NCBI GenBank assembly: GCA_015234115.1
Contig: JADFWP010000009.1
Span: 1 to 64,000, forward strand
DNA: 64,000 nt
Reading direction: 5' to 3'
Source of the DNA: Magnetococcales bacterium
GTDB taxonomy: Bacteria > Pseudomonadota > Magnetococcia > Magnetococcales > Magnetaquicoccaceae
The notes under the pieces were generated by a model that was not told where the DNA came from, did no database searches, and was given only the letters and a program-made list of their open reading frames with translations. How positions within the stretch are numbered: position 1 is the first letter of the stretch; each line of letters opens with the position of its first letter. Shown here piece after piece: positions 1-64,000 of the stretch. The position numbers and the translations under genes are program-made.

Positions 1-456
1 ATCCAATACATCGTTGATCACCCCCAGCAACGCCTTGGCCGAGTGGTGCATGGTCTCGGCAAAATGACGCTGATGGGGATTGAGCCGACTCTCCAGCAGC
101 ATCTCGGCCATGCCCAGCACCACATTCATCGGCGTGCGAATCTCATGGCTCATGGCTGCCAGAAAATCGCTTTTGGCCTGATTGGCGCTTTCGGCCTGCG
201 CCTTGGCCTGGCCCAACGCCTCGCCACTCAAACGCAACATCTTGATCAGCCGCAACAACACCGAAACCACCAGTGCCGAAGCAACCAGCGCAGTCACCCC
301 GCCGGTCACCAGAAAATCACCACGGAAGGTTCCATGATACAGATAACCCATGCATAATACAATCATCATTGTCAACAACTCGGAAAGCAGAATGGCAAAC
401 CATAGAATTTGCATTGGCTTCCAGCATTGCAACCGATCGATGATCCAGTCAAACAT
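1..456 (-). CDS. Sensor histidine kinase, N-terminal part (runs off the window)
   Basis: The first 152 codons are present and the frame is open to base 1. Two hydrophobic segments (about residues 18-40 and 45-68) suggest a short membrane-anchored input region with almost no periplasmic domain. They are followed by a linker and the HisKA phosphoacceptor motif SHEIRTPMN at about residue 98, where the His is the autophosphorylation site. HEIRTPMN is typical of hybrid kinases that carry their own receiver, but the ATPase domain and anything after it lie outside the window. The start at 456 is favoured by a GGGGG-type ribosome site just upstream, and an in-frame stop precedes it. The signal and partner are unknown. 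The metacaspase gene upstream on the same strand is separated from it by a terminator, so the two are probably not cotranscribed. Confidence 0.88.
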
Positions 457-567
457 CACGCCCCCGCAGTCATGACCTGACCCTGGCCAGTACAATAAAC
501 AAGAGCCGATTATTATCCTGTCAACTGGAAATGGCAAACCGATTTCTGCATGTTCTGCCGTTCCTGC

Positions 568-596
568 AAAAAAAAGGGAGGCCGACAACGCCTCCC
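568..596 (-). terminator. Rho-independent terminator after the metacaspase gene
   Basis: A perfect 7-bp stem (GGGAGGC/GCCTCCC) with a short loop is followed on the minus strand by eight T residues. It lies downstream of the metacaspase gene and upstream of the histidine kinase start, so it should separate their transcripts. Confidence 0.85.
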
Positions 597-623
597 TCTT
601 TAAATATGCGACATTCCAACCGG

Positions 624-737
624 TTATTGCAATTCAGACAACTTGCGCAACGCCTCGGTCTGCTTCCTCACCCTCCAACCGTGGAACTCCCTGACGGAAG
701 TTCCACAGCCACCTACCGGATGGAGGAGATCCCTCAC
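624..737 (-). other. Possible small frame or gene fragment with a cytochrome-like C-terminal tail
   Basis: After the metacaspase stop an open frame of 37 codons runs from a GTG at 737 to TAA at 624 and ends in [10 protein letters not shown]. The octahaem cytochrome encoded at 2684-4831 ends in EELRKLPELQ, and about 40 bases before both stops are clearly alike. No ATG, no good ribosome site and no haem motif are present. It could be a relic of a second cytochrome gene, or a short stretch copied with the cytochrome 3' end. I do not claim that it is expressed. Confidence 0.25.
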
Positions 738-751
738 CCCGCGGTCCCGAT

Positions 752-1573
752 TCAGGTAAAGATCGGCTGCTTCATGTTCGTCGCGTCACACTCCAGTTGC
801 GGGGTCTGGGAGGCATGGAGTGAATTTTTCATATAGAGCGAGATCTGGCTATCCAGTTTCGCCCGAATGATCCCTTTCCCGGCCCCGCGCAGACATTTGC
901 AGAAGGCATAGGTGAAGAATCCACGCTGCACCCCGTTGATCGGTCCCTCTCCGGAGGTCTGACTGTCCCTGCAACCCGCCCACAGAACATGATTCATTTT
1001 ATTATCGATCACCGAATTCCTGAAAACGCGACGATTCTTCAGTTCCGGATTGGCATCGATCAGGAAGGAGTGATCCAGGGAGGGACGAATGCTCCGGATG
1101 AGGGTCTGATTGTCACCGGCATTCAGATCACGGGTGCCGGTCCCGGAATGGCAGGAATCCAGGATCACTTCCAGAGTGACCTCGCTGGAATTGATCCCCT
1201 TGAACAGCGCTGCCAGATGGTCATCGGTAATCATGTCTTTTTCCACCTGCATATCCTGTGGGCAAATCGTCTCATCCTTGTGATCAACCATCTCATCACC
1301 ATTCACATCCACCACCTGGGAACCGTGACCGGAATAGTGGAAGATCCGCAGATCGCCCTTTTTGGCTCCGGTAACCAGCCATTTCAGTCCCGCCAGGATA
1401 TTGGCGCGGGTGGCATTGCCATCGGTCAGGATGCGCAACTCGCCAGGAGTCGGATGAATCACCCCGAGTGATATCAGGGTATTCGCCATATCCTTCACAT
1501 CATTGACACACCCCCCCAGAGGATTGATGTAGGCATACTTGTTGATACCAACCAGCAAAGCTTTTGCACCCAT
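752..1573 (-). CDS. Type I metacaspase / caspase-like peptidase (family C14)
   Basis: This 273-residue protein is essentially a bare caspase-haemoglobinase fold. It starts with MGAKALLVGINKY, typical of strand 1 of the p20 domain. The catalytic dyad is intact: His83 in HYSGHGSQ and Cys141 in LDSCHSG. An acidic segment between them (about residues 92-118) fits the calcium-binding and substrate pocket region of metacaspases, which usually cleave after Arg or Lys. There is no signal peptide, so it should act in the cytoplasm unless exported by an unusual route. No second effector domain is attached. A role in cell death, protein turnover or conflict is not shown by the sequence. The start at 1573 is preceded by GGGGAAGAATC, an acceptable ribosome site. 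The gene stands alone between a terminator and an AT-rich intergenic region. Confidence 0.9.
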   Translation of the reverse strand: MGAKALLVGINKYAYINPLGGCVNDVKDMANTLISLGVIHPTPGELRILTDGNATRANILAGLKWLVTGAKKGDLRIFHYSGHGSQVVDVNGDEMVDHKDETICPQDMQVEKDMITDDHLAALFKGINSSEVTLEVILDSCHSGTGTRDLNAGDNQTLIRSIRPSLDHSFLIDANPELKNRRVFRNSVIDNKMNHVLWAGCRDSQTSGEGPINGVQRGFFTYAFCKCLRGAGKGIIRAKLDSQISLYMKNSLHASQTPQLECDATNMKQPIFT

Positions 1574-1928
1574 GATTCTTCCCCTTCATTGTGTATTGGA
1601 AATATTGACCAACCAGATCCCGGATTGGCACACCTCATGCGCATGACCGGCCCGATCTCCCCGAGGCGCGTTGCGGAACCTCGCCACGCCATCTCATGAT
1701 TTCAGGCTGTCATGCTTCATGATCTGGATCCGATTCTAGCCCATACCCCATTTCTGAAAATCGCTGAGTTACATAATTTGCTATCCTATTTTCTATCCAT
1801 TTTCTTGCAAAGAATCCTGGATCGTTATCGCAGATTGTGGTATTTATGGAAAATTGATTTATTTTTTATTATAATTTACATATATAAAATCACTTAAACA
1901 ACACCAACGTCCCGTCGCGAGAGCCGCC
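1574..1928. other. AT-rich divergent intergenic region
   Basis: This region lies between the divergent metacaspase and NarL-type regulator genes. Bases about 1760-1895 are markedly AT-rich, with poly-T tracts and TATAAT- and TATATA-like words shortly before the regulator start. It probably holds promoters for one or both genes, but I cannot assign exact -35/-10 boxes. Short open frames here have no support. Confidence 0.4.
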
Positions 1929-2735
1929 ATGATACGTCTCTTTCTTATTGATTATCATGCCATTGTGCGTGTTGGACTCAGACAGATCCTGGCCGGGAAT
2001 CAGGACTTCCGGATCGTGGGCGAAGCGGCCAATGGACGGGAAGCCTTGCACAGATTGCGTTCCCTGGATTGCGAAGGGGTGGTGTTGGAAATCGATCTGC
2101 CCGAAGTGGGCGGACTGGAGATCCTCAGGTGGCTTCGGATTCACCGACCCAAGGTCAAAGTGGCCGTCCTGACCTGGCACAATGCCGAACACCTGGCACA
2201 GGAGTCGCTCAGCGCCGGAGCCATGGGTTTTTTGACCAAAGATTGCGCCCCGGATCTCCTGTTGTTGGCCGCACAGAAGATTTTTCAGCAGAATCGCCGT
2301 TATGTCAGCCCGGAACTGGCGGAAAGACTGCTGGATCGGATGGGAACACCGCACCAGTCCACGGGGCTGGATGCGCTCTCTCCCCGCGAGGTCACCATTC
2401 TGCAAAAGCTGGCCCAGGGCTTTTCCCAGACCCGTGTGGCCCAGGAATTACGCATCAGCCTGAGTACCGTGGCCACCCATCGACGTCACATCCTGAAAAA
2501 ACTGGGAATCGAAGACACCCCCGCCCTGGTGAACTATGCACTGCATCATCAACTGATCGGTGGGAGCCGCCATCAGACCGGCACTGGAGCAGAGCATGAA
2601 AGGATACGGCCCGAAACCGAATCGTCATCCACACGCACACGCATGGATGACGATTCGATGATTCTGGATGGGTCAGACGATCTTCATTGCAGTTCAGGCA
2701 GCTTGCGCAGCTCCTCGGCCCGCTCCGGAGGATAA
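1929..2735 (+). CDS. NarL/FixJ-type response regulator with a degenerate receiver pocket
   Basis: The protein has 268 residues. Residues 1-120 form a receiver and about 145-210 a LuxR-type helix-turn-helix (LSPREVTILQKLAQGFSQ, then VATHRRHILKKLGI). The normal phosphoacceptor Asp of the L-D-I/L-x-M-P motif is Glu54 (LEIDLPEVGG). The second acidic residue of the pocket, normally DD, is D8-Y9. The conserved Lys (FLTKD) and Thr (LTW) remain. An Asp-to-Glu change can mimic phosphorylation, so this may be a constitutively active or non-phosphorylatable regulator. After the DNA-binding domain comes a polar, low-complexity tail of about 55 residues that overlaps the converging cytochrome gene by 52 bp, so read-through of an ancestral stop is possible. 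No partner kinase is adjacent. Targets are unknown; the neighbouring cytochrome operon is a guess. Confidence 0.88.
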   Translation: MIRLFLIDYHAIVRVGLRQILAGNQDFRIVGEAANGREALHRLRSLDCEGVVLEIDLPEVGGLEILRWLRIHRPKVKVAVLTWHNAEHLAQESLSAGAMGFLTKDCAPDLLLLAAQKIFQQNRRYVSPELAERLLDRMGTPHQSTGLDALSPREVTILQKLAQGFSQTRVAQELRISLSTVATHRRHILKKLGIEDTPALVNYALHHQLIGGSRHQTGTGAEHERIRPETESSSTRTRMDDDSMILDGSDDLHCSSGSLRSSSARSGG

Positions 2736-4831
2736 CCCAAAGCCCGGAAATCGAGGATTCCGCTCTTGGCGTGACACTCCTTGCAACCGCGCCCCTCTTT
2801 CTGGATGCCATGGTTGATCATCAACGAACCCATCTGCCGCATCCAGTGCGCCTCGACGTTTTTCAACTGGCCCGCCTCATCCACCGGATACTCGGCCTTC
2901 CATCCCCCCACTCCGAAGTAGCGCATGAACTCATCCATCATGTAGAGCTTGAACGGGGTTTCGTACATCCGCTTCAGAATCGGATGCTCCAGCGCCTTCT
3001 TCACCGAGGCCTTCGGATCGCCCGATTGATAATAGGTCGGATAGTCGAAAGGCAGAATCATCGCGCCGAACGGTCCCTGGTTGTTCATATCCTCGTACAT
3101 GATGGCGTTGAACACCTTGAAGGGATAGATCCTGCTCTGGCCCTGGGCCATGATGGGACGGATCTTCTCTTCGATCATGGCTTTGCGTTTTTCCAGCATC
3201 TCCGGCGACAAGGCCGACAACGGATCGGTCGCCTCGCGCACATAACGCTCCACGTCAAGATCCGGATAGCTCTTTTTCAACTCGACCGCTGCCTGACGAA
3301 TCGCCTCCACGGCCTTGGGATCCTCGATCTTCACCAATTGCCGCATCAATGGATTGTACGAGCCATCCCCGACCGGATTGTCGCCCAATGCATTGGCCAA
3401 GAACGAGCCGTTGCCGTTGAACCACAGGAAGGTGAAACCCCGGCCCGCTGCGCCGCTCTGATAGACATCCTTGAAGACATACGCCCCCTCCTCGGCATTC
3501 CAGACCGGATGAATCCAGTCGCGCAGCACGGTATTGTCATCGCGCAACTGCTTGATGTGACACGCCTCGCAAGAGACCCGCGCCACATGACCATTGAGCA
3601 GTGCCCGCTCTTCGGTATCCTTCACATGCGGGGCCGCGGTGTGACACGATTCGCATTCGACCTTCTGGCCCGGCAGGTCGTTGGCCACCAGATCCACGCC
3701 CAACGTGCCGCGCGGAATCTTGTGCCCCTGGGGCTTGTGACAATCGGTGCAGGTCATGCCCGCCTTGGCGTGCACATCATGCTCGGGCTGGATCGAGTTG
3801 CCCCGTTTGGCACCCGGATGCAACAGCCGTTTGTTCTGATGACCCAGATTGTCCGGCGCCGCCCCCTGAGGCAGGGATTTCTCCAGATCCCCGCCCATGT
3901 TGTGCTGATGGCAGTTCAGACAGGTCTGATTGGTCGGCGCACCCACCGTGAGCGCCGCCTTGAGGGAACGATCCTGATTCCACCGTTTGCCATTGAGATC
4001 CTCGATCACGTAACGCTGGTTCATGTCATACAGCGGGCTGTGACAGATCAGACAGTCGATCCCGGCCTTGGCGCTCGCCGGGGCGTCATGGAACGGCAAC
4101 ATCTTTTCCGTGGCCGGATGATAACCGCCGCCGATGTGACATTGACCGCACCCTTCGCTGCGGGTCTCCACCGCCCCATTGGCATGCTCGGGTTTGGTCT
4201 GAACCAGATCGGCCCAGCCGGTCCAGGTGAAGGAACCAGGAACCCCGCAGGCCCGGTCGATCTTGCCCACCGGAATCGGACGGGTTCCGGCGCCATTGAC
4301 CTGACGACCATCAAAGCCATAGGTGGAAGAACCAGCACTGCTGCTCTGGAATTTGAAATGGACCGAATCCACGATATCCTGCATGGTGTCCACCTCGCGG
4401 ATCTGACCATGCGAATCCGCCACCTTGATCGTGGCATGACAGGTCAGACAGGTCTCCGGCCCCTTGTATTGCCGGATCCCCGCCTTGCGGAAATACTGAA
4501 TGTGCGGATAGGGCGACTGCCGGGCAAACGAGCCGGTTTTCATCAACATGTTGACCTTCAGGCGCCGGGCAAAGGGCACCTCTTCGCTCACGGTCTGGGC
4601 CATGGCCCGTTGCTGACGATGGTCACGGGTCAGGGAATCGGCCAGAGCATCGAACTCCCGCGCGCTCAATTCGACGCTGTTGGCATAGGTCAAGGGCGCA
4701 TTGGTCACCCCGATATAGTGCTCCAGCAGTCCGGGATAGATCCAACGCACCACCCCGACCGTCACGCCCAAACCGAGCAGAATGGCGATCCGTTTGACAT
4801 GCCGTGATTGGCGGATCTGTTGGGTGTTCAT
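2684..4831 (-). CDS. Octahaem c-type cytochrome, tetrathionate reductase (Otr) family
   Basis: The predicted 715-residue protein has eight CxxCH haem motifs, in order CLTCH, CGQCH, CLICH, CLNCH, CTDCH, CESCH, CEACH and CKECH. The last is only about 25 residues from the C terminus. An uncleaved-looking hydrophobic segment near residues 14-33 would anchor it in the inner membrane with the haems in the periplasm. Its length, the spacing of the motifs and the long haem-free stretch before the last haem match the Otr-like family, members of which reduce tetrathionate, nitrite or hydroxylamine in vitro. The physiological substrate cannot be read from sequence. The start at 4831 overlaps the stop of the cytochrome b gene by 4 bp (ATGA), indicating translational coupling. 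An upstream in-frame start inside the cytochrome b gene is rejected. Together with the next two genes it probably forms a quinol-to-periplasm electron-transfer complex. Confidence 0.88.
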   Translation of the reverse strand: MNTQQIRQSRHVKRIAILLGLGVTVGVVRWIYPGLLEHYIGVTNAPLTYANSVELSAREFDALADSLTRDHRQQRAMAQTVSEEVPFARRLKVNMLMKTGSFARQSPYPHIQYFRKAGIRQYKGPETCLTCHATIKVADSHGQIREVDTMQDIVDSVHFKFQSSSAGSSTYGFDGRQVNGAGTRPIPVGKIDRACGVPGSFTWTGWADLVQTKPEHANGAVETRSEGCGQCHIGGGYHPATEKMLPFHDAPASAKAGIDCLICHSPLYDMNQRYVIEDLNGKRWNQDRSLKAALTVGAPTNQTCLNCHQHNMGGDLEKSLPQGAAPDNLGHQNKRLLHPGAKRGNSIQPEHDVHAKAGMTCTDCHKPQGHKIPRGTLGVDLVANDLPGQKVECESCHTAAPHVKDTEERALLNGHVARVSCEACHIKQLRDDNTVLRDWIHPVWNAEEGAYVFKDVYQSGAAGRGFTFLWFNGNGSFLANALGDNPVGDGSYNPLMRQLVKIEDPKAVEAIRQAAVELKKSYPDLDVERYVREATDPLSALSPEMLEKRKAMIEEKIRPIMAQGQSRIYPFKVFNAIMYEDMNNQGPFGAMILPFDYPTYYQSGDPKASVKKALEHPILKRMYETPFKLYMMDEFMRYFGVGGWKAEYPVDEAGQLKNVEAHWMRQMGSLMINHGIQKEGRGCKECHAKSGILDFRALGYPPERAEELRKLPELQ

Positions 4832-5454
4832 GGTTTTTCCTCCGTCAGGGTTGAGCCGACCACCATTTTCTTGAACTCGCCAAACACCGTCTCGCCAGCC
4901 GTGGCCAGATAGAGGTGTCCGATCAAAAAGAGCGTGAGGAACAGGGCCACCCCATAATGCAACACCCCGATCACCCACAAGGCATCCATGCCCAGAACGT
5001 GTTCCGGCAGCCATTCGTGCAGGAAAAACCCCAGACCCGACAGGATCAACATCGGCACCATCCCCCCCATCACGCCCAGATAGGTGAGTTGCTGCAACGG
5101 ATTGAACTTGGCCTCACGGGTCGCCGGAAAAGGGTGCGGGGCCTGACGGAAGATCCCCACCCCATAAAACAGGATTTGGGCCAGCAAACGGTTCATCAGT
5201 CCGGCCAGCCGGGGGCGATAATGAATCCCGTTGCCCCCGCGCAGATTGCCGATGGCAAAGATCACCCAACCGAGGGTCATCCCGATGCCGAAAATATTGT
5301 GCAGCACCCGGGCCGTGTTGAAAGGGATCAACCAGGCGCCCGGTGCGGCAAAGTGCAGACTGATTCCGGTCGCCAGCAGCACCAGAAAACAGAGCGCATT
5401 GCTCCAGTGCCAGATGCGGATCCAGACCGGATAGAGTTCAGTGGTGGATTTCAT
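4828..5454 (-). CDS. Cytochrome b561-like membrane subunit (thiosulfate reductase cytochrome b type)
   Basis: This protein of 208 residues has four or five membrane helices. It begins with the YPVWIRIWHWSNALCF pattern seen in b-type cytochrome subunits of thiosulfate reductases and hydrogenases. Histidines in helices 1 (HWSN), 2 (VLHNIFG) and near the end (VLHYG, GHLY) can ligate two b haems. It should exchange electrons between quinol and the periplasmic multihaem cytochromes encoded on either side. I chose the start at 5454 because GGGGAG lies seven bases before it; a longer form from 5511 would add a non-membrane stretch overlapping the upstream gene. It overlaps the heptahaem gene by 17 bp and the octahaem gene by 4 bp, so the three are certainly one transcript. 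Confidence 0.87.
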   Translation of the reverse strand: MKSTTELYPVWIRIWHWSNALCFLVLLATGISLHFAAPGAWLIPFNTARVLHNIFGIGMTLGWVIFAIGNLRGGNGIHYRPRLAGLMNRLLAQILFYGVGIFRQAPHPFPATREAKFNPLQQLTYLGVMGGMVPMLILSGLGFFLHEWLPEHVLGMDALWVIGVLHYGVALFLTLFLIGHLYLATAGETVFGEFKKMVVGSTLTEEKP

Positions 5455-6382
5455 GGTGATCTCCCCTTGCGACCAGAAAACGGGCCAAACCATGGAGCGC
5501 AACCCCGACAATCGTCAAAACAACCAGACCAATGCCACCCCAATCAAGCCATTGGTTGCGGGTCATGCCGATGACATAGGCATCGTTCATCACCACCGAA
5601 TGAACAAAACCAGCCGTGCGGCGCTCCTCGCGGGCGCGATGACGATACAGTTTGGCCGCCAGGATCGAATCGCGGCTGTGACAGGATTCGCACGCCCGCA
5701 CCGCATGATCCCGACCCAGAATGAAATGGCTGCGCTGGCTCTCCCCACCCGTGTGACACTCGACACAGCGCACCTTGTTCCAGTGGCGGGTCGCCTCCGG
5801 CAACCAGGCATGGGTCTGTTCCAGGGTGGAAAAAAGCCGTCCGCTCTGACCCAGAATGGCCTCCGGCGCATCGTGGCAATGACGGCACGTCCGATTCTCC
5901 CGCGCCACCACCGAGGTCAGATGCTCCTGCGACTGCCCCGACAGCGTGCGAAAATCATGAGGATTGTGGCAGGAAAAACAATCGAAAGAGTCCTGCAACG
6001 CCTGATAATGGATGCTGCGCTGGAAGCTCCGTTCAATGGATTCAAACAAGGCGCGAGGGAAATTCTTGCTCTTTTCATGACAGCCGAGACATTCGAGCCG
6101 CTCACGCCGCGCCTCCGGAAAATGGGGATAGACCTCAAAACCGGCGGCATGGCAGTCGCGGCAGGCCAGTTTCTTGTGATCGGAAAGGGCCATGGCCTTG
6201 GGATCAATGGAGAGATCACGCAACCCGCCGGTCTTGGCATCCCGATAGGCCAGGGTGGACATGCTATGGCAACGCAAACATTTTTCATCGCTCTGGGGGG
6301 ATGCTGCCACCTGTTGGTCACCATGAAACACAATCAGCGCGAACACCAATGATATAAATTTTTGCTTCCGGCTGGCGTTCAT
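5438..6382 (-). CDS. Heptahaem c-type cytochrome with C-terminal membrane anchor
   Basis: The protein has 314 residues, with a signal peptide at about 1-27 (FISLVFALIVF then AASPQ). Seven CxxCH motifs follow: CLRCH, CRDCH, CLGCH, CFSCH, CRHCH, CVECH and CESCH. A transmembrane helix near residues 278-300 tethers it to the inner membrane, and a His-rich tail (HHEIHH) follows. It most likely relays electrons between the cytochrome b subunit and the octahaem enzyme. The start at 6382 follows a GAGGG site. The gene lies 102 bp downstream of the ankyrin gene and the gap contains a strong hairpin, so the amount of transcript reaching the cytochromes may be tuned there. The exact subfamily name is not recognised. 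Confidence 0.87.
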   Translation of the reverse strand: MNASRKQKFISLVFALIVFHGDQQVAASPQSDEKCLRCHSMSTLAYRDAKTGGLRDLSIDPKAMALSDHKKLACRDCHAAGFEVYPHFPEARRERLECLGCHEKSKNFPRALFESIERSFQRSIHYQALQDSFDCFSCHNPHDFRTLSGQSQEHLTSVVARENRTCRHCHDAPEAILGQSGRLFSTLEQTHAWLPEATRHWNKVRCVECHTGGESQRSHFILGRDHAVRACESCHSRDSILAAKLYRHRAREERRTAGFVHSVVMNDAYVIGMTRNQWLDWGGIGLVVLTIVGVALHGLARFLVARGDHHEIHH

Positions 6383-6417
6383 GGCACCCTCTTCGGGGAT
6401 CCCCCCCTGATCTCTGA

Positions 6418-6453
6418 CCGGGGGGCCTCGTCCAATCAGACGAAGCCCCCCGG
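6418..6453. terminator. Strong intergenic hairpin between ankyrin and cytochrome genes
   Basis: The arms CCGGGGGGCnTCGTC and GACGAnGCCCCCCGG pair around a six-base loop. No T run follows on the minus strand, so it may be an mRNA-stabilising or processing hairpin or a leaky terminator, not a full stop. Confidence 0.5.
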
Positions 6454-6484
6454 AGTGGATGAAACCATACCCATCAGACGTGGT

Positions 6485-7447
6485 TCATGCGTTCTTGCCC
6501 GGATCCAGCAGACGGTTCATGGCTCGGGTGGCGCCAATCCGCAGATAGTCCTTGGCCGTTTTGCCGTTCTGGTCCACCAGATCGGTCTTGATGCCCCGCT
6601 CCATGAGCAGCTTGGCCGTATCCAGATAGTTGTAACGGGCCGCAAACATCAGGGCCGAAGATCCCTCGTAGTTGACGGCATTGATGTCCGCGCCATGGTC
6701 AAGCAGCAGCCGGACAATCCCGACATACCCTTTTTCCGCTGCGGCCAGAAGCGCCGTGCAGCCGCATTCGTGCCGGAAGGTGAGATCCGCACCACGCTCC
6801 AGCAGCGCGGCAACGATGGTCTCATGTCCCGACTCGGCCGCGATCATCAGCGGAGTGTAACCCTGTTTGTTCTGCACGTTCGGCGTGGCCCCGGCATCGA
6901 GCAGCGCGGTCACCACCGGTTCATGGCCCCGTTTGGAGGCGATGATCATCGGGCTGTCGCCCCGTTTGTCGATGGTGTTGACATCCGCACCACTCTCGAT
7001 CAACCGTTTGAGCATCTCGTCAAAGCCGTACTGGGCTGCGCCAAAGATCGCGGTCTGACCCGAACGGTTGGCGATGTTCGGATTGGCACCCGCCGCCAGC
7101 AGCATCTCGACAATCGCCCGATCATTCCAGCGGGCAGCCAGGCCCAGCGGGGTGAATCCCGACGGATCCACCGCATTGACATCCGCTCCGGCCTTGAGCA
7201 GAGCGCGCACCACCTCGGCATGGCCGTTCTCGGCCGCCCAGGCCAGCGGGGAGATCTTCAGATTGCCATGACTTTCGACACTCACCCCCCGATCCAACAA
7301 GGCCTGGACCTTGGCCACATCTCCTTCCATGGCTGCCACCGCAAGGGCATTGTCCACTTTGGGCGGGGCGCGATCACCGAATTGAACCGCCATCACGCCA
7401 GCCACAGCCATGATGGAGAGAGTCAGTGCGATTTTGGTGGTGTTCAT
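6485..7447 (-). CDS. Periplasmic ankyrin-repeat protein
   Basis: The protein has 320 residues. A signal peptide or N-terminal anchor occupies about residues 5-22 (IALTLSIMAVAGVMAV). The rest is about eight ankyrin repeats of 33 residues, with typical cores such as GFTPLGLAARWND, GYTPLMIAAESGH and LLLDHGADINAV. No catalytic domain is present, so it should act as a protein-binding scaffold in the periplasm. As the first gene after the sigma-54 promoter and on the same strand as the cytochromes, it may help to assemble or position them; similar ankyrin proteins protect haem catalases in other bacteria, but that is only an analogy. The start at 7447 has a good ribosome site (CAAGGAGAACGACC). Confidence 0.85.
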   Translation of the reverse strand: MNTTKIALTLSIMAVAGVMAVQFGDRAPPKVDNALAVAAMEGDVAKVQALLDRGVSVESHGNLKISPLAWAAENGHAEVVRALLKAGADVNAVDPSGFTPLGLAARWNDRAIVEMLLAAGANPNIANRSGQTAIFGAAQYGFDEMLKRLIESGADVNTIDKRGDSPMIIASKRGHEPVVTALLDAGATPNVQNKQGYTPLMIAAESGHETIVAALLERGADLTFRHECGCTALLAAAEKGYVGIVRLLLDHGADINAVNYEGSSALMFAARYNYLDTAKLLMERGIKTDLVDQNGKTAKDYLRIGATRAMNRLLDPGKNA

Positions 7448-7554
7448 GGTCGTTCTCCTTGCCGGTATCTTTCATCGGTCCGATTGATCCGGAACCAACC
7501 CCTCAAGAGCGGTTCCGGGTTGTGTTTCTTGTTAAGGATCTTGTCTTTAATACC

Positions 7555-7569
7555 GCACAGGCCATGCCA
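7555..7569 (-). promoter_or_regulatory. Sigma-54 (-24/-12) promoter for the ankyrin-cytochrome operon
   Basis: On the minus strand the sequence reads TGGCATGGCCTGTGC. It has GG and GC at the required 12-base spacing and matches the TGGCAC-N5-TTGC consensus at nearly all key positions. A transcript would start near 7543, giving a leader of about 95 bases before the ankyrin gene. The divergent gene encodes a sigma-54 activator, which supports the call. Confidence 0.65.
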
Positions 7570-7676
7570 TGGTACGGACATCAGTCACCAGCCAGGCAAT
7601 ACCCCATTGATCGCATGGATGAAAAATTTGCAAAATCACAAATCGTGACAGCCGTTACCTGTTAACGAAATCAAAA

Positions 7677-7722
7677 ATGGAACACATTTCAATCCCGGAT
7701 GACACAAAAAACCATGTTCCAT
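7677..7722. promoter_or_regulatory. Inverted repeat, likely activator half-sites
   Basis: ATGGAACA (7677-7684) and its exact complement TGTTCCAT (7715-7722) are 30 bases apart. Their core resembles the half-site of the adjacent 7733-7749 palindrome (TGGRACA). They sit about 135-180 bases upstream of the predicted sigma-54 start, the usual distance for enhancer sites. Confidence 0.45.
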
Positions 7723-7732
7723 TGAGACAGAT

Positions 7733-7749
7733 TGGGACATAATGTCCCA
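7733..7749. promoter_or_regulatory. 17-bp palindrome, candidate enhancer/operator of the sigma-54 activator
   Basis: TGGGACATAATGTCCCA is a perfect palindrome around one central base. It lies about 195 bases upstream of the predicted sigma-54 start and just before the activator gene, so it could serve both activation of the cytochrome operon and autoregulation. It covers the first possible ATG of the activator (7742), which argues for the later start at 7787. Confidence 0.55.
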
Positions 7750-7786
7750 TGGCACACACTGTTTCCGCGACCGGAGTTGCAATGAC

Positions 7787-9250
7787 ATGGCCCGCGCCAC
7801 CATCCCTCCCCCCCTGACCCAAGAAACCGCCCCCCTGCACGCCAATCCCCTGCTGCTGCGCGATATTCTGGAAACGATCACCAACAGCATCCGCGAAGGG
7901 GTGATCGTGGTGGATCACCAGATGATCGTCCACAGCGTCAACCCGGCAGCCCTGAACGCCTGCCACTTTGCCATGCCTGCCCAGGGATACTCGCTCCTGA
8001 CCCAGAAAGGGGGGTGCGTGCCGGATATCGCCGCACTGCTGCAACGGGTCATCGCCTTGCGCAAGGCCGAGTTGAACCACCATCTGAGCTGCGCCGGACC
8101 CGGCGAGGAGCACACCGAAGTCCGGGTCAGCGCCACACCGCTGATCGATCATCTGGGTCACTGTCACGGGGCCGTGGTGGTGATCCTGGACCGTTCCAGC
8201 CTCACGCCGCTGCCGGAGTTGCTGCGCAAACGACGCACCTTTCATCGCCTGATCGGCATGAGCGAAAAGATGCAGGAGGTCTATGACCTGATCGAATCCC
8301 TGGCCAACATGGATACCACCACCCTGATCACCGGAGAATCGGGCGTGGGCAAGGAGCTGGTGGCCGAGGCTTTGCACTTCAAGGGGAAACGGAGCAATGG
8401 CCCCATGGTCAAGGTCAACTGCGCGGCCTTGCAGGATAATCTATTGGAAAGCGAACTCTTCGGCCACGTCAAGGGGGCCTTCACCGGCGCGGTGCGGGAT
8501 CGGCCCGGACGGTTCGAAGTGGCGACCGGCGGCACCATCTTTCTCGATGAAATCGGCGACATCAGCCTGTCGATGCAGACCCGGCTGCTGCGGATCCTTC
8601 AGGAAAAAGAACTGGAACGGGTGGGGGATTCACGCACCATCCGGGTGGATGTGCGGGTCGTGGCCGCCACCAACAAGAATCTGGCGGAACAGATCCGGCT
8701 GGGCCGCTTCCGCGAGGATCTCTATTTCCGGCTCAATGTGGTCGAAATCAATGTGCCGCCCTTGCGCCAGAGGATCGAAGACATTCCGCTGCTGGTCAAC
8801 CATTTCATCCAGAAATTCAACCGCAAATACGAAAAAAGCATCGTCGGGGTTCAGGAAGGGGTGATGGAGATGTTTTCCCAGTACCCCTGGCCCGGCAACA
8901 TCCGGGAGTTGGAAAACGCCATCGAACACGCCTTCGTGATCTGTCGTCTCAACACGATCCGCATCAAGCACCTGCCGAAAAATCTGGTGGTGCAGCGCCC
9001 CTGCGCCGATCCGACGGCCATCGAGTTCGAAGCCGAACCGGCAGAGGAAGAGTCCCTCCCGCCACCCTGCCCGATCACCGCCGCCACCACCGCGGCCACC
9101 CCGCCCAACGGATCCGAAAAGGAGTCTCTGCTGCGCGCCCTGGAAGAGGCTCAATGGAAAAAGAAAAAGGCTGCCAGACTCCTGGGCGTGAGTCGCAGCA
9201 CCTTTTATCGCAAACTGGAGAAATTCGGGATCAAGGCAACCGAGGATTGA
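7787..9250 (+). CDS. Sigma-54-dependent transcriptional activator (PAS, AAA+, Fis-type HTH)
   Basis: The protein has 487 residues. A PAS-like sensor occupies about 25-130. The AAA+ domain (about 150-385) has Walker A (GESGVGKE), the sigma-54 contact loop GAFTGA and Walker B (GGTIFLDEIGD) all intact. A C-terminal Fis-type helix-turn-helix (about 450-485) ends the protein. A Pro/Glu/Ala-rich linker joins the last two. It lacks an N-terminal receiver, so it should sense a ligand or redox state directly through the PAS region. I prefer 7787 (preceded by GGAG) to the ATG at 7742, which lies inside a palindrome. Its evident target is the divergent ankyrin-cytochrome operon, which has a -24/-12 promoter and upstream repeats at the right distance. 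A terminator follows. Confidence 0.92.
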   Translation: MARATIPPPLTQETAPLHANPLLLRDILETITNSIREGVIVVDHQMIVHSVNPAALNACHFAMPAQGYSLLTQKGGCVPDIAALLQRVIALRKAELNHHLSCAGPGEEHTEVRVSATPLIDHLGHCHGAVVVILDRSSLTPLPELLRKRRTFHRLIGMSEKMQEVYDLIESLANMDTTTLITGESGVGKELVAEALHFKGKRSNGPMVKVNCAALQDNLLESELFGHVKGAFTGAVRDRPGRFEVATGGTIFLDEIGDISLSMQTRLLRILQEKELERVGDSRTIRVDVRVVAATNKNLAEQIRLGRFREDLYFRLNVVEINVPPLRQRIEDIPLLVNHFIQKFNRKYEKSIVGVQEGVMEMFSQYPWPGNIRELENAIEHAFVICRLNTIRIKHLPKNLVVQRPCADPTAIEFEAEPAEEESLPPPCPITAATTAATPPNGSEKESLLRALEEAQWKKKKAARLLGVSRSTFYRKLEKFGIKATED

Positions 9251-9254
9251 CCAG

Positions 9255-9295
9255 CCGGGGAGGCTCGGGGATGAAAAACAACCCGAGCCTCCCGG
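9255..9295. terminator. Bidirectional terminator between converging genes
   Basis: A near-perfect 14-bp stem (CCGGGGAGGCTCGGG pairing with CCCGAGCCTCCCGG) with a 12-base A-rich loop lies between the stops of the converging sigma-54 activator and clostripain genes. Confidence 0.75.
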
Positions 9296-9310
9296 AAACA
9301 AAGACAGGAT

Positions 9311-12300
9311 CTACAACACGCCCAGGAAGCTCTCCCAGGAGGAAGAGGCCAGGAACGAATGGTTGGTCGCCGTATAGGCCGAATCGACCCGGGTGGAGCC
9401 GTAAGGCAGATAAATCGACAACCCATTGGCCCCGGCAATGGTTCCGCCGACCGCCGATACCGCGTCGTCCAACCGGCTGGAGACATCGGCAGCCGTTCTG
9501 GCCAGGGTGGCATCGCTCACCTGGGTGGCCACACTGTCCATGAAGCCCCCAAGATCACGATAATTGTAGCTCTCTCCATCGCCGCCGAAACTCGCCGAAC
9601 GTGCCGCCGCAGTACGCATCCGGGTCCAGTCGGACGAGGTGCGATCCAGCGCCAGGGCACGGGTCGCAAAGCTCTCCAGGGCATTGTTCAGATCCCCGAG
9701 ACGGTTGGATTGCACCGCCGACAGGGTGGCATCCTCTTCGCCCGCATACTCCTGGGCATACGAACTGACAATCCGGCTGCCGACATCGGTTGCCGACAGG
9801 TTGGGATTGTTGGCCAGATCCTGCAACCAGTTGTCGTAGGCCCAGCCCGTGCCCGGAATCAACTCCTCGGAAAAGACCGTGACATCGGTCAGGTTACGCA
9901 GATCCCAGGCCTGTTCCACCATGCCCATCAGACAGGCATCGAAACCGATGAGATCGAAATGATCCACATTGGAATTGTCGATGGCCGAGCGAATCTCGTT
10001 GGAAGTGAGATTGTCACCGTTGTTGGAATCGTCCCAGCTCACCCCGTCGAGACCACCACCATGATCCCAGATGATCAGGGCATAGTGTTCGGCAGGGTTG
10101 TTGGTGGCCGCCCAGTTGATGAAGTTGGTCAGCGTGGCGGCACTGCCCATGTTGGCCTCGCCAAGCGAGGTGAACCGGGAAAACGAGGAGACCGTTTCCG
10201 TATCGGAATCGTGGCTGATGGTCCCCTGTCGGGTATCGGTCCAGTTGCCGTTGCTGCGATCATGACCCGGTGTGCGGTCCAGAATCGAGACCAGATTGAC
10301 CGAGGCGGGCAGAGTGACCGACTCCATTTCGTTCAGATCGCCGAGGGCGTACTCCTCCAGATTGTTGTCTCCATCGATATAGGTCATGATGGTCCAGGTA
10401 TTGGCGTGCGTCACCGTGCTGGTGACAAACGAAACCGCTGCGCTTTGCTGGAAATCATTGCCTGCCAGATCCTTCACCGCACCGGTATCGATGGACAGCG
10501 TGTAGGTGGTATCGTTGGTCAGATCGTTGGTGGGATTGACCGTGAGCGTTTCGCCGGCAATGGTGACCTGATCGCTGGTGACCGGAATGGTGAGCGTCTG
10601 ACCGCCCCCCTGGAGCACGATATTGCCCGTCCCGGCCCGCACCATCTCGTTGAAGGTGAGGGTCAGATTGGAAGCCGGATTGAGGGTGGCAGGCGGGGCG
10701 TTGACCATGGCCGGACCCGAGGTATCGGGTGGACCGGGGGTGACGGTCACCCGATAGGAACCGGTCTCCGAGCCGTAACCTCCGGCGGCGATGTAGTAGT
10801 TGCCGGTCGCCGGGGCCGTGAAGCTGATCGATGAATTGGTCGTTCCATCCGCGTCATCGTTCGAGGTGTCCGGGATGACCAGACCCGTGCTGTCGTAAAG
10901 ACCTTGCAGGAACGGATCGCTCAAAGTGCCATGATTGCCATTGCTGCCCAACTCCTGGATCTGATAGGTGCGGCCTGCGGTCAGGGAGACCTGGATCCAG
11001 TCCACATCGGAGGCGGTATCGATCTGGCCGCGATACTCGAATTCCATGGAAGCGGTGGTGTTGATATTGTCGGCCACCTCCGTGCTGACGCTGTTGTTGA
11101 TCGTCAGATTGTAGGTGCCCGTGCCATCGGCATAACCGCCCACAGCCAGATAATAGGTTCCCGTGGTGGTGGGACGGAAGGTGGTCGCCGAATCGGTGGA
11201 GCCATTGGCGTCGTCGTTGCCTGTACCCGGCAACAGCGTACCGGTCGCATCGTAGACCCCCACGAAATTGGGATCGTTCAGGGTGCCCAGATGGCTGCTG
11301 GCACCGCGCAGATTGATTTCGTAGTTCTGACCGGCGGTGAGGGAGACCCGATACCAGTCCCGTTCAAAAGCGGAATCGACCTGGCCATCGACGCCCGTGG
11401 TGCCGATGTCGATGGTGCCGGTGGTGGTGATGGAATCATCGATGGCGTCCGCGCTGTTGATGCGGGTGGTCAGGCTGAGTTGATAGTCGCCGGTATCGGT
11501 GCTCTGCGCCCCGGCGGCCAGGTAATAGGTGCCGGTGGTGGTCGGGGTGAATTGCACCCGCGAACCGGAACCCAAAGCGTAGTTGTCGTTGCTGGTCCCG
11601 CTGATCAGTCGCCCGCTGGCATTGTAGATCCCCCGGAAATAGGGATCGGGCAGCGGCGAGGTGCTGGAGGAGTCGCCGGTCTCCTCCACGATATAGGTCT
11701 GACCTGCGGTCAGCGAGACGCGGAACCAGTCCACATCCCGCGCCGTATTGATCCGCCCGTTGACCCGGCCATCCACGGCCAGGGTGGCCGTGGTGCTCAC
11801 GGTACTGGCCACATCACTGGCCTGGGTGTCGCTCACCCGCAGTTGGTAGCTCCCGGTCAGGGTGCCGTAGGCGCCTGCCACGAAATAGTAGTTGCCCGAT
11901 GTTCTGGGGGTGAAGACCGTATGAGATTCGGAGGTGCTGTTGTAATCATCGTTGCTGGTGTTGCGGACCAATTGGCCACGGCTGTTGTGAATGCCGTAGA
12001 AATAGGGGTCGGTCAAGGTGCCATGGCTGGAGGGTTCGCCTTGCAGATCGATGGTATAGGTATGGCCTGCGACCAGAGCGGCCCGGAACCAGTCCCGGTC
12101 GTTGGCCGACTCGATACTGCCGCTGGTCGAGCCATTCAGGACCGCCACCCCGGTGGTGGCCACAGTGGCGGTGAAATCATCCGCCGAAGAGGCCGAGACC
12201 GTATACGCCCCGGTGCCATTCGCGTCATCCCGGACCTGGAGATAATAGGTGCCGGACTCCGTGGGAGTATAAGAGATGCGGGAATTGAGCGAACCGCCGG

Positions 12301-14314
12301 CATCGTTGTTGCTTGCCAGCACACTCCCGCTGCTGCTCAGGAGGGAGAGATACGGATCGTCGAGTCCATCGACCGAAGCGGCGGTGGCGCGGAATTGATA
12401 GGCCGTGCCTGCGGTCAAACGCACGGCAAAGCGATCCCGGTCTGCGGCCTGTTCGATCCGACCCACGGTGCCGCTGCCATTGACCAGCACCTCCCCGGTC
12501 GTGGCGGCCGTATTGGGAAAGTCGTCCCCGGTCATGGCCGAAACCGTATAAGCCCCGGTTCCCTCATCATAATCCTTGACACCCAGATAGAAGGTGCCGG
12601 TGGTCTCGGGAGTGAAGACGATCAGGGAGTTCCGTCCGGTGCCGCCATCGTCGTTGGAAAGAATGGTGGTACCGGCAGCGTCGTAGAGGGTCAGGTAGGG
12701 ATCTTCCAGAGCGTCGGTCTCTGCGGAGGTGGCCCGCAACTGATAGGTGACGCCCGCAGTCAGAGCAACGGAGAACAGATCGCTGTCCCAGGCGGTTTCG
12801 ATCACGCCAGAGGTGCCGGCCTCGCTTTCGACGCTCACGACGCCGGTGGTGGCGATCGTGCCGTCAAAATCGTCCTCCTCGCCACCGGTGCTGACTGCGG
12901 TATTGGCCGTGGCGCTCAACTGATAGCGGCCCGTGCCGAAGCCGTAATCCCGGACGCCGAGATAATAGGTGCCCGAGGCGATCGGGGTGACGCTCATCAG
13001 GGAGTTGCCCTCTCCCCCGCCATCGTCGTTGTCGCTGATCCAGACGCCCTGGCCATCGAACAAGGAGAGATAGGGGTCGGTCAGGCCGCCCGAGTCGCTG
13101 CGTTCCAGTTGCAGACTGTAGGTGGTGCCTCCGGTCAGGGTGATCGCGAACCAGTCCTGATCGCCTCCGCGCTCGATGGTTCCCGCTGTGACGGTACCGT
13201 CGGTGGCAACCTGTCCGGTGGTGCTGGAACTGGCCGTGTAATCATCGGCGGTGGTGGCCGAAACCGTGTAGGAACCCCGATCCGTGCTCGTATTCCCGCG
13301 CACCCCCAGATAATAGGTGCCCGTGACGGTCGGCGTGTAACGAATCAAGGCATTGGTATCGCCGCCGCCATCGTTGTTGGAGACAATGGCCGCGCCGGCG
13401 CGCCCATAAAGGGTCAGGAAAGGATCGGCCAGGCCATTGTTGGCATCGTGTTCGGCCCGCAACTGATAGGCGACTCCGGCAGTCAGCCGCACGGCAAACC
13501 AGTCCCGGTCCCCGCCGCGCTCGATATTGCCGGAAGTGGCCTCCGGGGCATTGACCGCCACCCGTCCTGCCGTGGTCGCTGTGGCCGTGTAATCGTCGGG
13601 CACCGCAGCCGCGATCGTATAGCGTCCCAGGCCCGATCCATAGTCCCGGACCGCCAGATAATAGGTGCCAGCGGCAGTCGGGGTGTAGCTGATCAGGGAG
13701 TTGTAATGCCCACCCCCGTCATCATCCGAAGTGACGGCATTTCCGCTGCTGTCGAGCAGGGTCAGGTAGGGGTCCGCCAAACCGGCGCTGTTGTTGGTGC
13801 GGGTGGCGCGGAACTGATAGGAGGTGCGCGCCGAAAGCGTGACCGCGAACCAGTCCTGATCCCCAACCGTCTGGATGCTGCCCGTGATGGCGGCACCGCC
13901 GACTGCGACCCGTCCCAGGGTGGCGGTAGTGGCCGCAAAATCATCCGTGGCCGAACTGACGGACATTGAGGTAGCGGAAACGGTGTAATTGCCGGTTCCC
14001 GTGTCATAGTGGCGCACAGCCATGTAATAATCACCCGCCGCCAGCGGGGTATAGGCGATGAGGGAATTGCGCTCTCCGCCGCCGTCATCGTTGGAGACGA
14101 TCCAGTGCCCCTGGCTGTCGTAGAAATCCAGATAGGGATCGGTCAAACCGTCGGTGAGACCACGGGTGGCACGGAGTTGGTAGAGCGTGCCTGCGTTCAG
14201 GGTGACCGCAAACCAATCACTGTCGTTGGCGACCTCAATAATACCGGTTGATTCGGTGCCATCGACGATGACACGACCTGTCGTGGCCAGAGAGTCGGAA
14301 TAATCGTCAGCCAT
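9311..14314 (-). CDS. Giant clostripain-family (C11) cysteine protease with ten PPC-like repeats
   Basis: The protein has 1,667 residues. From about residue 3 to 1190 there are ten tandem repeats of 105-120 residues, each with a D-x-D-W-F-x-V-x-L core and a G-x-Y-Y-L-x-V motif, like bacterial pre-peptidase C-terminal (PPC) domains. A Big_5/SwmB-like Ig domain follows (about 1200-1290). The C-terminal C11 peptidase has His near 1417 (WDHGGG) and Cys near 1460 (DACLMGM), the clan CD dyad, so it should cleave after Arg. There is no signal peptide; export by a type I or other Sec-independent system, or cytoplasmic action, must be assumed. The start at 14314 follows GGGAG; an earlier frame start has no support. 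PPC domains normally sit C-terminal to proteases and are removed, so an N-terminal tandem array is unusual. Confidence 0.88.
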   Translation of the reverse strand: MADDYSDSLATTGRVIVDGTESTGIIEVANDSDWFAVTLNAGTLYQLRATRGLTDGLTDPYLDFYDSQGHWIVSNDDGGGERNSLIAYTPLAAGDYYMAVRHYDTGTGNYTVSATSMSVSSATDDFAATTATLGRVAVGGAAITGSIQTVGDQDWFAVTLSARTSYQFRATRTNNSAGLADPYLTLLDSSGNAVTSDDDGGGHYNSLISYTPTAAGTYYLAVRDYGSGLGRYTIAAAVPDDYTATATTAGRVAVNAPEATSGNIERGGDRDWFAVRLTAGVAYQLRAEHDANNGLADPFLTLYGRAGAAIVSNNDGGGDTNALIRYTPTVTGTYYLGVRGNTSTDRGSYTVSATTADDYTASSSTTGQVATDGTVTAGTIERGGDQDWFAITLTGGTTYSLQLERSDSGGLTDPYLSLFDGQGVWISDNDDGGGEGNSLMSVTPIASGTYYLGVRDYGFGTGRYQLSATANTAVSTGGEEDDFDGTIATTGVVSVESEAGTSGVIETAWDSDLFSVALTAGVTYQLRATSAETDALEDPYLTLYDAAGTTILSNDDGGTGRNSLIVFTPETTGTFYLGVKDYDEGTGAYTVSAMTGDDFPNTAATTGEVLVNGSGTVGRIEQAADRDRFAVRLTAGTAYQFRATAASVDGLDDPYLSLLSSSGSVLASNNDAGGSLNSRISYTPTESGTYYLQVRDDANGTGAYTVSASSADDFTATVATTGVAVLNGSTSGSIESANDRDWFRAALVAGHTYTIDLQGEPSSHGTLTDPYFYGIHNSRGQLVRNTSNDDYNSTSESHTVFTPRTSGNYYFVAGAYGTLTGSYQLRVSDTQASDVASTVSTTATLAVDGRVNGRINTARDVDWFRVSLTAGQTYIVEETGDSSSTSPLPDPYFRGIYNASGRLISGTSNDNYALGSGSRVQFTPTTTGTYYLAAGAQSTDTGDYQLSLTTRINSADAIDDSITTTGTIDIGTTGVDGQVDSAFERDWYRVSLTAGQNYEINLRGASSHLGTLNDPNFVGVYDATGTLLPGTGNDDANGSTDSATTFRPTTTGTYYLAVGGYADGTGTYNLTINNSVSTEVADNINTTASMEFEYRGQIDTASDVDWIQVSLTAGRTYQIQELGSNGNHGTLSDPFLQGLYDSTGLVIPDTSNDDADGTTNSSISFTAPATGNYYIAAGGYGSETGSYRVTVTPGPPDTSGPAMVNAPPATLNPASNLTLTFNEMVRAGTGNIVLQGGGQTLTIPVTSDQVTIAGETLTVNPTNDLTNDTTYTLSIDTGAVKDLAGNDFQQSAAVSFVTSTVTHANTWTIMTYIDGDNNLEEYALGDLNEMESVTLPASVNLVSILDRTPGHDRSNGNWTDTRQGTISHDSDTETVSSFSRFTSLGEANMGSAATLTNFINWAATNNPAEHYALIIWDHGGGLDGVSWDDSNNGDNLTSNEIRSAIDNSNVDHFDLIGFDACLMGMVEQAWDLRNLTDVTVFSEELIPGTGWAYDNWLQDLANNPNLSATDVGSRIVSSYAQEYAGEEDATLSAVQSNRLGDLNNALESFATRALALDRTSSDWTRMRTAAARSASFGGDGESYNYRDLGGFMDSVATQVSDATLARTAADVSSRLDDAVSAVGGTIAGANGLSIYLPYGSTRVDSAYTATNHSFLASSSWESFLGVL

Positions 14315-14384
14315 TTTTTTCTCCCATTGCCTGAAAATTTGGATCGGCCCATGATTCGCGCGCCCTTTCGGTAACTTTGATATC

Positions 14385-14415
14385 TTTATACCGTTGCCGA
14401 CAAAGAGCAAGTCAA
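14385..14415 (-). promoter_or_regulatory. Possible sigma-70-type promoter of the clostripain gene
   Basis: On the minus strand TTGACT (14415-14410) and TATAAA (14390-14385) are separated by 19 bases, slightly long for the class. The -10 lies about 70 bases before the gene start. Confidence 0.4.
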
Positions 14416-14484
14416 TTTTTGTAGGGAAAGACCCAAATCCTCTTGCAAGAACAACCACTCACTGGAATCCCGCGCCGGCTGGGA

Positions 14485-15894
14485 TCAATCCACCCCTCTT
14501 CCGGTCCAAAGCTCCACCCGCGTGGCGAATCCCCCTTCCGGCGGATAGAAAAACCGGATCACCCCGTCATGCTCCCGGATCACCGACGAGGCAATCGACA
14601 AGCCCAACCCGACCCCGCCCAGGCCAACCCCGTCCGCCTCCGCCCCTCCCATGGATTCCAGACGCAGGAACGGCTTGAAGACATTCTCCCATTCGCGCTC
14701 CGGAATGCCTGGCCCGGAATCGCGAATGGTGATGAGCAACCGCTCGGCTTCCCGTTGCAACGAAACCTGGGCCGCGCCCCCGAACTTGACCGCATTGTGA
14801 ATCAGATTGGTCAGGGCGCGCTTCATGGCCAAAGGACGACAGGAAAACAGATGCCTGGCGCTCTCGTCGCAGGTGGCGAACAGTCCGGCATCGGTCAGAT
14901 CGGCACAGATCGACGAGAGCAGACCGCTCAGGTTGACCTGTTGTTTGGGTTCCGGACTGTTGGCCTCCCGCGCCATGGTGAGCGTGACGGCAAGCATCGC
15001 CTCCATCTCGTCCAGAGTTGCGACCATGCGGCCACGGGTCGCTTCGTCCCCGACGAATTCGGCCATGAGTTTCAGTCGGGTCAACGGGGTGCGCAGATCG
15101 TGGGAAATGGCCGCGATCATCCGCAACCGCTCCTCGACAAACTCCCGGATCCGCCGGTTCATCCGATTGAAGGCCCGCGCCACGGTGATCAACTCCATGG
15201 CGCCCTCCTCGGGCAGAGGCGGTGCATGCAGATCCTGACCAAACCGGTCCGCAGCCTGCACAATGCGCGCAAACGGTCGCGTCAGATGACGGGCGATCCC
15301 CAGGGCAAACAGAAAAATCGCTCCGGTCATCAACACCACCGAAATGGTGGCATGACGGAACAGCGGCACATGGTTGTCCGCAGGCAGACTGCTCATCCAC
15401 ACCCGCTGCCCACCGGGCAAGGCCACCCGGGCATGAATCTCCTCATCCAGCACGGTGTCGTGCATCATCCGGATGATGGCCACCTCCATGGCAAACAGCA
15501 GCCGATGGGCGCTGCCGTGGGCATGATTCCAATCCGGCGGGCGGATCTCCACCGCAACCACCCGCACCTCCGGCAACGCGATCCGCTGCTCCAGCCGTTG
15601 GCGCAACCCCTCATCGGAACCCATTCCCGGCCACTCCGACCCGGCGGCGGTGGAATCGCTGATATGATAGTACATTCCTCCATGATTGAGCGTCTTTAAA
15701 AGCGTCTGATGATGCGCGACCGGCACCTCCATCATCAGATGGATCACCGCGGCCATCCGCTCCAGCACCTGGGATTCGCTCTTCAACACCGATCCTTCCA
15801 GCTTCTCGCTGGAAAAAATCAAGATGCTCAGGATATGCGAAAAGGTCAGCCCGATCAGCAACGTCAGGATCACCCGGATCGACAGGGTATTCAT
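14485..15894 (-). CDS. Heavy-metal-type sensor histidine kinase (EnvZ/CusS-like)
   Basis: The protein has 469 residues: TM1 about 7-27, a periplasmic sensor domain 28-180 rich in His and Met, TM2 about 183-203, HAMP 203-255, HisKA with His265 (ISHDLRTPL) and a HATPase domain with N box NLIHNAVKFG, DSGPGIP and GLGLSIASSV. The periplasmic His/Met content suits Cu(I)/Ag(I) or other soft-metal sensing, which is inference. It overlaps the response regulator by 4 bp (ATGA). Facing it across the regulator is a metal-efflux operon with a CusR-like operator, so it probably senses excess metal in the periplasm and switches on that pump. Confidence 0.9.
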   Translation of the reverse strand: MNTLSIRVILTLLIGLTFSHILSILIFSSEKLEGSVLKSESQVLERMAAVIHLMMEVPVAHHQTLLKTLNHGGMYYHISDSTAAGSEWPGMGSDEGLRQRLEQRIALPEVRVVAVEIRPPDWNHAHGSAHRLLFAMEVAIIRMMHDTVLDEEIHARVALPGGQRVWMSSLPADNHVPLFRHATISVVLMTGAIFLFALGIARHLTRPFARIVQAADRFGQDLHAPPLPEEGAMELITVARAFNRMNRRIREFVEERLRMIAAISHDLRTPLTRLKLMAEFVGDEATRGRMVATLDEMEAMLAVTLTMAREANSPEPKQQVNLSGLLSSICADLTDAGLFATCDESARHLFSCRPLAMKRALTNLIHNAVKFGGAAQVSLQREAERLLITIRDSGPGIPEREWENVFKPFLRLESMGGAEADGVGLGGVGLGLSIASSVIREHDGVIRFFYPPEGGFATRVELWTGRGVD

Positions 15895-16616
15895 CGCCCT
15901 TCGACCTCGGGGGTGAACATGTACCCTCCGCCCCAGACGGTCTTGATCAGACGCGGCTCTTTGGAATCCGGCTCGATCTTGCGGCGCAGGCGCATCACCT
16001 GGGTATCGACGCTGCGGTCATAAAGCTCCGCTGCACGGCCATGGAGCAGATCCAGCAACCGCTCGCGGCTCAACACCTCCCTGGGATGATGAATGAAGGC
16101 CAGCAACAGATCGAATTCGCCGCCGCTCAACGGTTCCACCACCCCGTCGGCATCCACCAACTCCCGCCGGGCCACATGCAACGTCCATCCGGCAAACCGG
16201 AACACCCCCGACCGCGCCACAGGAGCAGGTTCGGCATCGCCTCCCCGACCCGCGCGTCTCAGCACCGCCTTGATCCTGGCCAGAAGTTCACGCGGATCAA
16301 AAGGTTTGGTGATGTAGTCATCCGCCCCCATCTCCAATCCGACCACCCGATCCACCGGTTCCCCCATGGCGGTCAGCATGATGACCGGAAGTCGGGAGGT
16401 CTCCCGGATTTTGCGGCACAAAGTCAGACCATCCTCGCCAGGCAGCATCAGATCCAGAATCACCAGATCGATCGTCTCGCGTTCCAGGGCAGCCCGCATC
16501 GCCCGCCCCTCTCCGACCCCCACGGCGTAAACCCCGTGTTCGTTCAGATACCGTACCACCAACTCCCGGATCTCCCGGTTGTCCTCCACCACGAGGATGC
16601 GTGTCTGATTTTCCAT
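15891..16616 (-). CDS. OmpR/CusR-type response regulator
   Basis: The protein has 241 residues. The receiver is intact: Glu11-Asp12, the phosphoacceptor Asp55 in VILDLMLPG, and Lys in YITKPF. The winged-helix domain (about 140-235) carries RLRRKIEPD and the terminal TVWGGGYMF signature (usual form TVRGxGYxF). It is the first gene of a two-gene operon with the kinase and is divergent from the efflux genes. The 107-bp gap between them contains TGACAATCCTGTCA, close to the E. coli CusR box, which is the obvious binding site for this protein and implies both self-regulation and pump induction. Confidence 0.92.
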   Translation of the reverse strand: MENQTRILVVEDNREIRELVVRYLNEHGVYAVGVGEGRAMRAALERETIDLVILDLMLPGEDGLTLCRKIRETSRLPVIMLTAMGEPVDRVVGLEMGADDYITKPFDPRELLARIKAVLRRAGRGGDAEPAPVARSGVFRFAGWTLHVARRELVDADGVVEPLSGGEFDLLLAFIHHPREVLSRERLLDLLHGRAAELYDRSVDTQVMRLRRKIEPDSKEPRLIKTVWGGGYMFTPEVEGR

Positions 16617-16632
16617 AACCTGCCATACTTTT

Positions 16633-16648
16633 GTGACAATCCTGTCAT
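16633..16648. promoter_or_regulatory. CusR-box-like operator between the two-component and efflux genes
   Basis: GTGACAATCCTGTCAT contains an inverted repeat TGACA-N4-TGTCA. The known CusR/PcoR copper box is TGACAA-N2-TTGTCA, so only one base of the core differs. It lies 17-32 bases before the regulator gene and about 80 before the first adaptor gene, ideal for a shared operator. Confidence 0.7.
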
Positions 16649-16723
16649 GAAGCTGTGATCATGACGCGGTATTCTATCCATTGGGTCGTGATTGATTCTG
16701 GATCAAAGGCAAGGAACAAGGCA

Positions 16724-18049
16724 ATGGGTCGCATCGGCATTTCAATCATCCTCGGGTTGCTCGCTCTTCTGACCGACCGGCCCCTGTTCGCCCATGGCGG
16801 CGAGGATCACGGCAGCCCCACCATCGCCCTGGAGGCCCTCCCTTCCGGTTTGGGGGTGGGCGGCAGCGGCGAACGGTTCGAAGCGGTCATCGTTGCGGAC
16901 CACGAATCCACCCGCCTTTATCTGGCCTCCCTGGCTGACAATGCCCCGGTCCCCCAGGCGACCATCGAAGTCGAGGCCGGTGGCGCCACCGCCTGGCGCG
17001 GCCAGGGCACAGCCACCTCCACCGCAGGCGTCTATCAACTCGACTGGCAGCCGCCCGGCCATCAGGAAGCGGATCTCACCCTGACCATCACCGCGCAAGG
17101 AGAGGAGGATCTGATCCTGATCCGCCTTCCGGCCCGCACCGCGGACACCCCCTCCCATGCACCCGTCGCCCCGACTCCGGGCGTGGTCGCTCTGCCCAAG
17201 GCGAGCCAGTTTCTGCTGGAACTCCGCACCACCCTGGCCGCACCCGCCGAAGTGGCCGAAACCGTCCGTCTGGTGGGTCGGGTGATCCCGGACCCGGCAG
17301 TCCATGCCCGCATCCATCCCCCTTTCACCGCCCGCATCGGCCATGACCCCGACTTTCCGCCCCCCCGCTCCGGACAGTGGGTCAAACGGGGCCAGACCCT
17401 GGCCGTACTCGATCCGGTACTGACCGCCAGCGAAAAGGCCGGACAACGACTCGCCCTGTTCAAGGGGGATCGACCCGAATCCACCGTGGGACGGGAAATG
17501 GTGCTCGCCCCGATCAACGGACGACTCAGCGATGTCCACATCACCCCCGGCGAAGTGGTGACCGAAGCCACTCTGCTCGCCGAAATCATCGATCCCAACC
17601 GGCTGTGGATCGAGGCGATCCTCTACGATCTCATGCTGGCCGAGCGGATCGTGGGCGGGGTGGCCTCCTCCCGTCAGATCCCGAACCGCCAGTTTCCGTT
17701 GCAGTTGACCGGCATCAGTTCCAGGGTCAATCCGGAAAATCTTGGCCTGCATGTTCAATTCGCGCTGGATTTCTCCGGCCACGGCCCGTCGGGAATCAAG
17801 TCGGGCATGCCCATGGATGTCTTTGCCCACACCGGTCTCACCCGTCTGGAACTGGCCATTCCCCGCGCAGCGTTGACCGACCGCTCCGGCCTGCCCACGG
17901 TGTGGGTGCAGAGCGGACCCGAACAGTTCGCGGCCCGCTCGGTGCGCATCGGGCGCCGGCTGGCCGACCGGGTGGAAATTCTGGAAGGACTCCGCCCGGA
18001 AGAACGGGTGGTGGTCCGGGGCACGCAGATGCTCCAGGCGATACGGTGA
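16724..18049 (+). CDS. RND efflux periplasmic adaptor (membrane fusion protein), first copy
   Basis: The protein has 441 residues from the start at 16724, chosen because it opens directly into a signal peptide (MGRIGISIILGLLALL) that ends near FAHGGEDHG, leaving a His/Asp-rich mature N terminus able to bind metal. An extra N-terminal domain of about 120 residues, rich in beta structure, precedes the barrel-sandwich/lipoyl hybrid region (VKRGQTLAVLD, LAPINGRLSDVHITPGEVV) and beta-barrel segments. In-frame upstream ATG codons (16655, 16661) would spoil the signal sequence. It links the RND pump with the outer-membrane factor. The operon contains a second, different adaptor at its end, so the pump may use a mixed adaptor ring or the two may act in sequence. 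Confidence 0.85.
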   Translation: MGRIGISIILGLLALLTDRPLFAHGGEDHGSPTIALEALPSGLGVGGSGERFEAVIVADHESTRLYLASLADNAPVPQATIEVEAGGATAWRGQGTATSTAGVYQLDWQPPGHQEADLTLTITAQGEEDLILIRLPARTADTPSHAPVAPTPGVVALPKASQFLLELRTTLAAPAEVAETVRLVGRVIPDPAVHARIHPPFTARIGHDPDFPPPRSGQWVKRGQTLAVLDPVLTASEKAGQRLALFKGDRPESTVGREMVLAPINGRLSDVHITPGEVVTEATLLAEIIDPNRLWIEAILYDLMLAERIVGGVASSRQIPNRQFPLQLTGISSRVNPENLGLHVQFALDFSGHGPSGIKSGMPMDVFAHTGLTRLELAIPRAALTDRSGLPTVWVQSGPEQFAARSVRIGRRLADRVEILEGLRPEERVVVRGTQMLQAIR

Positions 18050-18053
18050 AGCC

Positions 18054-21000
18054 ATGTTCGAGCGTCTGATCGGCTTTGCCCTGCGGCAACGGATCCTGAT
18101 CCTCACCCTGGCCCTGCTGACCCTGATCTATGGCACCTGGGTGGCGATCCGCCTGCCGGTGGATATCTTCCCGGATCTCAACCGTCCCACGGTCACGATC
18201 ATGACCGAGGCACCGGGCCTGGCCCCGGAAGAGGTGGAATCCCTGGTGACCATGCGGATCGAAGCCGCCATGAACGGCATGCCGGGCGTGACCCGACTGC
18301 GCAGCAACTCCGGGGTGGGGCTGTCGATTCTCTTCGTGGAATTTGCCTGGGGAAGCGAAATCTACCGCAACCGCCAGCTGGTGGCGGAAAAACTGGCCAT
18401 GGTGGCCGGCAGCCTGCCGCGCGGGGTGGTGCCGGTGATGGGACCGGTCAGCTCGATCATGGGCGAAATCATGCTGGTGGGATTGCGCAGCGCCAAAGGG
18501 TTCACGCCCCCCATGGAGCTGCGCACCCTGGCGGACTGGAACTTGCGTCCGCAGTTGATGAGCATCGCCGGTGTGGCCCAGGTGATCCCGATCGGCGGCG
18601 AGGTCAAACAGTATCAGGTGCTGGCCGATCCCGCCCGTCTGAGCGCCCTCGGGGTCTCCTACGAAGAGCTGGAGCGCGCGCTGGAAGGATTCGCCAGCAA
18701 CACCACCGGCGGTTTTCTCTCCCAGCGGGGCCAGGAGTTCCTGATCCGCAACATTGGCCGCACCACGGATCCGGAAGATCTGAAACGCACCGTGGTCCGC
18801 CATGCCAAAGAGGGAGCGATCACCCTGGAACAGCTCGCCGAGGTGCGCATCGGTCCGGGGGTCAAGCGGGGCGATGCGAGCATCGATGGCGCCCCGGCGG
18901 TGATTCTGGCCGTACAGAAGCAGCCCGGCGCCGATACCGTCTCCCTGACCCGGCGCATCGAGGCCCTGCTGGCCGAAATCCAACGCACCCTGCCCGAGGA
19001 TGTGCGCATCGACCCGATTCTCTTCAAGCAGGCCGACTTCATCGAACGGGCCATCGCCAACGTGGAAGAGGCGTTGCGGGACGGGGCGATGCTGGTGGCC
19101 GTGGTGCTGTTCTTGTTCCTGATGAACCTGCGCACCACCCTGATCAGCCTCACGGCGATTCCCCTGGCTCTGGTGCTGACCGCGTTGATTTTTCATGGCT
19201 TCGGTCTGTCGATCAACACCATGACCCTGGGTGGTCTGGCGGTCGCCATCGGGGAGTTGGTGGACGATGCGGTGGTGGATGTGGAAAACGTCTTCCGGCG
19301 TCTGAAAGAAAATGCGATCTCCCCGGACCCGCAACCGACTCTGGCCGTGGTCTGGCAGGCCTCGGGCGAGGTGCGCAACGCCATTGTCTATGCCACGATC
19401 ATCGTGGTACTGGTCTTTCTGCCGCTGTTTGCCCTCTCCGGCATCGAGGGACGGCTCTTCACCCCGCTCGGAATCGCCTACATCGTCTCGATCCTCGCCT
19501 CGCTGGTCATCTCCCTGACCGTGACCCCGGTGTTGTGTTATTTCCTGTTGCCCGGTCTCACCCATACCCACCACGCTGAGTCGTGGCTGGTGCGCACCCT
19601 GAAAAAAGGGGATGCCCGGCTGTTAACCTGGTCCTTTGCCCACCCCACGCCGGTGATCGGTCTGGCATTGGTGCTGGTGATCGCCGCCGCCGGTTCGGTC
19701 CCCTGGCTGGGACGCAGTTTTCTCCCCCCCTTCAACGAAGGAACCGTCACCATCAGCGTGGTGATGACCCCCGGCACGTCACTGGAGGAGTCCAACCGCA
19801 TCGGCACTCTGGCCGAACGGCTGCTCAAGGCCACCCCGGAGGTTCTCTCCACCGGGCGCCGCACCGGACGGGCCGAACTGGACGAGCATGCCGAAGGGGT
19901 CCATTTCTCCGAAATCGATGTGGACCTGAAACCCTCGGCCCGCAACCGCGAGACGATCCTCAAGGAGTTGCGCCAACGGTTGGCGATCCTGCCCGGTGTG
20001 GCGATCAACGTGGGCCAACCCATCTCCCACCGGCTCGATCATCTGCTCTCCGGAGTGCGGGCCGAAATCGCGGTCAAGATCTTCGGAGACGATCTGGATA
20101 CCCTGCGCGCCAAGGCCGAAGAGGTGCGCGCCCAAATGGCCACCGTGGCGGGCGTGACCGATTTGCAGGTGGAAAAACAGGTGCTCATTCCCCAGTTGCA
20201 GATCCGGCTGGATCGCGCCGAGGCGCTCAAGTTCGGCCTCTCGCTCACCCGATTGAGCGACACCTTGCAGGCCGCGCTCAACGGCAAGGTGGTCTCGCAG
20301 ATCCTGGACGGTCAACGCACCCACGACGTGGTGGTGCGCCTGGCCGATGTCTGGCGCACCGAAAGCGCGGATTTCGGCAAGATCCTCATCGATACCCCGA
20401 GCGGCACCATTCCGCTGGAACTGGTGGCCGACGTGGTGGAAAGCATGGGTCCGAACCTGATCAACCGCGATGACATGCGCCGCCGGATCGTCATTCTGGC
20501 CAACACCCAGGGCCGCGATCTCTCGTCCGTGGTCGAGGAGGTTCAAACCCGATTGCACGAGGTCAAGCTGCCGGGGGGCTATCGCATCGCCCTCGAAGGA
20601 CAGTTCCGCAGCCAGCAGGAGGCGACCCGCCTGATCGCACTGCTGTCGATGATCTCGCTGATCGCCATTTTCGTGGTATTGTACGGTCACTTCCGCTCTG
20701 CCATCCTCGCCCTGGTGATCATGGCCAACATCCCCATGGCGCTGGTGGGCAGTGTGGCGGCATTGTGGCTCTCCGGCGCCCCACTGTCCGTGGCCAGTCT
20801 GGTGGGATTCATCACGCTGACCGGGATCGCGGCCCGGAACGGGATTCTGAAAGTCTCCCATTATCTCCATCTTGCCACCGCAGAACGCGTACCCTTTGGC
20901 GCCGCACTGGTGCTGCGCGGCTCGCTGGAACGGCTCACCCCGGTGCTGATGACCGCACTGGTGGCCGCCCTGGCGCTGATTCCCCTGATTCTGGATGGCG

Positions 21001-21152
21001 CGGCTGCGGGCAAGGAGATTCTGCACCCCGTGGCGGTGGTGATCTTTGGAGGGCTGATCTCCTCCACCCTGCTCGACACCCTGGTGACGCCGGTAATTTT
21101 TCTGCGGATTGGCCGCACGGCGCTTGCAACCTGGATCAAGGAGAAATCATGA
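18054..21152 (+). CDS. Heavy-metal-type RND efflux pump (CusA/CzcA family)
   Basis: The protein has 1,032 residues, a full-length inner-membrane RND transporter with twelve predicted helices and two large periplasmic loops (about 35-335 and 545-860). It starts MFERLIGFALRQR and has the DIFPDLNRPTVTI motif after TM1, typical of heavy-metal exporters. In TM4 the sequence AIGELVDDAVVDVEN (near residues 395-412) carries the acidic residues used for proton relay. It should export Cu(I)/Ag(I) or divalent metals from periplasm or cytoplasm to outside through the partner adaptor and outer-membrane channel. It follows the first adaptor after 4 bp and overlaps the next small gene by 4 bp. Metal specificity is inferred from the CusR-like box, not from identified methionine ligands. 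Confidence 0.92.
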   Translation: MFERLIGFALRQRILILTLALLTLIYGTWVAIRLPVDIFPDLNRPTVTIMTEAPGLAPEEVESLVTMRIEAAMNGMPGVTRLRSNSGVGLSILFVEFAWGSEIYRNRQLVAEKLAMVAGSLPRGVVPVMGPVSSIMGEIMLVGLRSAKGFTPPMELRTLADWNLRPQLMSIAGVAQVIPIGGEVKQYQVLADPARLSALGVSYEELERALEGFASNTTGGFLSQRGQEFLIRNIGRTTDPEDLKRTVVRHAKEGAITLEQLAEVRIGPGVKRGDASIDGAPAVILAVQKQPGADTVSLTRRIEALLAEIQRTLPEDVRIDPILFKQADFIERAIANVEEALRDGAMLVAVVLFLFLMNLRTTLISLTAIPLALVLTALIFHGFGLSINTMTLGGLAVAIGELVDDAVVDVENVFRRLKENAISPDPQPTLAVVWQASGEVRNAIVYATIIVVLVFLPLFALSGIEGRLFTPLGIAYIVSILASLVISLTVTPVLCYFLLPGLTHTHHAESWLVRTLKKGDARLLTWSFAHPTPVIGLALVLVIAAAGSVPWLGRSFLPPFNEGTVTISVVMTPGTSLEESNRIGTLAERLLKATPEVLSTGRRTGRAELDEHAEGVHFSEIDVDLKPSARNRETILKELRQRLAILPGVAINVGQPISHRLDHLLSGVRAEIAVKIFGDDLDTLRAKAEEVRAQMATVAGVTDLQVEKQVLIPQLQIRLDRAEALKFGLSLTRLSDTLQAALNGKVVSQILDGQRTHDVVVRLADVWRTESADFGKILIDTPSGTIPLELVADVVESMGPNLINRDDMRRRIVILANTQGRDLSSVVEEVQTRLHEVKLPGGYRIALEGQFRSQQEATRLIALLSMISLIAIFVVLYGHFRSAILALVIMANIPMALVGSVAALWLSGAPLSVASLVGFITLTGIAARNGILKVSHYLHLATAERVPFGAALVLRGSLERLTPVLMTALVAALALIPLILDGAAAGKEILHPVAVVIFGGLISSTLLDTLVTPVIFLRIGRTALATWIKEKS

Positions 21153-21523
21153 ACACCTCCCGTTTGCTGTTGCTCCTCACGCTGTTGCTGTGCTCCCCCC
21201 GACTCCATGCCGATGGCGTCTTGAAACCCGTCCATGGCGGACGCATGGTCGAGGCCGATGGCTACCGGCTGGAACTGGTCAGCGGCAACGGCCCGCTGGA
21301 ACTCTATGTGACCGATCATGACAATCGACCGGTCGCGGTAAAAAACGCCAAGGCCAAGGTGACCTGGATGGGAGAAACCGGCAAGAAAGAGCTTTCCCTG
21401 ATCCCGACCGAAGGCAACCGGCTGACCGGTGACGGAGCGGATGGCGGCCAGCGGGCTGCGGTGATCGCCATCGATGGCCTGGCCAAACGGATCACGGCCC
21501 GCGTCCCCTCCGGCAAGCCGTGA
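21149..21523 (+). CDS. Small periplasmic protein of a metal-efflux operon, unknown function
   Basis: The 124-residue protein has a signal peptide (about 1-22, LLLLLTLLLCSPRLHA). The mature part begins DGVLKPVHGGRMVEADGYRLELV. HGG followed by a beta-rich segment is common in small periplasmic proteins near CzcCBA- and CusCBA-type pumps. It contains few Met or Cys residues. It may chaperone metal or regulate the pump, but no activity is shown. The start ATG overlaps the pump stop (ATGA), and the stop overlaps the GTG start of the outer-membrane factor, so translation is coupled on both sides. Confidence 0.75.
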   Translation: MNTSRLLLLLTLLLCSPRLHADGVLKPVHGGRMVEADGYRLELVSGNGPLELYVTDHDNRPVAVKNAKAKVTWMGETGKKELSLIPTEGNRLTGDGADGGQRAAVIAIDGLAKRITARVPSGKP

Positions 21524-22800
21524 ACCGGGTGCAGATCATGAAGATCCGGCCCTGGATCGTGTGGTGGATGGCGTTCATGGCCATGCCGTCGTGGGCGGGG
21601 GAGGCACACCACCACCCGGTGGGAGGATCGGTCGCCGAACTGCTGGAGTTGGCCAAACGGATGAATCCGGAGCTGGCAGCCGCCGCCCTGGAGCGGGACG
21701 CGGCCAAAGAGCGGGTGACGGGGGCCGGTGCCCTGCCCGATCCGGGCTTTCAGCTCACGGTGGATGAAATCTCCCGGAACAACGCCGGTCTGCCGGGTCG
21801 GGGCGCGGTCTATAAATATACCGTGCAACAGGAGCTGCCCGCCTGGGGCAAACGGGAGGCGCGCCGCGCCATCGCCGAGGCAGGCCAGCGCGAGGCCGAA
21901 GAGTCGCTGACCGACAGGATCGCCGAGGTGGTGATGCGCATCAAAACCACCTATGCGGATTATCATCGGGTCCATCTCTCCATGGATCAGACCAGCGAAC
22001 TGATCCAGGTGATGCGTGCCCTGGTGGAATTTGCCCGACTTCGTTACGCCCAGGGGATGGGGTCGCAATCCGAGGCCACCTCCGCCGAGGCCGAACGGGG
22101 CGCGCTCTCCGCCGAACTGGCACGCATGGAAAAGGAACGTCACCGCATTCGCGCCCGCATGAATGCCCTGGTCAACCGTCCGCCCGATGCGCCACTGGTG
22201 GAGCATCCCCAACTGCGACCTTTGCCGGACGAATCGGCCCTGGATTTCACCACCCTGATGGAGCGCGCCATGGTGGCCAATCCCGGCCTGAAACAGCAGC
22301 GGACACGGCTGGAAGGAGCCGAAGAGGAACACCGTCTGGCGCAGCGGAACTGGCTGCCGGATGTGACCTTGGGATTCGGAGTGGTGGAACGGCGCGACGA
22401 GGGGACACCCAACGGCTTCGAGGCCACCATGAATTTCACGCTGCCGGTGCAGACCGAAACACGCCGGGCAGCCGAACGGGAAGCCGAAGCCAAAAAACAG
22501 GCCGCCGCAGCACGGGTGGTCGCCGCCCGGCTCCATCTCGAATCCACCCTGCGGGAGGCGCTGCTCGGGCTGGCAGAGGCCCGGCAGGTGGAAAAAACCA
22601 CGGCTGAGGTGCTGCTGCCCCAGGCGCGCATCGCATTGCAATCCGCGATCAAAGGCTATGAATCCGGGACAACCGAGGCCGTCAGTGTCCTGGATGCGGT
22701 ACAACGACAAAAAAAGTTCCAGATCGAACGGATCAAGGCCCAATTCGAACAACAGGTCCGTCTGGCCGAAATCGAACGACTGGTTGGAGGTGACTTGTGA
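21520..22800 (+). CDS. TolC/CusC-like outer-membrane efflux factor
   Basis: The protein has 426 residues. A signal peptide (about 8-26, IRPWIVWWMAFMAMPSWA) is followed by a His-rich start (GEAHHHP) and two repeats of long alpha-helical hairpins, for example LAKRMNPELAAAALERDAAKERV. That is the OEP/TolC fold. It forms the trimeric channel through the outer membrane for the RND pump. There is no lipobox. The GTG at 21520 overlaps the previous stop (GTGA) and is my preferred start; the ATG at 21538 is a reasonable alternative and retains the signal peptide. The stop overlaps the second adaptor start. Confidence 0.88.
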   Translation: MNRVQIMKIRPWIVWWMAFMAMPSWAGEAHHHPVGGSVAELLELAKRMNPELAAAALERDAAKERVTGAGALPDPGFQLTVDEISRNNAGLPGRGAVYKYTVQQELPAWGKREARRAIAEAGQREAEESLTDRIAEVVMRIKTTYADYHRVHLSMDQTSELIQVMRALVEFARLRYAQGMGSQSEATSAEAERGALSAELARMEKERHRIRARMNALVNRPPDAPLVEHPQLRPLPDESALDFTTLMERAMVANPGLKQQRTRLEGAEEEHRLAQRNWLPDVTLGFGVVERRDEGTPNGFEATMNFTLPVQTETRRAAEREAEAKKQAAAARVVAARLHLESTLREALLGLAEARQVEKTTAEVLLPQARIALQSAIKGYESGTTEAVSVLDAVQRQKKFQIERIKAQFEQQVRLAEIERLVGGDL

Positions 22801-23903
22801 TGCGCAGGCAGGCCGGATTCACCATGATGATGCGCGTGCTGTGCGCGCTTGGGATGGCCTGGGTTGGTCCGGTCTGGAGCGATCCGGAGGATGCCAGCAA
22901 AGGGGTGCGGATCGATCCGGAGCGGTTGCGCTCTCTTGGGGTGACGAGCGAAGCCGTCGGGTTGCGTCCCGTGGTCCGCACCATTCGTGCCGTGGGCACG
23001 GTGCAGGTGGACGAACGGCGTCTGCATGTGGTCACCCAGAAATACGAAGGGTGGATCGAAAAGCTGCATGCCGATGTCACCGGCCAGAGCATCCAACGGG
23101 GCCAACCGCTGATGGAGGTCTACGCGCCGACCCTGGTTCAGGCCCAGCAGGAGTATCTGGCCGCGCAACGGGCCGGCAAGGCCCTCAAGGAGGCGGATCC
23201 CGAAACCCGACGCACGGCGGACGATCTGGCCGAAAGCGCCTTGAACCGGCTGCGCAACTGGGATTTCTCCGCCGGTCAGATCAAACGACTGCAACAGCAA
23301 CAGAGCGCGAACAAGAACATCACGGTCTTCTCGCCCCTTTCCGGAGTGATTCTGGAAAAAAACGCCATCCAGGGGATGCGCTTCATGCCCGGCGAGGTTC
23401 TTTATCGCATTGCCGATCTGTCGATGGTCTGGGTGCTGGCCGATGTCTTCGAGCAGGACATGGGCCTGGTGAGAGAGGGACAAACCGCCGAGGTCACGCT
23501 CACCGCCATGCCTGGCAAGGTATTTTCCGGCAAGGTCGCCTTCGTCTATCCCACCTTGACCGCCGAGACGCGCACGGTCAAGGTGCGCATCGAGTTGCCC
23601 AATCCGACCGGCCAACTCCGACCCGCCCTGTATGCCACCGTGCTGCTGGCAGCCCCGACGGCAGAAAATGGCCGCCTCATCACCATTCCCGACTCCGCGC
23701 TGCTGGAAAACGGCTCCCGCCAGATGGTGCTGGTGGAGCGGAACGAGGCCGGGTGGTACGAACCCCGTGTCGTGCGCGTCGGCGCCAAGAGCGATGGATC
23801 CACGGAAATCCTCGCAGGTCTCAAGGCGGGAGAAAAGGTGGTGGTCCAGGCCAAGACGCTGCTGGATGCCGAACCGCAACTCAAAGGCGCGCTCGGTCAT
23901 TGA
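22800..23903 (+). CDS. CusB-like RND periplasmic adaptor, second copy
   Basis: The protein has 367 residues with a signal peptide (about 9-27). The hallmark adaptor sequence QKYEGWIEKLHADVTGQSIQ (compare KFEGWIEKL in CusB) starts the barrel-sandwich domain. A helical hairpin (about 105-175), lipoyl return strand (VFSPLSGVILEKN) and beta-barrel (YRIADLSMVWVLADVFEQD) follow. It lacks the His-rich N terminus of the first adaptor. A GTG one codon earlier (22797) is an equally possible start; GGAGGT lies before both. It ends the efflux operon; the next gene is convergent. Confidence 0.88.
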   Translation: MRRQAGFTMMMRVLCALGMAWVGPVWSDPEDASKGVRIDPERLRSLGVTSEAVGLRPVVRTIRAVGTVQVDERRLHVVTQKYEGWIEKLHADVTGQSIQRGQPLMEVYAPTLVQAQQEYLAAQRAGKALKEADPETRRTADDLAESALNRLRNWDFSAGQIKRLQQQQSANKNITVFSPLSGVILEKNAIQGMRFMPGEVLYRIADLSMVWVLADVFEQDMGLVREGQTAEVTLTAMPGKVFSGKVAFVYPTLTAETRTVKVRIELPNPTGQLRPALYATVLLAAPTAENGRLITIPDSALLENGSRQMVLVERNEAGWYEPRVVRVGAKSDGSTEILAGLKAGEKVVVQAKTLLDAEPQLKGALGH

Positions 23904-23935
23904 TCACGGCAACACCATGAGCCTGCCGGCAATAC

Positions 23936-24733
23936 CTACTCCAGCAACTGCTCCCGGAACAGCTCCAGCCACCCCGGAGCATGGCCCGGCTCTCCGGCGA
24001 CAGGGGGTTTGGCGGCAGGTGATCCTTTCTTCCCCTCCTCCATCGGAATCGCGCAGCGACCCATGGGGAGATCCGGGGGGGTGGCGAGTCTGGATTCATC
24101 CCCGACCCGACGGAATTCCAGACGCATCTCCACCCGGCGGCTCTCTTCGGGAGAAGATTTGATGGCCGTCACCGACGCCCCGTCGATGATCAACAACTCC
24201 TGCAAACGACGCAATTTTTCCGGAGGCAGATCCACGGAGAGCAGGGCGCACAACACCGACTGGGCACGCTTGAGACTCAAATCCACGTTGTAAAGATAGC
24301 TGCCGGCTGCATCGGTGTAGCCTTCGATATGAACCCGCTCCATCCAGCGTCCCCCCTCCTGCCCGGCACGCACCTCCAGCAATACCGGCACAAAAGCGCG
24401 CAGAATCTCGACCGCCTCGGGGGTGAGTTGATAGCTGTTGAAGGCAAAACGCGCCTTGTCGCCAAAATGGATCGAATGATTCTCCTGATTGACCCGCAGA
24501 TCCAATCCCGCATCCTCGGCCATCAGGTCAAGCTGGGTCAGAATCATCCGGATGTCACCGGCACGCTGTTTCTTCTCCACCATGGGACGCGAGGCAATCG
24601 CCACCATGGAGATGCTCATGACCACCAGAAACAGCATCACCAGTGCGGTCATCAGATCCGCATAGCTGATCCAGAAGGGATTTCCCGGTCCTTCATCCGT
24701 GCCGGAACGCCGCGCCCGCATCCAGTTGACCAT
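23936..24733 (-). CDS. MotB/ZorB-like stator protein with OmpA-type peptidoglycan-binding domain
   Basis: The protein has 265 residues. It has a short cytoplasmic N terminus, a single transmembrane helix (about 22-46) with the proton- or ion-carrying Asp26 in NPFWISYADLMTAL, and a periplasmic OmpA-like domain (about 60-210, VHIEGYTDAAGSYLYN). This is the architecture of MotB and of ZorB in Zorya anti-phage systems: the Asp works in the ion channel formed with the MotA-like partner and the OmpA domain clamps peptidoglycan. A proline- and lysine-rich tail ends it. The start at 24733 lies two bases after the stop of the CYTH-CHAD gene; a TTG at 24751 is possible. The partner is surely the giant MotA/ZorA-like protein two genes upstream. 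No flagellar genes are nearby. Confidence 0.85.
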   Translation of the reverse strand: MVNWMRARRSGTDEGPGNPFWISYADLMTALVMLFLVVMSISMVAIASRPMVEKKQRAGDIRMILTQLDLMAEDAGLDLRVNQENHSIHFGDKARFAFNSYQLTPEAVEILRAFVPVLLEVRAGQEGGRWMERVHIEGYTDAAGSYLYNVDLSLKRAQSVLCALLSVDLPPEKLRRLQELLIIDGASVTAIKSSPEESRRVEMRLEFRRVGDESRLATPPDLPMGRCAIPMEEGKKGSPAAKPPVAGEPGHAPGWLELFREQLLE

Positions 24734-24735
24734 TT

Positions 24736-26265
24736 TCAATCCCGGAGCCAAGAGAGGGAAGACGCGCCGGAAAACGGCTCCCAGGTCAGACGGAAATCAC
24801 TCCGGGCCGCCTCCAGTCTGGCGCCCTGCCACCCGCGAAACAGATGATCCACCGCTGTCGGCCCATCACCGGATCCCGCACGCTGCCACAGCCGCTGTTC
24901 CGCCTCCAATTCCACCACGCGCCGCGCGCTCCGCACCAGATCGGTCACCGCCGAACGCTGCACCCCGGATTTGCGCTCCGGGATCGCTCCGGCAAAAAGA
25001 GCCAGGATCTCATCCAGGGCCTCGGCACGGGCCAACACTTCGAGCGGAGCGGCGCAATCGCCCTCCACCAGCACTCTGGACCCGCGACGGATCAACTCCC
25101 GCGCCATCCCTTCGACCGATCCATGCAGCCGCTCCCGCACTCCGGCATCGCTCTCCATGGTGGCCGCCTTCAACCCCTCCTCGCTGCCCAGCCAGATGGC
25201 AAACCCCATGAACAGACGGGTGAAACGAAACGAGTCCACCGCCCGCACCGCCCGCTCCAAAGCCAGATCCCACGCCTGTTGCGCCCGCACCCGCCGCGCT
25301 TCCAACGGCTTCGCATCCTCCGGAAAACAGTCGCACATCCACGGGACGGTCGCCTGCACCAGACCCGCTCCGAACGCGACCTCCGCCAACTCCCCGGACA
25401 ACCAGTGCAACTCGCTCTCCATGTCGCGCCGCAGCGGCTCGGGCAGCAACTCCCCGAACGACTGGATCAAACGATGCAATCCGGCCACCGCCTGGATGAG
25501 ATTCCCCGCAGCCTGGATCCGGATCGCCCCAACGCCATGAACCAAAGGGGCCAACTGATCCCGGATCCAGCCGACCCGCGCCGCGCCGGCCCGCGCCAAA
25601 GCCCCGATCACCCGCTCCCCGGTCACGCCACCCCCCTCATGCCAGGCAACCGGAACCAACAGCGTGGAATCGCGACGCACCAGGGCACGCGCCACCGGTC
25701 CCAAAGGTTCCAGCAGCGCCGAAAAATGGCGTCCCACCGCCAGCGCGGTTTGCAGAAAACGGACCGGCGCCCCTCCGGACCCCTCCAGCACCACATCGTG
25801 AAAGGGTTGCTCCTCCCCGCCCTCCGGTCGCGTCACCCGCCCGCGCAGCTCGCGCAACACGATCCGGGCACCATCCGGATACTCCAGACGCCACCGCTCC
25901 TCGCGCTGCTCGATGGTCAGAAGCGGCTCCAATGATTTGATTTTGATCCCTTCGGATAAAAATTCCGGCAACTGTCGCTTGAGATCCCCCCAATCGGGCC
26001 GCTCCCCGTTGCCGCACTCCCACTCCCGGCCCTCGCCACCGGCCTGCACTCCGGACAGACCGGCCTGCCATCTGGATCCGGGCCGACAGGCGGTCAGAAT
26101 CATCCCGCCCCGTGCCAGTTTCAAATCCGGGGTATCCCAACAGAACGCACTGCGCTCCGTGACACGGGACTTGCCCGTCACCGCCGCCCGCACCGCCGGA
26201 TGATCGGCCAACGGCGCCACTCCGGTCGCTCCACCCACCCGCATCCGCATGCTGTCGAAGGTCAT
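24736..26265 (-). CDS. Degenerate CYTH-CHAD domain protein
   Basis: This 509-residue protein is soluble, with no signal peptide. Residues about 36-200 resemble a CYTH (triphosphate tunnel) domain: FCWDTPDLKLARGGMILTACR matches the YDTPD-L-x-x-x-G-x-x-L-R strand pair. The N-terminal ExExK metal motif needed for catalysis is absent, so hydrolysis of triphosphates is doubtful. Residues about 215-500 resemble a CHAD domain, an alpha-helical His/Arg-rich fold that binds polyphosphate (VHGVGAIRIQAAGNLIQAV; HWLSGELAEV). Here several expected His and Arg are missing. It lies between the giant MotA/ZorA-like gene (19 bp) and the MotB-like gene (2 bp), so it is probably part of that complex, possibly docking it to polyphosphate granules. 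The assignment is by pattern only. Confidence 0.6.
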   Translation of the reverse strand: MTFDSMRMRVGGATGVAPLADHPAVRAAVTGKSRVTERSAFCWDTPDLKLARGGMILTACRPGSRWQAGLSGVQAGGEGREWECGNGERPDWGDLKRQLPEFLSEGIKIKSLEPLLTIEQREERWRLEYPDGARIVLRELRGRVTRPEGGEEQPFHDVVLEGSGGAPVRFLQTALAVGRHFSALLEPLGPVARALVRRDSTLLVPVAWHEGGGVTGERVIGALARAGAARVGWIRDQLAPLVHGVGAIRIQAAGNLIQAVAGLHRLIQSFGELLPEPLRRDMESELHWLSGELAEVAFGAGLVQATVPWMCDCFPEDAKPLEARRVRAQQAWDLALERAVRAVDSFRFTRLFMGFAIWLGSEEGLKAATMESDAGVRERLHGSVEGMARELIRRGSRVLVEGDCAAPLEVLARAEALDEILALFAGAIPERKSGVQRSAVTDLVRSARRVVELEAEQRLWQRAGSGDGPTAVDHLFRGWQGARLEAARSDFRLTWEPFSGASSLSWLRD

Positions 26266-26284
26266 GATCCCAATCCCTCCCAGG

Positions 26285-29200
26285 CTACTTGACCCGCAAA
26301 CGACGCCGCAGGGAATCCAACCGCTCGCCAAGCATTTCGATGAACACACTCTGTTCGCGTCCCAGACTGGTCACCACCCCTTCGAGCAGTTGGCCCAGCT
26401 CGGTCAGATGCTCTTCCACATGGCGCGACGACTCTTCGTTCTTGTGATACAGCCCATCGCGCAACTGCTCCAGATCCTGTTCCAGCCCCCGGCCCAACTG
26501 ATCGATCACCCCGATGACCCCTTGATGCCGTTCGTCGAAATGGCTTTGCACCTCCATGAGACGCTGGGCCAGCATTCTGTTCTCCTCCATGGTCGATCTG
26601 GAGGCCTCGTTGACCCAGGCCTGCAACGAACTTTCCATGGCTTTCTGCTCGGCCACCAGCCGCTTGCGCATCTCGGCCAACTCCTGGGCCACCCCGCCGA
26701 AGGCGGTCTCCATGCGCTCGGCAATCACGTTCACCACTTCGTTGGCACTCTCCTCCCGCGAGCGGACCAGCTCCTCGCCGGAGAGCCGCAGATGGGTCGC
26801 CAATTGTTTGGCCGTCTCGTCCAACTCCCCGAGCACCGCCATCTTGACCCCTTCGGCCTGCTCGGCGGTCTGACTGAGCAACCGCTCCATCAATGCCGAT
26901 TCCCGGTCCCCGTCGAGTTGCGAACGCTCGTCGGCCAGCGTGGACAAGGCGGTCTTGAACTCCTCGGAAACCCCCTTCATCAAGGTTTGCAGCTTCTCCT
27001 CCCCGCCAACCCCGCTCGACAGCAGCCATTCCCGGGTCTGGAGCGCCACATGTCCGGCGGATTCGCGAATCTGGCGCCGCATCCGTTCCATCTCCCGGCC
27101 CATTTCGCCAAACAGCATGGCCATCCCCTCTTCGCCCGAACTGGCGGCACGCTCCACTTTGAGCAGCACCTCCCGCAAGGTGGCGTCCATGGTCCCGCTC
27201 GCCTGGGAAATTCGCTCGGCCAACCCGGCCATCCCCTCTTGCCATCCCCCCTGCATGGCCTCCAGACGACGCATCAACCCCTCTTGCAAACGCATCAGGT
27301 CGGCCCCGTCGGCCCGCACCGCCTCGATGGCCACCACCCCCGCATCGACCTTGGCGAGCAACTCCCCATGCCCGACCCGCAACCGTTCGTTCAAACGGGC
27401 ATGACGCCCCTCGGACGCGGCAGAGACCTCGGCACCCGCCGCGCGAATCCACCCGGCAAGCTCGGCGCCCGAAGGCAGACGGGTCGTCAACTCGCCCAGA
27501 CCCTGACGCAAACGGCTGGCCGCCTCCAGAGCCTGTTCACGAAACACCCGGCTCTCCTCGGCCTGAAGATCGACCTTCCCGGCCAGCCCGCGCAACGCAA
27601 GAACCCCCTCCTCGGCCCGCTGCGACCACTCGCTCTGGCGGCTTGCTCCCGCAGCCAACTCAGCCGCCTGTTGCCCCAGATGACGCTCCATGCCGCTGGC
27701 CAACTCAGACAGACGGGCACTCACCCCGGTCAGCAACTCACGACGGGTCGCCGCATCCCGCGCCAACAACGTGATCTGATGATCCAGCCGATTCCCCAAA
27801 CCTTCCAGGCCATGCGCCACGGCATCCACGCCCTCGCGCCGCGCGACATTCTCCTCTTGCAGCACGGAGAGTTGACGATCCAGTTTCTCCCCGACCCCCT
27901 CCAGACCATGCGCCACCACCGCGATCCCCTCGCGCTGCGCGACACGCTCCTCTTGCAGCACGGAGAGTTGACGATCCAGTTTCTCCCCGACCCCCTCCAG
28001 GCCATGCGCCATCCGTGCGAGGCCATCCGTTCGTGAACCGGTTTCCTCTTTGAGCAGACTCAATTGCTGATCCAGCCGGACACCAAGCGCATCCAGACCG
28101 TTCGCCACCACCGCGATCCCCTCGCGCTGCGCGACGATCTCCTCTTGCAGCACGGAGAGTTGACGATCCAGTTTCTCCCCGACCCCCTCCAGGCCATGCG
28201 CCATCCGTGCGAGGCCCTCCGTTCGTGAACCGGTTTCCTCTTTAAGCAGACTCAATTGCTGATCCAGCCGGGCACCAAGCGCATCCAGACCATGCGCCAC
28301 CACGGTGATTCCTTCGCGCCGTGAACCGGTTTCCTCTTGAAGCAGATTGAACTGCCGGTCCAGCCGGTCACCCAGACCATCCAGGCCGCTCACCACGGCT
28401 CCGAACCCGGTGCGCTGTGAACCGGTTTCTTCTTCCAGCCGGGACAGCTGTTGATGCAGCCCCTCCCCCAACCGTTCCAGACCATGCACCACCACAGCCA
28501 ATCCTTCGCGCCGCGCCGTGGCTTCCTCCCGAAGCAGCGCAAGCTGCTGATCCAACCCCGCCCCAACCCGCTCCAGACCATTCACCACCACAGCCACCCC
28601 TTCCTGACGTGCGGTGCTCTCCTCTTTCAACACAGCAAGCTGCCGCTCCAACCGGACGCCAACCCCCTCCAACCCCTGCGATACGACCGCCACCCCTTCC
28701 CGACGCAGAACGGAATCCTCCTGCAACAAGGCAAGCTGCCGCTCCAACCGGGCACCAAGGCCATCCAGACCATTGGCCAGCACTTCGCCACGAACACGAG
28801 ACTCTTCACGCCGTTGACGCGACTCCTCTTCCATCAGCGTCAACAGCCGCAGCACATGACCATCCAGCCCCGCGCCAAGCTCGGCCAGACGGGCGGTGAT
28901 CGTGCCCAACTCCTCGCGCTGACCGATCCCTTCGCCCTCCATGCGCGCCAGTTGCCGTTCCAGCAGCCCGGCCAGCCGACCACTCATCCCGCCGAACATC
29001 TCCTGCCAGGCGGTCGCGCGCTCCCCGGCCCGGATCGACTCCCGCTCCAGCACCTCTTCGAGCGCTGCCAGTCGGGCTTCCAGACGTTCGCGGGAGAGAC
29101 GGGCCTGTTCAAGCTCGGCGACCATGCCTGCCAACTGCCGGGCCAACAGACTCTCCACCCCTTGGCCCCAGCCATTCAGATCGGCCACCACGCCGCGCAT

Positions 29201-30244
29201 CTCGTCGCGCTGTCTGGCATCCCGCTGGGACCAGGTGTCGAAAGCCCGCTCGATGGTGGCCATCACCCCGCTCAAACTCAGCGAGATGGCCAGCGTGGAC
29301 TCTTCCCGCCCGCTCTGCTCCTGCCGGAGCAGCGGCTCCAGCCGGGCCACGGAATCGACGATCCGCTGAACCGGCTCTTCCCACAGCGCCTTGGTCGAGG
29401 CAAGACGCACCTCCGGATCCGCCCCACCCCCGCCCAAACCAAAATGACGGTTCAACTCGCCCTGAAACGCCAATACCTGAGCATAACGCCAATGCAGCAA
29501 CAGCTTTTCCACCACCGTGACCAGCATGGCGGTCACAATGGCAAAAAAGGAGGCGGAAAAGGCGGTCGAAACCCCCATGAACAGCCCCTGAAGCTCCCGC
29601 GTCACCTGATCCGGCCCGACCGAAGGATCAAACTGGGTCAACCCCATCAAAATACCGGCAAAGGTGCTGACAATGCCGGAACCGGTGAGAATCCCCGGCA
29701 GATGGCGAAAGAATTCCACCCGCATCGGAACATCCACCAATGCCTGCTGGCTGAAAACCATCTCGGCGGGAATGGCGGCGATCAAACCGGAATGCGCCAC
29801 GCCGCTGACCGGATCGATCCGGGTCTCCACCTGCACGCTGCTGACGAACTCACGCCACAACCGGGTCAGACGCAGATCGTAAAACCACCGCCACTGCTCG
29901 GGTTGCGTGGCGCGAGGGCGATCCAGACGCCGGATCCGTTGACGCAGCGAACCCGCCACCAACCGCAGACGCATCCCGTCCAGCAGGGCCTGCACCACAT
30001 ATCCGCCCACGAACAGCACCATGAAACCCGCCACCACCCCAGCCAGCGTGGCGATGATGGCGTTTTCCCCCTGACGTTGCAGCGGAATGCTCAGGAATGG
30101 CGGCAGCGCGGCCCAGTTGGACACCGCCACCACATCCAGCTCGCGCGCCACCTGGATGCCGATCCACACAGCGCTCCCGGCGAGCAGTATGGTCCAACAC
30201 CACGAGACCAGGGTTGCCAAAAAAACCGCCAAACCATCGCGCAT
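26285..30244 (-). CDS. Giant MotA/TolQ/ZorA-like membrane protein with coiled-coil tail
   Basis: The protein has 1,319 residues. The first 250 hold four membrane helices (about 5-30, 62-90, 183-205, 222-248). The last two form the MotA/ExbB core: LPGILTGSGIVSTFAGILMGL, then GVSTAFSASFFAIVTAMLV. Nearly all the remaining 1,060 residues are predicted coiled coil, including eleven tandem 32-residue repeats (about residues 493-844). This is the ZorA plan, where a MotA-like pentamer carries a long cytoplasmic tail, but the tail is larger than usual and no ZorC, ZorD or ZorE gene is present. I chose 30244 because GGGGA lies six bases upstream; a TTG at 30274 and ATG at 30250 are alternatives. It follows the MamK-like gene by about 40 bp and must be cotranscribed, which suggests that the tail may act on an actin filament. 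Confidence 0.82.
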   Translation of the reverse strand: MRDGLAVFLATLVSWCWTILLAGSAVWIGIQVARELDVVAVSNWAALPPFLSIPLQRQGENAIIATLAGVVAGFMVLFVGGYVVQALLDGMRLRLVAGSLRQRIRRLDRPRATQPEQWRWFYDLRLTRLWREFVSSVQVETRIDPVSGVAHSGLIAAIPAEMVFSQQALVDVPMRVEFFRHLPGILTGSGIVSTFAGILMGLTQFDPSVGPDQVTRELQGLFMGVSTAFSASFFAIVTAMLVTVVEKLLLHWRYAQVLAFQGELNRHFGLGGGGADPEVRLASTKALWEEPVQRIVDSVARLEPLLRQEQSGREESTLAISLSLSGVMATIERAFDTWSQRDARQRDEMRGVVADLNGWGQGVESLLARQLAGMVAELEQARLSRERLEARLAALEEVLERESIRAGERATAWQEMFGGMSGRLAGLLERQLARMEGEGIGQREELGTITARLAELGAGLDGHVLRLLTLMEEESRQRREESRVRGEVLANGLDGLGARLERQLALLQEDSVLRREGVAVVSQGLEGVGVRLERQLAVLKEESTARQEGVAVVVNGLERVGAGLDQQLALLREEATARREGLAVVVHGLERLGEGLHQQLSRLEEETGSQRTGFGAVVSGLDGLGDRLDRQFNLLQEETGSRREGITVVAHGLDALGARLDQQLSLLKEETGSRTEGLARMAHGLEGVGEKLDRQLSVLQEEIVAQREGIAVVANGLDALGVRLDQQLSLLKEETGSRTDGLARMAHGLEGVGEKLDRQLSVLQEERVAQREGIAVVAHGLEGVGEKLDRQLSVLQEENVARREGVDAVAHGLEGLGNRLDHQITLLARDAATRRELLTGVSARLSELASGMERHLGQQAAELAAGASRQSEWSQRAEEGVLALRGLAGKVDLQAEESRVFREQALEAASRLRQGLGELTTRLPSGAELAGWIRAAGAEVSAASEGRHARLNERLRVGHGELLAKVDAGVVAIEAVRADGADLMRLQEGLMRRLEAMQGGWQEGMAGLAERISQASGTMDATLREVLLKVERAASSGEEGMAMLFGEMGREMERMRRQIRESAGHVALQTREWLLSSGVGGEEKLQTLMKGVSEEFKTALSTLADERSQLDGDRESALMERLLSQTAEQAEGVKMAVLGELDETAKQLATHLRLSGEELVRSREESANEVVNVIAERMETAFGGVAQELAEMRKRLVAEQKAMESSLQAWVNEASRSTMEENRMLAQRLMEVQSHFDERHQGVIGVIDQLGRGLEQDLEQLRDGLYHKNEESSRHVEEHLTELGQLLEGVVTSLGREQSVFIEMLGERLDSLRRRLRVK
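27713..28768 (-). repeat. Eleven tandem 96-bp (32-residue) coding repeats
   Basis: Each unit reads like L-(D/E)-x-(L/V)-G-x-x-L-x-x-Q-L-x-x-L-x-E-E, then a basic and hydrophobic half ending V-V-x-x-G. Units 6-10 are almost identical at the DNA level (about 27800-28290), showing recent expansion or gene conversion. The array is in frame, so copy number could vary without breaking the protein. Confidence 0.8.
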
Positions 30245-30281
30245 CGCCATTCCCCAAAGCTTGAACCGATCCAAACCCGAC

Positions 30282-31319
30282 CTAGCCGCCCACCACCTCG
30301 CCGATCTGATCCCAATACTCGGGAGGCAGTTCGGTGGCCAGCTTCAACGCGCCCTCGGCACCGGCAAAATCGGCGTCCGAGGCCACGGAAACCTTGACTT
30401 CGCCATACTCCTGCAACTGCTGTTCGATCATCGGCGCCAGCCCGCGAATGCGCGAACCGCCCCCGGCCAGAAGCAGATTGGCCAAAACCGCTGCCTGGCA
30501 TTCGGGATCGAACAGCAAAATCATGCGTTTGATGCTCTCGACGATATCGCCCACAATGGTTTCGCAGGTGATGCGCAACGCCTCGGTCACATCCACCTCC
30601 GCCGGTCGGCCATGAACGCGCAACGGCACGATCACCGGTTCCCCCGCCATTCCCACAAAGCCGTGACGCTCCTTGATCGCCTGCGCCAGATAACGATCCA
30701 TCTGCACCCCCGGATGGGCATCGCGGATCGCGGCTTCGAGCAGACCATCGATATAGTGCCCGCCCTTGAAGATGCTCAACTGATTTTCCGGGCCAGGAAT
30801 GGTGCCGCGCATGGCGCACAGATCGATCGTGCCGGCACCGACATCGATGATCAGCGCATTGTTGAGCCGGTTCTGACCATAGGCCACCATGAACGGCTCG
30901 GACACCACCATGGCCACATCCATCAGTCCTGCGAAAATCTTGTGCAACTGTCCTTTGTTGGAGAGTGCCGCACGGGCCGGAACCCCGATGATTCCGCAGA
31001 TCCGGTCCCCGGCCATGGGCGCGGCCAGCTCGACCACATGTTGCACCAGCTCCCGGGCCGCCTCCAGATCCTTTTCGCTCGTCTCCTTGAGCACCCCATC
31101 CTGCAACGGATGGTAAAGATCGAGCAGGGAACGATGCTCGATCGCTTCGGCGCCGATCACCCTGGTCCGGTTGAGAATTTTCACCCCGATGATATCCTTG
31201 GGATATCCCACCACCGAATGAACCAATCCCCTGAAGTGGCGATTGCTCATCACCGCCGTGCGCGCGGTTCCCAAATCGATGCCCAGCAGCAAGACTCTTT
31301 CGGTCTTATTGGTCGTCAT
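30282..31319 (-). CDS. mamK: MamK-like bacterial actin (magnetosome-filament family)
   Basis: The protein has 345 residues, the size of MamK (347 in Magnetospirillum AMB-1), and matches it from end to end by eye. Diagnostic segments are LGIDLGTARTAVM (phosphate 1, 12-24), SVVGYPKDIIG (35-45), PLQDGVL (71-77), VVSEPFMVAYG (138-148), IIDVGAGTIDLCA (157-169), AGGGSRIRGL (285-294) and the tail ELPPEYW. The ATPase residues Glu141 and Asp159 are kept, so it should form dynamic filaments. MamK aligns and segregates magnetosome chains. Here none of the usual mam neighbours is present; the next genes encode a MotA-like coiled-coil giant, CYTH-CHAD and MotB-like proteins. It may be the main MamK outside a compact island or a paralogue with a different cargo. 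The start at 31319 follows GGAGGAAGTC. Confidence 0.85.
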   Translation of the reverse strand: MTTNKTERVLLLGIDLGTARTAVMSNRHFRGLVHSVVGYPKDIIGVKILNRTRVIGAEAIEHRSLLDLYHPLQDGVLKETSEKDLEAARELVQHVVELAAPMAGDRICGIIGVPARAALSNKGQLHKIFAGLMDVAMVVSEPFMVAYGQNRLNNALIIDVGAGTIDLCAMRGTIPGPENQLSIFKGGHYIDGLLEAAIRDAHPGVQMDRYLAQAIKERHGFVGMAGEPVIVPLRVHGRPAEVDVTEALRITCETIVGDIVESIKRMILLFDPECQAAVLANLLLAGGGSRIRGLAPMIEQQLQEYGEVKVSVASDADFAGAEGALKLATELPPEYWDQIGEVVGG

Positions 31320-31575
31320 GACTTCCTCCAAAAATACGGTTTCCAAACGGTTTCTGCCCGACCCGAATGAGACAATCCATTTAATTCAAGCAATAAAAGC
31401 ACAAAACCCCATCCCGATCAACCGGCACCGTCTGCCGGATGACCGCAATGGCAAAATTTCTGCTTCCGATGGCTGCGGATGGCATGGCGGGAAACCGCCT
31501 GACAGGCGAATTTCCGCCCGATCATGAGAGGGTTGGGTGAGAACGGGTCGATCCGGCAGGCAAGAAAAACACACT
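31320..31575. other. Intergenic region upstream of the MamK-stator cluster
   Basis: This region presumably contains the end of the lectin transcript and the promoter of the MamK-like operon. I see an AT-rich patch at about 31375-31400, but no convincing -35/-10 pair, terminator or gene. Confidence 0.35.
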
Positions 31576-33621
31576 TCAACTTTCAACAATCATAATATTA
31601 CCCGCTGACAACGATGGGCGACCAGTCAACGTGGCCATGGTCACCGCCACCTCGCTGCCACTTCCGTCCGGATCATATTTCAACACGCCCGTACTGGTAT
31701 TATAAACAAAACGTTGGTCTCTTGTCGTCCTCTGGCCAGTCGCATTCGCAAGAAAACGGCTTGAGTCCAATTTTCCCCGAGACAGATTGCCAAAATTCCT
31801 GCTCACAAAAACGAAATTGTCATGAACGGCATCAAAATCACTAACATCATCACCACCTTCGACAGGTCTTAAATACTTGAATTGATCTGAACCATCCCCT
31901 CCTGACAATCTGTCATCGCCCTTTCCACCTTGCAGAATATCATTACCTTCATCACCTTCTATTTCATTGCTCTTATCATTGCCATGCAAAAAGTTATTCA
32001 AATTGTTTCCTTTGCTATTCACAGAATCCATACCAGTAAGGATCAAGTTCTCCACATGAGAAGGCAAAACGAAAGAGACCGAACTTTCCACCCGATCCAC
32101 GCCCTGGTTGAAATTTTCCACGATACGATCATTCCTGTTGCTGACAATATAGAAATCATCTCCATTTCCGCCAAACATACTGTCCTGCCCCGCCTTGCCA
32201 TCCAGTCTGTCATTACCATCATATCCATACAACGCATTATCACCTCGATTCCCGGTTAAAGAATTATCCAAGGAATTGCCCATACCGCTGATGGCGCTGC
32301 GACCTGTCAACTCCAGATTCTCGATATTGCGCCACAAGGTCCAAGTGACCGGACTTTTCACCAGATCCGTGCCACCATTCACCCCCTCAATCATGGCACT
32401 CTCAGAATCATCAGAGTCAACATAATATGTATCGTCCCCGTTGCCACCAACCATTCGATCCGAGCCGGGACCGCCCCTCAAAATATCATCGTCATCACCG
32501 CCATATAATTGATCATTCCCGCCCATCCCAGAAATTTCATCATTGCCATCCAGACCACGCAGCACGTTTTTTCCAGCATTACCAATAATATTATTGTCAA
32601 GATCATTGCCAGTCACATTCATGTCAGAACTGATCGGTGGAAGAGTGAGATCATGATCCGTGGGTGACATAATCGTACTGTAGGACGGGTCCACGATCGT
32701 GGTCGTAACCGACAGTGGCCTGCCAGGCAGTGCCCCATAAGGATCCGAAATGCTGACCGTGAAGGTCTCATCCGATTCAACCACGGCATCATTCAATACC
32801 GGCACCGTAAACGTATTGCTCCAACTCCCGGCAGCAATGGTGAGCTCGCCACTTGTGCTCGTGTAATCATTGCCTGTGGTCGTCGTCGGATTGGCAGTGG
32901 CGTAATTGATCCGCACGTCCGTGCTGGAGAGTTCGGAGAGTCGAACCGTGTAGGTGGCCGTCTCTCCTTCGTGGACCGTGGCCGGACCGGAAAGATTGAT
33001 GGTCACATTCCCTTCGATCACTACCTTCAGATCATCCACCGAGTGAAAATTCCACTCGCCTCCGGTTGCCGCCGTGAAACCCAAATAAAACGAATCAGGC
33101 AACTCCAAGCTGCCAGACAAAACCTTCTCCCGATCAAAGAAGACGGAAAAATATCTGTATTTATACTCGAACGAGACATTGTGCCATTGATAATCCTCAA
33201 GATCGTTTTGAATATGATGACTCAAATAATTCGAAGCCTCGTTTCGAATCAGTGCGATATGATTCCCTTCAGGATCTGCGGGATTATGGTAAGTATCAAA
33301 CTCAACCGCATACCCCGCAAGACCGGAAAAACCCAACGCTGAACCAAGCCCGCCAAGCCCTGGTTGCGACACAAAAACCAGAGCCATGCCATCGGCTCCC
33401 TGCACCTCTGCGCCACTGCTGCTGTATTCACTGCCAGTGCGCAACTTGAATTCAACCACAAAGTTGCCTGATTGAATTGGATTGACTGGTGCATTCAAGA
33501 AAGCACTGCCGGTTGAAAAAGCAGAATTGTAGGTCAATTCCAGCGCACCGTTCTCCACCCTGGCATGCCCAAATGTGGTCAGGTCATCCTGACCGTCAAA
33601 TGAGTATTGGTACAATAGCAT
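31576..33621 (-). CDS. Secreted RTX protein with legume-lectin-like and Calx-beta domains
   Basis: The protein has 681 residues. About 1-215 form an L-type (legume) lectin-like beta sandwich (GADGMALVFVSQ, YAVEFDTYHNPADPEGNHIALI), a sugar-binding fold. A Calx-beta domain follows (about 220-325, GETATYTVRLSE). From about 345 there are two clusters of RTX nonapeptides (GGNDQLYGGDDDDILRGG; GGKGDDRLSGGDGSDQF) that fold on binding Ca2+ outside the cell. No N-terminal signal is present; RTX blocks and the C-terminal segment indicate type I secretion, though no ABC exporter is in the window. It starts at 33621 because GGAGGC lies eight bases before it; the ATG at 33636 contains that ribosome site. 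Likely an adhesin. Confidence 0.85.
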   Translation of the reverse strand: MLLYQYSFDGQDDLTTFGHARVENGALELTYNSAFSTGSAFLNAPVNPIQSGNFVVEFKLRTGSEYSSSGAEVQGADGMALVFVSQPGLGGLGSALGFSGLAGYAVEFDTYHNPADPEGNHIALIRNEASNYLSHHIQNDLEDYQWHNVSFEYKYRYFSVFFDREKVLSGSLELPDSFYLGFTAATGGEWNFHSVDDLKVVIEGNVTINLSGPATVHEGETATYTVRLSELSSTDVRINYATANPTTTTGNDYTSTSGELTIAAGSWSNTFTVPVLNDAVVESDETFTVSISDPYGALPGRPLSVTTTIVDPSYSTIMSPTDHDLTLPPISSDMNVTGNDLDNNIIGNAGKNVLRGLDGNDEISGMGGNDQLYGGDDDDILRGGPGSDRMVGGNGDDTYYVDSDDSESAMIEGVNGGTDLVKSPVTWTLWRNIENLELTGRSAISGMGNSLDNSLTGNRGDNALYGYDGNDRLDGKAGQDSMFGGNGDDFYIVSNRNDRIVENFNQGVDRVESSVSFVLPSHVENLILTGMDSVNSKGNNLNNFLHGNDKSNEIEGDEGNDILQGGKGDDRLSGGDGSDQFKYLRPVEGGDDVSDFDAVHDNFVFVSRNFGNLSRGKLDSSRFLANATGQRTTRDQRFVYNTSTGVLKYDPDGSGSEVAVTMATLTGRPSLSAGNIMIVES

Positions 33622-33998
33622 ATCCAACGCCTCCATGATTGCAGTGCCGGTCGTTCAAAACACTTCAAAAGGATGGATGGAGCACACAGACAACCCCACA
33701 CAAAATACCATATCGTCCAATTTTAACTCAACGATTAGCGTTTTTTTTACCGGGAAGATTCGTACACAAAGCGCAGGGAGTTTTTAGACCGGACCAGGAG
33801 GGTGATTGGCATACGGCAAGCATCAGAAAGCGTAAAAAATGTGTTAGGATCAGGTTTCAGCAATAAATAAATTAACTAAATAATTTATTTATAATAGAAT
33901 ATTTTAAAGGTCGCAACCAATCGAGAAAATCAAAGTCCTGCCAATCGGCATAAAAACACCCTGCCCCCTGCCACCCGCATCCTGGCGACGGCATCCGT
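33622..33998. other. AT-rich intergenic region with a 9-bp inverted repeat
   Basis: No gene is supported here. The stretch 33820-33910 is very AT-rich and contains AATAAATTA (33866-33874) and its exact complement TAATTTATT (33881-33889), which could be an operator or a silencer-binding region for the RTX gene downstream on the minus strand. A C/G-rich stretch lies next to the truA stop. Confidence 0.4.
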
Positions 33999-34781
33999 TC
34001 AGGACAACGGCAGATTCCCTGCCGGATCGGCATAATGGACCCGCATCAGATAAAGCCCCTGCGCCGGCGCCATGGGACCGGCCTGTTTGCGATCCAGGCT
34101 GTGGAACACCTCGTCGAACCGCTCCGGGGACCACCTGCCCCGACCCGTCACCACCAGACTGCCCACAATATTGCGCACCATGTGGTACAAAAAAGCATTG
34201 GCGCGGATGACAAAATGAATTTCATCCCCCACAACACGCAGTTCAGCCAGGCTCACCTCCCGTACCGGGGTGAGGGATTGACAATTGGCCGCACGAAAAG
34301 CGGAAAAATCGTGTTTGCCCACCAGCCGTTGCGCCGCCTGATTCATCGCCTCCAGATCCAACCGTCCCGGATGATGCCAGACCCGTGCCCGCTCCAGGGC
34401 AGGAGCGGCGCGACGCGCGAAAATCCGATAAAGATACTCCCGCCACGCGGCCCTGCGGGCATTGAACCCCGCCGACACCTCGGCTGCATCCAGCACCGTG
34501 ACATCAGGCGGGGTCAGAACGTTCAAAGCCCGAACAAAAACCTCCGGCGCGCGCGCGCAGGTGGTGTCGAAATGGGCCACCTGACCCTTGGCATGCACCC
34601 CGGTATCGGTGCGACCCGCGCCCACCAGCAACACGGGATGTCCGCACAACCGCTCCAGGGCCTGCTCGACCACCCCCTGCACCGTCACCACCCCGGGAGC
34701 CTGACGCTGCCAACCGGAAAAACGCGAGCCGTCATACTCCAGGGTCAGGCGGTAACGGACCGCTCCGGATTCGGCCTGCAT
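33999..34781 (-). CDS. truA: tRNA pseudouridine(38-40) synthase
   Basis: The 260-residue protein has the usual TruA length. The catalytic Asp lies in GAGRTDTGVHAKGQVAHF (about residue 51), and later motifs NARRAAWREYLYRI, HDFSAFRA, FHMV-like FLYHMVRNIVG and GRG are all present. It makes pseudouridine in the anticodon stem-loop of tRNAs. The start at 34781 overlaps the rnfH stop by one base (TGATG). Confidence 0.96.
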   Translation of the reverse strand: MQAESGAVRYRLTLEYDGSRFSGWQRQAPGVVTVQGVVEQALERLCGHPVLLVGAGRTDTGVHAKGQVAHFDTTCARAPEVFVRALNVLTPPDVTVLDAAEVSAGFNARRAAWREYLYRIFARRAAPALERARVWHHPGRLDLEAMNQAAQRLVGKHDFSAFRAANCQSLTPVREVSLAELRVVGDEIHFVIRANAFLYHMVRNIVGSLVVTGRGRWSPERFDEVFHSLDRKQAGPMAPAQGLYLMRVHYADPAGNLPLS

Positions 34782-35077
34782 CACGCTTCGTCCGCTCCCT
34801 CCTCCGCACCGGCGGCGCCTTTGGCCGCACGCTCCTTCTTGGGCGGCTTGCCCAGCGCCGGACGATAGATCTCCACCCGATCCCCCTCGCTCAAAGGTTG
34901 CGCCAACGGCACCAGTTTGCTGAAAATGCCGATTTTGTTCACCCCCAGGTCGATGCCGGGATAACGCGCCAGAATGCCAGACTGCTGAATCGCCCCTTCC
35001 GCAGTGGTTCCATCCGCCACTTCCAGGTTGAGCAGCACCTGCCGTTTGTCCTCGGCATAAGCCACAGCCACTTTCAT
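34781..35077 (-). CDS. rnfH: RnfH-family ubiquitin-like protein
   Basis: The protein has 98 residues with a beta-grasp fold of the RnfH/UPF0125 family: MKVAVAYAEDKRQVLLNLEV, GTTAEGAIQQSGIL, IGIFSKLVPLAQPLSEGDRVEIYRPAL. The C terminus is Lys/Ala/Glu-rich and probably disordered. Function is uncertain in the whole family; in other proteobacteria it lies beside ratA, smpB or the Rnf operon, and here beside truA. The start at 35077 has GAGGAGAG upstream. Confidence 0.85.
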   Translation of the reverse strand: MKVAVAYAEDKRQVLLNLEVADGTTAEGAIQQSGILARYPGIDLGVNKIGIFSKLVPLAQPLSEGDRVEIYRPALGKPPKKERAAKGAAGAEEGADEA

Positions 35078-35260
35078 GGTCTCTCTCCTCATCGATCAAT
35101 GACACCTCACCCCCTGAGACCGGCGACTCCCGGACCCAACCAAATTAGCATACGCGCATTATCGACTTTCTTTCAACCGACAAAGCCGATATATTCTTGC
35201 GATCAGGATCGCCTGGACCACCCGATCTTTATTAACCGCGCAAGGAGCGCAGGATCGCCC

Positions 35261-36031
35261 ATGAAGATTTTTTCCTTGTATAACATCAAAGGCGGTGTCG
35301 GAAAAACCACCACAGCCGTCAATCTCGCCTATCTTTCCGCCTCCGAAGGGGCGAGAACCCTGATCTGGGATCTCGATCCGCAAGGAAGCACGAGCTATTA
35401 TCTTTGCGTCAAACCCTCCATCAAGGGCGGCACCAAAGAACTGCTGGGCGGACGCCCGGACCCCCAAAGCGCCTTGCGCATGACCGGCTTTCCCAATCTC
35501 GATCTGCTGCCCGCCGATATCACCTATCGCCACATGGAAACCCAGATCGACCATCAGTCCAAGCCGCTGCTGGCCTTGCAAAGAATATTGAAACCTCTGC
35601 AAAAACAGTTCGATCACGTCTTTGTGGACTGTCCTCCGGGCATCGGCATGGTGGCGGAAAATGTCTTTCACATGTCCGATGTGCTGCTCATTCCGCTCAT
35701 CCCCACCCCGCTTTCGCTCCGGGCCTACAACAGCCTGGTTCAGTTCCTGGTCAAACGGCGCGCCAACCGGCTCCAGGTGCTGCCGTTTTTCAATATGATC
35801 AACGATCACAAACCGATCCACCGGGTGGTCACCCGCAACGTCTTCGGAAAACATCCGATCTTTCTGCAATCGATCATCCCCGAATCCAACATCATCGAGG
35901 CCATGGGTGTCAAACGCTCTCCGGTCTTCTCCTACGCCCGCGAAAGCCAGGAGGCGACGGCCTATCGCAACCTTTGGAACGAAATCAAACAACGCGATGC
36001 GCGCCGCACCCGCACCCCGGCCCCGGTCTGA
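35261..36031 (+). CDS. ParA/Soj-family ATPase
   Basis: The protein has 256 residues. The deviant Walker A motif KGGVGKTTTAVNLA opens it (about 11-24); Walker A' LIWDLDPQG and Walker B VFVDCPPG follow. Such ATPases form dimers on DNA or membranes and position chromosomes, plasmids or protein clusters. There is no ParB gene beside it. The next gene encodes a TPR protein only 61 bp downstream, so it more likely positions a protein cargo than a replicon. The start at 35261 is backed by GGAGCGCAGGATCG. It is divergent from rnfH-truA. Confidence 0.9.
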   Translation: MKIFSLYNIKGGVGKTTTAVNLAYLSASEGARTLIWDLDPQGSTSYYLCVKPSIKGGTKELLGGRPDPQSALRMTGFPNLDLLPADITYRHMETQIDHQSKPLLALQRILKPLQKQFDHVFVDCPPGIGMVAENVFHMSDVLLIPLIPTPLSLRAYNSLVQFLVKRRANRLQVLPFFNMINDHKPIHRVVTRNVFGKHPIFLQSIIPESNIIEAMGVKRSPVFSYARESQEATAYRNLWNEIKQRDARRTRTPAPV

Positions 36032-36092
36032 CCCCTCCAGAGGAACCACCCCGGTATCCAAAATCCATGGCAGGCTATGAGGTGACTGATCC

Positions 36093-37694
36093 ATGAACAC
36101 CCAACTCCAATCCGCCCAAACCGCTCACACACCCCCGCACAAGGGGTTCCTGCACGGTCTGACCTCTTTCCTGACCCGTCGGAAAGAACCGGAAAACCAG
36201 GAAAACGATTGGAATCATTGGATGTTCTTGCGCATCCACAACTTCGAGGTGCATATCGCCGGACCAGGTGTGCCGGTCGATCCCCAGGCGCTGGAGACCT
36301 GGGAACCCCTGCTGGAAGATGTAACCACCCTGGAGTTCCGCCCCTGCCCAAAAGATGACGCTCCGGCGACACCCGATCACGAAATGATCCGCCTGGAACA
36401 GGGCATGACCCGGCTCATGGACAAACTGGCGCCGATCCTCGCTTCGGACCAGATCCGCTGGGTGCCGGGACTGGATCAACCCGAACCCTCGGACCTCAAC
36501 GAACTGCTGGCCAAGCGGTTCGTGGCCGAAAAGATCATCCGCGATCCGGACCTCACCGAACGGCTTTATCTTCAGGCGCTCACCCTGGAGCCGGAAAATG
36601 CCGACATCCTGGGGGCATACGCCCTGTTCCAGCACGAGGTGCGCCGCGACCCGAACGAAGCGGAAACCCTCTACCGGCGGGCCGTGCGGGCCAACCCGGA
36701 TCATGCGGTCAACCTGGACAACTATGCCGTCTTCTTGCAGGAGGTGCGCAAAGAGTACGACGAGGCGGAACGCCTCTACCGGCGCGCCCATATGCTGGAA
36801 CCGCACTTCGCCACCCATCTGGGCAATCTCGCCCTGTTTCTGCACGAGGTGCGCGGTGATGACGACCAGGCCGAAGAACTGTTCCGGAACGCCTTGAAAA
36901 CCGATGGCCAGGATGCGGCGATCCTGGGCAATTTTGCCCTGTTCCTGCACAATACCCGCCGCGACGACGACCAGGCGGAGCAACTCTATCGCCGCGCCCT
37001 GGAGGCCAACGGCCAGGATGCCAACACCCTGGGCAATTTTGCCTTGTTCCAAAAAAACGTGCGCCGCGATTACGATACGGCGGAACACCTCTTCCGCGAA
37101 GCCTTGCGCATCGACCCCAACCATTCGGCGCATCTGGGCAACTTCGCCCTGTTCATGAAAAACATCCGGCACGATTACGATCAGGCTGAAGCTTACTATC
37201 ATCGCGCCCTGGAGGCCGATCCCAACGATTCCAACCATTTGGGCAACCTGGCCTTTTTCATGAAGAACCTCCGGCGCGACCATGCCGCTGCCGAAGATCT
37301 CTATCGCCGCTCCTTGCAGGTGGAGCCGAACAATGCCATCCGGTTGGGCAACTTCGTGCAGTTGCTGCTCTGCCAGGGTCGGCCCGCCGAAGGATTGCCG
37401 CTGCTGACCAGGGCGATCACCCTGGTGGACGAGACCAATCCGGTGCTCTCGTTGGAATTGTGGTTCTATGTCCTGGCTCACGACCTCAAACAGTTCGCCC
37501 CGGCCCTGGGTCACATCCGCCGCCTGCTGCACAACGGCATCCGCTCGCCGGGCTGGGATCTGCAATGCAACTGCCAACGCGCCATGCAGGATCATCACCC
37601 CCATCCGGAACTGGTCACCGCCCTGGCCGCCGTGATCAACAGCGAGGCCCCATTGGAAAGTCTGGAACGGTTCCCGGAGTGGCAGAGGGAATGA
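36093..37694 (+). CDS. Tetratricopeptide-repeat protein linked to ParA
   Basis: The protein has 533 residues, soluble. Residues 1-140 form a unique N-terminal region with no recognised domain. About 145-440 contain eight or nine TPR-like repeats of 35 residues, unusually alike (GNFALFLHN-RRD-D-QAE-LYRRALEA). The similarity suggests recent duplication. The C-terminal 95 residues are helical. TPR arrays bind partner proteins; the gene is cotranscribed with ParA, so it may be its cargo adaptor. No signal peptide. Confidence 0.85.
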   Translation: MNTQLQSAQTAHTPPHKGFLHGLTSFLTRRKEPENQENDWNHWMFLRIHNFEVHIAGPGVPVDPQALETWEPLLEDVTTLEFRPCPKDDAPATPDHEMIRLEQGMTRLMDKLAPILASDQIRWVPGLDQPEPSDLNELLAKRFVAEKIIRDPDLTERLYLQALTLEPENADILGAYALFQHEVRRDPNEAETLYRRAVRANPDHAVNLDNYAVFLQEVRKEYDEAERLYRRAHMLEPHFATHLGNLALFLHEVRGDDDQAEELFRNALKTDGQDAAILGNFALFLHNTRRDDDQAEQLYRRALEANGQDANTLGNFALFQKNVRRDYDTAEHLFREALRIDPNHSAHLGNFALFMKNIRHDYDQAEAYYHRALEADPNDSNHLGNLAFFMKNLRRDHAAAEDLYRRSLQVEPNNAIRLGNFVQLLLCQGRPAEGLPLLTRAITLVDETNPVLSLELWFYVLAHDLKQFAPALGHIRRLLHNGIRSPGWDLQCNCQRAMQDHHPHPELVTALAAVINSEAPLESLERFPEWQRE

Positions 37695-37745
37695 TCTTGC
37701 CGGAAATTAGAAATCATGAACCCATAACCCAACCAACGTCTCGAT

Positions 37746-38672
37746 ATGCAAAAATATCGCTCGCTGATCACCTTTGACTGGGCCTTGAAGCGGTTGTTAC
37801 GCAGCAAGGCCAACTTTGAAGTGCTCGAAGGGTTCCTGAGCGAACTGCTCATGACCGACGTGCAGATCATCGAACTGCTGGAAAGCGAAAGCAACAAGGA
37901 AAACCGGCTCGACAAATACAACCGGGTCGATCTGAAAGTCAAGAATGGCCAGGGAGAACTGATCCTCATCGAACTGCAATACGAACGGGAGTTCGATTAT
38001 CTTCAGCGCGTTGTCTACGGGGTTGCCAGAACGATCACGGAACATCTGAACGAAAGTGATGCTTACGCCGACATTCCGAAAGTGATCTCAATCAGCATCC
38101 TCTATTTTGATCTGGGTCAGGGCAACGATTACATCTACCACGGCACCACCTCTTTCATGGGTTTGCATACCCATGACGAACTGATGCTGAACGAAGGCCA
38201 GAAAGATCTGTTCCGACGTCAGTCGATTCAGGAAATTTTCCCGGAGTTCTACCTGATCAAGGTCAACCGCTTCAACGATGTCGCCCGCGATACTCTGGAC
38301 GAGTGGATCTATTTCTTCAAAAACGGCGAGATCCGCGAGGAGTTCACAGCGCGCGGTCTGGCCAAAGCCAAGGTGCTGTTGAATATCCTGCAACTCCCGG
38401 AAGCGGAACGGCAGGCTTATGAACGCTACAAGGACGATCTGCATTTCCAGGCAAGCATGGTGCTCTCCACCTATGGTGCGGGCAAACTGGAAGGGATGAA
38501 AGTCGGCGAACGGCAAGGCCGGGCCGATGCCCTGCTCGACCTCCTGCAGGATCACTTCGGATCCGTGCCTGAATGGGTTCCGGCAAAACTGGCTGCCGCC
38601 GATCTGGACACCCTGAAAAACTGGGGCCGGAAGATTTTCAGCACCGAAAAAATCGAGCAGGTGTTTCAATAA
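37746..38672 (+). CDS. Rpn/PD-(D/E)XK nuclease family protein
   Basis: The protein has 308 residues. The N-terminal half has the PDDEXK_2 pattern: FDWALKRLLRSKANFEVLEGFL, then NRVDLKV and ELILIELQYE, giving the D-x(n)-E-x-Q metal site. The second half is helical and ends with a short C-terminal domain (LLDLLQDHFGSVPEWV... NWGRKIFSTEKIEQVF) also found in two other proteins in this window. The family was once called a transposase and includes recombination-promoting nucleases. There are no inverted repeats around it, so it is not an insertion sequence as it stands. Confidence 0.8.
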   Translation: MQKYRSLITFDWALKRLLRSKANFEVLEGFLSELLMTDVQIIELLESESNKENRLDKYNRVDLKVKNGQGELILIELQYEREFDYLQRVVYGVARTITEHLNESDAYADIPKVISISILYFDLGQGNDYIYHGTTSFMGLHTHDELMLNEGQKDLFRRQSIQEIFPEFYLIKVNRFNDVARDTLDEWIYFFKNGEIREEFTARGLAKAKVLLNILQLPEAERQAYERYKDDLHFQASMVLSTYGAGKLEGMKVGERQGRADALLDLLQDHFGSVPEWVPAKLAAADLDTLKNWGRKIFSTEKIEQVFQ

Positions 38673-38690
38673 GATGGAACGCATGCCATC

Positions 38691-39776
38691 TCAGCGCTCT
38701 TTCGTCCCCCCGTACTGACGATCCACCCACTGCCGATAGGCTCCGCTGGTCACCCCCTGCACCCATTCGGGATGTTCCAGATACCAGCGGACCGTTTTCA
38801 GGATGCCGCTCGCAAAGGTTTCCAACGGTTTCCAGCCCAACGCGCGCGCGATCTTGCGGGCATCGATCGCATAGCGGCGATCATGACCAGGCCGATCCTG
38901 GACAAAGGTGATCTGCCCGGCGTAACCGCCCCCGTCGGACCTGGGGTGCAGACCATCGAGCACGGTGCAGATGGTCTGGACCACCGCAAGATTGGGCTGT
39001 TCGTTCCAGCCGCCAATGTTGTAAGTCTCGCCCACCGTGCCCGACTCCAGCACCCGCATGATCGCCAGACAATGATCTTCCACATAAAGCCAGTCGCGCA
39101 CCTGCTGTCCATCGCCATAGATGGGCAGCGGTTTGCCGGCCAGGGCATTATGAATGACCAGAGGAATCAATTTCTCCGGAAACTGATAAGGCCCATAATT
39201 GTTGCTGCAATTCGTGGTCAGAACCGGCAGACCATAGGTATGGTGCCAGGCGCGCACCAGATGGTCGGAGGCTGCCTTGGAAGCGGCATAGGGGCTGTTG
39301 GGCAGATGGGGATGGGTCTCGGCAAACGGAGGATCCGCAGGCGCCAGCGTGCCATAAACCTCGTCGGTGGAGACATGCAGAAAACGAAACCCCCGACGGT
39401 CCGGACCTTCCGGGGCCGACTCCGGCAGACGGCCCCAGTACTCCCGCACCATTTCCAACAGACCAAACGTGCCCACGATGTTGGTCTGAATGAATTCCCC
39501 CGGTCCCAGAATCGAACGATCCACATGGGACTCGGCGGCAAAATGAAGCACGGCGCGGGGCCGGTATTGCGCCAGCAAGGCCCCCACCAACGCCCGGTCG
39601 CCGATGTCGCCCTGCACAAACACATGGCGCGGATCCCCGCGCAGGCTGGCCAGATTCTCCGGATTGCCCGCATAGGTGAGCCGGTCGAGATTGATCACCG
39701 CCTCTCCGGTGCGTTCCAGCCAGGCATGGACAAAATTGGCGCCAATGAAACCGGCGCAACCGGTGACAAGGATCAT
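38691..39776 (-). CDS. rfbB: dTDP-glucose 4,6-dehydratase
   Basis: The protein has 361 residues of the extended short-chain dehydrogenase type. The NAD-binding motif [11 protein letters not shown], the catalytic STDEVYG segment and [10 protein letters not shown] (Tyr-x-x-x-Lys) are intact, as is RDWLYVEDH. It converts dTDP-glucose to dTDP-4-keto-6-deoxyglucose for rhamnose and other deoxysugars in lipopolysaccharide or exopolysaccharide. The other rhamnose genes (rfbA, rfbC, rfbD) are not adjacent. It begins at 39776 (CGGGAA before it), 22 bp after the protease gene stop. Confidence 0.93.
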
Positions 39777-39798
39777 TTCCCGACTCCCGCAAGGGCGT

Positions 39799-42714
39799 TC
39801 ACAAGGTCTGTTTGATCCACTCCGCACCCAGGCGCTGTTCCAGGATTTCGGCATTGGTCACCACGCCATAACCGGCTCCGGAGGGTGCGAGCCACTGTTC
39901 GGCCACACGCCGCAAATCGGCCTCGGTCACCTCCAGCACCCGCGTGCGGAAAGCACGACGGGCCGCAGGCAGACGACCATACAGGGCATCGTGAAAGGCC
40001 CGCTTCGCCTCGCCCGCCGGAGAGCCGGGACGATCGATCAGTCCCACCACACCCAGAATCGCCTCCTCCAGCGCACGGGTTTCGGCCTTGCCCGCGATCA
40101 GCCAGTCGAGCGCATGCTGAAAGTCGGTCAGGGTCTCTTCGAGGCGCGGATCCCGATAGGAGTAGAACCGGAAGAGTCCGGTATCCGAATCATAACCCGC
40201 CCCGCCGCCATAGGCGCCGCCCCGCTCGCGGATGGCGCGATGCAGATGGCCGTTCTTCAGATAAAGCCCCAAAACCGCCAGAACCGGAGCGTCGGGGTGA
40301 CCATACGGAACGGTCTTGTGGACCCGGGCACAGAAATTGATCGTGGTGACCGTGGCCCAGGCGCGCATCGCGGGTCCGGCCAGTGGACCGGCATCCAAAC
40401 CACCCTGCGACCCGGAGGCCAGCGGACGACCGCCCCAGTGCCCGGCCAGATCTGCCGCGAAATCGGCGAAATCCTCCTCTTCGCCCACGATCAGCATCCG
40501 ACCCGGCGCCTGACGCAACCGATCGCGCAGGGACTCCAGACGCCCGGCAAACGCCGCGAGTTCCTGCGGATCGTCCAGAGCCTTGTCAAGCAGCTTCAAC
40601 CGCTTGACCGCCACCAGCCCCCCCCAGCGATCATTGAGCGCGGCAACCGGACTCAATCCGGCCCCGGCTGCGGAGAGCGCCAGCACATGACCATTTTCGG
40701 TCACCCGCAACTCGGCGGAAGAGCGCATCTGAGCCACCAGTTCGCGCAGACGCGGCAGTTCGTCGAAACGGGCGGTCTCCAGGGTATCGCGCAACAATTG
40801 GGAGAGCGCCTGCTGATTGCGCGACAACGCCTTGCCGGAGATGCAGAAAACACAACGGAACCGTCCCAGATCGTCCACCGAGGTGCGCAACCCCATGCGA
40901 GCCGCGATGCCGCCGCTGATCGCCGATTGATGGGCCTGGGTCTCCAGATAGTTGCGACCTCCGCAGCCCACCTCGGGCAGACAGGTGGAAAAGATCGGCA
41001 GCAGTTCCAACGCCTCCTCGGACATCTCCGGGGGATCGAGCACATATTGCTGATAAACCAGCCGGTTGGTGGCCGCCTTGAACCAGAAGACCGGCAACTG
41101 ACCCACCCGCTCCTCCCGCCCTTCCGGGATGGTGATATCCGCCGGAATGTCGGCTAGGCCGAGTCTGGGGAGAATCTCCGGATCGTCCGGCAATTCCTGA
41201 CGTTCCGACAGGGCGCGGGTCTGTTCGATCACGGTCTGCCGTCCGGCCTCGTCGAGAGCGGCGCGAATCGTTTTCAAACGTTCGGCCTCCTGCTCCTTCT
41301 GGCGGGCATTGAGGGTCGGATCCGGGGCCAGCACCACCCGCACCCGATGGGGATTGTCCAACAACCACTGACGCACCAACCCCTTGATGAAATCCGGATC
41401 CTTCACCCGTTCGCGCAGGGCGTTCAGTGCATCGTCCATCGCCAGCGCGGCCACGGGATCGCCGCCATGGACCGCCGGAGTCAAGGCGTTGAGCAGCAGT
41501 TTCAGGCCATACGGCAGCCCGTCCCCGCCGATCTCGCGGCGCGAAAGCTCCAACTGGTGCAACACCGATTCCAACCGTTCCGGCTCCACCCCGTCCTCGG
41601 CCAACCGCTCCAGCAGATCCAGCACCATCCGTTCGACCGCTTCCGCGTGCTCCGGCTCGGAACCTTCCAGACCGCACACGAAGACCAGTTCCCGGCCCGA
41701 ATCATCCAGTCCGCTCAACGACGAAGGCGCATCCCCCAGTTCGCTGGTCTCCAGCAGTTGCAGCAAAGGCGAAGAGCTGTTGTCGAGCAGCACGCCATTG
41801 AGTACATGGGCATTGAGCAGGCTCTCCATCTCCATGCTGCGCCCCAAAAGCCAGCCCAGCACTACATGGGTCTTGCCGGTGAGCTCCTCGGCGCCGTCCA
41901 GGGCATAGTGCCCGGTCACGCTCAGGGGCGCCGTGTGGCGCTGTTCGTCCGGAATCGAAAACGCTCCGAGATTTTCCGAAAACCGTGACAACACCAGATC
42001 CTGGAAGCGGGTCTGATGCTCGATGGCGGGAATTTCGCCATAGGTCATGAAGATGGCATTGGAGGGATGATAATACCGGGCATGAAACCCCTTCAGCCCC
42101 TCCCAGGTGAGGTTGGGAATCTCTTCCGGATCGCCGCCGCTGTTGAAATGATAGGTGGTGGTGGGAAAAAGCTGCTCGGAAAGGGTCTGGGACAAAACCC
42201 GCGACGGGGAACTCATCGCCCCCTTCATCTCGTTGAAGACCACTCCCTTGAAGACCAGTTCGCTCTGCGGATCCTCCGGATCGAGGAACTCCACCCGGTA
42301 TCCCTCCTGGGCAAAATCGAGGGCGTGCAGATTGGGGAAAAAGGCGGCGTCGAGATAGACCCGCAACAGATTGTCAAAATCCTTGCGCGACTGGGTGGCG
42401 AACGGATAGGCCGTCCAGTCGCTCGATGTGAAGGCGTTCATGAAGGTGGAGAGCGAACGCCGCAGCATCATGAAGAAAGGATCCCGTACCGGATAGCGCT
42501 CACTGCCGCACAGAGCGGTGTGTTCCAGGATATGGGCCACGCCGGTCGAGTCTTGCGGTACGGTCAGAAAAGCCACCAGAAAGGCATTGTGTGGATCATC
42601 CGCCATCAGATGGACATGACGGGCGCCGGTCGCGCGATGACGGTACGACTCCACGGTCAGTTTCAGGGCTGCCACAGGTTCGCGGCGCAACAGTTCGAAA
42701 TCGGGATGGGTCAT
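39799..42714 (-). CDS. PreP-like M16C zinc metalloprotease
   Basis: The protein has 971 residues, full length for the presequence-protease group of M16. The inverted zinc site HILEH (HxxEH, about residue 62) is followed by [13 protein letters not shown] and a distal Glu region (EMKGAMSSP). Two homologous halves enclose a chamber that degrades short unfolded peptides. In mitochondria PreP removes presequences; in bacteria a role in peptide scavenging is assumed. No signal peptide, so it is cytoplasmic. AAGGATCATC precedes the start. Confidence 0.9.
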
Positions 42715-43016
42715 GATGATCCTTGAGGTCCGGTCGTGGGTGGTGAGTGGCGATGATCGGCGCCACTCTTGTCAATATACAAACAAAAAAGACGATAGCA
42801 CACAAAAAAATCCCGCATGGAAAAAGCTGATTGAATCTTGGAAAGGTTGCGCTTAAGATGCAGCAACGTGTAAGAACATCAGCATATAAGAAAATGCTGA
42901 ACATGGTGCATCATCCCGGGCCAAAAAGCCAGACCGGTCCTTGCGAAACGGCTCTGCCGGTTCCCAAGCATGTCATGGCCAAACACTCATCATAAACCAT
43001 CAATCGGAGGTAAACC
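42715..43016. other. Divergent promoter region between the M16 protease and qmo operon
   Basis: No gene is supported here. It contains the predicted qmo promoter (42831-42859) and a 7-bp inverted repeat TCAGCAT/ATGCTGA at 42879-42900, which lies in the qmo leader and may be an operator or an RNA hairpin. Confidence 0.45.
42831..42859 (+). promoter_or_regulatory. Predicted sigma-70-type promoter of qmoA-qmoB-hdrC-hdrB
   Basis: TTGAAT (42831-42836) and TAAGAT (42854-42859) are separated by exactly 17 bases. The leader to qmoA would be about 150 bases and includes a small inverted repeat. Confidence 0.45.
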
Positions 43017-44276
43017 ATGGCGGATGCTCATGCCGCGGGCCAAACCATCCTGGTCGTCGGCGGTGGAATCAGCGGCCTCACGACCGCCGTCGAGGCTGCC
43101 GAAACCGGGTACAATGTGCTGCTGGTGGAAAAAGATCCCCACCTCGGTGGTCGAGTCGCGCAACACAACAAATATTTCCCCAAACTGTGTTCTCCGACCT
43201 GCGGGCTGGAGATCAACTACCAGCGCATCAAAAACAATCCGCGCATCCGTTACCTGACCCTGGCCGAAGTGGAAGAGATCAGCGGCTCCGAAGGCAACTA
43301 CACGGTGCGCATCCGCAAAAATCCCCGTTTCGTCACCGAAGCCTGCACCGGCTGCGGGGATTGCTCGGCCGTCTGCACCACCGAAGTCCCGGATCCGTTC
43401 AACTTCGGCATGAACCAGGTCAAGGCGATCCGCAACAACCATGCCATGGCGTTTCCGAGCTGGTACTACATGGACCCGGAGTTCGCCAAAACCGAAGCCG
43501 CCAAAACGGTCGCCAAAAGCTGCCCCGTCGGCGCCATCCAGCCCGACATGGAAGCGACCATCATCGAAGAACAGGTCGCCGCCGTGGTCTGGGCCACGGG
43601 CTGGAAACCCTACGACGCCGAAAAGATCCGCCCGTATGGCTTTGGGCAATATGCCAATGTCACCACCAACATGCGCTTCGAACGGCTGGCGAACGTCTAC
43701 GGTCCCACGAGCGGCAAGATCGTCCGTCCCTCGGATGGCAAGGAGGCCAAAAAGGTCGCCTTCATCCAATGCGCCGGATCGCGGGATCACAATTATCTCC
43801 CCTTCTGCTCCCGTGTTTGTTGTCTCGCCTCGATGAAACAGGCCGCCTATGTACGCGATCAATACCCCGACTCCGAGGTGACGATCTTCTACATCGATCT
43901 GCGCGCCATGGATCGCTATGAAGCCTTCCTGCAAAAAACCCGCGACGATGCCGGCATCTCCTGGATGAAATCCAAACCGGCCCGCATCGAAGAGGATGCC
44001 AACGGCAATCCGGTGGTGATCGGCGAAAACACCCTGACCGGCGAACGCTATGCCCTGCCATTCGATCTGGTGGTGCTGGCCACCGGCATGGAACCCCACT
44101 CGGCGGTCGATGCCAAGGTGCCTTTCGCCGGAGCCAGTCAGGACGATTATGGCTTCGTCACCGGAGGCGTTCTGGCTGCCGGGTGCGCAGCGATGCCCAC
44201 CGATGTGGCCTCTTCGGTCCAGTCTGCCACGGCCATGGCGATGAAGGCGATCCACGCGGCGGTTAAGAGAGGATAG
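43017..44276 (+). CDS. qmoA: QmoA, quinone-interacting membrane-bound oxidoreductase subunit A
   Basis: The protein has 419 residues, related to HdrA. FAD-binding Rossmann motif VVGGGISGLTTAVEAAE (about 13-29). Conserved Cys patterns LCSPTCGLEIN and QCAGSRDHNYLPFCSRVCC, and one [4Fe-4S] motif (CTGCGDCSAVC, about 108-118) with its partner CP at SCPVGAIQ. No membrane segment. In sulfate reducers Qmo feeds electrons from quinol to APS reductase; in sulfur oxidisers it runs in reverse during sulfite oxidation. Here it heads a four-gene operon, with a strong GGAGGT site. Confidence 0.9.
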   Translation: MADAHAAGQTILVVGGGISGLTTAVEAAETGYNVLLVEKDPHLGGRVAQHNKYFPKLCSPTCGLEINYQRIKNNPRIRYLTLAEVEEISGSEGNYTVRIRKNPRFVTEACTGCGDCSAVCTTEVPDPFNFGMNQVKAIRNNHAMAFPSWYYMDPEFAKTEAAKTVAKSCPVGAIQPDMEATIIEEQVAAVVWATGWKPYDAEKIRPYGFGQYANVTTNMRFERLANVYGPTSGKIVRPSDGKEAKKVAFIQCAGSRDHNYLPFCSRVCCLASMKQAAYVRDQYPDSEVTIFYIDLRAMDRYEAFLQKTRDDAGISWMKSKPARIEEDANGNPVVIGENTLTGERYALPFDLVVLATGMEPHSAVDAKVPFAGASQDDYGFVTGGVLAAGCAAMPTDVASSVQSATAMAMKAIHAAVKRG

Positions 44277-44280
44277 AACC

Positions 44281-46503
44281 ATGGAACCCAAAAAAATCGG
44301 TTGTTACATCTGCACCGGATGCGGCATCGGCGACGCTTTGGATCTCAAGGCGCTCAAGGCGATTGCCACCAAGGAACAGAAAATCCCGGTGGTCAAGGAT
44401 CACGCCCTGCTTTGCGGTTCTGAAGGGGTGGCGATGATCCAGAAGGATCTCGATGATGGTACGGTCAATGCCGTGATCATCGCAGCCTGCTCGCATCGCG
44501 AAAAGAGCGCCGAATTCCGCTTCGACATCGACCTGATGGAGCGGGTCGATCTGCGCGACAAGGGGATCTGGCTGCTGGATGTCAAGGAAGGCGACGAGAC
44601 CGCCGAAGAGGATCGCCAGATGATGGCTGAGGATTATCTGCGCCTCGGCAGCGTCAAAATGAAGAAAATGGACATCCCGAGTCCCTTCCTCCATTCGGAA
44701 GGCTCCAAGGATGTGCTGGTGGTCGGCGGCGGTCTGGCCGGACTCACCGCAGCCCGCGACATCGCCAAGGCCGGTTACAACGCCGTGCTGGTGGAAAAAA
44801 GCGATACCCTGGGCGGCAAGATGAACAGCATGCTCAAGGTCACGCCGGACAATCTTCCCCCGTATCGCGACATGGCGGATAATTTCATTGGTGCGCTCAT
44901 CTCCGAAGTGGAAGCCGACAACCGCATCAAGATCTTCAAGAATGCCACGGTCACCAAGACCTCGGGTCAGCCGGGCCAGTTCGATCTCATCATCAAAAAC
45001 GCCTCCAGCACCAAAGAGATCCGGGTCGGCAGCATTGTCGTGGCCACCGGATTCGATCTTTACGATCCCGCCAAACTCCCGGCCAATCTCGGCTACGGCA
45101 GTTCACCGGATGTGGTGACCAGCGCCGAATTCGAAAAAATGGCCAAAGAGGGCAAGATCGTGCGCAAGTCCGATGGCCAGCCTGCCAAACGGGTGGCCTT
45201 TGCCCTGTGCGCCGGTCAGCGTGACAAGGAGCATCTCGATTACTGCTCGGGCGCCTGCTGCATCTATTCGATGAAACAGGCGATGTATGTGATCGACCAG
45301 TTTGGGATTGATGCCTCCACCTATCTGATCTACCAGGAGATTCGCACCCCTGGCCAGATGGAGGATTTCTATCGCGCCGCCCAGGAAAAGGGCGCGGTCT
45401 TCATCAAGGGCGATGTCACCGGAGTCAGCGGCCAAGCCAAGGGTGGAGTCGCAGTCCAGGTGAACGATCACCTGATGCGGGGCAAGGAGTCTTTGGAGGT
45501 CGATCTGCTGGTGCTGGCCACCGGCATGGTCTCCACCGTGGATACCACGGATCCCAATGTCGCCTCACCCGTGGGCACAGGCCGCGACGAGTTGCCCGGC
45601 TCGATCCTCAATCTCCAGTATCGCCAAGGCCCGAGCCTGCCGCGTCTGGGAGCGAGCGGATTTCCGGATTCCCATTTCATCTGTTTCCCCTACGAAACCC
45701 GTCGCACCGGCATCTATGTCGCGGGTCCGGCCCGTCGTCCAATGGGCATCGCCGCCACCATGACCGATGCCTCGGGTGCCGCCCTGAAGGCCATCCAGGC
45801 CGTGGAAGCGGTGGCGCAAGGGGTTGCGGTTCACCCGCGCTCCGGGGATCTCTCCTTCCCCTCCTATCGGGCGGAAGGATGCACCCAGTGCAAACGCTGC
45901 ACGGAAGAGTGCCCGTTCGGCGCCATCAACGAAGACGACAAGGGCAACCCGCTCTTCAATCCAGCCCGCTGCCGCCGGTGCAGCACCTGCATGGGCGCCT
46001 GCCCGGCAAAAGTCATCTCGTTCGCCAACTACTCGGTCGATATGATCAGCACCATGATCAAGGAGATCGAAATCCCGGAAGAAGACGAGGAGAAACCACG
46101 CATCCTGGTCTTTGCCTGCACCAACGACGCGGTTCCGGCCCTCGACATGATGGGTCGTCTGCGCTCGCCGATCAGCCCCTACATCCGCATCATTCCGCTG
46201 CGCTGCATGGGATCGTTGAGTCTGGTCTGGATCGCGGATGCCATGTCCAAAGGGTTCGATGGCGTGCTGCTCATGGGCTGCCGTCACGGCGATGACTACC
46301 AGTGCCACAACGTGCGCGGTTCGGCCCTGGCGGAAAACCGACTGAGCAAGGTCTCGGAAACCCTCCAGCGCCTGAAACTGGAATCCAACCGCGTGAAGAT
46401 GGTCGAGGTGAACATCATGGATGCCGAGACCCTGCCCGGCGTGATCGGTTCCTTCGTGGAACAGATCAGCAACCTGAACCCCAACCCCTACAAGGGTTTC
46501 TAA
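44281..46503 (+). CDS. qmoB: QmoB, HdrA/MvhD-like flavoprotein subunit
   Basis: The protein has 740 residues. An N-terminal Cys-containing region (GCYICTGCGIGDAL) is followed by FAD-binding VVGGGLAGLTAARDIA (about 142-157) and GQRDKEHLDYCSGACC. Two [4Fe-4S] motifs occur near 535-575 (CTQCKRCTEECP; CRRCSTCMGACP). A C-terminal MvhD-type [2Fe-2S]-like domain starts near 610 (VFACTNDAVPAL, LRCMGSL, GCRHGDDYQC). This is the QmoB layout. FAD domains of this type can bifurcate electrons, but that is not proven for Qmo. It starts four bases after qmoA and precedes hdrC. Confidence 0.9.
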   Translation: MEPKKIGCYICTGCGIGDALDLKALKAIATKEQKIPVVKDHALLCGSEGVAMIQKDLDDGTVNAVIIAACSHREKSAEFRFDIDLMERVDLRDKGIWLLDVKEGDETAEEDRQMMAEDYLRLGSVKMKKMDIPSPFLHSEGSKDVLVVGGGLAGLTAARDIAKAGYNAVLVEKSDTLGGKMNSMLKVTPDNLPPYRDMADNFIGALISEVEADNRIKIFKNATVTKTSGQPGQFDLIIKNASSTKEIRVGSIVVATGFDLYDPAKLPANLGYGSSPDVVTSAEFEKMAKEGKIVRKSDGQPAKRVAFALCAGQRDKEHLDYCSGACCIYSMKQAMYVIDQFGIDASTYLIYQEIRTPGQMEDFYRAAQEKGAVFIKGDVTGVSGQAKGGVAVQVNDHLMRGKESLEVDLLVLATGMVSTVDTTDPNVASPVGTGRDELPGSILNLQYRQGPSLPRLGASGFPDSHFICFPYETRRTGIYVAGPARRPMGIAATMTDASGAALKAIQAVEAVAQGVAVHPRSGDLSFPSYRAEGCTQCKRCTEECPFGAINEDDKGNPLFNPARCRRCSTCMGACPAKVISFANYSVDMISTMIKEIEIPEEDEEKPRILVFACTNDAVPALDMMGRLRSPISPYIRIIPLRCMGSLSLVWIADAMSKGFDGVLLMGCRHGDDYQCHNVRGSALAENRLSKVSETLQRLKLESNRVKMVEVNIMDAETLPGVIGSFVEQISNLNPNPYKGF

Positions 46504-46524
46504 CCGGAGGGGAGAGACGATCAC

Positions 46525-47115
46525 ATGACCTACGACCTGACTTTCGCCAAGGATGTCTATCAAAAAGCCGAGATGGGCCACTGGATCAAGATGTGCATGC
46601 AGTGCGGCGTCTGCGCCGGCTCCTGCCCGTTGCGCGCCCACTGGCAGCACTCTCCCCGGCAGCTTTTTCAGATGGTGCGCGCCGGCAAGCGCGACGAGGT
46701 GCTGAAAAGCTCGGACATGTGGATGTGCACCTCGTGCTACAACTGCATTGTTCGCTGCCCGCGCGAACTGCCCATCACCCACATCATCCACGGTCTGGCC
46801 CGCTACGCCGAAACCCAGGGTGCGGCGGATCCCAAACAACCAACCCGACGTTTTGCCGTGGATGTTTTTTGGAAAAATATCACCGCCACCGGCCGAGTCG
46901 GCGAAGCCATGCTCACCATGCGGCTCTACTTCCAGGATGGCATCGGCGCGGGCATTCAGCGCGGCCTGGAGATGCGCGACTCTGCTTTGGGCATGCTCAA
47001 GACCCGCCGTCTCAATCCCATCCCCTTCCGGGGCAAGATCAAGGGATATGACGGCTTTACGAAAATGTTGGCAAAAGCGGCCGAACTGGAGCAGAAACTG
47101 GAGAACAAGGCATGA
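46525..47115 (+). CDS. hdrC: HdrC-like iron-sulfur subunit
   Basis: The protein has 196 residues. Two CxxCxxC-x3-CP motifs, CMQCGVCAGSCP (about 26) and CTSCYNCIVRCP (about 70), each bind one [4Fe-4S] cluster. Unlike QmoC of Desulfovibrio it is not fused to a membrane cytochrome b domain, so the quinone-binding part is missing from this operon. It pairs with HdrB next door, the stop and start overlapping by 4 bp. GGAGGGGAG precedes the start. Confidence 0.87.
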   Translation: MTYDLTFAKDVYQKAEMGHWIKMCMQCGVCAGSCPLRAHWQHSPRQLFQMVRAGKRDEVLKSSDMWMCTSCYNCIVRCPRELPITHIIHGLARYAETQGAADPKQPTRRFAVDVFWKNITATGRVGEAMLTMRLYFQDGIGAGIQRGLEMRDSALGMLKTRRLNPIPFRGKIKGYDGFTKMLAKAAELEQKLENKA

Positions 47116-47996
47116 AGGAGTATACGTTTTTTCCCGGATGCAGCTCTGAGCACAATGCCTCGGCCGCCAACATGGAGAATTCGATTCAATCCATGTGTCG
47201 GATCCTGGGGATCAAACTCAACGAAATCGATGACTGGAACTGTTGCAGCGCCTCCATCGGCTATGCGGGCGGCGGACAGCTTCCCCGTATGGCCTTGTCG
47301 GCCCGCAACTTTGCCCTGGCCCAAAAGCAGAAAGGCAATGCCGATCTGGTGGCCACCTGTGCCGCCTGCTGGCTCGCGATGCGCGAAACCAACGAGCGGA
47401 TCGAGACCGAGCCGCACATCAAAGCGGATCTCAATACCGCTTTGGCAGAGGCAGGTCTCTCTTATGATGGTCACATCAAGACCCGCCACATGGTCGAGGT
47501 GCTGATCGAGGATTTCGGCTGGGATGCGCTGAAAGCCAAAGTGACCAAACCCCTCACCGGCCTGAAGGTGGCGGGTTATGTGGGTTGCCAGACCAACCGT
47601 CCCTTCGGCGTCTGCGGCGACAGCTATGAAAATCCCCAATACCTCGACCAGATGATCGAGGCCACCGGGGCCACGGCGGTTCCCTTTCCCATGAAGGTGG
47701 CCTGCTGCGGCGGTGCGTTGATGTTCTCCGAGACGGAAAAATCCTGCGTGCTGACCAAGCAGATTCTGCAATCGGCGGTGGACAACGGCGCCGAGGTGAT
47801 CATCACCCCCTGCCCGGTCTGCCAATTGAACCTGGAGGTCTATCAGGGGATGATCAACAAGACCCTGGGCACCAATTTCAACATTCCGATCCTCTACTAT
47901 TCGCAGCTTTTCGTCCTCTCCTGGGGCGGAAGCTGGCAGGATGCCGCCTTGCATCAGCAGGTGATCCCGGCCGAGCCGCTGCGTCGCTTTGCCTGA
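47112..47996 (+). CDS. hdrB: HdrB-like subunit with two CCG domains
   Basis: The protein has 294 residues. Two cysteine-rich CCG domains are visible: FPGCSSE...NCCSASIGY...ATCAACW in the first half, and VGCQTNRP...ACCGGALMF...TPCPVCQLN in the second. In methanogen HdrB these hold noncubane [4Fe-4S] clusters that cleave heterodisulfides. The HdrCB pair replaces QmoC, an arrangement known from Gram-positive sulfate reducers. It should pass electrons between QmoAB and a thiol/disulfide or membrane partner. A terminator follows. Confidence 0.88.
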   Translation: MKEYTFFPGCSSEHNASAANMENSIQSMCRILGIKLNEIDDWNCCSASIGYAGGGQLPRMALSARNFALAQKQKGNADLVATCAACWLAMRETNERIETEPHIKADLNTALAEAGLSYDGHIKTRHMVEVLIEDFGWDALKAKVTKPLTGLKVAGYVGCQTNRPFGVCGDSYENPQYLDQMIEATGATAVPFPMKVACCGGALMFSETEKSCVLTKQILQSAVDNGAEVIITPCPVCQLNLEVYQGMINKTLGTNFNIPILYYSQLFVLSWGGSWQDAALHQQVIPAEPLRRFA

Positions 47997-48021
47997 TCGT
48001 TTCTGCTGCTGTTCAATCCCG

Positions 48022-48052
48022 TCGCCCCCGGCAGATTGCTTGCCGGGGGCGA
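48022..48052 (+). terminator. Terminator after the qmo-hdr operon
   Basis: A GC-rich stem (TCGCCCCCGGCA / TGCCGGGGGCGA) with a short loop is followed by a modest T-rich run. Confidence 0.75.
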
Positions 48053-48173
48053 TTTGTTTGGGGGAAAAAAACGGGCGGAAAGACCCTCAAAAAATGGCTG
48101 GCACAAGAGGGCCAGCCAAGATAGACTGTTTCCTTAGAGTCATCTGCTCTTTTCGAGCCATGGAGCCGCCATC

Positions 48174-48251
48174 ATGCGATTCATCGACCTGCGTCTCGAC
48201 TTCGCCTGCTTGCCGATCTTTGACTACGCGGAAGATGGTCCATCACCATGA
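48174..48251 (+). other. 25-codon frame resembling the N terminus of an Rpn-family nuclease
   Basis: The frame encodes MRFIDLRLDFACLPIFDYAE and five more residues, preceded by GGAG eight bases upstream. Rpn/PDDEXK_2 proteins commonly begin with M-(K/R)-F-I-(N/D)-P-(K/R)-T-D-F-A-F-K-K-I-F, so this looks like a truncated copy. Its stop overlaps the next ATG (ATGA), so it may now act as a coupled leader for the downstream gene. Expression is unproven. Confidence 0.45.
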
Positions 48252-49195
48252 GCGACACCCCATCCAAAACCTGCTGGCACTGCCTGGTCGGCGCCACATT
48301 GAAAGAATTGCTCGAACCGGTGGGCATTGAAGTCCGCACGGAAGTTCCGGTACTCTCCCTGCCGCCCAAGGCGGACATCATTCTTTTGCAGCGCAAGGCA
48401 GGCCGTACCGCAGAGCAGCGACTGCTGATGGCCGATGGACTTTGGGATCTGGATGTGAAAGAGATCCTGGCCGAAGTCAAAGTGACCGAAAGCCTGAACG
48501 AGAAAGTCTTTGCCAAGGCCTATCGATATGACGGTTTTTACCTGGAATCGGCCAGGCTGAAACCGCGCCAGTTGCGAACGGTCGTGATCAGTTCGATCAC
48601 GCCGCAAAAATCGCTTCTTGCGCGCTGTTCGTTTCAACCGACAGGCATGAATGGCGTTTATGAGAATCAACCGATCTTTGGCAGAATCCTCCGACTGATT
48701 GTGCCGAATCAATTGGATAACCATGCCAGAAACGCCCCATTGAAATGCTTTGCCTCGCGCGTGGAAGAACGCAGGAAGGCATTTGAAATCTTTGAAAAAG
48801 AAAAACTGACACATAGGTCAGAATCTTTCAATGCCGTCGTCACCGGATTAAGGAGCAAGATCATGAAAAATTCACTGCGTCATCTCGACAATGCAGGCCT
48901 GACCCCGGATTCCGTGATGCTGGTCGGAAGACGGATGCTGGAGGCAACGATTGATCTGATGTCGGATGAAAGATTACATGCCATCCCGAGGTTGGAGCGT
49001 CTTTTGCTGCAAGAACGACAGGAGAGTCGCAAGGAAGAAGCCGCTTCCATGCTCCTGAAACAGATCCGCCGCAAATTTGGCCAAACGCCAAACTGGGTGG
49101 CGGAAAAAATGAAGACGGCGAACCTGGAACAGATCGAGGTCTGGAGCGACAACTTCGTCTTCGCCAACTCCGTGGAGGCGGTGTTCGCCCCTTGA
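48248..49195 (+). CDS. Uncharacterised protein with DUF4351/Rpn-like C-terminal domain
   Basis: The protein has 315 residues. The first 180 do not match a domain that I recognise with certainty, though KADIILLQRK...LAEVKVTES may be a remote PD-(D/E)XK core (D-x-I-x-L ... E-V-K). The last 60 (LLKQIRRKFGQTPNWVAEKM...SVEAVF) clearly match the C-terminal unit of the two Rpn-type proteins at 37746 and 56548. The overlap with the 25-codon frame suggests gene rearrangement in this family. Confidence 0.6.
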   Translation: MSDTPSKTCWHCLVGATLKELLEPVGIEVRTEVPVLSLPPKADIILLQRKAGRTAEQRLLMADGLWDLDVKEILAEVKVTESLNEKVFAKAYRYDGFYLESARLKPRQLRTVVISSITPQKSLLARCSFQPTGMNGVYENQPIFGRILRLIVPNQLDNHARNAPLKCFASRVEERRKAFEIFEKEKLTHRSESFNAVVTGLRSKIMKNSLRHLDNAGLTPDSVMLVGRRMLEATIDLMSDERLHAIPRLERLLLQERQESRKEEAASMLLKQIRRKFGQTPNWVAEKMKTANLEQIEVWSDNFVFANSVEAVFAP

Positions 49196-49352
49196 CCTGA
49201 CAAGGCCAACGTCGTGTCTTGGCTGCAAGGCGCATACTTTGTTGGGGAATCGGCAATTTCTTGATATAAAAACTTTCTGGTCTGACATGTTTTGCGTTAT
49301 ACTCTCCGGTTTGGCGCGCTCTCGTAAAAATTGACCGGAGTCAACAGGTTCC

Positions 49353-51500
49353 ATGGATCCAGGCCTTGCCCATCACGACATCGCGGCCTTTCTCGACGAT
49401 GCCTCGTCCCTGCTGCCCCTGCGGGCGCAGCAACTGCTTTCCCATCCCCTGGATGTCGGTTTTTCCAAATGGCGCAAGGCGATTCGCCTTCTCCAGCGTC
49501 CGGATGCCACCCAAAAGCTGCCCGATCCGATCTGGCCGGAGTTGACCCGACGCTACAGCGGACAACTGGCCACCGCCCTGTTTCCGGTCCAGCAGGCACC
49601 AGTGCTGCGTGGCCACTCCATGACCCCGCCACGCATTGTCCAGACCTTCATCCCCCAAAGCTATCGCGCGGTGCGTCACGAGGCGGGCGAACGCCATTAC
49701 GGGGATGATCTGTTCTGGGCGCGATTTCCGCGACGTGATGACCTGGGACGCCTGTTGCTCTCCTGGTTGCTCTCCGCGACCTCCAGCGCCACCCCTCTGG
49801 TGGTGATTGGTCCAACCGGGGCCGGAAAAACCCTCCTGACCCGGATTCTGGCCGGACACCTCGGAGGATCGGTCTTTCACCCGGTACGGGTGGTGCTGGG
49901 AAATGTCGATGCCACGGCCACCATCCAGGGACAGATCGAAGAGCAGTTGCGCCAGGAGACCGGACGCAAAATCGAATGGGGCAGCCTGAGCCGTTCGGTG
50001 CGGGATCAATACCCGGTGGTGGTGCTGGATGGCATGAACGATCTGCTCGGCGCCAATGAAAAGGTGTTCCGGGACTATCCGGAAAAGGCCCGCCGGTTCC
50101 AGGAACTGGAAGCCTCCCTGGGTCGGCCAGTACGGGTGATCCTCACCAGCCGCACCGAGATGATCGACCGGGCCGATATTCCCCCCGAAGCCGTGGTGTT
50201 GCGGCTGGAACCCTTCGACGAACGGCGCCGCAACCACTGGATGCGTCTTTGGAACCGTTCCAATCGGGACTATTTCCGCGCCACCGGCGTCCAACCATTG
50301 ACGCCCCCGGAAAATCCAGCCGTACTGCAACTGGCGGAAACTCCGTTTCTGTTGACGCTGCTGGCGGTTTTCGATGCCGACGGCAATCCGCTGCGCAGTT
50401 GCGGCCCGTTGAGCCGTGCGGCATTGTATCAGCAGATTCTGCAACGGTTCGTGGCCCGAAGTCTGCCCCCCGGATCCCCGAACGAGTTGATCCAGCTCGA
50501 ACTGCAACGCCTCGGGGCTGCGGCATTGGGCATGTTTCATCGTCGTGCGCTGTCGATCCGCTCCGACGATCTGGAGCGGGATGCCACCCTGCTTTTGCCC
50601 GCACCGGAGGTCACCTCTCCGAGCGGACCCGCCACCCACATTCTGGAGCGGCTCTTTTTTGTCCATGTGGAGAGCCGGACGCGAACAGGCGGAATTGGCC
50701 GGGACAAGGAGCCGCGCCTGCGTACCTTTTCCTTCTGGCATGCAGCCTTCGGAGAGTTCTTGAGCGCAGATTACATCCTGCGGCTCACCTGGGATGAAAC
50801 CAGTCGCCTGTGCCGGGAACGACGTGGCCGCAACCGCACCCAACGCAAGCTCTCGGAAGAACGGTTCAAGAATCCGGCCACCACCCCGGAGTTGTGGCTC
50901 ACCACCCTGATTCACACCCCGCTGTTGGATCGTCCGGGCATTCTCGCCATGCTGCGCGAACGGGTGAAATGCTGTTTCATGCCGGAAAAAGGGGAACGCG
51001 GATTGCTCGACCGGGAAAATTTCCTGATCCTGCTGGACGAAATCGTCCATGGCCAGATCCAGTGGATCCTGCAAGGCAATACGCTCCCGGTATTGATGAC
51101 CGGCGAGCGCGACCCGTGGTTCACCCGTCTGCCACTGCTGGGCCACCTGGCAATCTACTCGTTGAATCTGATCATTCTGCGTTCGGTACTCGATCCCGAA
51201 GGCTGGATCCTGGACGAGGCGAACCTGACCGATCGCGAAGATGGGGTGCTGCCCTGGGATCGCCTGACCCATTTGTGGCGTTCCTGGTTCAGCTCCGAAC
51301 ACCTCAGCCGTCTGCGCGGCATTCTTCAGACCGAGCGACGCGATGGCCGCATGCGCATTCAGGCCAGACCCCTGTTCAGTTGTGTGCGCAGCGTGCGCGG
51401 ATTGAACGCCTTCCGCGAACTGGCCCGGGTGCTGGCCGACGAGGAGACCGAACAGTTGATCCTGAACCCGCCCGGAACACCCGATTCCAACCCGGCATGA
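49353..51500 (+). CDS. NACHT/STAND-like NTPase
   Basis: The protein has 715 residues. Residues 1-130 form an N-terminal domain of unknown function. The NTPase core has Walker A GPTGAGKT (about 158-165), Walker B VVVLDGMND (about 227) and sensor segment RVILTSRTEM. Later, SFWHAAFGEFLSADYIL (about 465) matches the FxHxxFxEFLAA signature that follows NACHT NTPases. The rest is helical, with no recognised repeats such as LRR or WD40. Several bacterial NACHT proteins give phage resistance, but many do not, and no effector domain is recognised here. It lies between an Rpn-like protein and a response-regulator phosphatase. Confidence 0.72.
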   Translation: MDPGLAHHDIAAFLDDASSLLPLRAQQLLSHPLDVGFSKWRKAIRLLQRPDATQKLPDPIWPELTRRYSGQLATALFPVQQAPVLRGHSMTPPRIVQTFIPQSYRAVRHEAGERHYGDDLFWARFPRRDDLGRLLLSWLLSATSSATPLVVIGPTGAGKTLLTRILAGHLGGSVFHPVRVVLGNVDATATIQGQIEEQLRQETGRKIEWGSLSRSVRDQYPVVVLDGMNDLLGANEKVFRDYPEKARRFQELEASLGRPVRVILTSRTEMIDRADIPPEAVVLRLEPFDERRRNHWMRLWNRSNRDYFRATGVQPLTPPENPAVLQLAETPFLLTLLAVFDADGNPLRSCGPLSRAALYQQILQRFVARSLPPGSPNELIQLELQRLGAAALGMFHRRALSIRSDDLERDATLLLPAPEVTSPSGPATHILERLFFVHVESRTRTGGIGRDKEPRLRTFSFWHAAFGEFLSADYILRLTWDETSRLCRERRGRNRTQRKLSEERFKNPATTPELWLTTLIHTPLLDRPGILAMLRERVKCCFMPEKGERGLLDRENFLILLDEIVHGQIQWILQGNTLPVLMTGERDPWFTRLPLLGHLAIYSLNLIILRSVLDPEGWILDEANLTDREDGVLPWDRLTHLWRSWFSSEHLSRLRGILQTERRDGRMRIQARPLFSCVRSVRGLNAFRELARVLADEETEQLILNPPGTPDSNPA

Positions 51501-51597
51501 CCGGAACGGATGGGGTTGTTCCTTCTCAGAATGCGCCAGAATCGTGTATGATGCCAAAATTCCGAATGACCTTACCGCATCGCATCATCAGGGGATC

Positions 51598-52734
51598 ATG
51601 AGACTCACGCAACGCACCAAGAAACCGATCATTCTGGTTGTGGACGACACTCCGGAAAACATCGATATCTTGAAAGGAGCCCTGCTCCCCAACCATCAGG
51701 TCAGACCGGCCACCAATGGCCAGATCGCCTTGCGCGCCGCCAAGGTGCTGCCCAATCCGGATCTGATCCTGCTCGACATCATGATGCCGGGCATGGATGG
51801 CTATGAGGTGTGCCAACGGCTCAAGGCCGATCCGGTCACCCGCGACATTCCGATCATCTTCGTCACGGCCAAGGCCGAGGTGGACGACGAGTTGCGCGGA
51901 TTGGAACTGGGAGCGGTCGATTACATCATCAAACCGTTCAGCATTCCGATTGTGCTGGCCCGGGTTTCGACCCATCTGGCGTTGCGCAAGGCCCATCGCG
52001 AACTGGATGCCCGCAACCAGCTCCTGCTCGAAGAGCGGGACATGATCGAACGGATGATCGTCAAAATGCGTCACGCCGATCACCCGGACGAACGCCATCT
52101 GCGCCATCTGATCGCACCCGTGGAGACCACCGCCGGAGACATGCTGCTGTCCGCCTTCACCCCGGATGGACGCCAACTGGTCATGATGGGAGATTTTACC
52201 GGACATGGCCTTTCCGCAGCCATTGGCGGACCGTTGGTGGGCCATCTTTTCGGCGAAAAGGTGGCCCGTGGCGAATCCGGAGGACGCATCCTCCATGAAA
52301 TCAATCAACAGCTCTGTCTGCGTCTGCCAACCGGAATCTTTTTTGCGGTCGCTCTGGCGGAAATCGCTCCGGATCGCTCCCATGCCCGCCTGTGGAGTGG
52401 CGGCATGCCGGATATCATGAGAATCCGCAATCGGGCGGTACTGGATCGCTTCTCCTCACGCATGCTGCCGCTGGGCATCATCCCCTGGCCAACAGAACCG
52501 GAACACCATGAGATCAACCTGCTTGAAAACGACCTGCTCTACCTCTATTCCGACGGAATCATCGAGGCTGTGGATGCTGCCGGAGAGCCGTTCGGTCTGG
52601 AAAAACTGGAGGGGGAGCTGTGCCGACTGATTGCCGACGGTCTCCCCCTGGAGGAACTGCTGGAAACCTTGAACCACTACGTCGGCGCCACCATCCACGA
52701 AGATGATATCACGCTGGCCGAAGTACGGGCATAA
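51598..52734 (+). CDS. Response regulator with PP2C/RsbU-type phosphatase output
   Basis: The protein has 378 residues. The receiver is intact (Asp16-Asp17, Asp60 in LILLDIMMPG, Lys in YIIKPF). A helical linker leads to a PPM serine/threonine phosphatase domain (about 170-375) with metal-binding Asp in AGDMLLSAF, GDFTGHGLSAA and YLYSDGIIEA. It likely dephosphorylates an anti-sigma antagonist in a partner-switching system; no such partner is adjacent. I chose 51598, preceded by GGGG, over an upstream ATG at 51544. Confidence 0.9.
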   Translation: MRLTQRTKKPIILVVDDTPENIDILKGALLPNHQVRPATNGQIALRAAKVLPNPDLILLDIMMPGMDGYEVCQRLKADPVTRDIPIIFVTAKAEVDDELRGLELGAVDYIIKPFSIPIVLARVSTHLALRKAHRELDARNQLLLEERDMIERMIVKMRHADHPDERHLRHLIAPVETTAGDMLLSAFTPDGRQLVMMGDFTGHGLSAAIGGPLVGHLFGEKVARGESGGRILHEINQQLCLRLPTGIFFAVALAEIAPDRSHARLWSGGMPDIMRIRNRAVLDRFSSRMLPLGIIPWPTEPEHHEINLLENDLLYLYSDGIIEAVDAAGEPFGLEKLEGELCRLIADGLPLEELLETLNHYVGATIHEDDITLAEVRA

Positions 52735-52745
52735 ACCGATCCGGA

Positions 52746-53021
52746 TCAGTGCATCCCGATGGCTTCGCGATAAAGATGCATCATGGTCTCCTGTTCTTCG
52801 AGCGCGGCCCGCTCCAGTTTACGGATTTTCAAAATCTCCCGCATGGTCTTGACATCAAAGCCGTTGCTTTTGGCATCGAGGAAAACCGCCTTGATATCAT
52901 CGGCAATGCCGACCTTTTCCTCTTCCAGACGTTCGATCCGCTCAAAATATTGCAGGAGCACATCTCCGGCAATGCCATGAATTTCTGTGGGACGCGCAAC
53001 GGGTTGTGACTGGGTCATCAT
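52746..53021 (-). CDS. gapR: GapR-family nucleoid-associated protein (DUF2312)
   Basis: The protein has 91 residues and is almost all DUF2312: FERIERLEEEKVGIADDIKAVFLDAKSNGFDVKTMREILKIRK. In Caulobacter GapR binds overtwisted DNA and stimulates topoisomerases, so it affects replication and transcription. The family is confined mainly to Alphaproteobacteria, which supports the taxonomic guess. The start at 53021 has AGGAG eight bases upstream; a TTG one codon earlier is less likely. It converges with the phosphatase gene. Confidence 0.88.
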   Translation of the reverse strand: MMTQSQPVARPTEIHGIAGDVLLQYFERIERLEEEKVGIADDIKAVFLDAKSNGFDVKTMREILKIRKLERAALEEQETMMHLYREAIGMH

Positions 53022-53283
53022 CAATCAGGCTCCTCTCAAAAGCGGGTTCGAATCGGTTCAATCGGTCAAAAAAGGGTCATGGCCTGCGGGCCGTCCGGTC
53101 TGATTTGCAAAAGCCATGCCTTGATGAAGACTTGACCCTCCCGGCAATGAAGGCAGGCCATGGATGGATTGCCGAAAGATCGCCGCACGACTCGATCCAG
53201 CCTGCCGTGAAATTTTCTTTGATGGGACTCCAGGGTGTGATAGACTTTTCTAAATGCCCCAACTCCGACCGGAGCCTTGAGCC

Positions 53284-53568
53284 ATGTCCCATGCCATGAC
53301 TTTTGACACCCTTTCCAGCATGAAACGGCTGAGAGAGGCGGGGTTTACCGAAGCACAAGCGGAAACGCAAACCCGCATCATCGCGGAGTTGGTGGATGAA
53401 CGCCTGGCGACCAAAGAGGATTTGAAAGTCCTGGCCACCAAAGAGGACATCACCAGGCTGGACCGCCGCATGGACGCCCAGGATTCAGACCTCAAACTGG
53501 TTAAATGGATGCTGGCCCTGGTGATCACGGCCACCGTGCTGCCTGCCTTGAAGAGCCTGTTGGGATAA
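53284..53568 (+). CDS. Small membrane-anchored coiled-coil protein (DUF1640-like)
   Basis: The protein has 94 residues. A coiled coil (about 28-70) contains two near repeats of LATKEDLK/ITRL and ends in a C-terminal transmembrane helix (LVKWMLALVITATVLPAL). It begins with FDTLSSMKRLREAGFTEAQAE, a pattern seen in mitochondrial and bacterial DUF1640/CCDC90-type proteins that cap the inner membrane. Such small proteins are common, often in several copies, in proteobacteria; function is unknown. It lies eight bases before the next gene. Confidence 0.8.
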   Translation: MSHAMTFDTLSSMKRLREAGFTEAQAETQTRIIAELVDERLATKEDLKVLATKEDITRLDRRMDAQDSDLKLVKWMLALVITATVLPALKSLLG

Positions 53569-53575
53569 ACGAACC

Positions 53576-55519
53576 ATGAAAAAGCCTCTCCTGCTCGCCC
53601 CACTCCTTGCCCTGGCCCTTCTGGTTGCCGGTTTTCAGGCCCAGGCCGCTGCACCGACTGTGGCCAACCCCCTCGCCAATCAGACCTGGAGCGGGAGCGG
53701 GAACAAGACCTTTTGGATTCATGACAATGTGTTTGCCGACAGCGACGGGGATCCACTCACCTATTCCGTCACACGGGCAGACGGCTCTGCACTGCCTGCC
53801 TGGTTGAGATTTTCGGCAGAGACGCATCTTTTAAGCGGCAATCCGCCTGCCGATGCAGGCACGGTCAACCTGAAACTCACGGCCAGTGACGGCCATGGCG
53901 GCACGGCAGAGACGCTTTTTTCCATTGTCTGCCGATCCACCAATGACGTGCCCACCGTCGCCACAACTCCGGCCAATCGGGTCTGGAGCGGCAGTGGCAG
54001 CAAGAGTCTCCAGGTGCCTGCCACAATCTTCACCGACCGGGATCGGGATCGCTTGACCTATTCGGCCACCCAGGCCAGCGGTGCGGCGCTCCCCTCCTGG
54101 TTGCGTTTTGCACCCGACACCCGCACCTTTTCAGGCAATCCCCCATCCGGGGCCGATGCGCTTTCGTTGATGATCACTGCCAACGACACCCATGGCGGCA
54201 CAACCAGCAGCTCGTTTCGTCTCTCTTTCACCGGAACCAACGATCCGCCTGTGGTCGCCACCCCCATTGCCGACCAGACCTGGAGCGGCAGCGGCGGCAA
54301 AACCTTTCTGGTGCCACGCAGCACCTTTTCCGACCAGGAAGGTCACTCCCTGACCTATTGGGCCACCCTGGCCAATGGTTCGCCGCTCCCCTCCTGGCTC
54401 CGTTTTGCACCCAGCACCCGCACCTTTTCAGGCAATCCCCCGGCAGGCGTCACGGCACTCAACCTGAAGGTGATTGCCAACGATGGCCATGGCGGCCGAG
54501 TCAGCGCCCCATTCCGACTCTCCTTCACTGGCTCGACCAACGATGCCCCGGTCGCGGTTGCCGATACATTGACGGTCTCCAATGCGCAACCCCTCTCCGA
54601 CACCCTGACTGCAAGGGATCGGGATGGCGACCCGTTAACCTACACCCTGCTCTCCAACACCTCCAATGGAAGAATCGTACTCACCAACCCGGCCACAGGC
54701 GCCTTCACCTATACCCCCAACTCTGGCGCCAGCGGTACGGACTCCTTCACCTTCAAAGTCAACGATGGTCAGGCCGATTCCAACACCGCCACGGTCACGC
54801 TGACCATCCCCCCCAATACTCCTCCGGTCGCTTCCGATGGCCGCTTGAATGTGGCGCGAAACAGGACCAATAACAGTCAGTTGATCGCCAGCGATGCCGA
54901 TGGGAATGCCCTCACCTACCGATTGGTGACCACAGGCACCAAAGGGACCGCCACTCTCACCAACAACGCAACCGGAGCCTATACCTACACTCCGCGCTCT
55001 GGAGCCACAGGCGCAGACAGCTTCACGTTTCTGGTCAACGATGGTCTGGCAGACTCCAACACGGCGACCATCACGATTACTCGCTACCCGGCACCCGTGC
55101 GCAAAACCGGACAAGAAATCTCTTACCGGGCAGGAGACGATGGCGCGCTGAAGAAGGGGCAAGATTGGCCAGATCCCCGTTTCACGGATAATGGCAATGG
55201 TACGGTCACGGATCATTTGACTGATCTGGTCTGGATGAAGAATGCCAATTGTTGGGATAGGCGATCCTGGAGCAATGCCTTAGACACAATCGCTGGATTG
55301 AATGCCGGTTCGCAACACTGTTCCGGCTACACCGGCAAGCGCACCGATTGGCGTCTGCCGAATCGCAAGGAACTGACGAGTCTGATTGATCGCAGTCGAA
55401 CCAACCCGGCATTGCCATCCGGTCATCCGTTCTCAGGCGTCCAGTCGGGCTACCACCAGTTGAGCTACTACTCGACGGCACCGGCGACGCGTGGTACGTG
55501 GACCTCAGAGGCGGCATAG
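53576..55519 (+). CDS. Secreted cadherin-like/DUF1566 surface protein, 3' end frameshifted
   Basis: This exported protein has 647 residues as read, with signal peptide 1-25. Three cadherin-like (dystroglycan-type) repeats of about 98 residues follow (W-S-G-S-G-x-K; LTYSVT-ADGSALP-WLRF; FSGNPP), then two VCBS/cadherin-like domains with DSFTFKVNDG. A DUF1566 (Lcl C-terminal, C-type-lectin-like) domain starts near residue 510: GTVTDHLTDLVWMKNANCW. Near the end the frame slips: by comparison with the 55812 gene, AWYV...YVWPVRGG continues in another frame to a stop at 55581. About two extra bases (or one missing) lie at 55448-55486. The domain is therefore truncated as read. It could be true inactivation, sequencing error or ongoing diversification. 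Confidence 0.82.
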   Translation: MKKPLLLAPLLALALLVAGFQAQAAAPTVANPLANQTWSGSGNKTFWIHDNVFADSDGDPLTYSVTRADGSALPAWLRFSAETHLLSGNPPADAGTVNLKLTASDGHGGTAETLFSIVCRSTNDVPTVATTPANRVWSGSGSKSLQVPATIFTDRDRDRLTYSATQASGAALPSWLRFAPDTRTFSGNPPSGADALSLMITANDTHGGTTSSSFRLSFTGTNDPPVVATPIADQTWSGSGGKTFLVPRSTFSDQEGHSLTYWATLANGSPLPSWLRFAPSTRTFSGNPPAGVTALNLKVIANDGHGGRVSAPFRLSFTGSTNDAPVAVADTLTVSNAQPLSDTLTARDRDGDPLTYTLLSNTSNGRIVLTNPATGAFTYTPNSGASGTDSFTFKVNDGQADSNTATVTLTIPPNTPPVASDGRLNVARNRTNNSQLIASDADGNALTYRLVTTGTKGTATLTNNATGAYTYTPRSGATGADSFTFLVNDGLADSNTATITITRYPAPVRKTGQEISYRAGDDGALKKGQDWPDPRFTDNGNGTVTDHLTDLVWMKNANCWDRRSWSNALDTIAGLNAGSQHCSGYTGKRTDWRLPNRKELTSLIDRSRTNPALPSGHPFSGVQSGYHQLSYYSTAPATRGTWTSEAA

Positions 55520-55581
55520 TCTACTACGACCACAAGATGGACGTCTACCATTATGTCTGGCCGGTGCGGGGTGGACAATGA
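55439..55581 (+). repeat. Candidate DGR variable region 1 (3' end of DUF1566 gene)
   Basis: Constant words (GCGTGGTACGTG; GTC; TATGTCTGGCCGGTGCGG) alternate with codons that differ from the copy at 56280-56417 and mostly end in C, as expected if AAC codons in a template were mutated at A. Residue-level comparison: D-L-R-G-G-I-V-Y-Y-D here against Y-L-S-L-G-Y-V-G-S-N there. The reading frame is shifted in this copy. Confidence 0.5.
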
Positions 55582-55811
55582 TGCTTGGGTGATTGGATGC
55601 TTTGAACGCTTTGGAGGGAAGAGTGCAGAGAGGGAAGACTTCCCCTCTCTGCCCGCGCAGCGGGCTTGGTCGTCTTTTTCGTTTTTTTTCTGTATATACC
55701 TTCACAAGCGTGAATCCAGATGAGAGGTTCAAGGGTCTGGAACCCTGGATTCCCGCTTATGCAGGAATGACGGAAACAACGTTTCCCAAAAGAGGTACGC
55801 TTTCATAAACC
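55582..55811. other. Intergenic region with duplicated flank and terminator-like hairpin
   Basis: The first 100 bases are a diverged copy of 56418-56530. A hairpin at 55625-55652 (GCAGAGAGGGAAG / CTTCCCCTCTCTGC), a small GC stem and a T-rich run near 55672-55688 follow. They should end transcription, and a hairpin just past the variable region is also a feature of retroelement targets. No gene is seen. Confidence 0.6.
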
Positions 55812-56417
55812 ATGATGGTGATTCTTATGATGAAAAATCTATTCATCCGTTTGGGTCGCACGCGAACATTGAGTGTGTTTCTGGTTCTGATCGGCTTGAT
55901 GATCCAGAACGGATGGGCAGAGGAAGGGAATGCGCCCGTTCCGAAAACTGGACAAACCCAGCCATATCACAACAATGATGATGGCGACCTCGAAACAGGT
56001 GTGGCTTGGCCAACACCCCGTTTCTCGGAACACGACGATGGTACTGTAACCGATGAACTGACCGGTCTGGTCTGGATGAAAAACGCCAATTGTTGGGGCA
56101 ATCAACTTTGGAACCAAGCCCTGGACACCATCGCCGGTTTGAATGCCGGTTCACAACACTGCTCTGGATACACCGGGAACCACACTGATTGGCGCCTGCC
56201 CAATATTGAAGAACTGGAATCCCTGGTTGACCTGAGCCAGAGATATCCGGCCCTGCCATCCGGTCATCCATTCTCGGGCGTCCAGTCGTACAACTACTGG
56301 TCGGCTACCACCGCAGGCAGCACCGGCGCGTGGTACGTGTACCTCAGCCTCGGCTACGTCGGCAGCAACTACACGTACGCCTACGACTATGTCTGGCCGG
56401 TGCGGGGTGGACCATGA
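55812..56417 (+). CDS. Secreted DUF1566 (Lcl C-terminal) protein with variable C terminus
   Basis: The protein has 201 residues, with a signal peptide ending near residue 36 (FLVLIGLMIQNGWAEEG). The rest is one DUF1566 domain: GTVTDELTGLVWMKNANCW, LDTIAGLNAG, GHTDWRLP-like NHTDWRLPN, ELESLVD, FSGVQSYNYWSAT, and the end YVWPVRGG. The domain is of the C-type-lectin/FGE-like fold used as a scaffold by diversity-generating retroelements. The last 45 residues are rich in Tyr, Ser and Gly, as in a binding face. It is about 60 per cent alike to the end of the previous gene, so the two arose by duplication. Starts at 55827 or 55830 are also possible. Confidence 0.82.
   Translation: MMVILMMKNLFIRLGRTRTLSVFLVLIGLMIQNGWAEEGNAPVPKTGQTQPYHNNDDGDLETGVAWPTPRFSEHDDGTVTDELTGLVWMKNANCWGNQLWNQALDTIAGLNAGSQHCSGYTGNHTDWRLPNIEELESLVDLSQRYPALPSGHPFSGVQSYNYWSATTAGSTGAWYVYLSLGYVGSNYTYAYDYVWPVRGGP
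56280..56417 (+). repeat. Candidate DGR variable region 2 (3' end of DUF1566 gene)
   Basis: From GCGTGGTACGTG to TATGTCTGG the codons are TAC, CTC, AGC, CTC, GGC, TAC, GTC, GGC, AGC, AAC, TAC, ACG, TAC, GCC, TAC, GAC. All but one end in C. Fixed codons (CTC, GGC, GTC) are regularly placed, and the others can all be derived from AAC by changes at A. No template repeat or reverse transcriptase is in the window. Confidence 0.55.
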
Positions 56418-56547
56418 TGATTGGGTGATTTGATGATTTGAGCGCTTTGGAGGGGGGAGTGCAGAGGGGGGAGTGCAGAGGGGGGAGACTTCCCCTCTCT
56501 GCCCCACGCAGCGGAATGGTTTTTTTTTGAAACGAGTCGATGGCACC
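56418..56547. other. Duplicated downstream flank with G-rich tandem repeats and terminator
   Basis: A 14-bp unit, GGGGGGAGTGCAGA, is repeated at about 56453-56487. A hairpin (56475-56502, GCAGAGGGGGGAGA / CTTCCCCTCTCTGC) and then nine or more T residues form a terminator. It matches the flank of the first DUF1566 gene, which has one unit fewer, so the repeats can expand. Confidence 0.65.
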
Positions 56548-57504
56548 ATGACCCCAAACGCTCCCCAACCCGATCAATACGACTCCCCCTGGAAAGAGAT
56601 CCTGAGAGGCTATTTTCGGGATTTTCTGGCCTTTTTCCTGCCGGTGGCCCATGACGGAATCGACTGGCAGCACAAGCCGGTATTCCTGGACAAGGAGTTG
56701 AACCGCATCACCCGCGAGGCTCGGGCCAAAAATCGTCGGGTCGATCTGTTGGTCAAGGTGTGGCTGAGGGATGGCCAGGAACTCTGGATCTTGATCCATG
56801 TCGAAATCCAGGGAGACCGGAATCCGGAGTTTCCGGAACGGATGTACACCAGCCACTCCCGCGCTTATGATCTGCACCGCAAACCGGTGGTCGGGCTGGC
56901 GATTTTGACCGATGATGATCCGGCATGGCGAGTCAATGAATACCGGCAGGAGCAATTCGGCTCCGAGTTGATCTACCGCTTCAACGCGATCAAGTTGCTC
57001 GATTACCTGGAGCAACTGCCCGATCTGGAGCAGTCCGACAACCCCTTTGCCATCATCACCCTGGCCCATCTGCGCGCCAGACAGACCAGAAATCGACCTG
57101 ACGAACGTTATGACCAGAAAATGCATCTGACCCGCAGCCTGTACCGGCACAGCTTCAGTCGGCAAAGAGTTCTCGATCTCTACCGTTTCATCGACTGGAT
57201 CCTGTACCTGCCCCCCGAAGCCGATGACCGGTTCTGGAAAGAGATGTCCACTATGGAGGAGGAGAAAACAATGCGCTATGTGACGAGTGTGGAACGGATC
57301 GGAATGCAGAAAGGCATGGAAAAAGGAGTCGAAAAAGGAAAACTGGAAGGAAGAACAGAAATGCTTCTGGAACTACTCCAGGAAAAATTTGGCCAGATCC
57401 CGGAGACTTTGCATAAAAGAATCCTCTCGGCGGATCTCGAACAACTCACCAACTGGGGCAAAAAATTTGCCAAGGTGGACTCGTTGCAGGCGGTTTTTCA
57501 GTAG
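56548..57504 (+). CDS. Rpn/PD-(D/E)XK family protein
   Basis: The protein has 318 residues. The nuclease-like core carries RRVDLLVKVWLRDG and WILIHVEIQ (D ... E-x-Q) at about 65-95, followed by RMYTSHSRAYDL. A helical middle region leads to a repeat GMQKGMEKGVEKGKLEG and the same C-terminal unit as the proteins at 37746 and 48248 (LLELLQEKFGQIPETL...NWGKKFAKVDSLQAVF). The start at 56548 follows ATG-poor terminator DNA; an upstream ATG at 56473 lies inside the hairpin and is rejected. Not flanked by inverted repeats. Confidence 0.78.
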   Translation: MTPNAPQPDQYDSPWKEILRGYFRDFLAFFLPVAHDGIDWQHKPVFLDKELNRITREARAKNRRVDLLVKVWLRDGQELWILIHVEIQGDRNPEFPERMYTSHSRAYDLHRKPVVGLAILTDDDPAWRVNEYRQEQFGSELIYRFNAIKLLDYLEQLPDLEQSDNPFAIITLAHLRARQTRNRPDERYDQKMHLTRSLYRHSFSRQRVLDLYRFIDWILYLPPEADDRFWKEMSTMEEEKTMRYVTSVERIGMQKGMEKGVEKGKLEGRTEMLLELLQEKFGQIPETLHKRILSADLEQLTNWGKKFAKVDSLQAVFQ

Positions 57505-57522
57505 TTCCAGGCATCAAAAAAG

Positions 57523-57558
57523 AGGTGATCTCTGCCGGTCTGGAAGAGATCACCTTTT
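57523..57558. terminator. Bidirectional terminator between the Rpn-like gene and purA
   Basis: An 11-bp perfect stem AGGTGATCTCT / AGAGATCACCT is bordered by a T run on the plus strand and, because of the A run before it (57515-57520), by T residues on the minus strand too. It serves the two converging genes. Confidence 0.85.
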
Positions 57559-57599
57559 GAAATCCGAAAGCCCTGTTGCAACGGTTTTTCGGGAAAGGT

Positions 57600-58952
<1,353 letters not shown>

Positions 58953-59103
58953 TCACTATGACATCAAACCCGCCTCAATGCCACCCGTAAAATGCATCCG
59001 GGCGCATGAAAACCCACCCTGGTCAAACAATTGACCGGCTCGATTCTTGCATTTTCCCAACATGGTCGTTCTTCCTGGCAATTGGGATTCGAGGTGCTTT
59101 GTG

Positions 59104-62100
59104 ATGAAATCTGGACTGCGCATGATCGGTGTCTGTCTGCTCGGGGTGCTGCTTACCGCCTGCGGTGGTGGCGGCAGCGGATCGGGAGGACAAAAAAGTT
59201 CCAGTTCAACCTCGACTTCCACCTCGACTTCCACCACGACCACCACCACCTATTACGGCGTGTTCCAGGGATCCACCGTGGTCGGAGTCCACTACAAGAC
59301 CGAACTCAACGGCATGATCCGCGAAGGGGAAACCGATGACCAGGGCCGGTTCCAGTATCTGGCCAGAAACGGCACCATCGCCCCCGTCACCTTCTCCGTC
59401 GGAGGGGTGGAGCTGGGTGCGGTGACCCCGACCTCGACAACGGATTCCTACACCATGAGCGTCCACGATCTGGTGAGCGCCGCCGATCCGGATGTGGGCA
59501 ACAAGGCGATCAATCTGCAACGCTTCTTGAGTTCCGTCAACACCTCGGGCAGCAGCGATGTGATCCGGATCGACGCCACGACCCGCGCGGCCCTGGCCGG
59601 CCAGAACGTCAAACTTGCCGACGTGGCCGTCACCGAATTCGACACCACCGCCACCGGCCTGGTCAACACCCTGATCAGCGCCAGCGTCCTCCCCTCGGGC
59701 AGCACCCTGGCAACCCCCAGTGCCGTGACCGCCCACATGCAGGAGACCAAAACCCAGATCGATGCCGCGCGCATCGGCGATCTGCAACTCACCAACCAGT
59801 CCGGCGCGAACCCGGTCGCCGATGGCAGAAGCCGGGTACTGTTGCGCATTCTGGCTTCCCAAACGGATGGCTCGCCCCTGGCAGGCGGTCTGGTCCATCT
59901 GGAAACCACGGTCGGCACCTTTGGCAACGAAACCGATCTGTGCCAGACCGCCACCCCGGTGACCAACAGCGTGGACAAGACCACCGATGCCAGCGGTCTG
60001 GTCTATCTCTTTCTCACTCCGCGCTGTCAAAGCGCCTCGGCCCAGATCACCGCCACCCTCGGCGGCAGGATCGTCCAGATCACCGTTCCTTTCACCGCCG
60101 CGCCATCCGTCCAGACCAGCACCTATACCGGCCTGTTCCAGGGCTACACCCTGGTCGGCCTCCACTACCGGACCGAACTCAATGGCGTAGTGCGCGAGGG
60201 CGAAACCGATGCCGAAGGCAAATTCCAGTTTCTCGCCGATGGCACGGCCATCAGTCCGGTCACCTTTTCCATTGGTGGCGTGACGCTGGGCACGATGACC
60301 CCCAGCGAAAGCGTCAACAACAACCGCATCACCATCCATGACCTGATCGCACCTACCGACCTGAATGCCGAAACCAAGGCGATCAACCTGCAACGCTTCC
60401 TGAAGTCGATCAGCACCGGGACCAGCAACACGCTGCTCCAGATCACCGCCGCCGAACGCACCGCCCTGACGAACGAAAATCTCAATCTGGCCACGCAACC
60501 GGTCAGCAGCTTCGACAGCCGGGCCACCACCCTGATCAACACCCTGATCCGCGCGGGTGCCCTGCCCTCCGGCACCACGCTTGTCGCAGCCAGTGCCGTG
60601 ACCGCCCTCCTGGAAGAGGCCAAAATCGAAATCGATGCCACGCGAATCGGCACCTTCACGATCACCTCTGGCGCGACATCGCTCCTGGCCGACGGTTCCA
60701 GCCGGGTCACGGTGCAGGTGACCGCCCGCACCCTGGGGGAGCAGCCCCTGCCCGGCGGATGGATCCATTTCACCACCACGGCAGGCACCCTGGGCAACGA
60801 AACCAACCTCTGCGCCACCACCACCCACGTCACCGCAACCGTGGACAAATTCACCGATGCCAACGGTACGGCCACGGTCATCCTCACGCCGCGCTGCCAG
60901 GCAGCCACCGCCACGGTGACCGCCGCGCTCGGCGGCAAAATCGCCTCGACCAATATCCGCTTCCTGCCGGGTCCGGTCGATGTCGCCAACTCCACCATCG
61001 CGGTGACGCCCGTCACCCTGCCCGCCGACGGCGAAACCACCGCCACAGTCACGGTCACGCTGCGCGACGCCCACAACAACCCGGTGGCCGACCGCACTCC
61101 GGTGACCCTGTTGACCGATCTGGGCACCCTGGACAGCGCCGCGCAACTGACCTCTTCCGGACGGGCCAACTTCACCCTCACCGCCCCCGCGACCGACGGC
61201 ACCGCCCACCTGAGCGTGGAGGAGTATCCCGGCCTGACCGCCACCCTGACCATCGATCCCACGCCATCAACCACCACAACCACCACCCATGAAGGAACTT
61301 TCCGGGGCTTCACCCTGATCGGCGTCCACTACCGCGCCACCCTCGACGGCACCACCCGCGAGGGGTTGACCGATGCCGAAGGGAAGTTCCGGTTTCTCTC
61401 CGGCGAACACGGCATCAGCCCGGTGACCTTCTCCATCGGCGGCGTGGTGCTGGGCACCGTGACCCCGACCGATACCACCGGAATCTATCCGATCAGCGTC
61501 CACGATCTGGTCAACCCGTCGGATGCCGATGCCGAAACCAAGGCGATCAACCTGCAACGGTTCTTAAGTGCCATCAACACCGCGACCAACACCAACCTGA
61601 TCCGCATCACCGCCGCCGAACGCACCACCCTGGCCGGAGAGACGCTGCAACTCGGCATGCTGCCGGTGGATGAGTTCGAAAACCAAGCCACGGCCCTGAT
61701 CCAGACCCTGATCCGCGCCCATGCCCTCCCCTCGGGAACGCGCCTGGTGGCCGCCAGCAGTGTGCTCACCGCGTTGCAGGATGCCAAAATCCTCATCGAC
61801 GCCGCCCGCGTCGATTCCCTGGTGCTGACCCCCAGCGTCCTCTCCGTGCCTGCCGACGGAGCCACCCGGGTGGTGATCCAGCTCCGTGCCACCACTGCCG
61901 CCAATCTGCCCCTGCCCGGCGGACTGGTCCATTTCACCACCACGCTCGGCACCTTCGATGCGGAAATCACCCCCTGCGCCACCACCAAACGGCTCTCCAC
62001 CACCGAAGACCAGTTGACCAATGCCAACGGTGTGGCCTCGATCATGCTCACCCCCCGCTGCCAATCCGGCACGGCCACGGTCTCCGCCGCTCTGGGCGGA

Positions 62101-64000
62101 CGGATCGTTTCGACCCAGGTGGCAATCCTGCCGGGTGGTACGGCCCAGAGCGCATCCACCCTCGCAGTCATGCCCGCCACCCTCCCCGCAGACGGGCAAT
62201 CGACCGCCACCGTGACCGTCACGCTGCGCGATGCCAACGACAATCCGGTCGCCGACGGCACCGCCGTGACCCTGCTGACCGATCTGGGGCAGGTGGAGAC
62301 AACCCCCCATTACACCTCCGCCGGCGCAGCCACCTTCACCCTGACCGCAGGCACCACCACCGGCACCGCCCACCTGACCCTGCGGGAATATCCCGCGCTC
62401 TCCACCACCCTGACCCTGACCACCCCGATTCCCGTTGTCAACACCTCCAGCCATGACGGAATCTTCTATGGCGCCACCCTCGTCGGATTGCGCTATCGCT
62501 CCGAACTCGACGGCACCCTCCTCGAAGGAGAGACCGACGACGAAGGAAAATTCCAGTTCCTCTCCAATGGCAGCGTCATCGCCCCGATCACCTTCTCCAT
62601 CGGCGGCGTGGTGCTGGGCGTGGTCACGCCGACCGACACCACGGACCGTTATCCGATCACCATTCACGATCTGGTCAATGCCTCGGACGTGGATGCAGGG
62701 GTCAAGGCGATCAACCTGCAACGTTTTCTGCGCACCCTCTCCCCGGCAACGCAGACCCGCGCCACCCGCAGCCTCAAACAGCTCTGGCGCACCCTGACCG
62801 GTGCGACCGACAACCCGGTGCTGACGATCACCACCGCCATGCATACCGCCCTGACCGGGGAGAGTGTCCGCCTCGCGGAACTGGCCGTGGAGCGTTTCGA
62901 CGCCCGCGCCGCTGCCCTGATCACCACCCTGATCCGCGCCCAGGCGCTCGCCTCCGGCACCACCCTGCTCGCTGCCGACGCGGTGGTCGAAGAGTTGCGC
63001 ACCGTCAAAACCCAGATCGATGCCCTGCGGGTGAACGCATTGACCCTCACCACCGGAGCCGAATCGGTGCTGGCCAATGGTCGCACCCGGATTCTGGTGC
63101 AACTCCATGCCACCACCGCCAGCGGCGCCGATCTGGCCGGGGGACTGGTCCACTTCGAAACCACCGCCGGAACCCTGGGCCATGAAAATGACCTCTGCGC
63201 CGAGACCACCATTCCGACCAGCTCGGTGGACAAAACCACCAATGGCCGCGGAGTGGCCTACCTCTTTCTGACCCCCCAGTGTCTGGCGGCCACGGCCACG
63301 ATCACCGCCTCGCTGGGCGGCAAGGTGGTGACGCGCACGGTGGAATTTCTCTCCTCCGGCGACACCTCCCAGCCCACCCCCTACACCGGACTCTTCCAGG
63401 GCTACACCCTGCAAGGAATCCACTACCGCACCGAACTCAACGGCGTGATCCGCGAAGGCGAAACCGATGCCGAAGGCAAATTCCAGTTTCTCTCCACCGG
63501 CAATCTCATCAGTCCCGTGACCTTCTCGGTGGGTGGCGTGGTGCTGGGCACCATGACCCCGATCGAAACCCTCAACAATTACCGGATCACCATTCACGAT
63601 CTGGTCAGTCCGACCGATCTGGCCGCCGAAAGCAAGGCGATCAACATTCAACGCTTTTTGAGCACCATCGGCACCCTGGTCAACGACTCCCTGCTGCGCG
63701 TCCCGGCTGCGGTGCGCACCGCCCTGGCCTCGTCCACCCTCGATCTGAGCGCCCAGCCGGTCAGCGGCTTCGACAGTCAGGCCACGAGCCTGATCACCAC
63801 GCTGATCCAGGCCCAGGCCCTGCCCTCCGACACCACCCTGGTGGGTGCCGGCGCGGTCAGCACCCTGTTGCAGAATGCCAAAGTCCAGATCGATGCCGCG
63901 CGCATCGGCAGCTTCGAAATTTCGTCCGGGGCCGCGTCGGTATTGGCCGATGGCACCAGCCAGGTGGCGATCCGGGTCACGGCCAAAACCCTGGGCAACC
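59104..64000 (+). CDS. Giant invasin-like lipoprotein with five long repeats (incomplete at window end)
   Basis: At least 1,632 residues, open at base 64000. A lipoprotein signal ends in LLTAC, so Cys20 is lipidated, and a Gly/Ser/Thr-rich linker (about 21-48) follows. Five repeats begin at 59251, 60124, 61288, 62452 and 63382. Each has a conserved module of about 190 residues: F-Q-G-x-T-x-x-G-x-H-Y-R-T-E-L-N-G, R-E-G-E-T-D-A-E-G-K-F-Q-F, PVTFSIGGV-LG, HDLV, KAINLQRFL and IDAARI. One or two Big_1-like (invasin/intimin) Ig domains follow: VADG-SRV, LPGG-VHF-TT-GT, TAT-TA-LGGK. The unit with KAINLQRFL is not one I recognise as a named domain. It is likely a surface adhesin. GAGGTG precedes the start; a GTG one codon earlier is possible. 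Confidence 0.85.
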   Translation, partial: MKSGLRMIGVCLLGVLLTACGGGGSGSGGQKSSSSTSTSTSTSTTTTTTYYGVFQGSTVVGVHYKTELNGMIREGETDDQGRFQYLARNGTIAPVTFSVGGVELGAVTPTSTTDSYTMSVHDLVSAADPDVGNKAINLQRFLSSVNTSGSSDVIRIDATTRAALAGQNVKLADVAVTEFDTTATGLVNTLISASVLPSGSTLATPSAVTAHMQETKTQIDAARIGDLQLTNQSGANPVADGRSRVLLRILASQTDGSPLAGGLVHLETTVGTFGNETDLCQTATPVTNSVDKTTDASGLVYLFLTPRCQSASAQITATLGGRIVQITVPFTAAPSVQTSTYTGLFQGYTLVGLHYRTELNGVVREGETDAEGKFQFLADGTAISPVTFSIGGVTLGTMTPSESVNNNRITIHDLIAPTDLNAETKAINLQRFLKSISTGTSNTLLQITAAERTALTNENLNLATQPVSSFDSRATTLINTLIRAGALPSGTTLVAASAVTALLEEAKIEIDATRIGTFTITSGATSLLADGSSRVTVQVTARTLGEQPLPGGWIHFTTTAGTLGNETNLCATTTHVTATVDKFTDANGTATVILTPRCQAATATVTAALGGKIASTNIRFLPGPVDVANSTIAVTPVTLPADGETTATVTVTLRDAHNNPVADRTPVTLLTDLGTLDSAAQLTSSGRANFTLTAPATDGTAHLSVEEYPGLTATLTIDPTPSTTTTTTHEGTFRGFTLIGVHYRATLDGTTREGLTDAEGKFRFLSGEHGISPVTFSIGGVVLGTVTPTDTTGIYPISVHDLVNPSDADAETKAINLQRFLSAINTATNTNLIRITAAERTTLAGETLQLGMLPVDEFENQATALIQTLIRAHALPSGTRLVAASSVLTALQDAKILIDAARVDSLVLTPSVLSVPADGATRVVIQLRATTAANLPLPGGLVHFTTTLGTFDAEITPCATTKRLSTTEDQLTNANGVASIMLTPRCQSGTATVSAALGGRIVSTQVAILPGGTAQSASTLAVMPATLPADGQSTATVTVTLRDANDNPVADGTAVTLLTDLGQVETTPHYTSAGAATFTLTAGTTTGTAHLTLREYPALSTTLTLTTPIPVVNTSSHDGIFYGATLVGLRYRSELDGTLLEGETDDEGKFQFLSNGSVIAPITFSIGGVVLGVVTPTDTTDRYPITIHDLVNASDVDAGVKAINLQRFLRTLSPATQTRATRSLKQLWRTLTGATDNPVLTITTAMHTALTGESVRLAELAVERFDARAAALITTLIRAQALASGTTLLAADAVVEELRTVKTQIDALRVNALTLTTGAESVLANGRTRILVQLHATTASGADLAGGLVHFETTAGTLGHENDLCAETTIPTSSVDKTTNGRGVAYLFLTPQCLAATATITASLGGKVVTRTVEFLSSGDTSQPTPYTGLFQGYTLQGIHYRTELNGVIREGETDAEGKFQFLSTGNLISPVTFSVGGVVLGTMTPIETLNNYRITIHDLVSPTDLAAESKAINIQRFLSTIGTLVNDSLLRVPAAVRTALASSTLDLSAQPVSGFDSQATSLITTLIQAQALPSDTTLVGAGAVSTLLQNAKVQIDAARIGSFEISSGAASVLADGTSQVAIRVTAKTLGN
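59212..59250 (+). repeat. Short tandem repeat coding a Ser/Thr linker
   Basis: A 12-bp unit close to TCGACTTCCACC is repeated about three times, encoding STST. It may change length by slippage, in frame, just after the lipid anchor. Confidence 0.6.
59251..64000 (+). repeat. Five long repeats of about 0.9-1.2 kb in the lipoprotein gene
   Basis: Units start at 59251, 60124, 61288, 62452 and 63382 (the last is incomplete). Units 3 and 2 each have an extra Ig-like domain, making them about 1.16 kb; units 1 and 4 are about 0.9 kb. Units 2 and 5 are nearly the same for their first 40 codons, indicating recent copying. Confidence 0.8.

Follow-up and report, generated by a model that had tools for sequence, protein, structure and literature searches.

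A NarL-type response regulator with an apparent pseudo-receiver domain and a conserved DNA-binding domain in a Magnetococcales bacterium

The locus described here raises the question of how a response regulator might be controlled when two residues of its phosphorylation pocket have been replaced and its DNA-binding domain is intact. The gene lies near the beginning of the window, which is the whole stretch of 64,000 nucleotides that was analysed (positions 1 to 64,000 of contig JADFWP010000009.1, assembly GCA_015234115.1). A sequence-only reading of this DNA had reported Glu54 in place of the phospho-acceptor aspartate, Tyr9 in place of the second acidic pocket residue, and an intact DNA-binding domain, and had proposed that the protein is either always active or controlled in another way. 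The features that bear on this proposal are collected in Table 1.

Table 1. Features of the regulator locus, in window coordinates.
Feature	Position	Strand	Basis
Histidine kinase gene (HisKA) lying downstream of the caspase gene, incomplete at the contig end	1..588	-	Domain search
Caspase-domain (Peptidase_C14) gene, 273 aa, divergent	752..1573	-	Pfam
355-base intergenic region separating the divergent caspase and regulator genes	1574..1928	.	ORF map
NarL/LuxR-type response regulator gene with predicted pseudo-receiver domain, 268 aa	1929..2735	+	ORF; PF00072 and PF00196
Receiver domain, residues 1-118	1929..2282	+	Alignments to the PDB set and relatives
GerE/LuxR helix-turn-helix DNA-binding domain, residues 148-211	2370..2561	+	Pfam, orthologue alignment
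C-terminal tail of 57 residues (212-268) and stop	2562..2735	+	Not present in the orthologue; weak codon signal
Perfect inverted repeat within the tail (14-base arms, 12-base loop)	2618..2657	.	Repeat search, folding
Multihaem cytochrome c ORF, converging	2684..5014	-	ORF; Pfam

The reading frame of the regulator is intact over its 268 codons. A Response_reg match (PF00072, residues 5-114, 78.3 bits against a Pfam cut-off of 30.2) is followed by a GerE match (PF00196, residues 149-204, 56.3 bits against a cut-off of 23.5), and this order of domains is that of NarL/LuxR-type regulators. The nearest solved relatives in the PDB set are ChrA, VraR, and NarL. In the alignment with these proteins, Glu54 occupies the position of the phospho-accepting aspartate and Tyr9 that of the second residue of the Asp-Asp pair (DD2), as the earlier reading had proposed, and the regulator retains Asp8, Thr82, Phe101 (the aromatic residue at K-3), and Lys104. 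Codon 9 is TAT (bases 1953-1955) and codon 54 is GAA (bases 2088-2090), and the closest orthologue has GAT at both places, such that each replacement corresponds to a single base change. An AlphaFold model made from the single sequence of the regulator (mean pLDDT 45.1, pTM 0.28) did not permit the placement of Tyr9 and Glu54.

The rarity of these residues was assessed by aligning 100 loci to the regulator. These loci were taken from the matches listed for its own genome, 41 genomes of the order, genome G042, and one metagenome bin (L076), and, having been selected for their resemblance to the query, they are not a random sample. Sixty-nine align over both domains, 13 align partly, and 18 gave no alignment. 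The 69 full-length relatives comprise the orthologue, 67 other regulators from the same order, and the sequence from the unrelated metagenome bin. Position 9 is Asp in all 69, and position 54 is Asp in 67, with one Gly and one Asn. The Tyr and Glu of the window protein are therefore not a product of alignment noise. Thr is found at position 82 in 66 of them, with one Ser and two Ala (one of these in the orthologue), and position 104 is Lys throughout. When Glu is accepted at the first Asp position and Ser in place of the Thr, one or more of the five pocket residues is missing in four of the 70 proteins that include the window protein (the window protein itself, L031, L109, and L110), or about 6%. 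For comparison, the available text of PMC12632262 gives approximately 6% by direct count, and approximately 13% by an earlier inference, as the share of pseudo-receivers among bacterial receivers. A Glu-bearing NarL-type pseudo-receiver is by itself ordinary. Two of the relatives, L109 (Gly54/Ala82) and L110 (Asn54), are further NarL-type pseudo-receivers from the same order.

Searches beyond this set yielded few close relatives. Among 398 genomes of the phylum, with seven candidates scored per genome, only three reach E ≤ 1e-48, and these are the regulator's own genome, that of the orthologue, and G025. A search of a wider set of genome contigs gave a single distant match, at 25% identity. 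The regulator is matched in 38 plasmid records, all below 60% identity and at no more than 38.3% among the best 10 of the 38, and no homologue was found in the viral contigs searched.

The orthologue, from genome G001 of the same genus, is 54% identical to the regulator (E 3.8e-66). In searches of 48 genomes of the order the two proteins are mutual best matches, and the reverse search from the orthologue recovers, besides itself, the window gene alone at E ≤ 1e-42. A tree of 70 sequences pairs them with 100/99 support. Matches at E ≤ 1e-25 are present in nine of the 11 genomes of the genus, but all except the window and orthologue proteins are 33-39% identical and are placed on different branches of the tree. 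No further close orthologue was found in these 11 genomes, several of which are 57-88% complete.

The earlier reading had held that aspartates in orthologues would reduce the replacements to a single-strain mutation, and the sole close orthologue does carry Asp9 and Asp54. In this literal sense the comparison goes against the reading. However, the orthologue comes from a different species and has itself lost a pocket residue, with Ala replacing Thr82, and by the definition in the available text of PMC12632262 this protein is also a predicted pseudo-receiver. Because the orthologue keeps both aspartates, the simplest account places the Tyr9 and Glu54 changes on the branch of the window protein. 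One genome per species was compared and the Tyr/Glu state is seen in a single draft genome, but given the different pocket loss in a second species, a mutation confined to one strain is not what the data most naturally suggest, and a lineage leaving phosphorylation control appears to fit better.

By the same definition (PMC12632262, available text), the window protein is a pseudo-receiver through Tyr9 at DD2 and Glu54 at the phosphosite. It also lacks the phospho-acceptor aspartate whose absence marks the aspartate-less receivers (ALRs). Its domain order and overall sequence resemble those of NarL, VraR, and ChrA (PDB 1a04, 5hev, and 4yn8), but these three proteins keep both the Asp pair and the phospho-Asp. 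WhiI and BldM are NarL-type regulators. In the portions available of PMC4125116 and PMC12632262, these two Streptomyces proteins are described as orphan atypical regulators that work without phosphorylation and function as homo- and heterodimers. Like the window regulator, WhiI has only one Asp of the pair, but it is also without the Lys that the window protein keeps, whereas the pocket of BldM is complete (PMC4125116, PMC12632262). The Clostridioides difficile regulator CmrT has a Glu phosphosite, an altered Asp pair, and a kinase gene nearby, as in the window, but it belongs to the OmpR family, carries DGD where the window protein has DY, and operates beside a canonical regulator of the same operon (PMC12548384, in the text available).

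The closest parallel in residues is AtvR of Pseudomonas aeruginosa, a NarL-family protein that likewise has Glu at the phosphosite (PMC12548384 and PMC12632262, both in part). AtvR is without one Asp of the pair, although the accessible portion of PMC12548384 does not specify which one, and the window regulator is without the second. According to the same portion, AtvR keeps the T/S, the K, the aromatic residue at K-3, Pro at D+4, and Gly at D+8, to which T82, K104, F101, P58, and G62 correspond. Together with E54 and Y9, the window protein thus displays the AtvR-like pattern of a NarL pseudo-receiver in full. AtvR comes from a different organism, presumably has a different regulon, and is reported to be induced by anoxia (PMC12548384, PMC12632262, available text). 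Judged by this pattern, the window regulator would be a further example of switches of the phosphate-independent type that are already known.

In the mode of action that we consider probable, this protein is an atypical response regulator of the NarL family whose receiver has become a pseudo-receiver, and whose DNA binding is independent of phosphate and set by expression or by partners, with local targets the likeliest. DD2 is a direct metal-binding residue of receivers and is non-acidic in about 80% of pseudo-receivers (PMC12632262, available text), and Tyr at this position would remove a direct Mg2+ ligand. Glu54 would leave no aspartate available for phosphorylation, and by the chemistry of the family, phosphotransfer from a histidine kinase should fail. 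The receiver is probably retained as a dimerisation module, and it is possibly biased to the active state by contacts that Glu54 could make with Thr82 and Lys104, which are both still present. In aspartate-less receivers the phospho-Asp is most often replaced by Glu, and Glu at the phosphosite activates many regulators and can mimic phosphate (PMC12632262, in part). However, function is lost in EpsW with D58E and with D13K (PMC4671073, available text), so Glu54 need not activate and may inactivate, and the E53A change in CmrT is described as having little effect (PMC12548384, in part). Always-active behaviour, as first proposed, is plausible.

The other half of that proposal, control in another way, is likely, because the pocket is broken and the DNA-binding domain is both intact and conserved. 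The helix-turn-helix would bind DNA whenever the protein is present, and activity would then depend on expression level or partner proteins and not on phosphate. The likeliest targets would be the promoter of the regulator itself and the divergently oriented caspase gene, since they share the intergenic region, in which a promoter-like site faces the regulator (1847-1875, plus strand). A comparison of this region with that upstream of the orthologue revealed no convincing common site, operator-like motif, or palindrome. The HisKA kinase gene starts 1.3 kb from the regulator, past the caspase gene. This kinase is a possible partner of the regulator, and its proximity may leave a residual kinase link conceivable.

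The two domains differ in how strongly they have been conserved. Between the regulator and its orthologue, the helix-turn-helix domain is identical at 47 of 64 positions, in agreement with the report of an intact DNA-binding domain, and its recognition region at 17 of 21, whereas the receiver is identical at 55 of 118. By the NG86 method, dN is 0.40 overall, 0.49 in the receiver, and 0.22 in the helix-turn-helix, with dS of 1.07, 1.07, and 1.13, respectively, and hence dN/dS is about 0.2 for the helix-turn-helix; these values are rough given a crude method and a dS close to saturation. The ratio of helix-turn-helix to receiver identity is 1.51 for this pair and 0.97-1.26 for ten pairs that were hand-chosen from the same set, four of which have one member in common and all of which are less diverged in the receiver. 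Calculated by alignment columns the ratio is 1.55. Among the other pairs of the 70-row alignment whose receivers are similarly diverged (identity 0.42-0.52; 633 pairs), the median is 1.09 and a single pair attains this value; these pairs share members, are non-independent, and are mostly paralogues.

Conserved columns point in the same direction. At 23 columns that are at least 90% conserved in 68 other regulators, the window protein departs at five (D9Y, D49E, D54E, G122N, and I170V), three of which are acidic residues of the receiver. I170 is the only one of eight conserved helix-turn-helix columns to differ, and both G122N and I170V are common to the orthologue. Together these data are what would be expected of a receiver under altered constraint joined to a DNA-binding domain that has been maintained. 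In our reading, phosphorylation control has been abandoned in this lineage and DNA binding kept. The orthologue pair represents a natural case in which different pocket residues were lost (the Asp pair and acceptor in one protein, Thr in the other) with the DNA-binding domain conserved, and relatives with a full pocket exist alongside it in the order, which makes for a useful comparison.

The C-terminal end of the protein bears on a different explanation. The sequence-only reading had noted an unusual tail that overlaps the converging gene. The open frame is real, and its overlap with the cytochrome ORF amounts to 52 bases (2684-2735). In the orthologue, the stop codon directly follows the equivalent of residue 211, and the longest C-terminal extension is 11 residues among the 45 relatives whose sequence pieces include a stop (the pieces of 24 more end before any stop). 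Codon usage in the tail scores -0.06 bits per codon versus 0.33 in the body. In 107 control pieces of 57 codons, drawn from ten window ORFs assumed to be genes, the 5% point is 0.12 and the lowest value -0.40. Among random sequences with the composition of the tail, approximately 26% would keep a 57-codon frame open by chance. The tail is probably the result of a lost stop codon, with translation running on through the convergent hairpin, and not a functional addition.

A lost stop codon invites the suspicion that the gene is decaying, having lost its kinase and its stop, with the pocket changes and the tail as early steps towards a pseudogene. The two pocket losses and the poor codon signal of the tail would agree with this, as would the five departures at the 23 conserved columns, a number that is joint second highest among the 70 proteins. 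We nevertheless regard decay as unlikely. In a gene that is simply decaying, changes would be expected at any position. The frame remains open, and the helix-turn-helix, with its recognition region, is strongly conserved and has the low dN/dS given above. The conserved columns of that domain are unchanged save for I170V, which the orthologue shares, and of the two branches the window's is the shorter (0.51 versus 1.08).

Still less probable is that the regulator remains under phosphate control through another acceptor or a partner, the pocket having moved rather than been lost. Asp56 at D+2 is a conceivable acceptor, as it is present in the window regulator and the orthologue and in none of the remaining relatives among the 69, and the retention of Thr82 and Lys104 and the closeness of the kinase gene would also suit such a scheme. 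Yet Tyr occupies the place of the direct metal ligand, and the orthologue keeps Asp54 and lacks Thr82, which leaves no obvious alternative chemistry common to the pair. Alternative phospho-acceptors have mostly been seen in engineered mutants. Finally, a sequencing or assembly error is very improbable even for a regulator known from one draft genome in 161 contigs, 77% complete, in which one base accounts for each change, because two independent errors would have had to strike two catalytic residues of 211 and the orthologue has the same kind of pocket loss at a different residue.

The preferred reading, a phosphate-independent regulator with local targets, directs attention to the genes on either side. 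On the convergent side, the arms of the inverted repeat (2618-2631 and 2644-2657) lie between the two genes, and the hairpin folds better than all of 200 shuffled sequences on either strand (z of -3.89 and -4.60). There is no clear T-run, and the hairpin was not listed by a consensus scan for intrinsic terminators, which wants a T-run and limits the loop to 8 bases. No further copy of the repeat arm occurs in the window at two or fewer mismatches. This element is a candidate for a bidirectional terminator or a regulatory hairpin. The converging cytochrome belongs to a cluster (2684-6382, minus strand) encoding two multihaem cytochromes c and a cytochrome b561-type protein, and the large cytochrome has a weak match, far below the cut-off, to the octahaem tetrathionate reductase family.

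On the divergent side, the association with a caspase gene recurs at the orthologue. In G001, an amidase-caspase protein of 913 aa is encoded on the divergent side with one gene intervening. It is the better of two matches in G001 to the window caspase at E ≤ 1e-10, and is 31% identical to it over the domain. Caspases are found in 41 of 48 genomes of the order. With at least 83 regulator and 96 caspase places, there are five regulator/caspase pairs within 5 kb, versus 0.61 expected if the two were independent, two within 3 kb (0.36 expected), and six within 8 kb (0.97 expected); this count was made post hoc, the window and G001 pairs are homologous, and two pairs in G016 are tandem copies. The five pairs are those of the window (752-2735), G001 (L077, 4575-9141), G016 (two pairs; L143, C2, 302-10574), and G038 (L146, C25, 2001-14201).

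The loci outside the orthologue pair have a different make-up. In G016, a protein-kinase/HisKA_3 kinase and two tandem canonical NarL-type regulators accompany an amidase-caspase gene; over the domain, its product shares 59% identity with the G001 protein. In G038, a hybrid kinase (HisKA) and a canonical regulator accompany two caspase genes. At ten other regulator loci, with flanks of up to about 6 kb and several contigs ending early, a caspase is present at G016 alone. An earlier scan of 1.5-kb flanks was too short for this purpose and misses the caspase domain of the orthologue's own locus.

The arrangement suggests that the regulator may control the caspase gene. If this link is true, it would be a pointer to the control of a bacterial caspase gene. 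A wider interpretation is a recurrent module of NarL-type regulator and caspase in this order, which in one genus would have become kinase-free. Two species would each have lost other pocket residues and so arrived at pseudo-receivers, and the caspase would be controlled by the level of the regulator instead of phosphate; we hold this to be doubtful. Literature searches on pseudo-receivers in Magnetococcales or Magnetococcus, and on caspases with LuxR-family regulators or their neighbourhoods, found nothing on the present locus. For metacaspases in connection with response regulators or Magnetococcus, the available part of PMC3501461 names Magnetococcus in one passage, with no mention of response regulators.

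Two further observations concern the proteases themselves. At L077 (4575-7316) and L143 (7707-10574), an N-acetylmuramoyl-L-alanine amidase domain is fused to a C-terminal caspase domain. In the window, a gene on the minus strand (9311-14458) encodes a protein of 1715 residues in which nine PPC stretches occur together with a clostripain-family domain (PF03415). This gene adds another cysteine protease to the caspase, no more than 8 kb away from it.

Follow-up and report, generated by a model that had tools for sequence, protein, structure and literature searches.

A MamK-family actin shares a conserved operon with a ZorAB-type stator and a CYTH-CHAD-fold protein in one genus of Magnetococcales

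The window analysed here is a stretch of 64,000 nucleotides from a Magnetococcales MAG (genome G000; 3.3 Mb in 161 contigs, about 77% complete). Four genes on its minus strand, encoding a MamK actin, a giant ZorA-like protein, a CYTH-CHAD protein and a ZorB-like protein, follow one another head to tail in that order (Table 1), with intergenic gaps of 37, 19 and 2 nt. A sequence-only reading of this DNA had proposed a head-to-tail operon with short gaps and had named the four families; the measured gaps agree with it, and all four family calls were borne out by NF040964, by PADLOC ZorA1 and ZorB1, and by the CYTH-CHAD fold. The start codon of the ZorA-like gene was picked from its ribosome-binding site together with alignment to relatives. 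Purifying selection acts on each of the four coding sequences (pairwise dN/dS about 0.09-0.6), and the gene order is conserved in further genomes of the window's genus. As read from the sequences, the anatomy of the operon, that is its parts, their order, their conservation across the genus, the selection on them and the MamK lineage, is solid. A promoter scan of the window returned nothing usable. Between truA and MamK lies a gene for a protein with RTX-repeat, legume-lectin and Calx-beta features (window 31576-33636), and upstream of truA are a ParA-like gene and then a TPR protein (window 35260-37694); a ParA-like gene is likewise found upstream in loci L072 and L073.

Table 1. Coordinates of the operon genes, of sites within them and of the truA landmark in the window
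Feature	Position	Strand	Details and basis
ZorB/MotB-like protein with OmpA domain	23936..24733	-	265 aa; PADLOC ZorB1, Pfam, 8qyd_F
Channel Asp codon (ZorB-like Asp26, motif YADLM)	24656..24658	-	alignment A3, nearly invariant
CYTH-CHAD-fold protein	24736..26265	-	509 aa; profile matches, AlphaFold, Foldseek, alignment A2
ZorA/MotA-like stator protein with giant cytoplasmic tail	26285..30244	-	1,319 aa; PADLOC ZorA1, TM prediction, solved ZorA chains
ZorA-like tail	26288..29404	-	about 1,030 residues, only 3 prolines, 32-residue repeat
MamK-family actin	30282..31319	-	345 aa; NCBIfam NF040964 match, MamK tree, nearest solved chains
Nucleotide-site Glu codon of MamK (E143, 5jyg numbering)	30897..30899	-	Glu in the window
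truA landmark	34002..34769	-	Pfam PseudoU_synth_1

The actin scores 496.6 bits over its whole length against NCBIfam NF040964, for which the cut-off is 400. Among solved structures the chains closest to it are 5jyg, 5ljv and 5ljw (E about 1e-113), labelled 'Actin-like ATPase' in the PDB, which we take to be MamK structures. In a tree of 79 MamK-family rows it groups with MamK and not with other actins, as had been expected from the sequence, while MreB-like loci in the same genomes reach just 50-70 bits or so to the MamK family. Membership of another actin family was considered and is ruled out by the NF040964 score and the MamK tree. Both the Glu and the Asp of the nucleotide site are kept in the window's MamK. 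The equivalent of E143 is Ala in the operon MamKs of three genomes (G028, G030 and G031; 3 of the 79 rows) and Glu in the other 76, the window included. Changes of E143 in Magnetospirillum, E143A among them, yield static filaments (PMC5059902), and the Ala in three operon MamKs would fit a scaffold role; this idea is not derivable from the window itself, because its own MamK retains the Glu.

The 1,319-residue protein matches PADLOC ZorA1 (9.8e-58), has four predicted transmembrane helices, and finds its nearest solved chains in ZorA of the anti-phage ZorAB system (8qyy, 8qyk, 8qyh and 8qyd). Its partner matches PADLOC ZorB1 (4.6e-65) and carries the Pfam OmpA and MotB_plug domains, with 8qyd_F as nearest solved chain (6.7e-63). 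Together the two present the hallmarks of a 5:2 stator, namely a MotA-like core with transmembrane helices and a MotB-like partner with the channel Asp and OmpA, and PADLOC places the ZorA and ZorB homologues together in the operon as in Zorya type I. The remaining protein gives profile matches to 6qv5 (3.4e-19) and to YgiF 5a60 (2.4e-16); its AlphaFold model (pLDDT 87.7) retrieves 5a60 in Foldseek at 8.5e-14, and a two-domain CYTH-CHAD fold is confirmed by the profile matches together with this model. Judged by eye, alignment A2 shows no recognisable ExExK, the catalytic motif of CYTH, at its first strand, where an invariant Arg is found.

The operon has relatives throughout the order. About 30 of 48 Magnetococcales genomes contain a ZorA-(CHAD)-(HDOD)-ZorB module, whole or in parts that can still be recognised; with distant kinds counted, 37 of the 48 have a ZorA-like match, and close module ZorAs occur in about 30. 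All four of ZorA, CHAD, HDOD and ZorB are present in ten of the loci examined (L080, L089, L092, L093, L095, L096, L099, L100, L101 and L102), and ZorA, CHAD and HDOD are seen together in L098. Family f6 has the order ZorA-HDOD-ZorB with CHAD absent. HDOD is absent from the window's genus, where MamK comes before ZorA; the four-gene set represents a late form of the order-wide ZorA-CHAD-HDOD-ZorB module. In eight of the nine module-bearing genomes of the genus, MamK is the gene immediately upstream of ZorA (the window, L072-L074, L076-L078 and, at a contig edge, L075 of G034); the sequence-only reading, which would have been overturned had the four genes never co-occurred elsewhere, stands up to this check. 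In one genome, G027, the contig ends inside ZorA, with CHAD and ZorB on another contig (L220). The exception is G036, which is nested inside the genus by its ZorA and yet has no MamK beside it. Among loci from other genera with at least 1.3 kb of upstream sequence none has MamK upstream of ZorA; the few others have little upstream sequence.

The MamK of the operon is not the one in the present magnetosome cluster. That the locus had a magnetosome connection was part of the sequence-only reading, and contig C106 of the genome does carry a magnetosome gene cluster, which includes a separate MamK. Trees place the operon MamKs among the family's other MamKs and separate them from the MamK of this present cluster. 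In the sister genome G036 a close relative of the operon MamK belongs to a full magnetosome cluster (L103) that adjoins truA, with truA upstream of the cluster. The truA gene likewise lies just upstream of MamK at L072-L074 and L078; in the window it is upstream of MamK with one gene between. The G036 cluster and the recurrence of truA beside MamK suggest that the operon MamK came from an older magnetosome cluster, and it may be that MamK was kept for reasons of its own after that cluster decayed. A single clade of all operon MamKs is neither shown by the tree nor rejected (AU p 0.226 and 0.116), and G036 is not a clean fit to a single origin of the MamK adjacency through collapse of the truA magnetosome cluster.

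Stator-like genes also lie near other MamKs. A ZorA/MotA-like gene is found within 20 kb of MamK at 38 of 83 MamK loci against 2.15 expected, a count drawn from loci that are not independent, inflated by shared ancestry and shared gene clusters and set against a simple uniform null. These 38 loci span three gene settings. Besides the operon, the magnetosome cluster on C106 has a set of ZorA-, ZorB- and ZorC-like genes, the ZorC-like one with an Hpt domain, and a third, more distant kind of stator occurs near other MamKs; both are linked to the module ZorA by hhalign, with probabilities of 99.1 and 97.0. The C106 set (L011:3071-8989) is divergent from the magnetosome cluster and comprises a 1,231-aa ZorA-like giant, a ZorB-like protein and an EH-signature protein with the Hpt domain. 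In G037, probably Magnetococcus marinus MC-1, the magnetosome cluster includes a gene for a protein of 1,705 aa that matches the distant stator profile and has a MotB-like gene as neighbour (L205:8054-14104). Another MamK copy has a DUF697 gene and a distant MotA-like gene nearby in L111, L120, L126, L113 and L130, accompanied by ParA in the last four of these and by a MotB-like gene too in L120, L126 and L113. Outside Magnetococcales, no ZorA-like gene was found near MamK in the stretches fetched around MamK loci of families f18 and f70.

The relationship to defence systems was approached through the genome's own Zorya. The sequence-only reading would have been overturned had the neighbours belonged to a standard Zorya whose C and D genes lay elsewhere; a standard Zorya is indeed present, but as a complete ZorABCD of its own on contig C79 (ZorA1, ZorB1, ZorC1 and ZorD1 by PADLOC; L227:1439-9293), and this separate set rules out the operon as a standard Zorya. 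In the operon ZorC and ZorD are absent, with MamK and CYTH-CHAD there instead. The ZorA tree places 30 module ZorAs on one side of a branch with support 87 (not starred), as a sister group to 15 Zorya-labelled rows, and the operon ZorA does not fall among the ZorAs of the defence loci examined. The label on these 15 rows has different foundations: in nine, ZorB is followed by genes of the size of ZorC and ZorD (L196, L198, L202, L203, L204, L165, L166, L168 and L171), with L165 confirmed by Pfam; L167 has a ZorC-sized gene only; and L195, L197, L199, L200 and L201, which are without the full Zorya set and some of whose contigs end in or near ZorA, are labelled by tree and similarity alone. The L201 gene, a ZorA-like gene of Accumulibacter (L201:9797-11317), has no ZorB, C or D match in the roughly 9 kb downstream and may be an orphan or part of a broken locus.

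Our leading reading, which we put forward tentatively and at somewhat less than an even chance, is that the operon encodes a ZorAB-type ion-driven stator that is not a defence system, that it gained MamK in this genus, and that the tail works on or against the MamK filament. The stator would have descended from the same stock as Zorya I without being part of it. ZorA and ZorB would assemble 5:2 into a membrane motor that the OmpA domain of ZorB ties to peptidoglycan; ion flow past Asp26 would rotate ZorA and its tail of about 1,000 residues in the cytoplasm; and the tail, acting on or against the filament, could shift, tension or anchor it together with a cargo of magnetosomes or storage granules. 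CYTH-CHAD, lacking a recognisable catalytic motif, could be a regulator or adaptor, perhaps sensing polyphosphate. We infer the 5:2 assembly, the rotation, the contact of tail and filament, the cargo and the role of CYTH-CHAD. An ion motor with a tail that acts on MamK is suggested by two precedents: Zorya requires its ZorA tail as well as ion flow and binding to peptidoglycan (PMC11890865), and in Myxococcus a stator-type motor relies on the actin MreB for its movement, which is a partial precedent (PMC9120999). Coupling is supported by the tight operon, the MamK-ZorA adjacency in eight of the nine genomes of the genus with the module, the purifying selection, the 38 of 83 loci and the change of Glu to Ala, and is weakened by the core module having no MamK neighbour in most genera and by G036. 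The wider proposal that ZorAB-type giant-tail motors of Magnetococcales move or anchor MamK filaments, in magnetosome clusters as well as in the operon, and so are bacterial equivalents of a motor that acts on actin, we consider unlikely.

The chief rival, to which we give rather low odds, is that MamK is co-transcribed yet mechanically independent, a remnant of the decayed native truA magnetosome cluster that still places magnetosomes and now stands upstream of an unrelated envelope motor. The MamK of G036 beside truA, the existence of the module without MamK elsewhere and the second MamK of the genus in its present magnetosome cluster are all in keeping with this; adjacency to ZorA kept in eight genomes, and stator-like genes near MamK in two further settings, argue against it. 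It is also conceivable, if improbable, that the stator module is regulated by CYTH-CHAD through polyphosphate or another phosphate ligand, and by HDOD in other genera, with MamK tuning or anchoring it in one genus only. In its favour, CHAD and HDOD recur beside ZorA and ZorB across families, and the CHAD fold is confirmed, but f6 is without CHAD, the window's genus is without HDOD, and the phosphate ligand is putative.

A phage-defence variant of Zorya, in which CYTH-CHAD and MamK replace ZorC and ZorD, seems very improbable to us. Although Zorya I is the closest match to ZorA and ZorB both by sequence and by solved structures, the operon is without ZorC or ZorD, the same genome has its separate complete Zorya I, and the module is present order-wide with its ZorAs in a single group, distinct from the Zorya loci that were examined. 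The Zorya-like defence that had been offered as an alternative in the sequence-only reading therefore gained no positive evidence, the module being without ZorC and ZorD and spread through the order.

Returning to the reading of an ion-driven stator acting on MamK, the operon suggests that these magnet-sensing bacteria may run an ion motor on an internal filament, perhaps placing cell contents. Should the coupling prove real, a rotary motor powered by ions would be driving or holding a bacterial actin. The finding also points to ZorAB-like motors beyond phage defence. The genome paper on 'Ca. Magnetaquicoccus inordinatus' UR-1 (PMC6783814) notes the absence of mamJ and mamY and of a known protein that joins MamK to magnetosomes; the stator-like genes near MamK in many Magnetococcales, probable MC-1 included, are concrete candidates for magnetosome placement in magnetotactic cocci. 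That the set had not been described before was part of the original suggestion and agrees with our literature search, conducted largely outside subscription journals, which found no report pairing MamK or magnetosomes with Zorya- or stator-type genes.

Each part of the operon can be set beside a known system. Zorya type I supplies the nearest relatives of the ZorA core and of ZorB and shares the channel Asp, the peptidoglycan-binding domain and a long ZorA tail, whereas the operon has no ZorC or ZorD, places CYTH-CHAD between A and B and MamK upstream, and has a longer tail. Like the MamKs of magnetosome clusters, the operon MamK is full length and above the curated cut-off, but it is located outside the magnetosome cluster of its genome, in a stator operon, and three of its relatives have lost the Glu. 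YgiF-type CYTH-CHAD triphosphatases have the same two-domain fold, from which the predicted operon protein differs in having no recognisable ExExK in alignment A2 and in its genomic setting. The Agl gliding motor of Myxococcus is comparable in being a stator-type motor whose movement depends on the bacterial actin MreB; its stator and actin belong to other families, and the passages of PMC9120999 consulted describe neither a giant tail nor a shared operon such as joins MamK to the ZorAB-type stator here.
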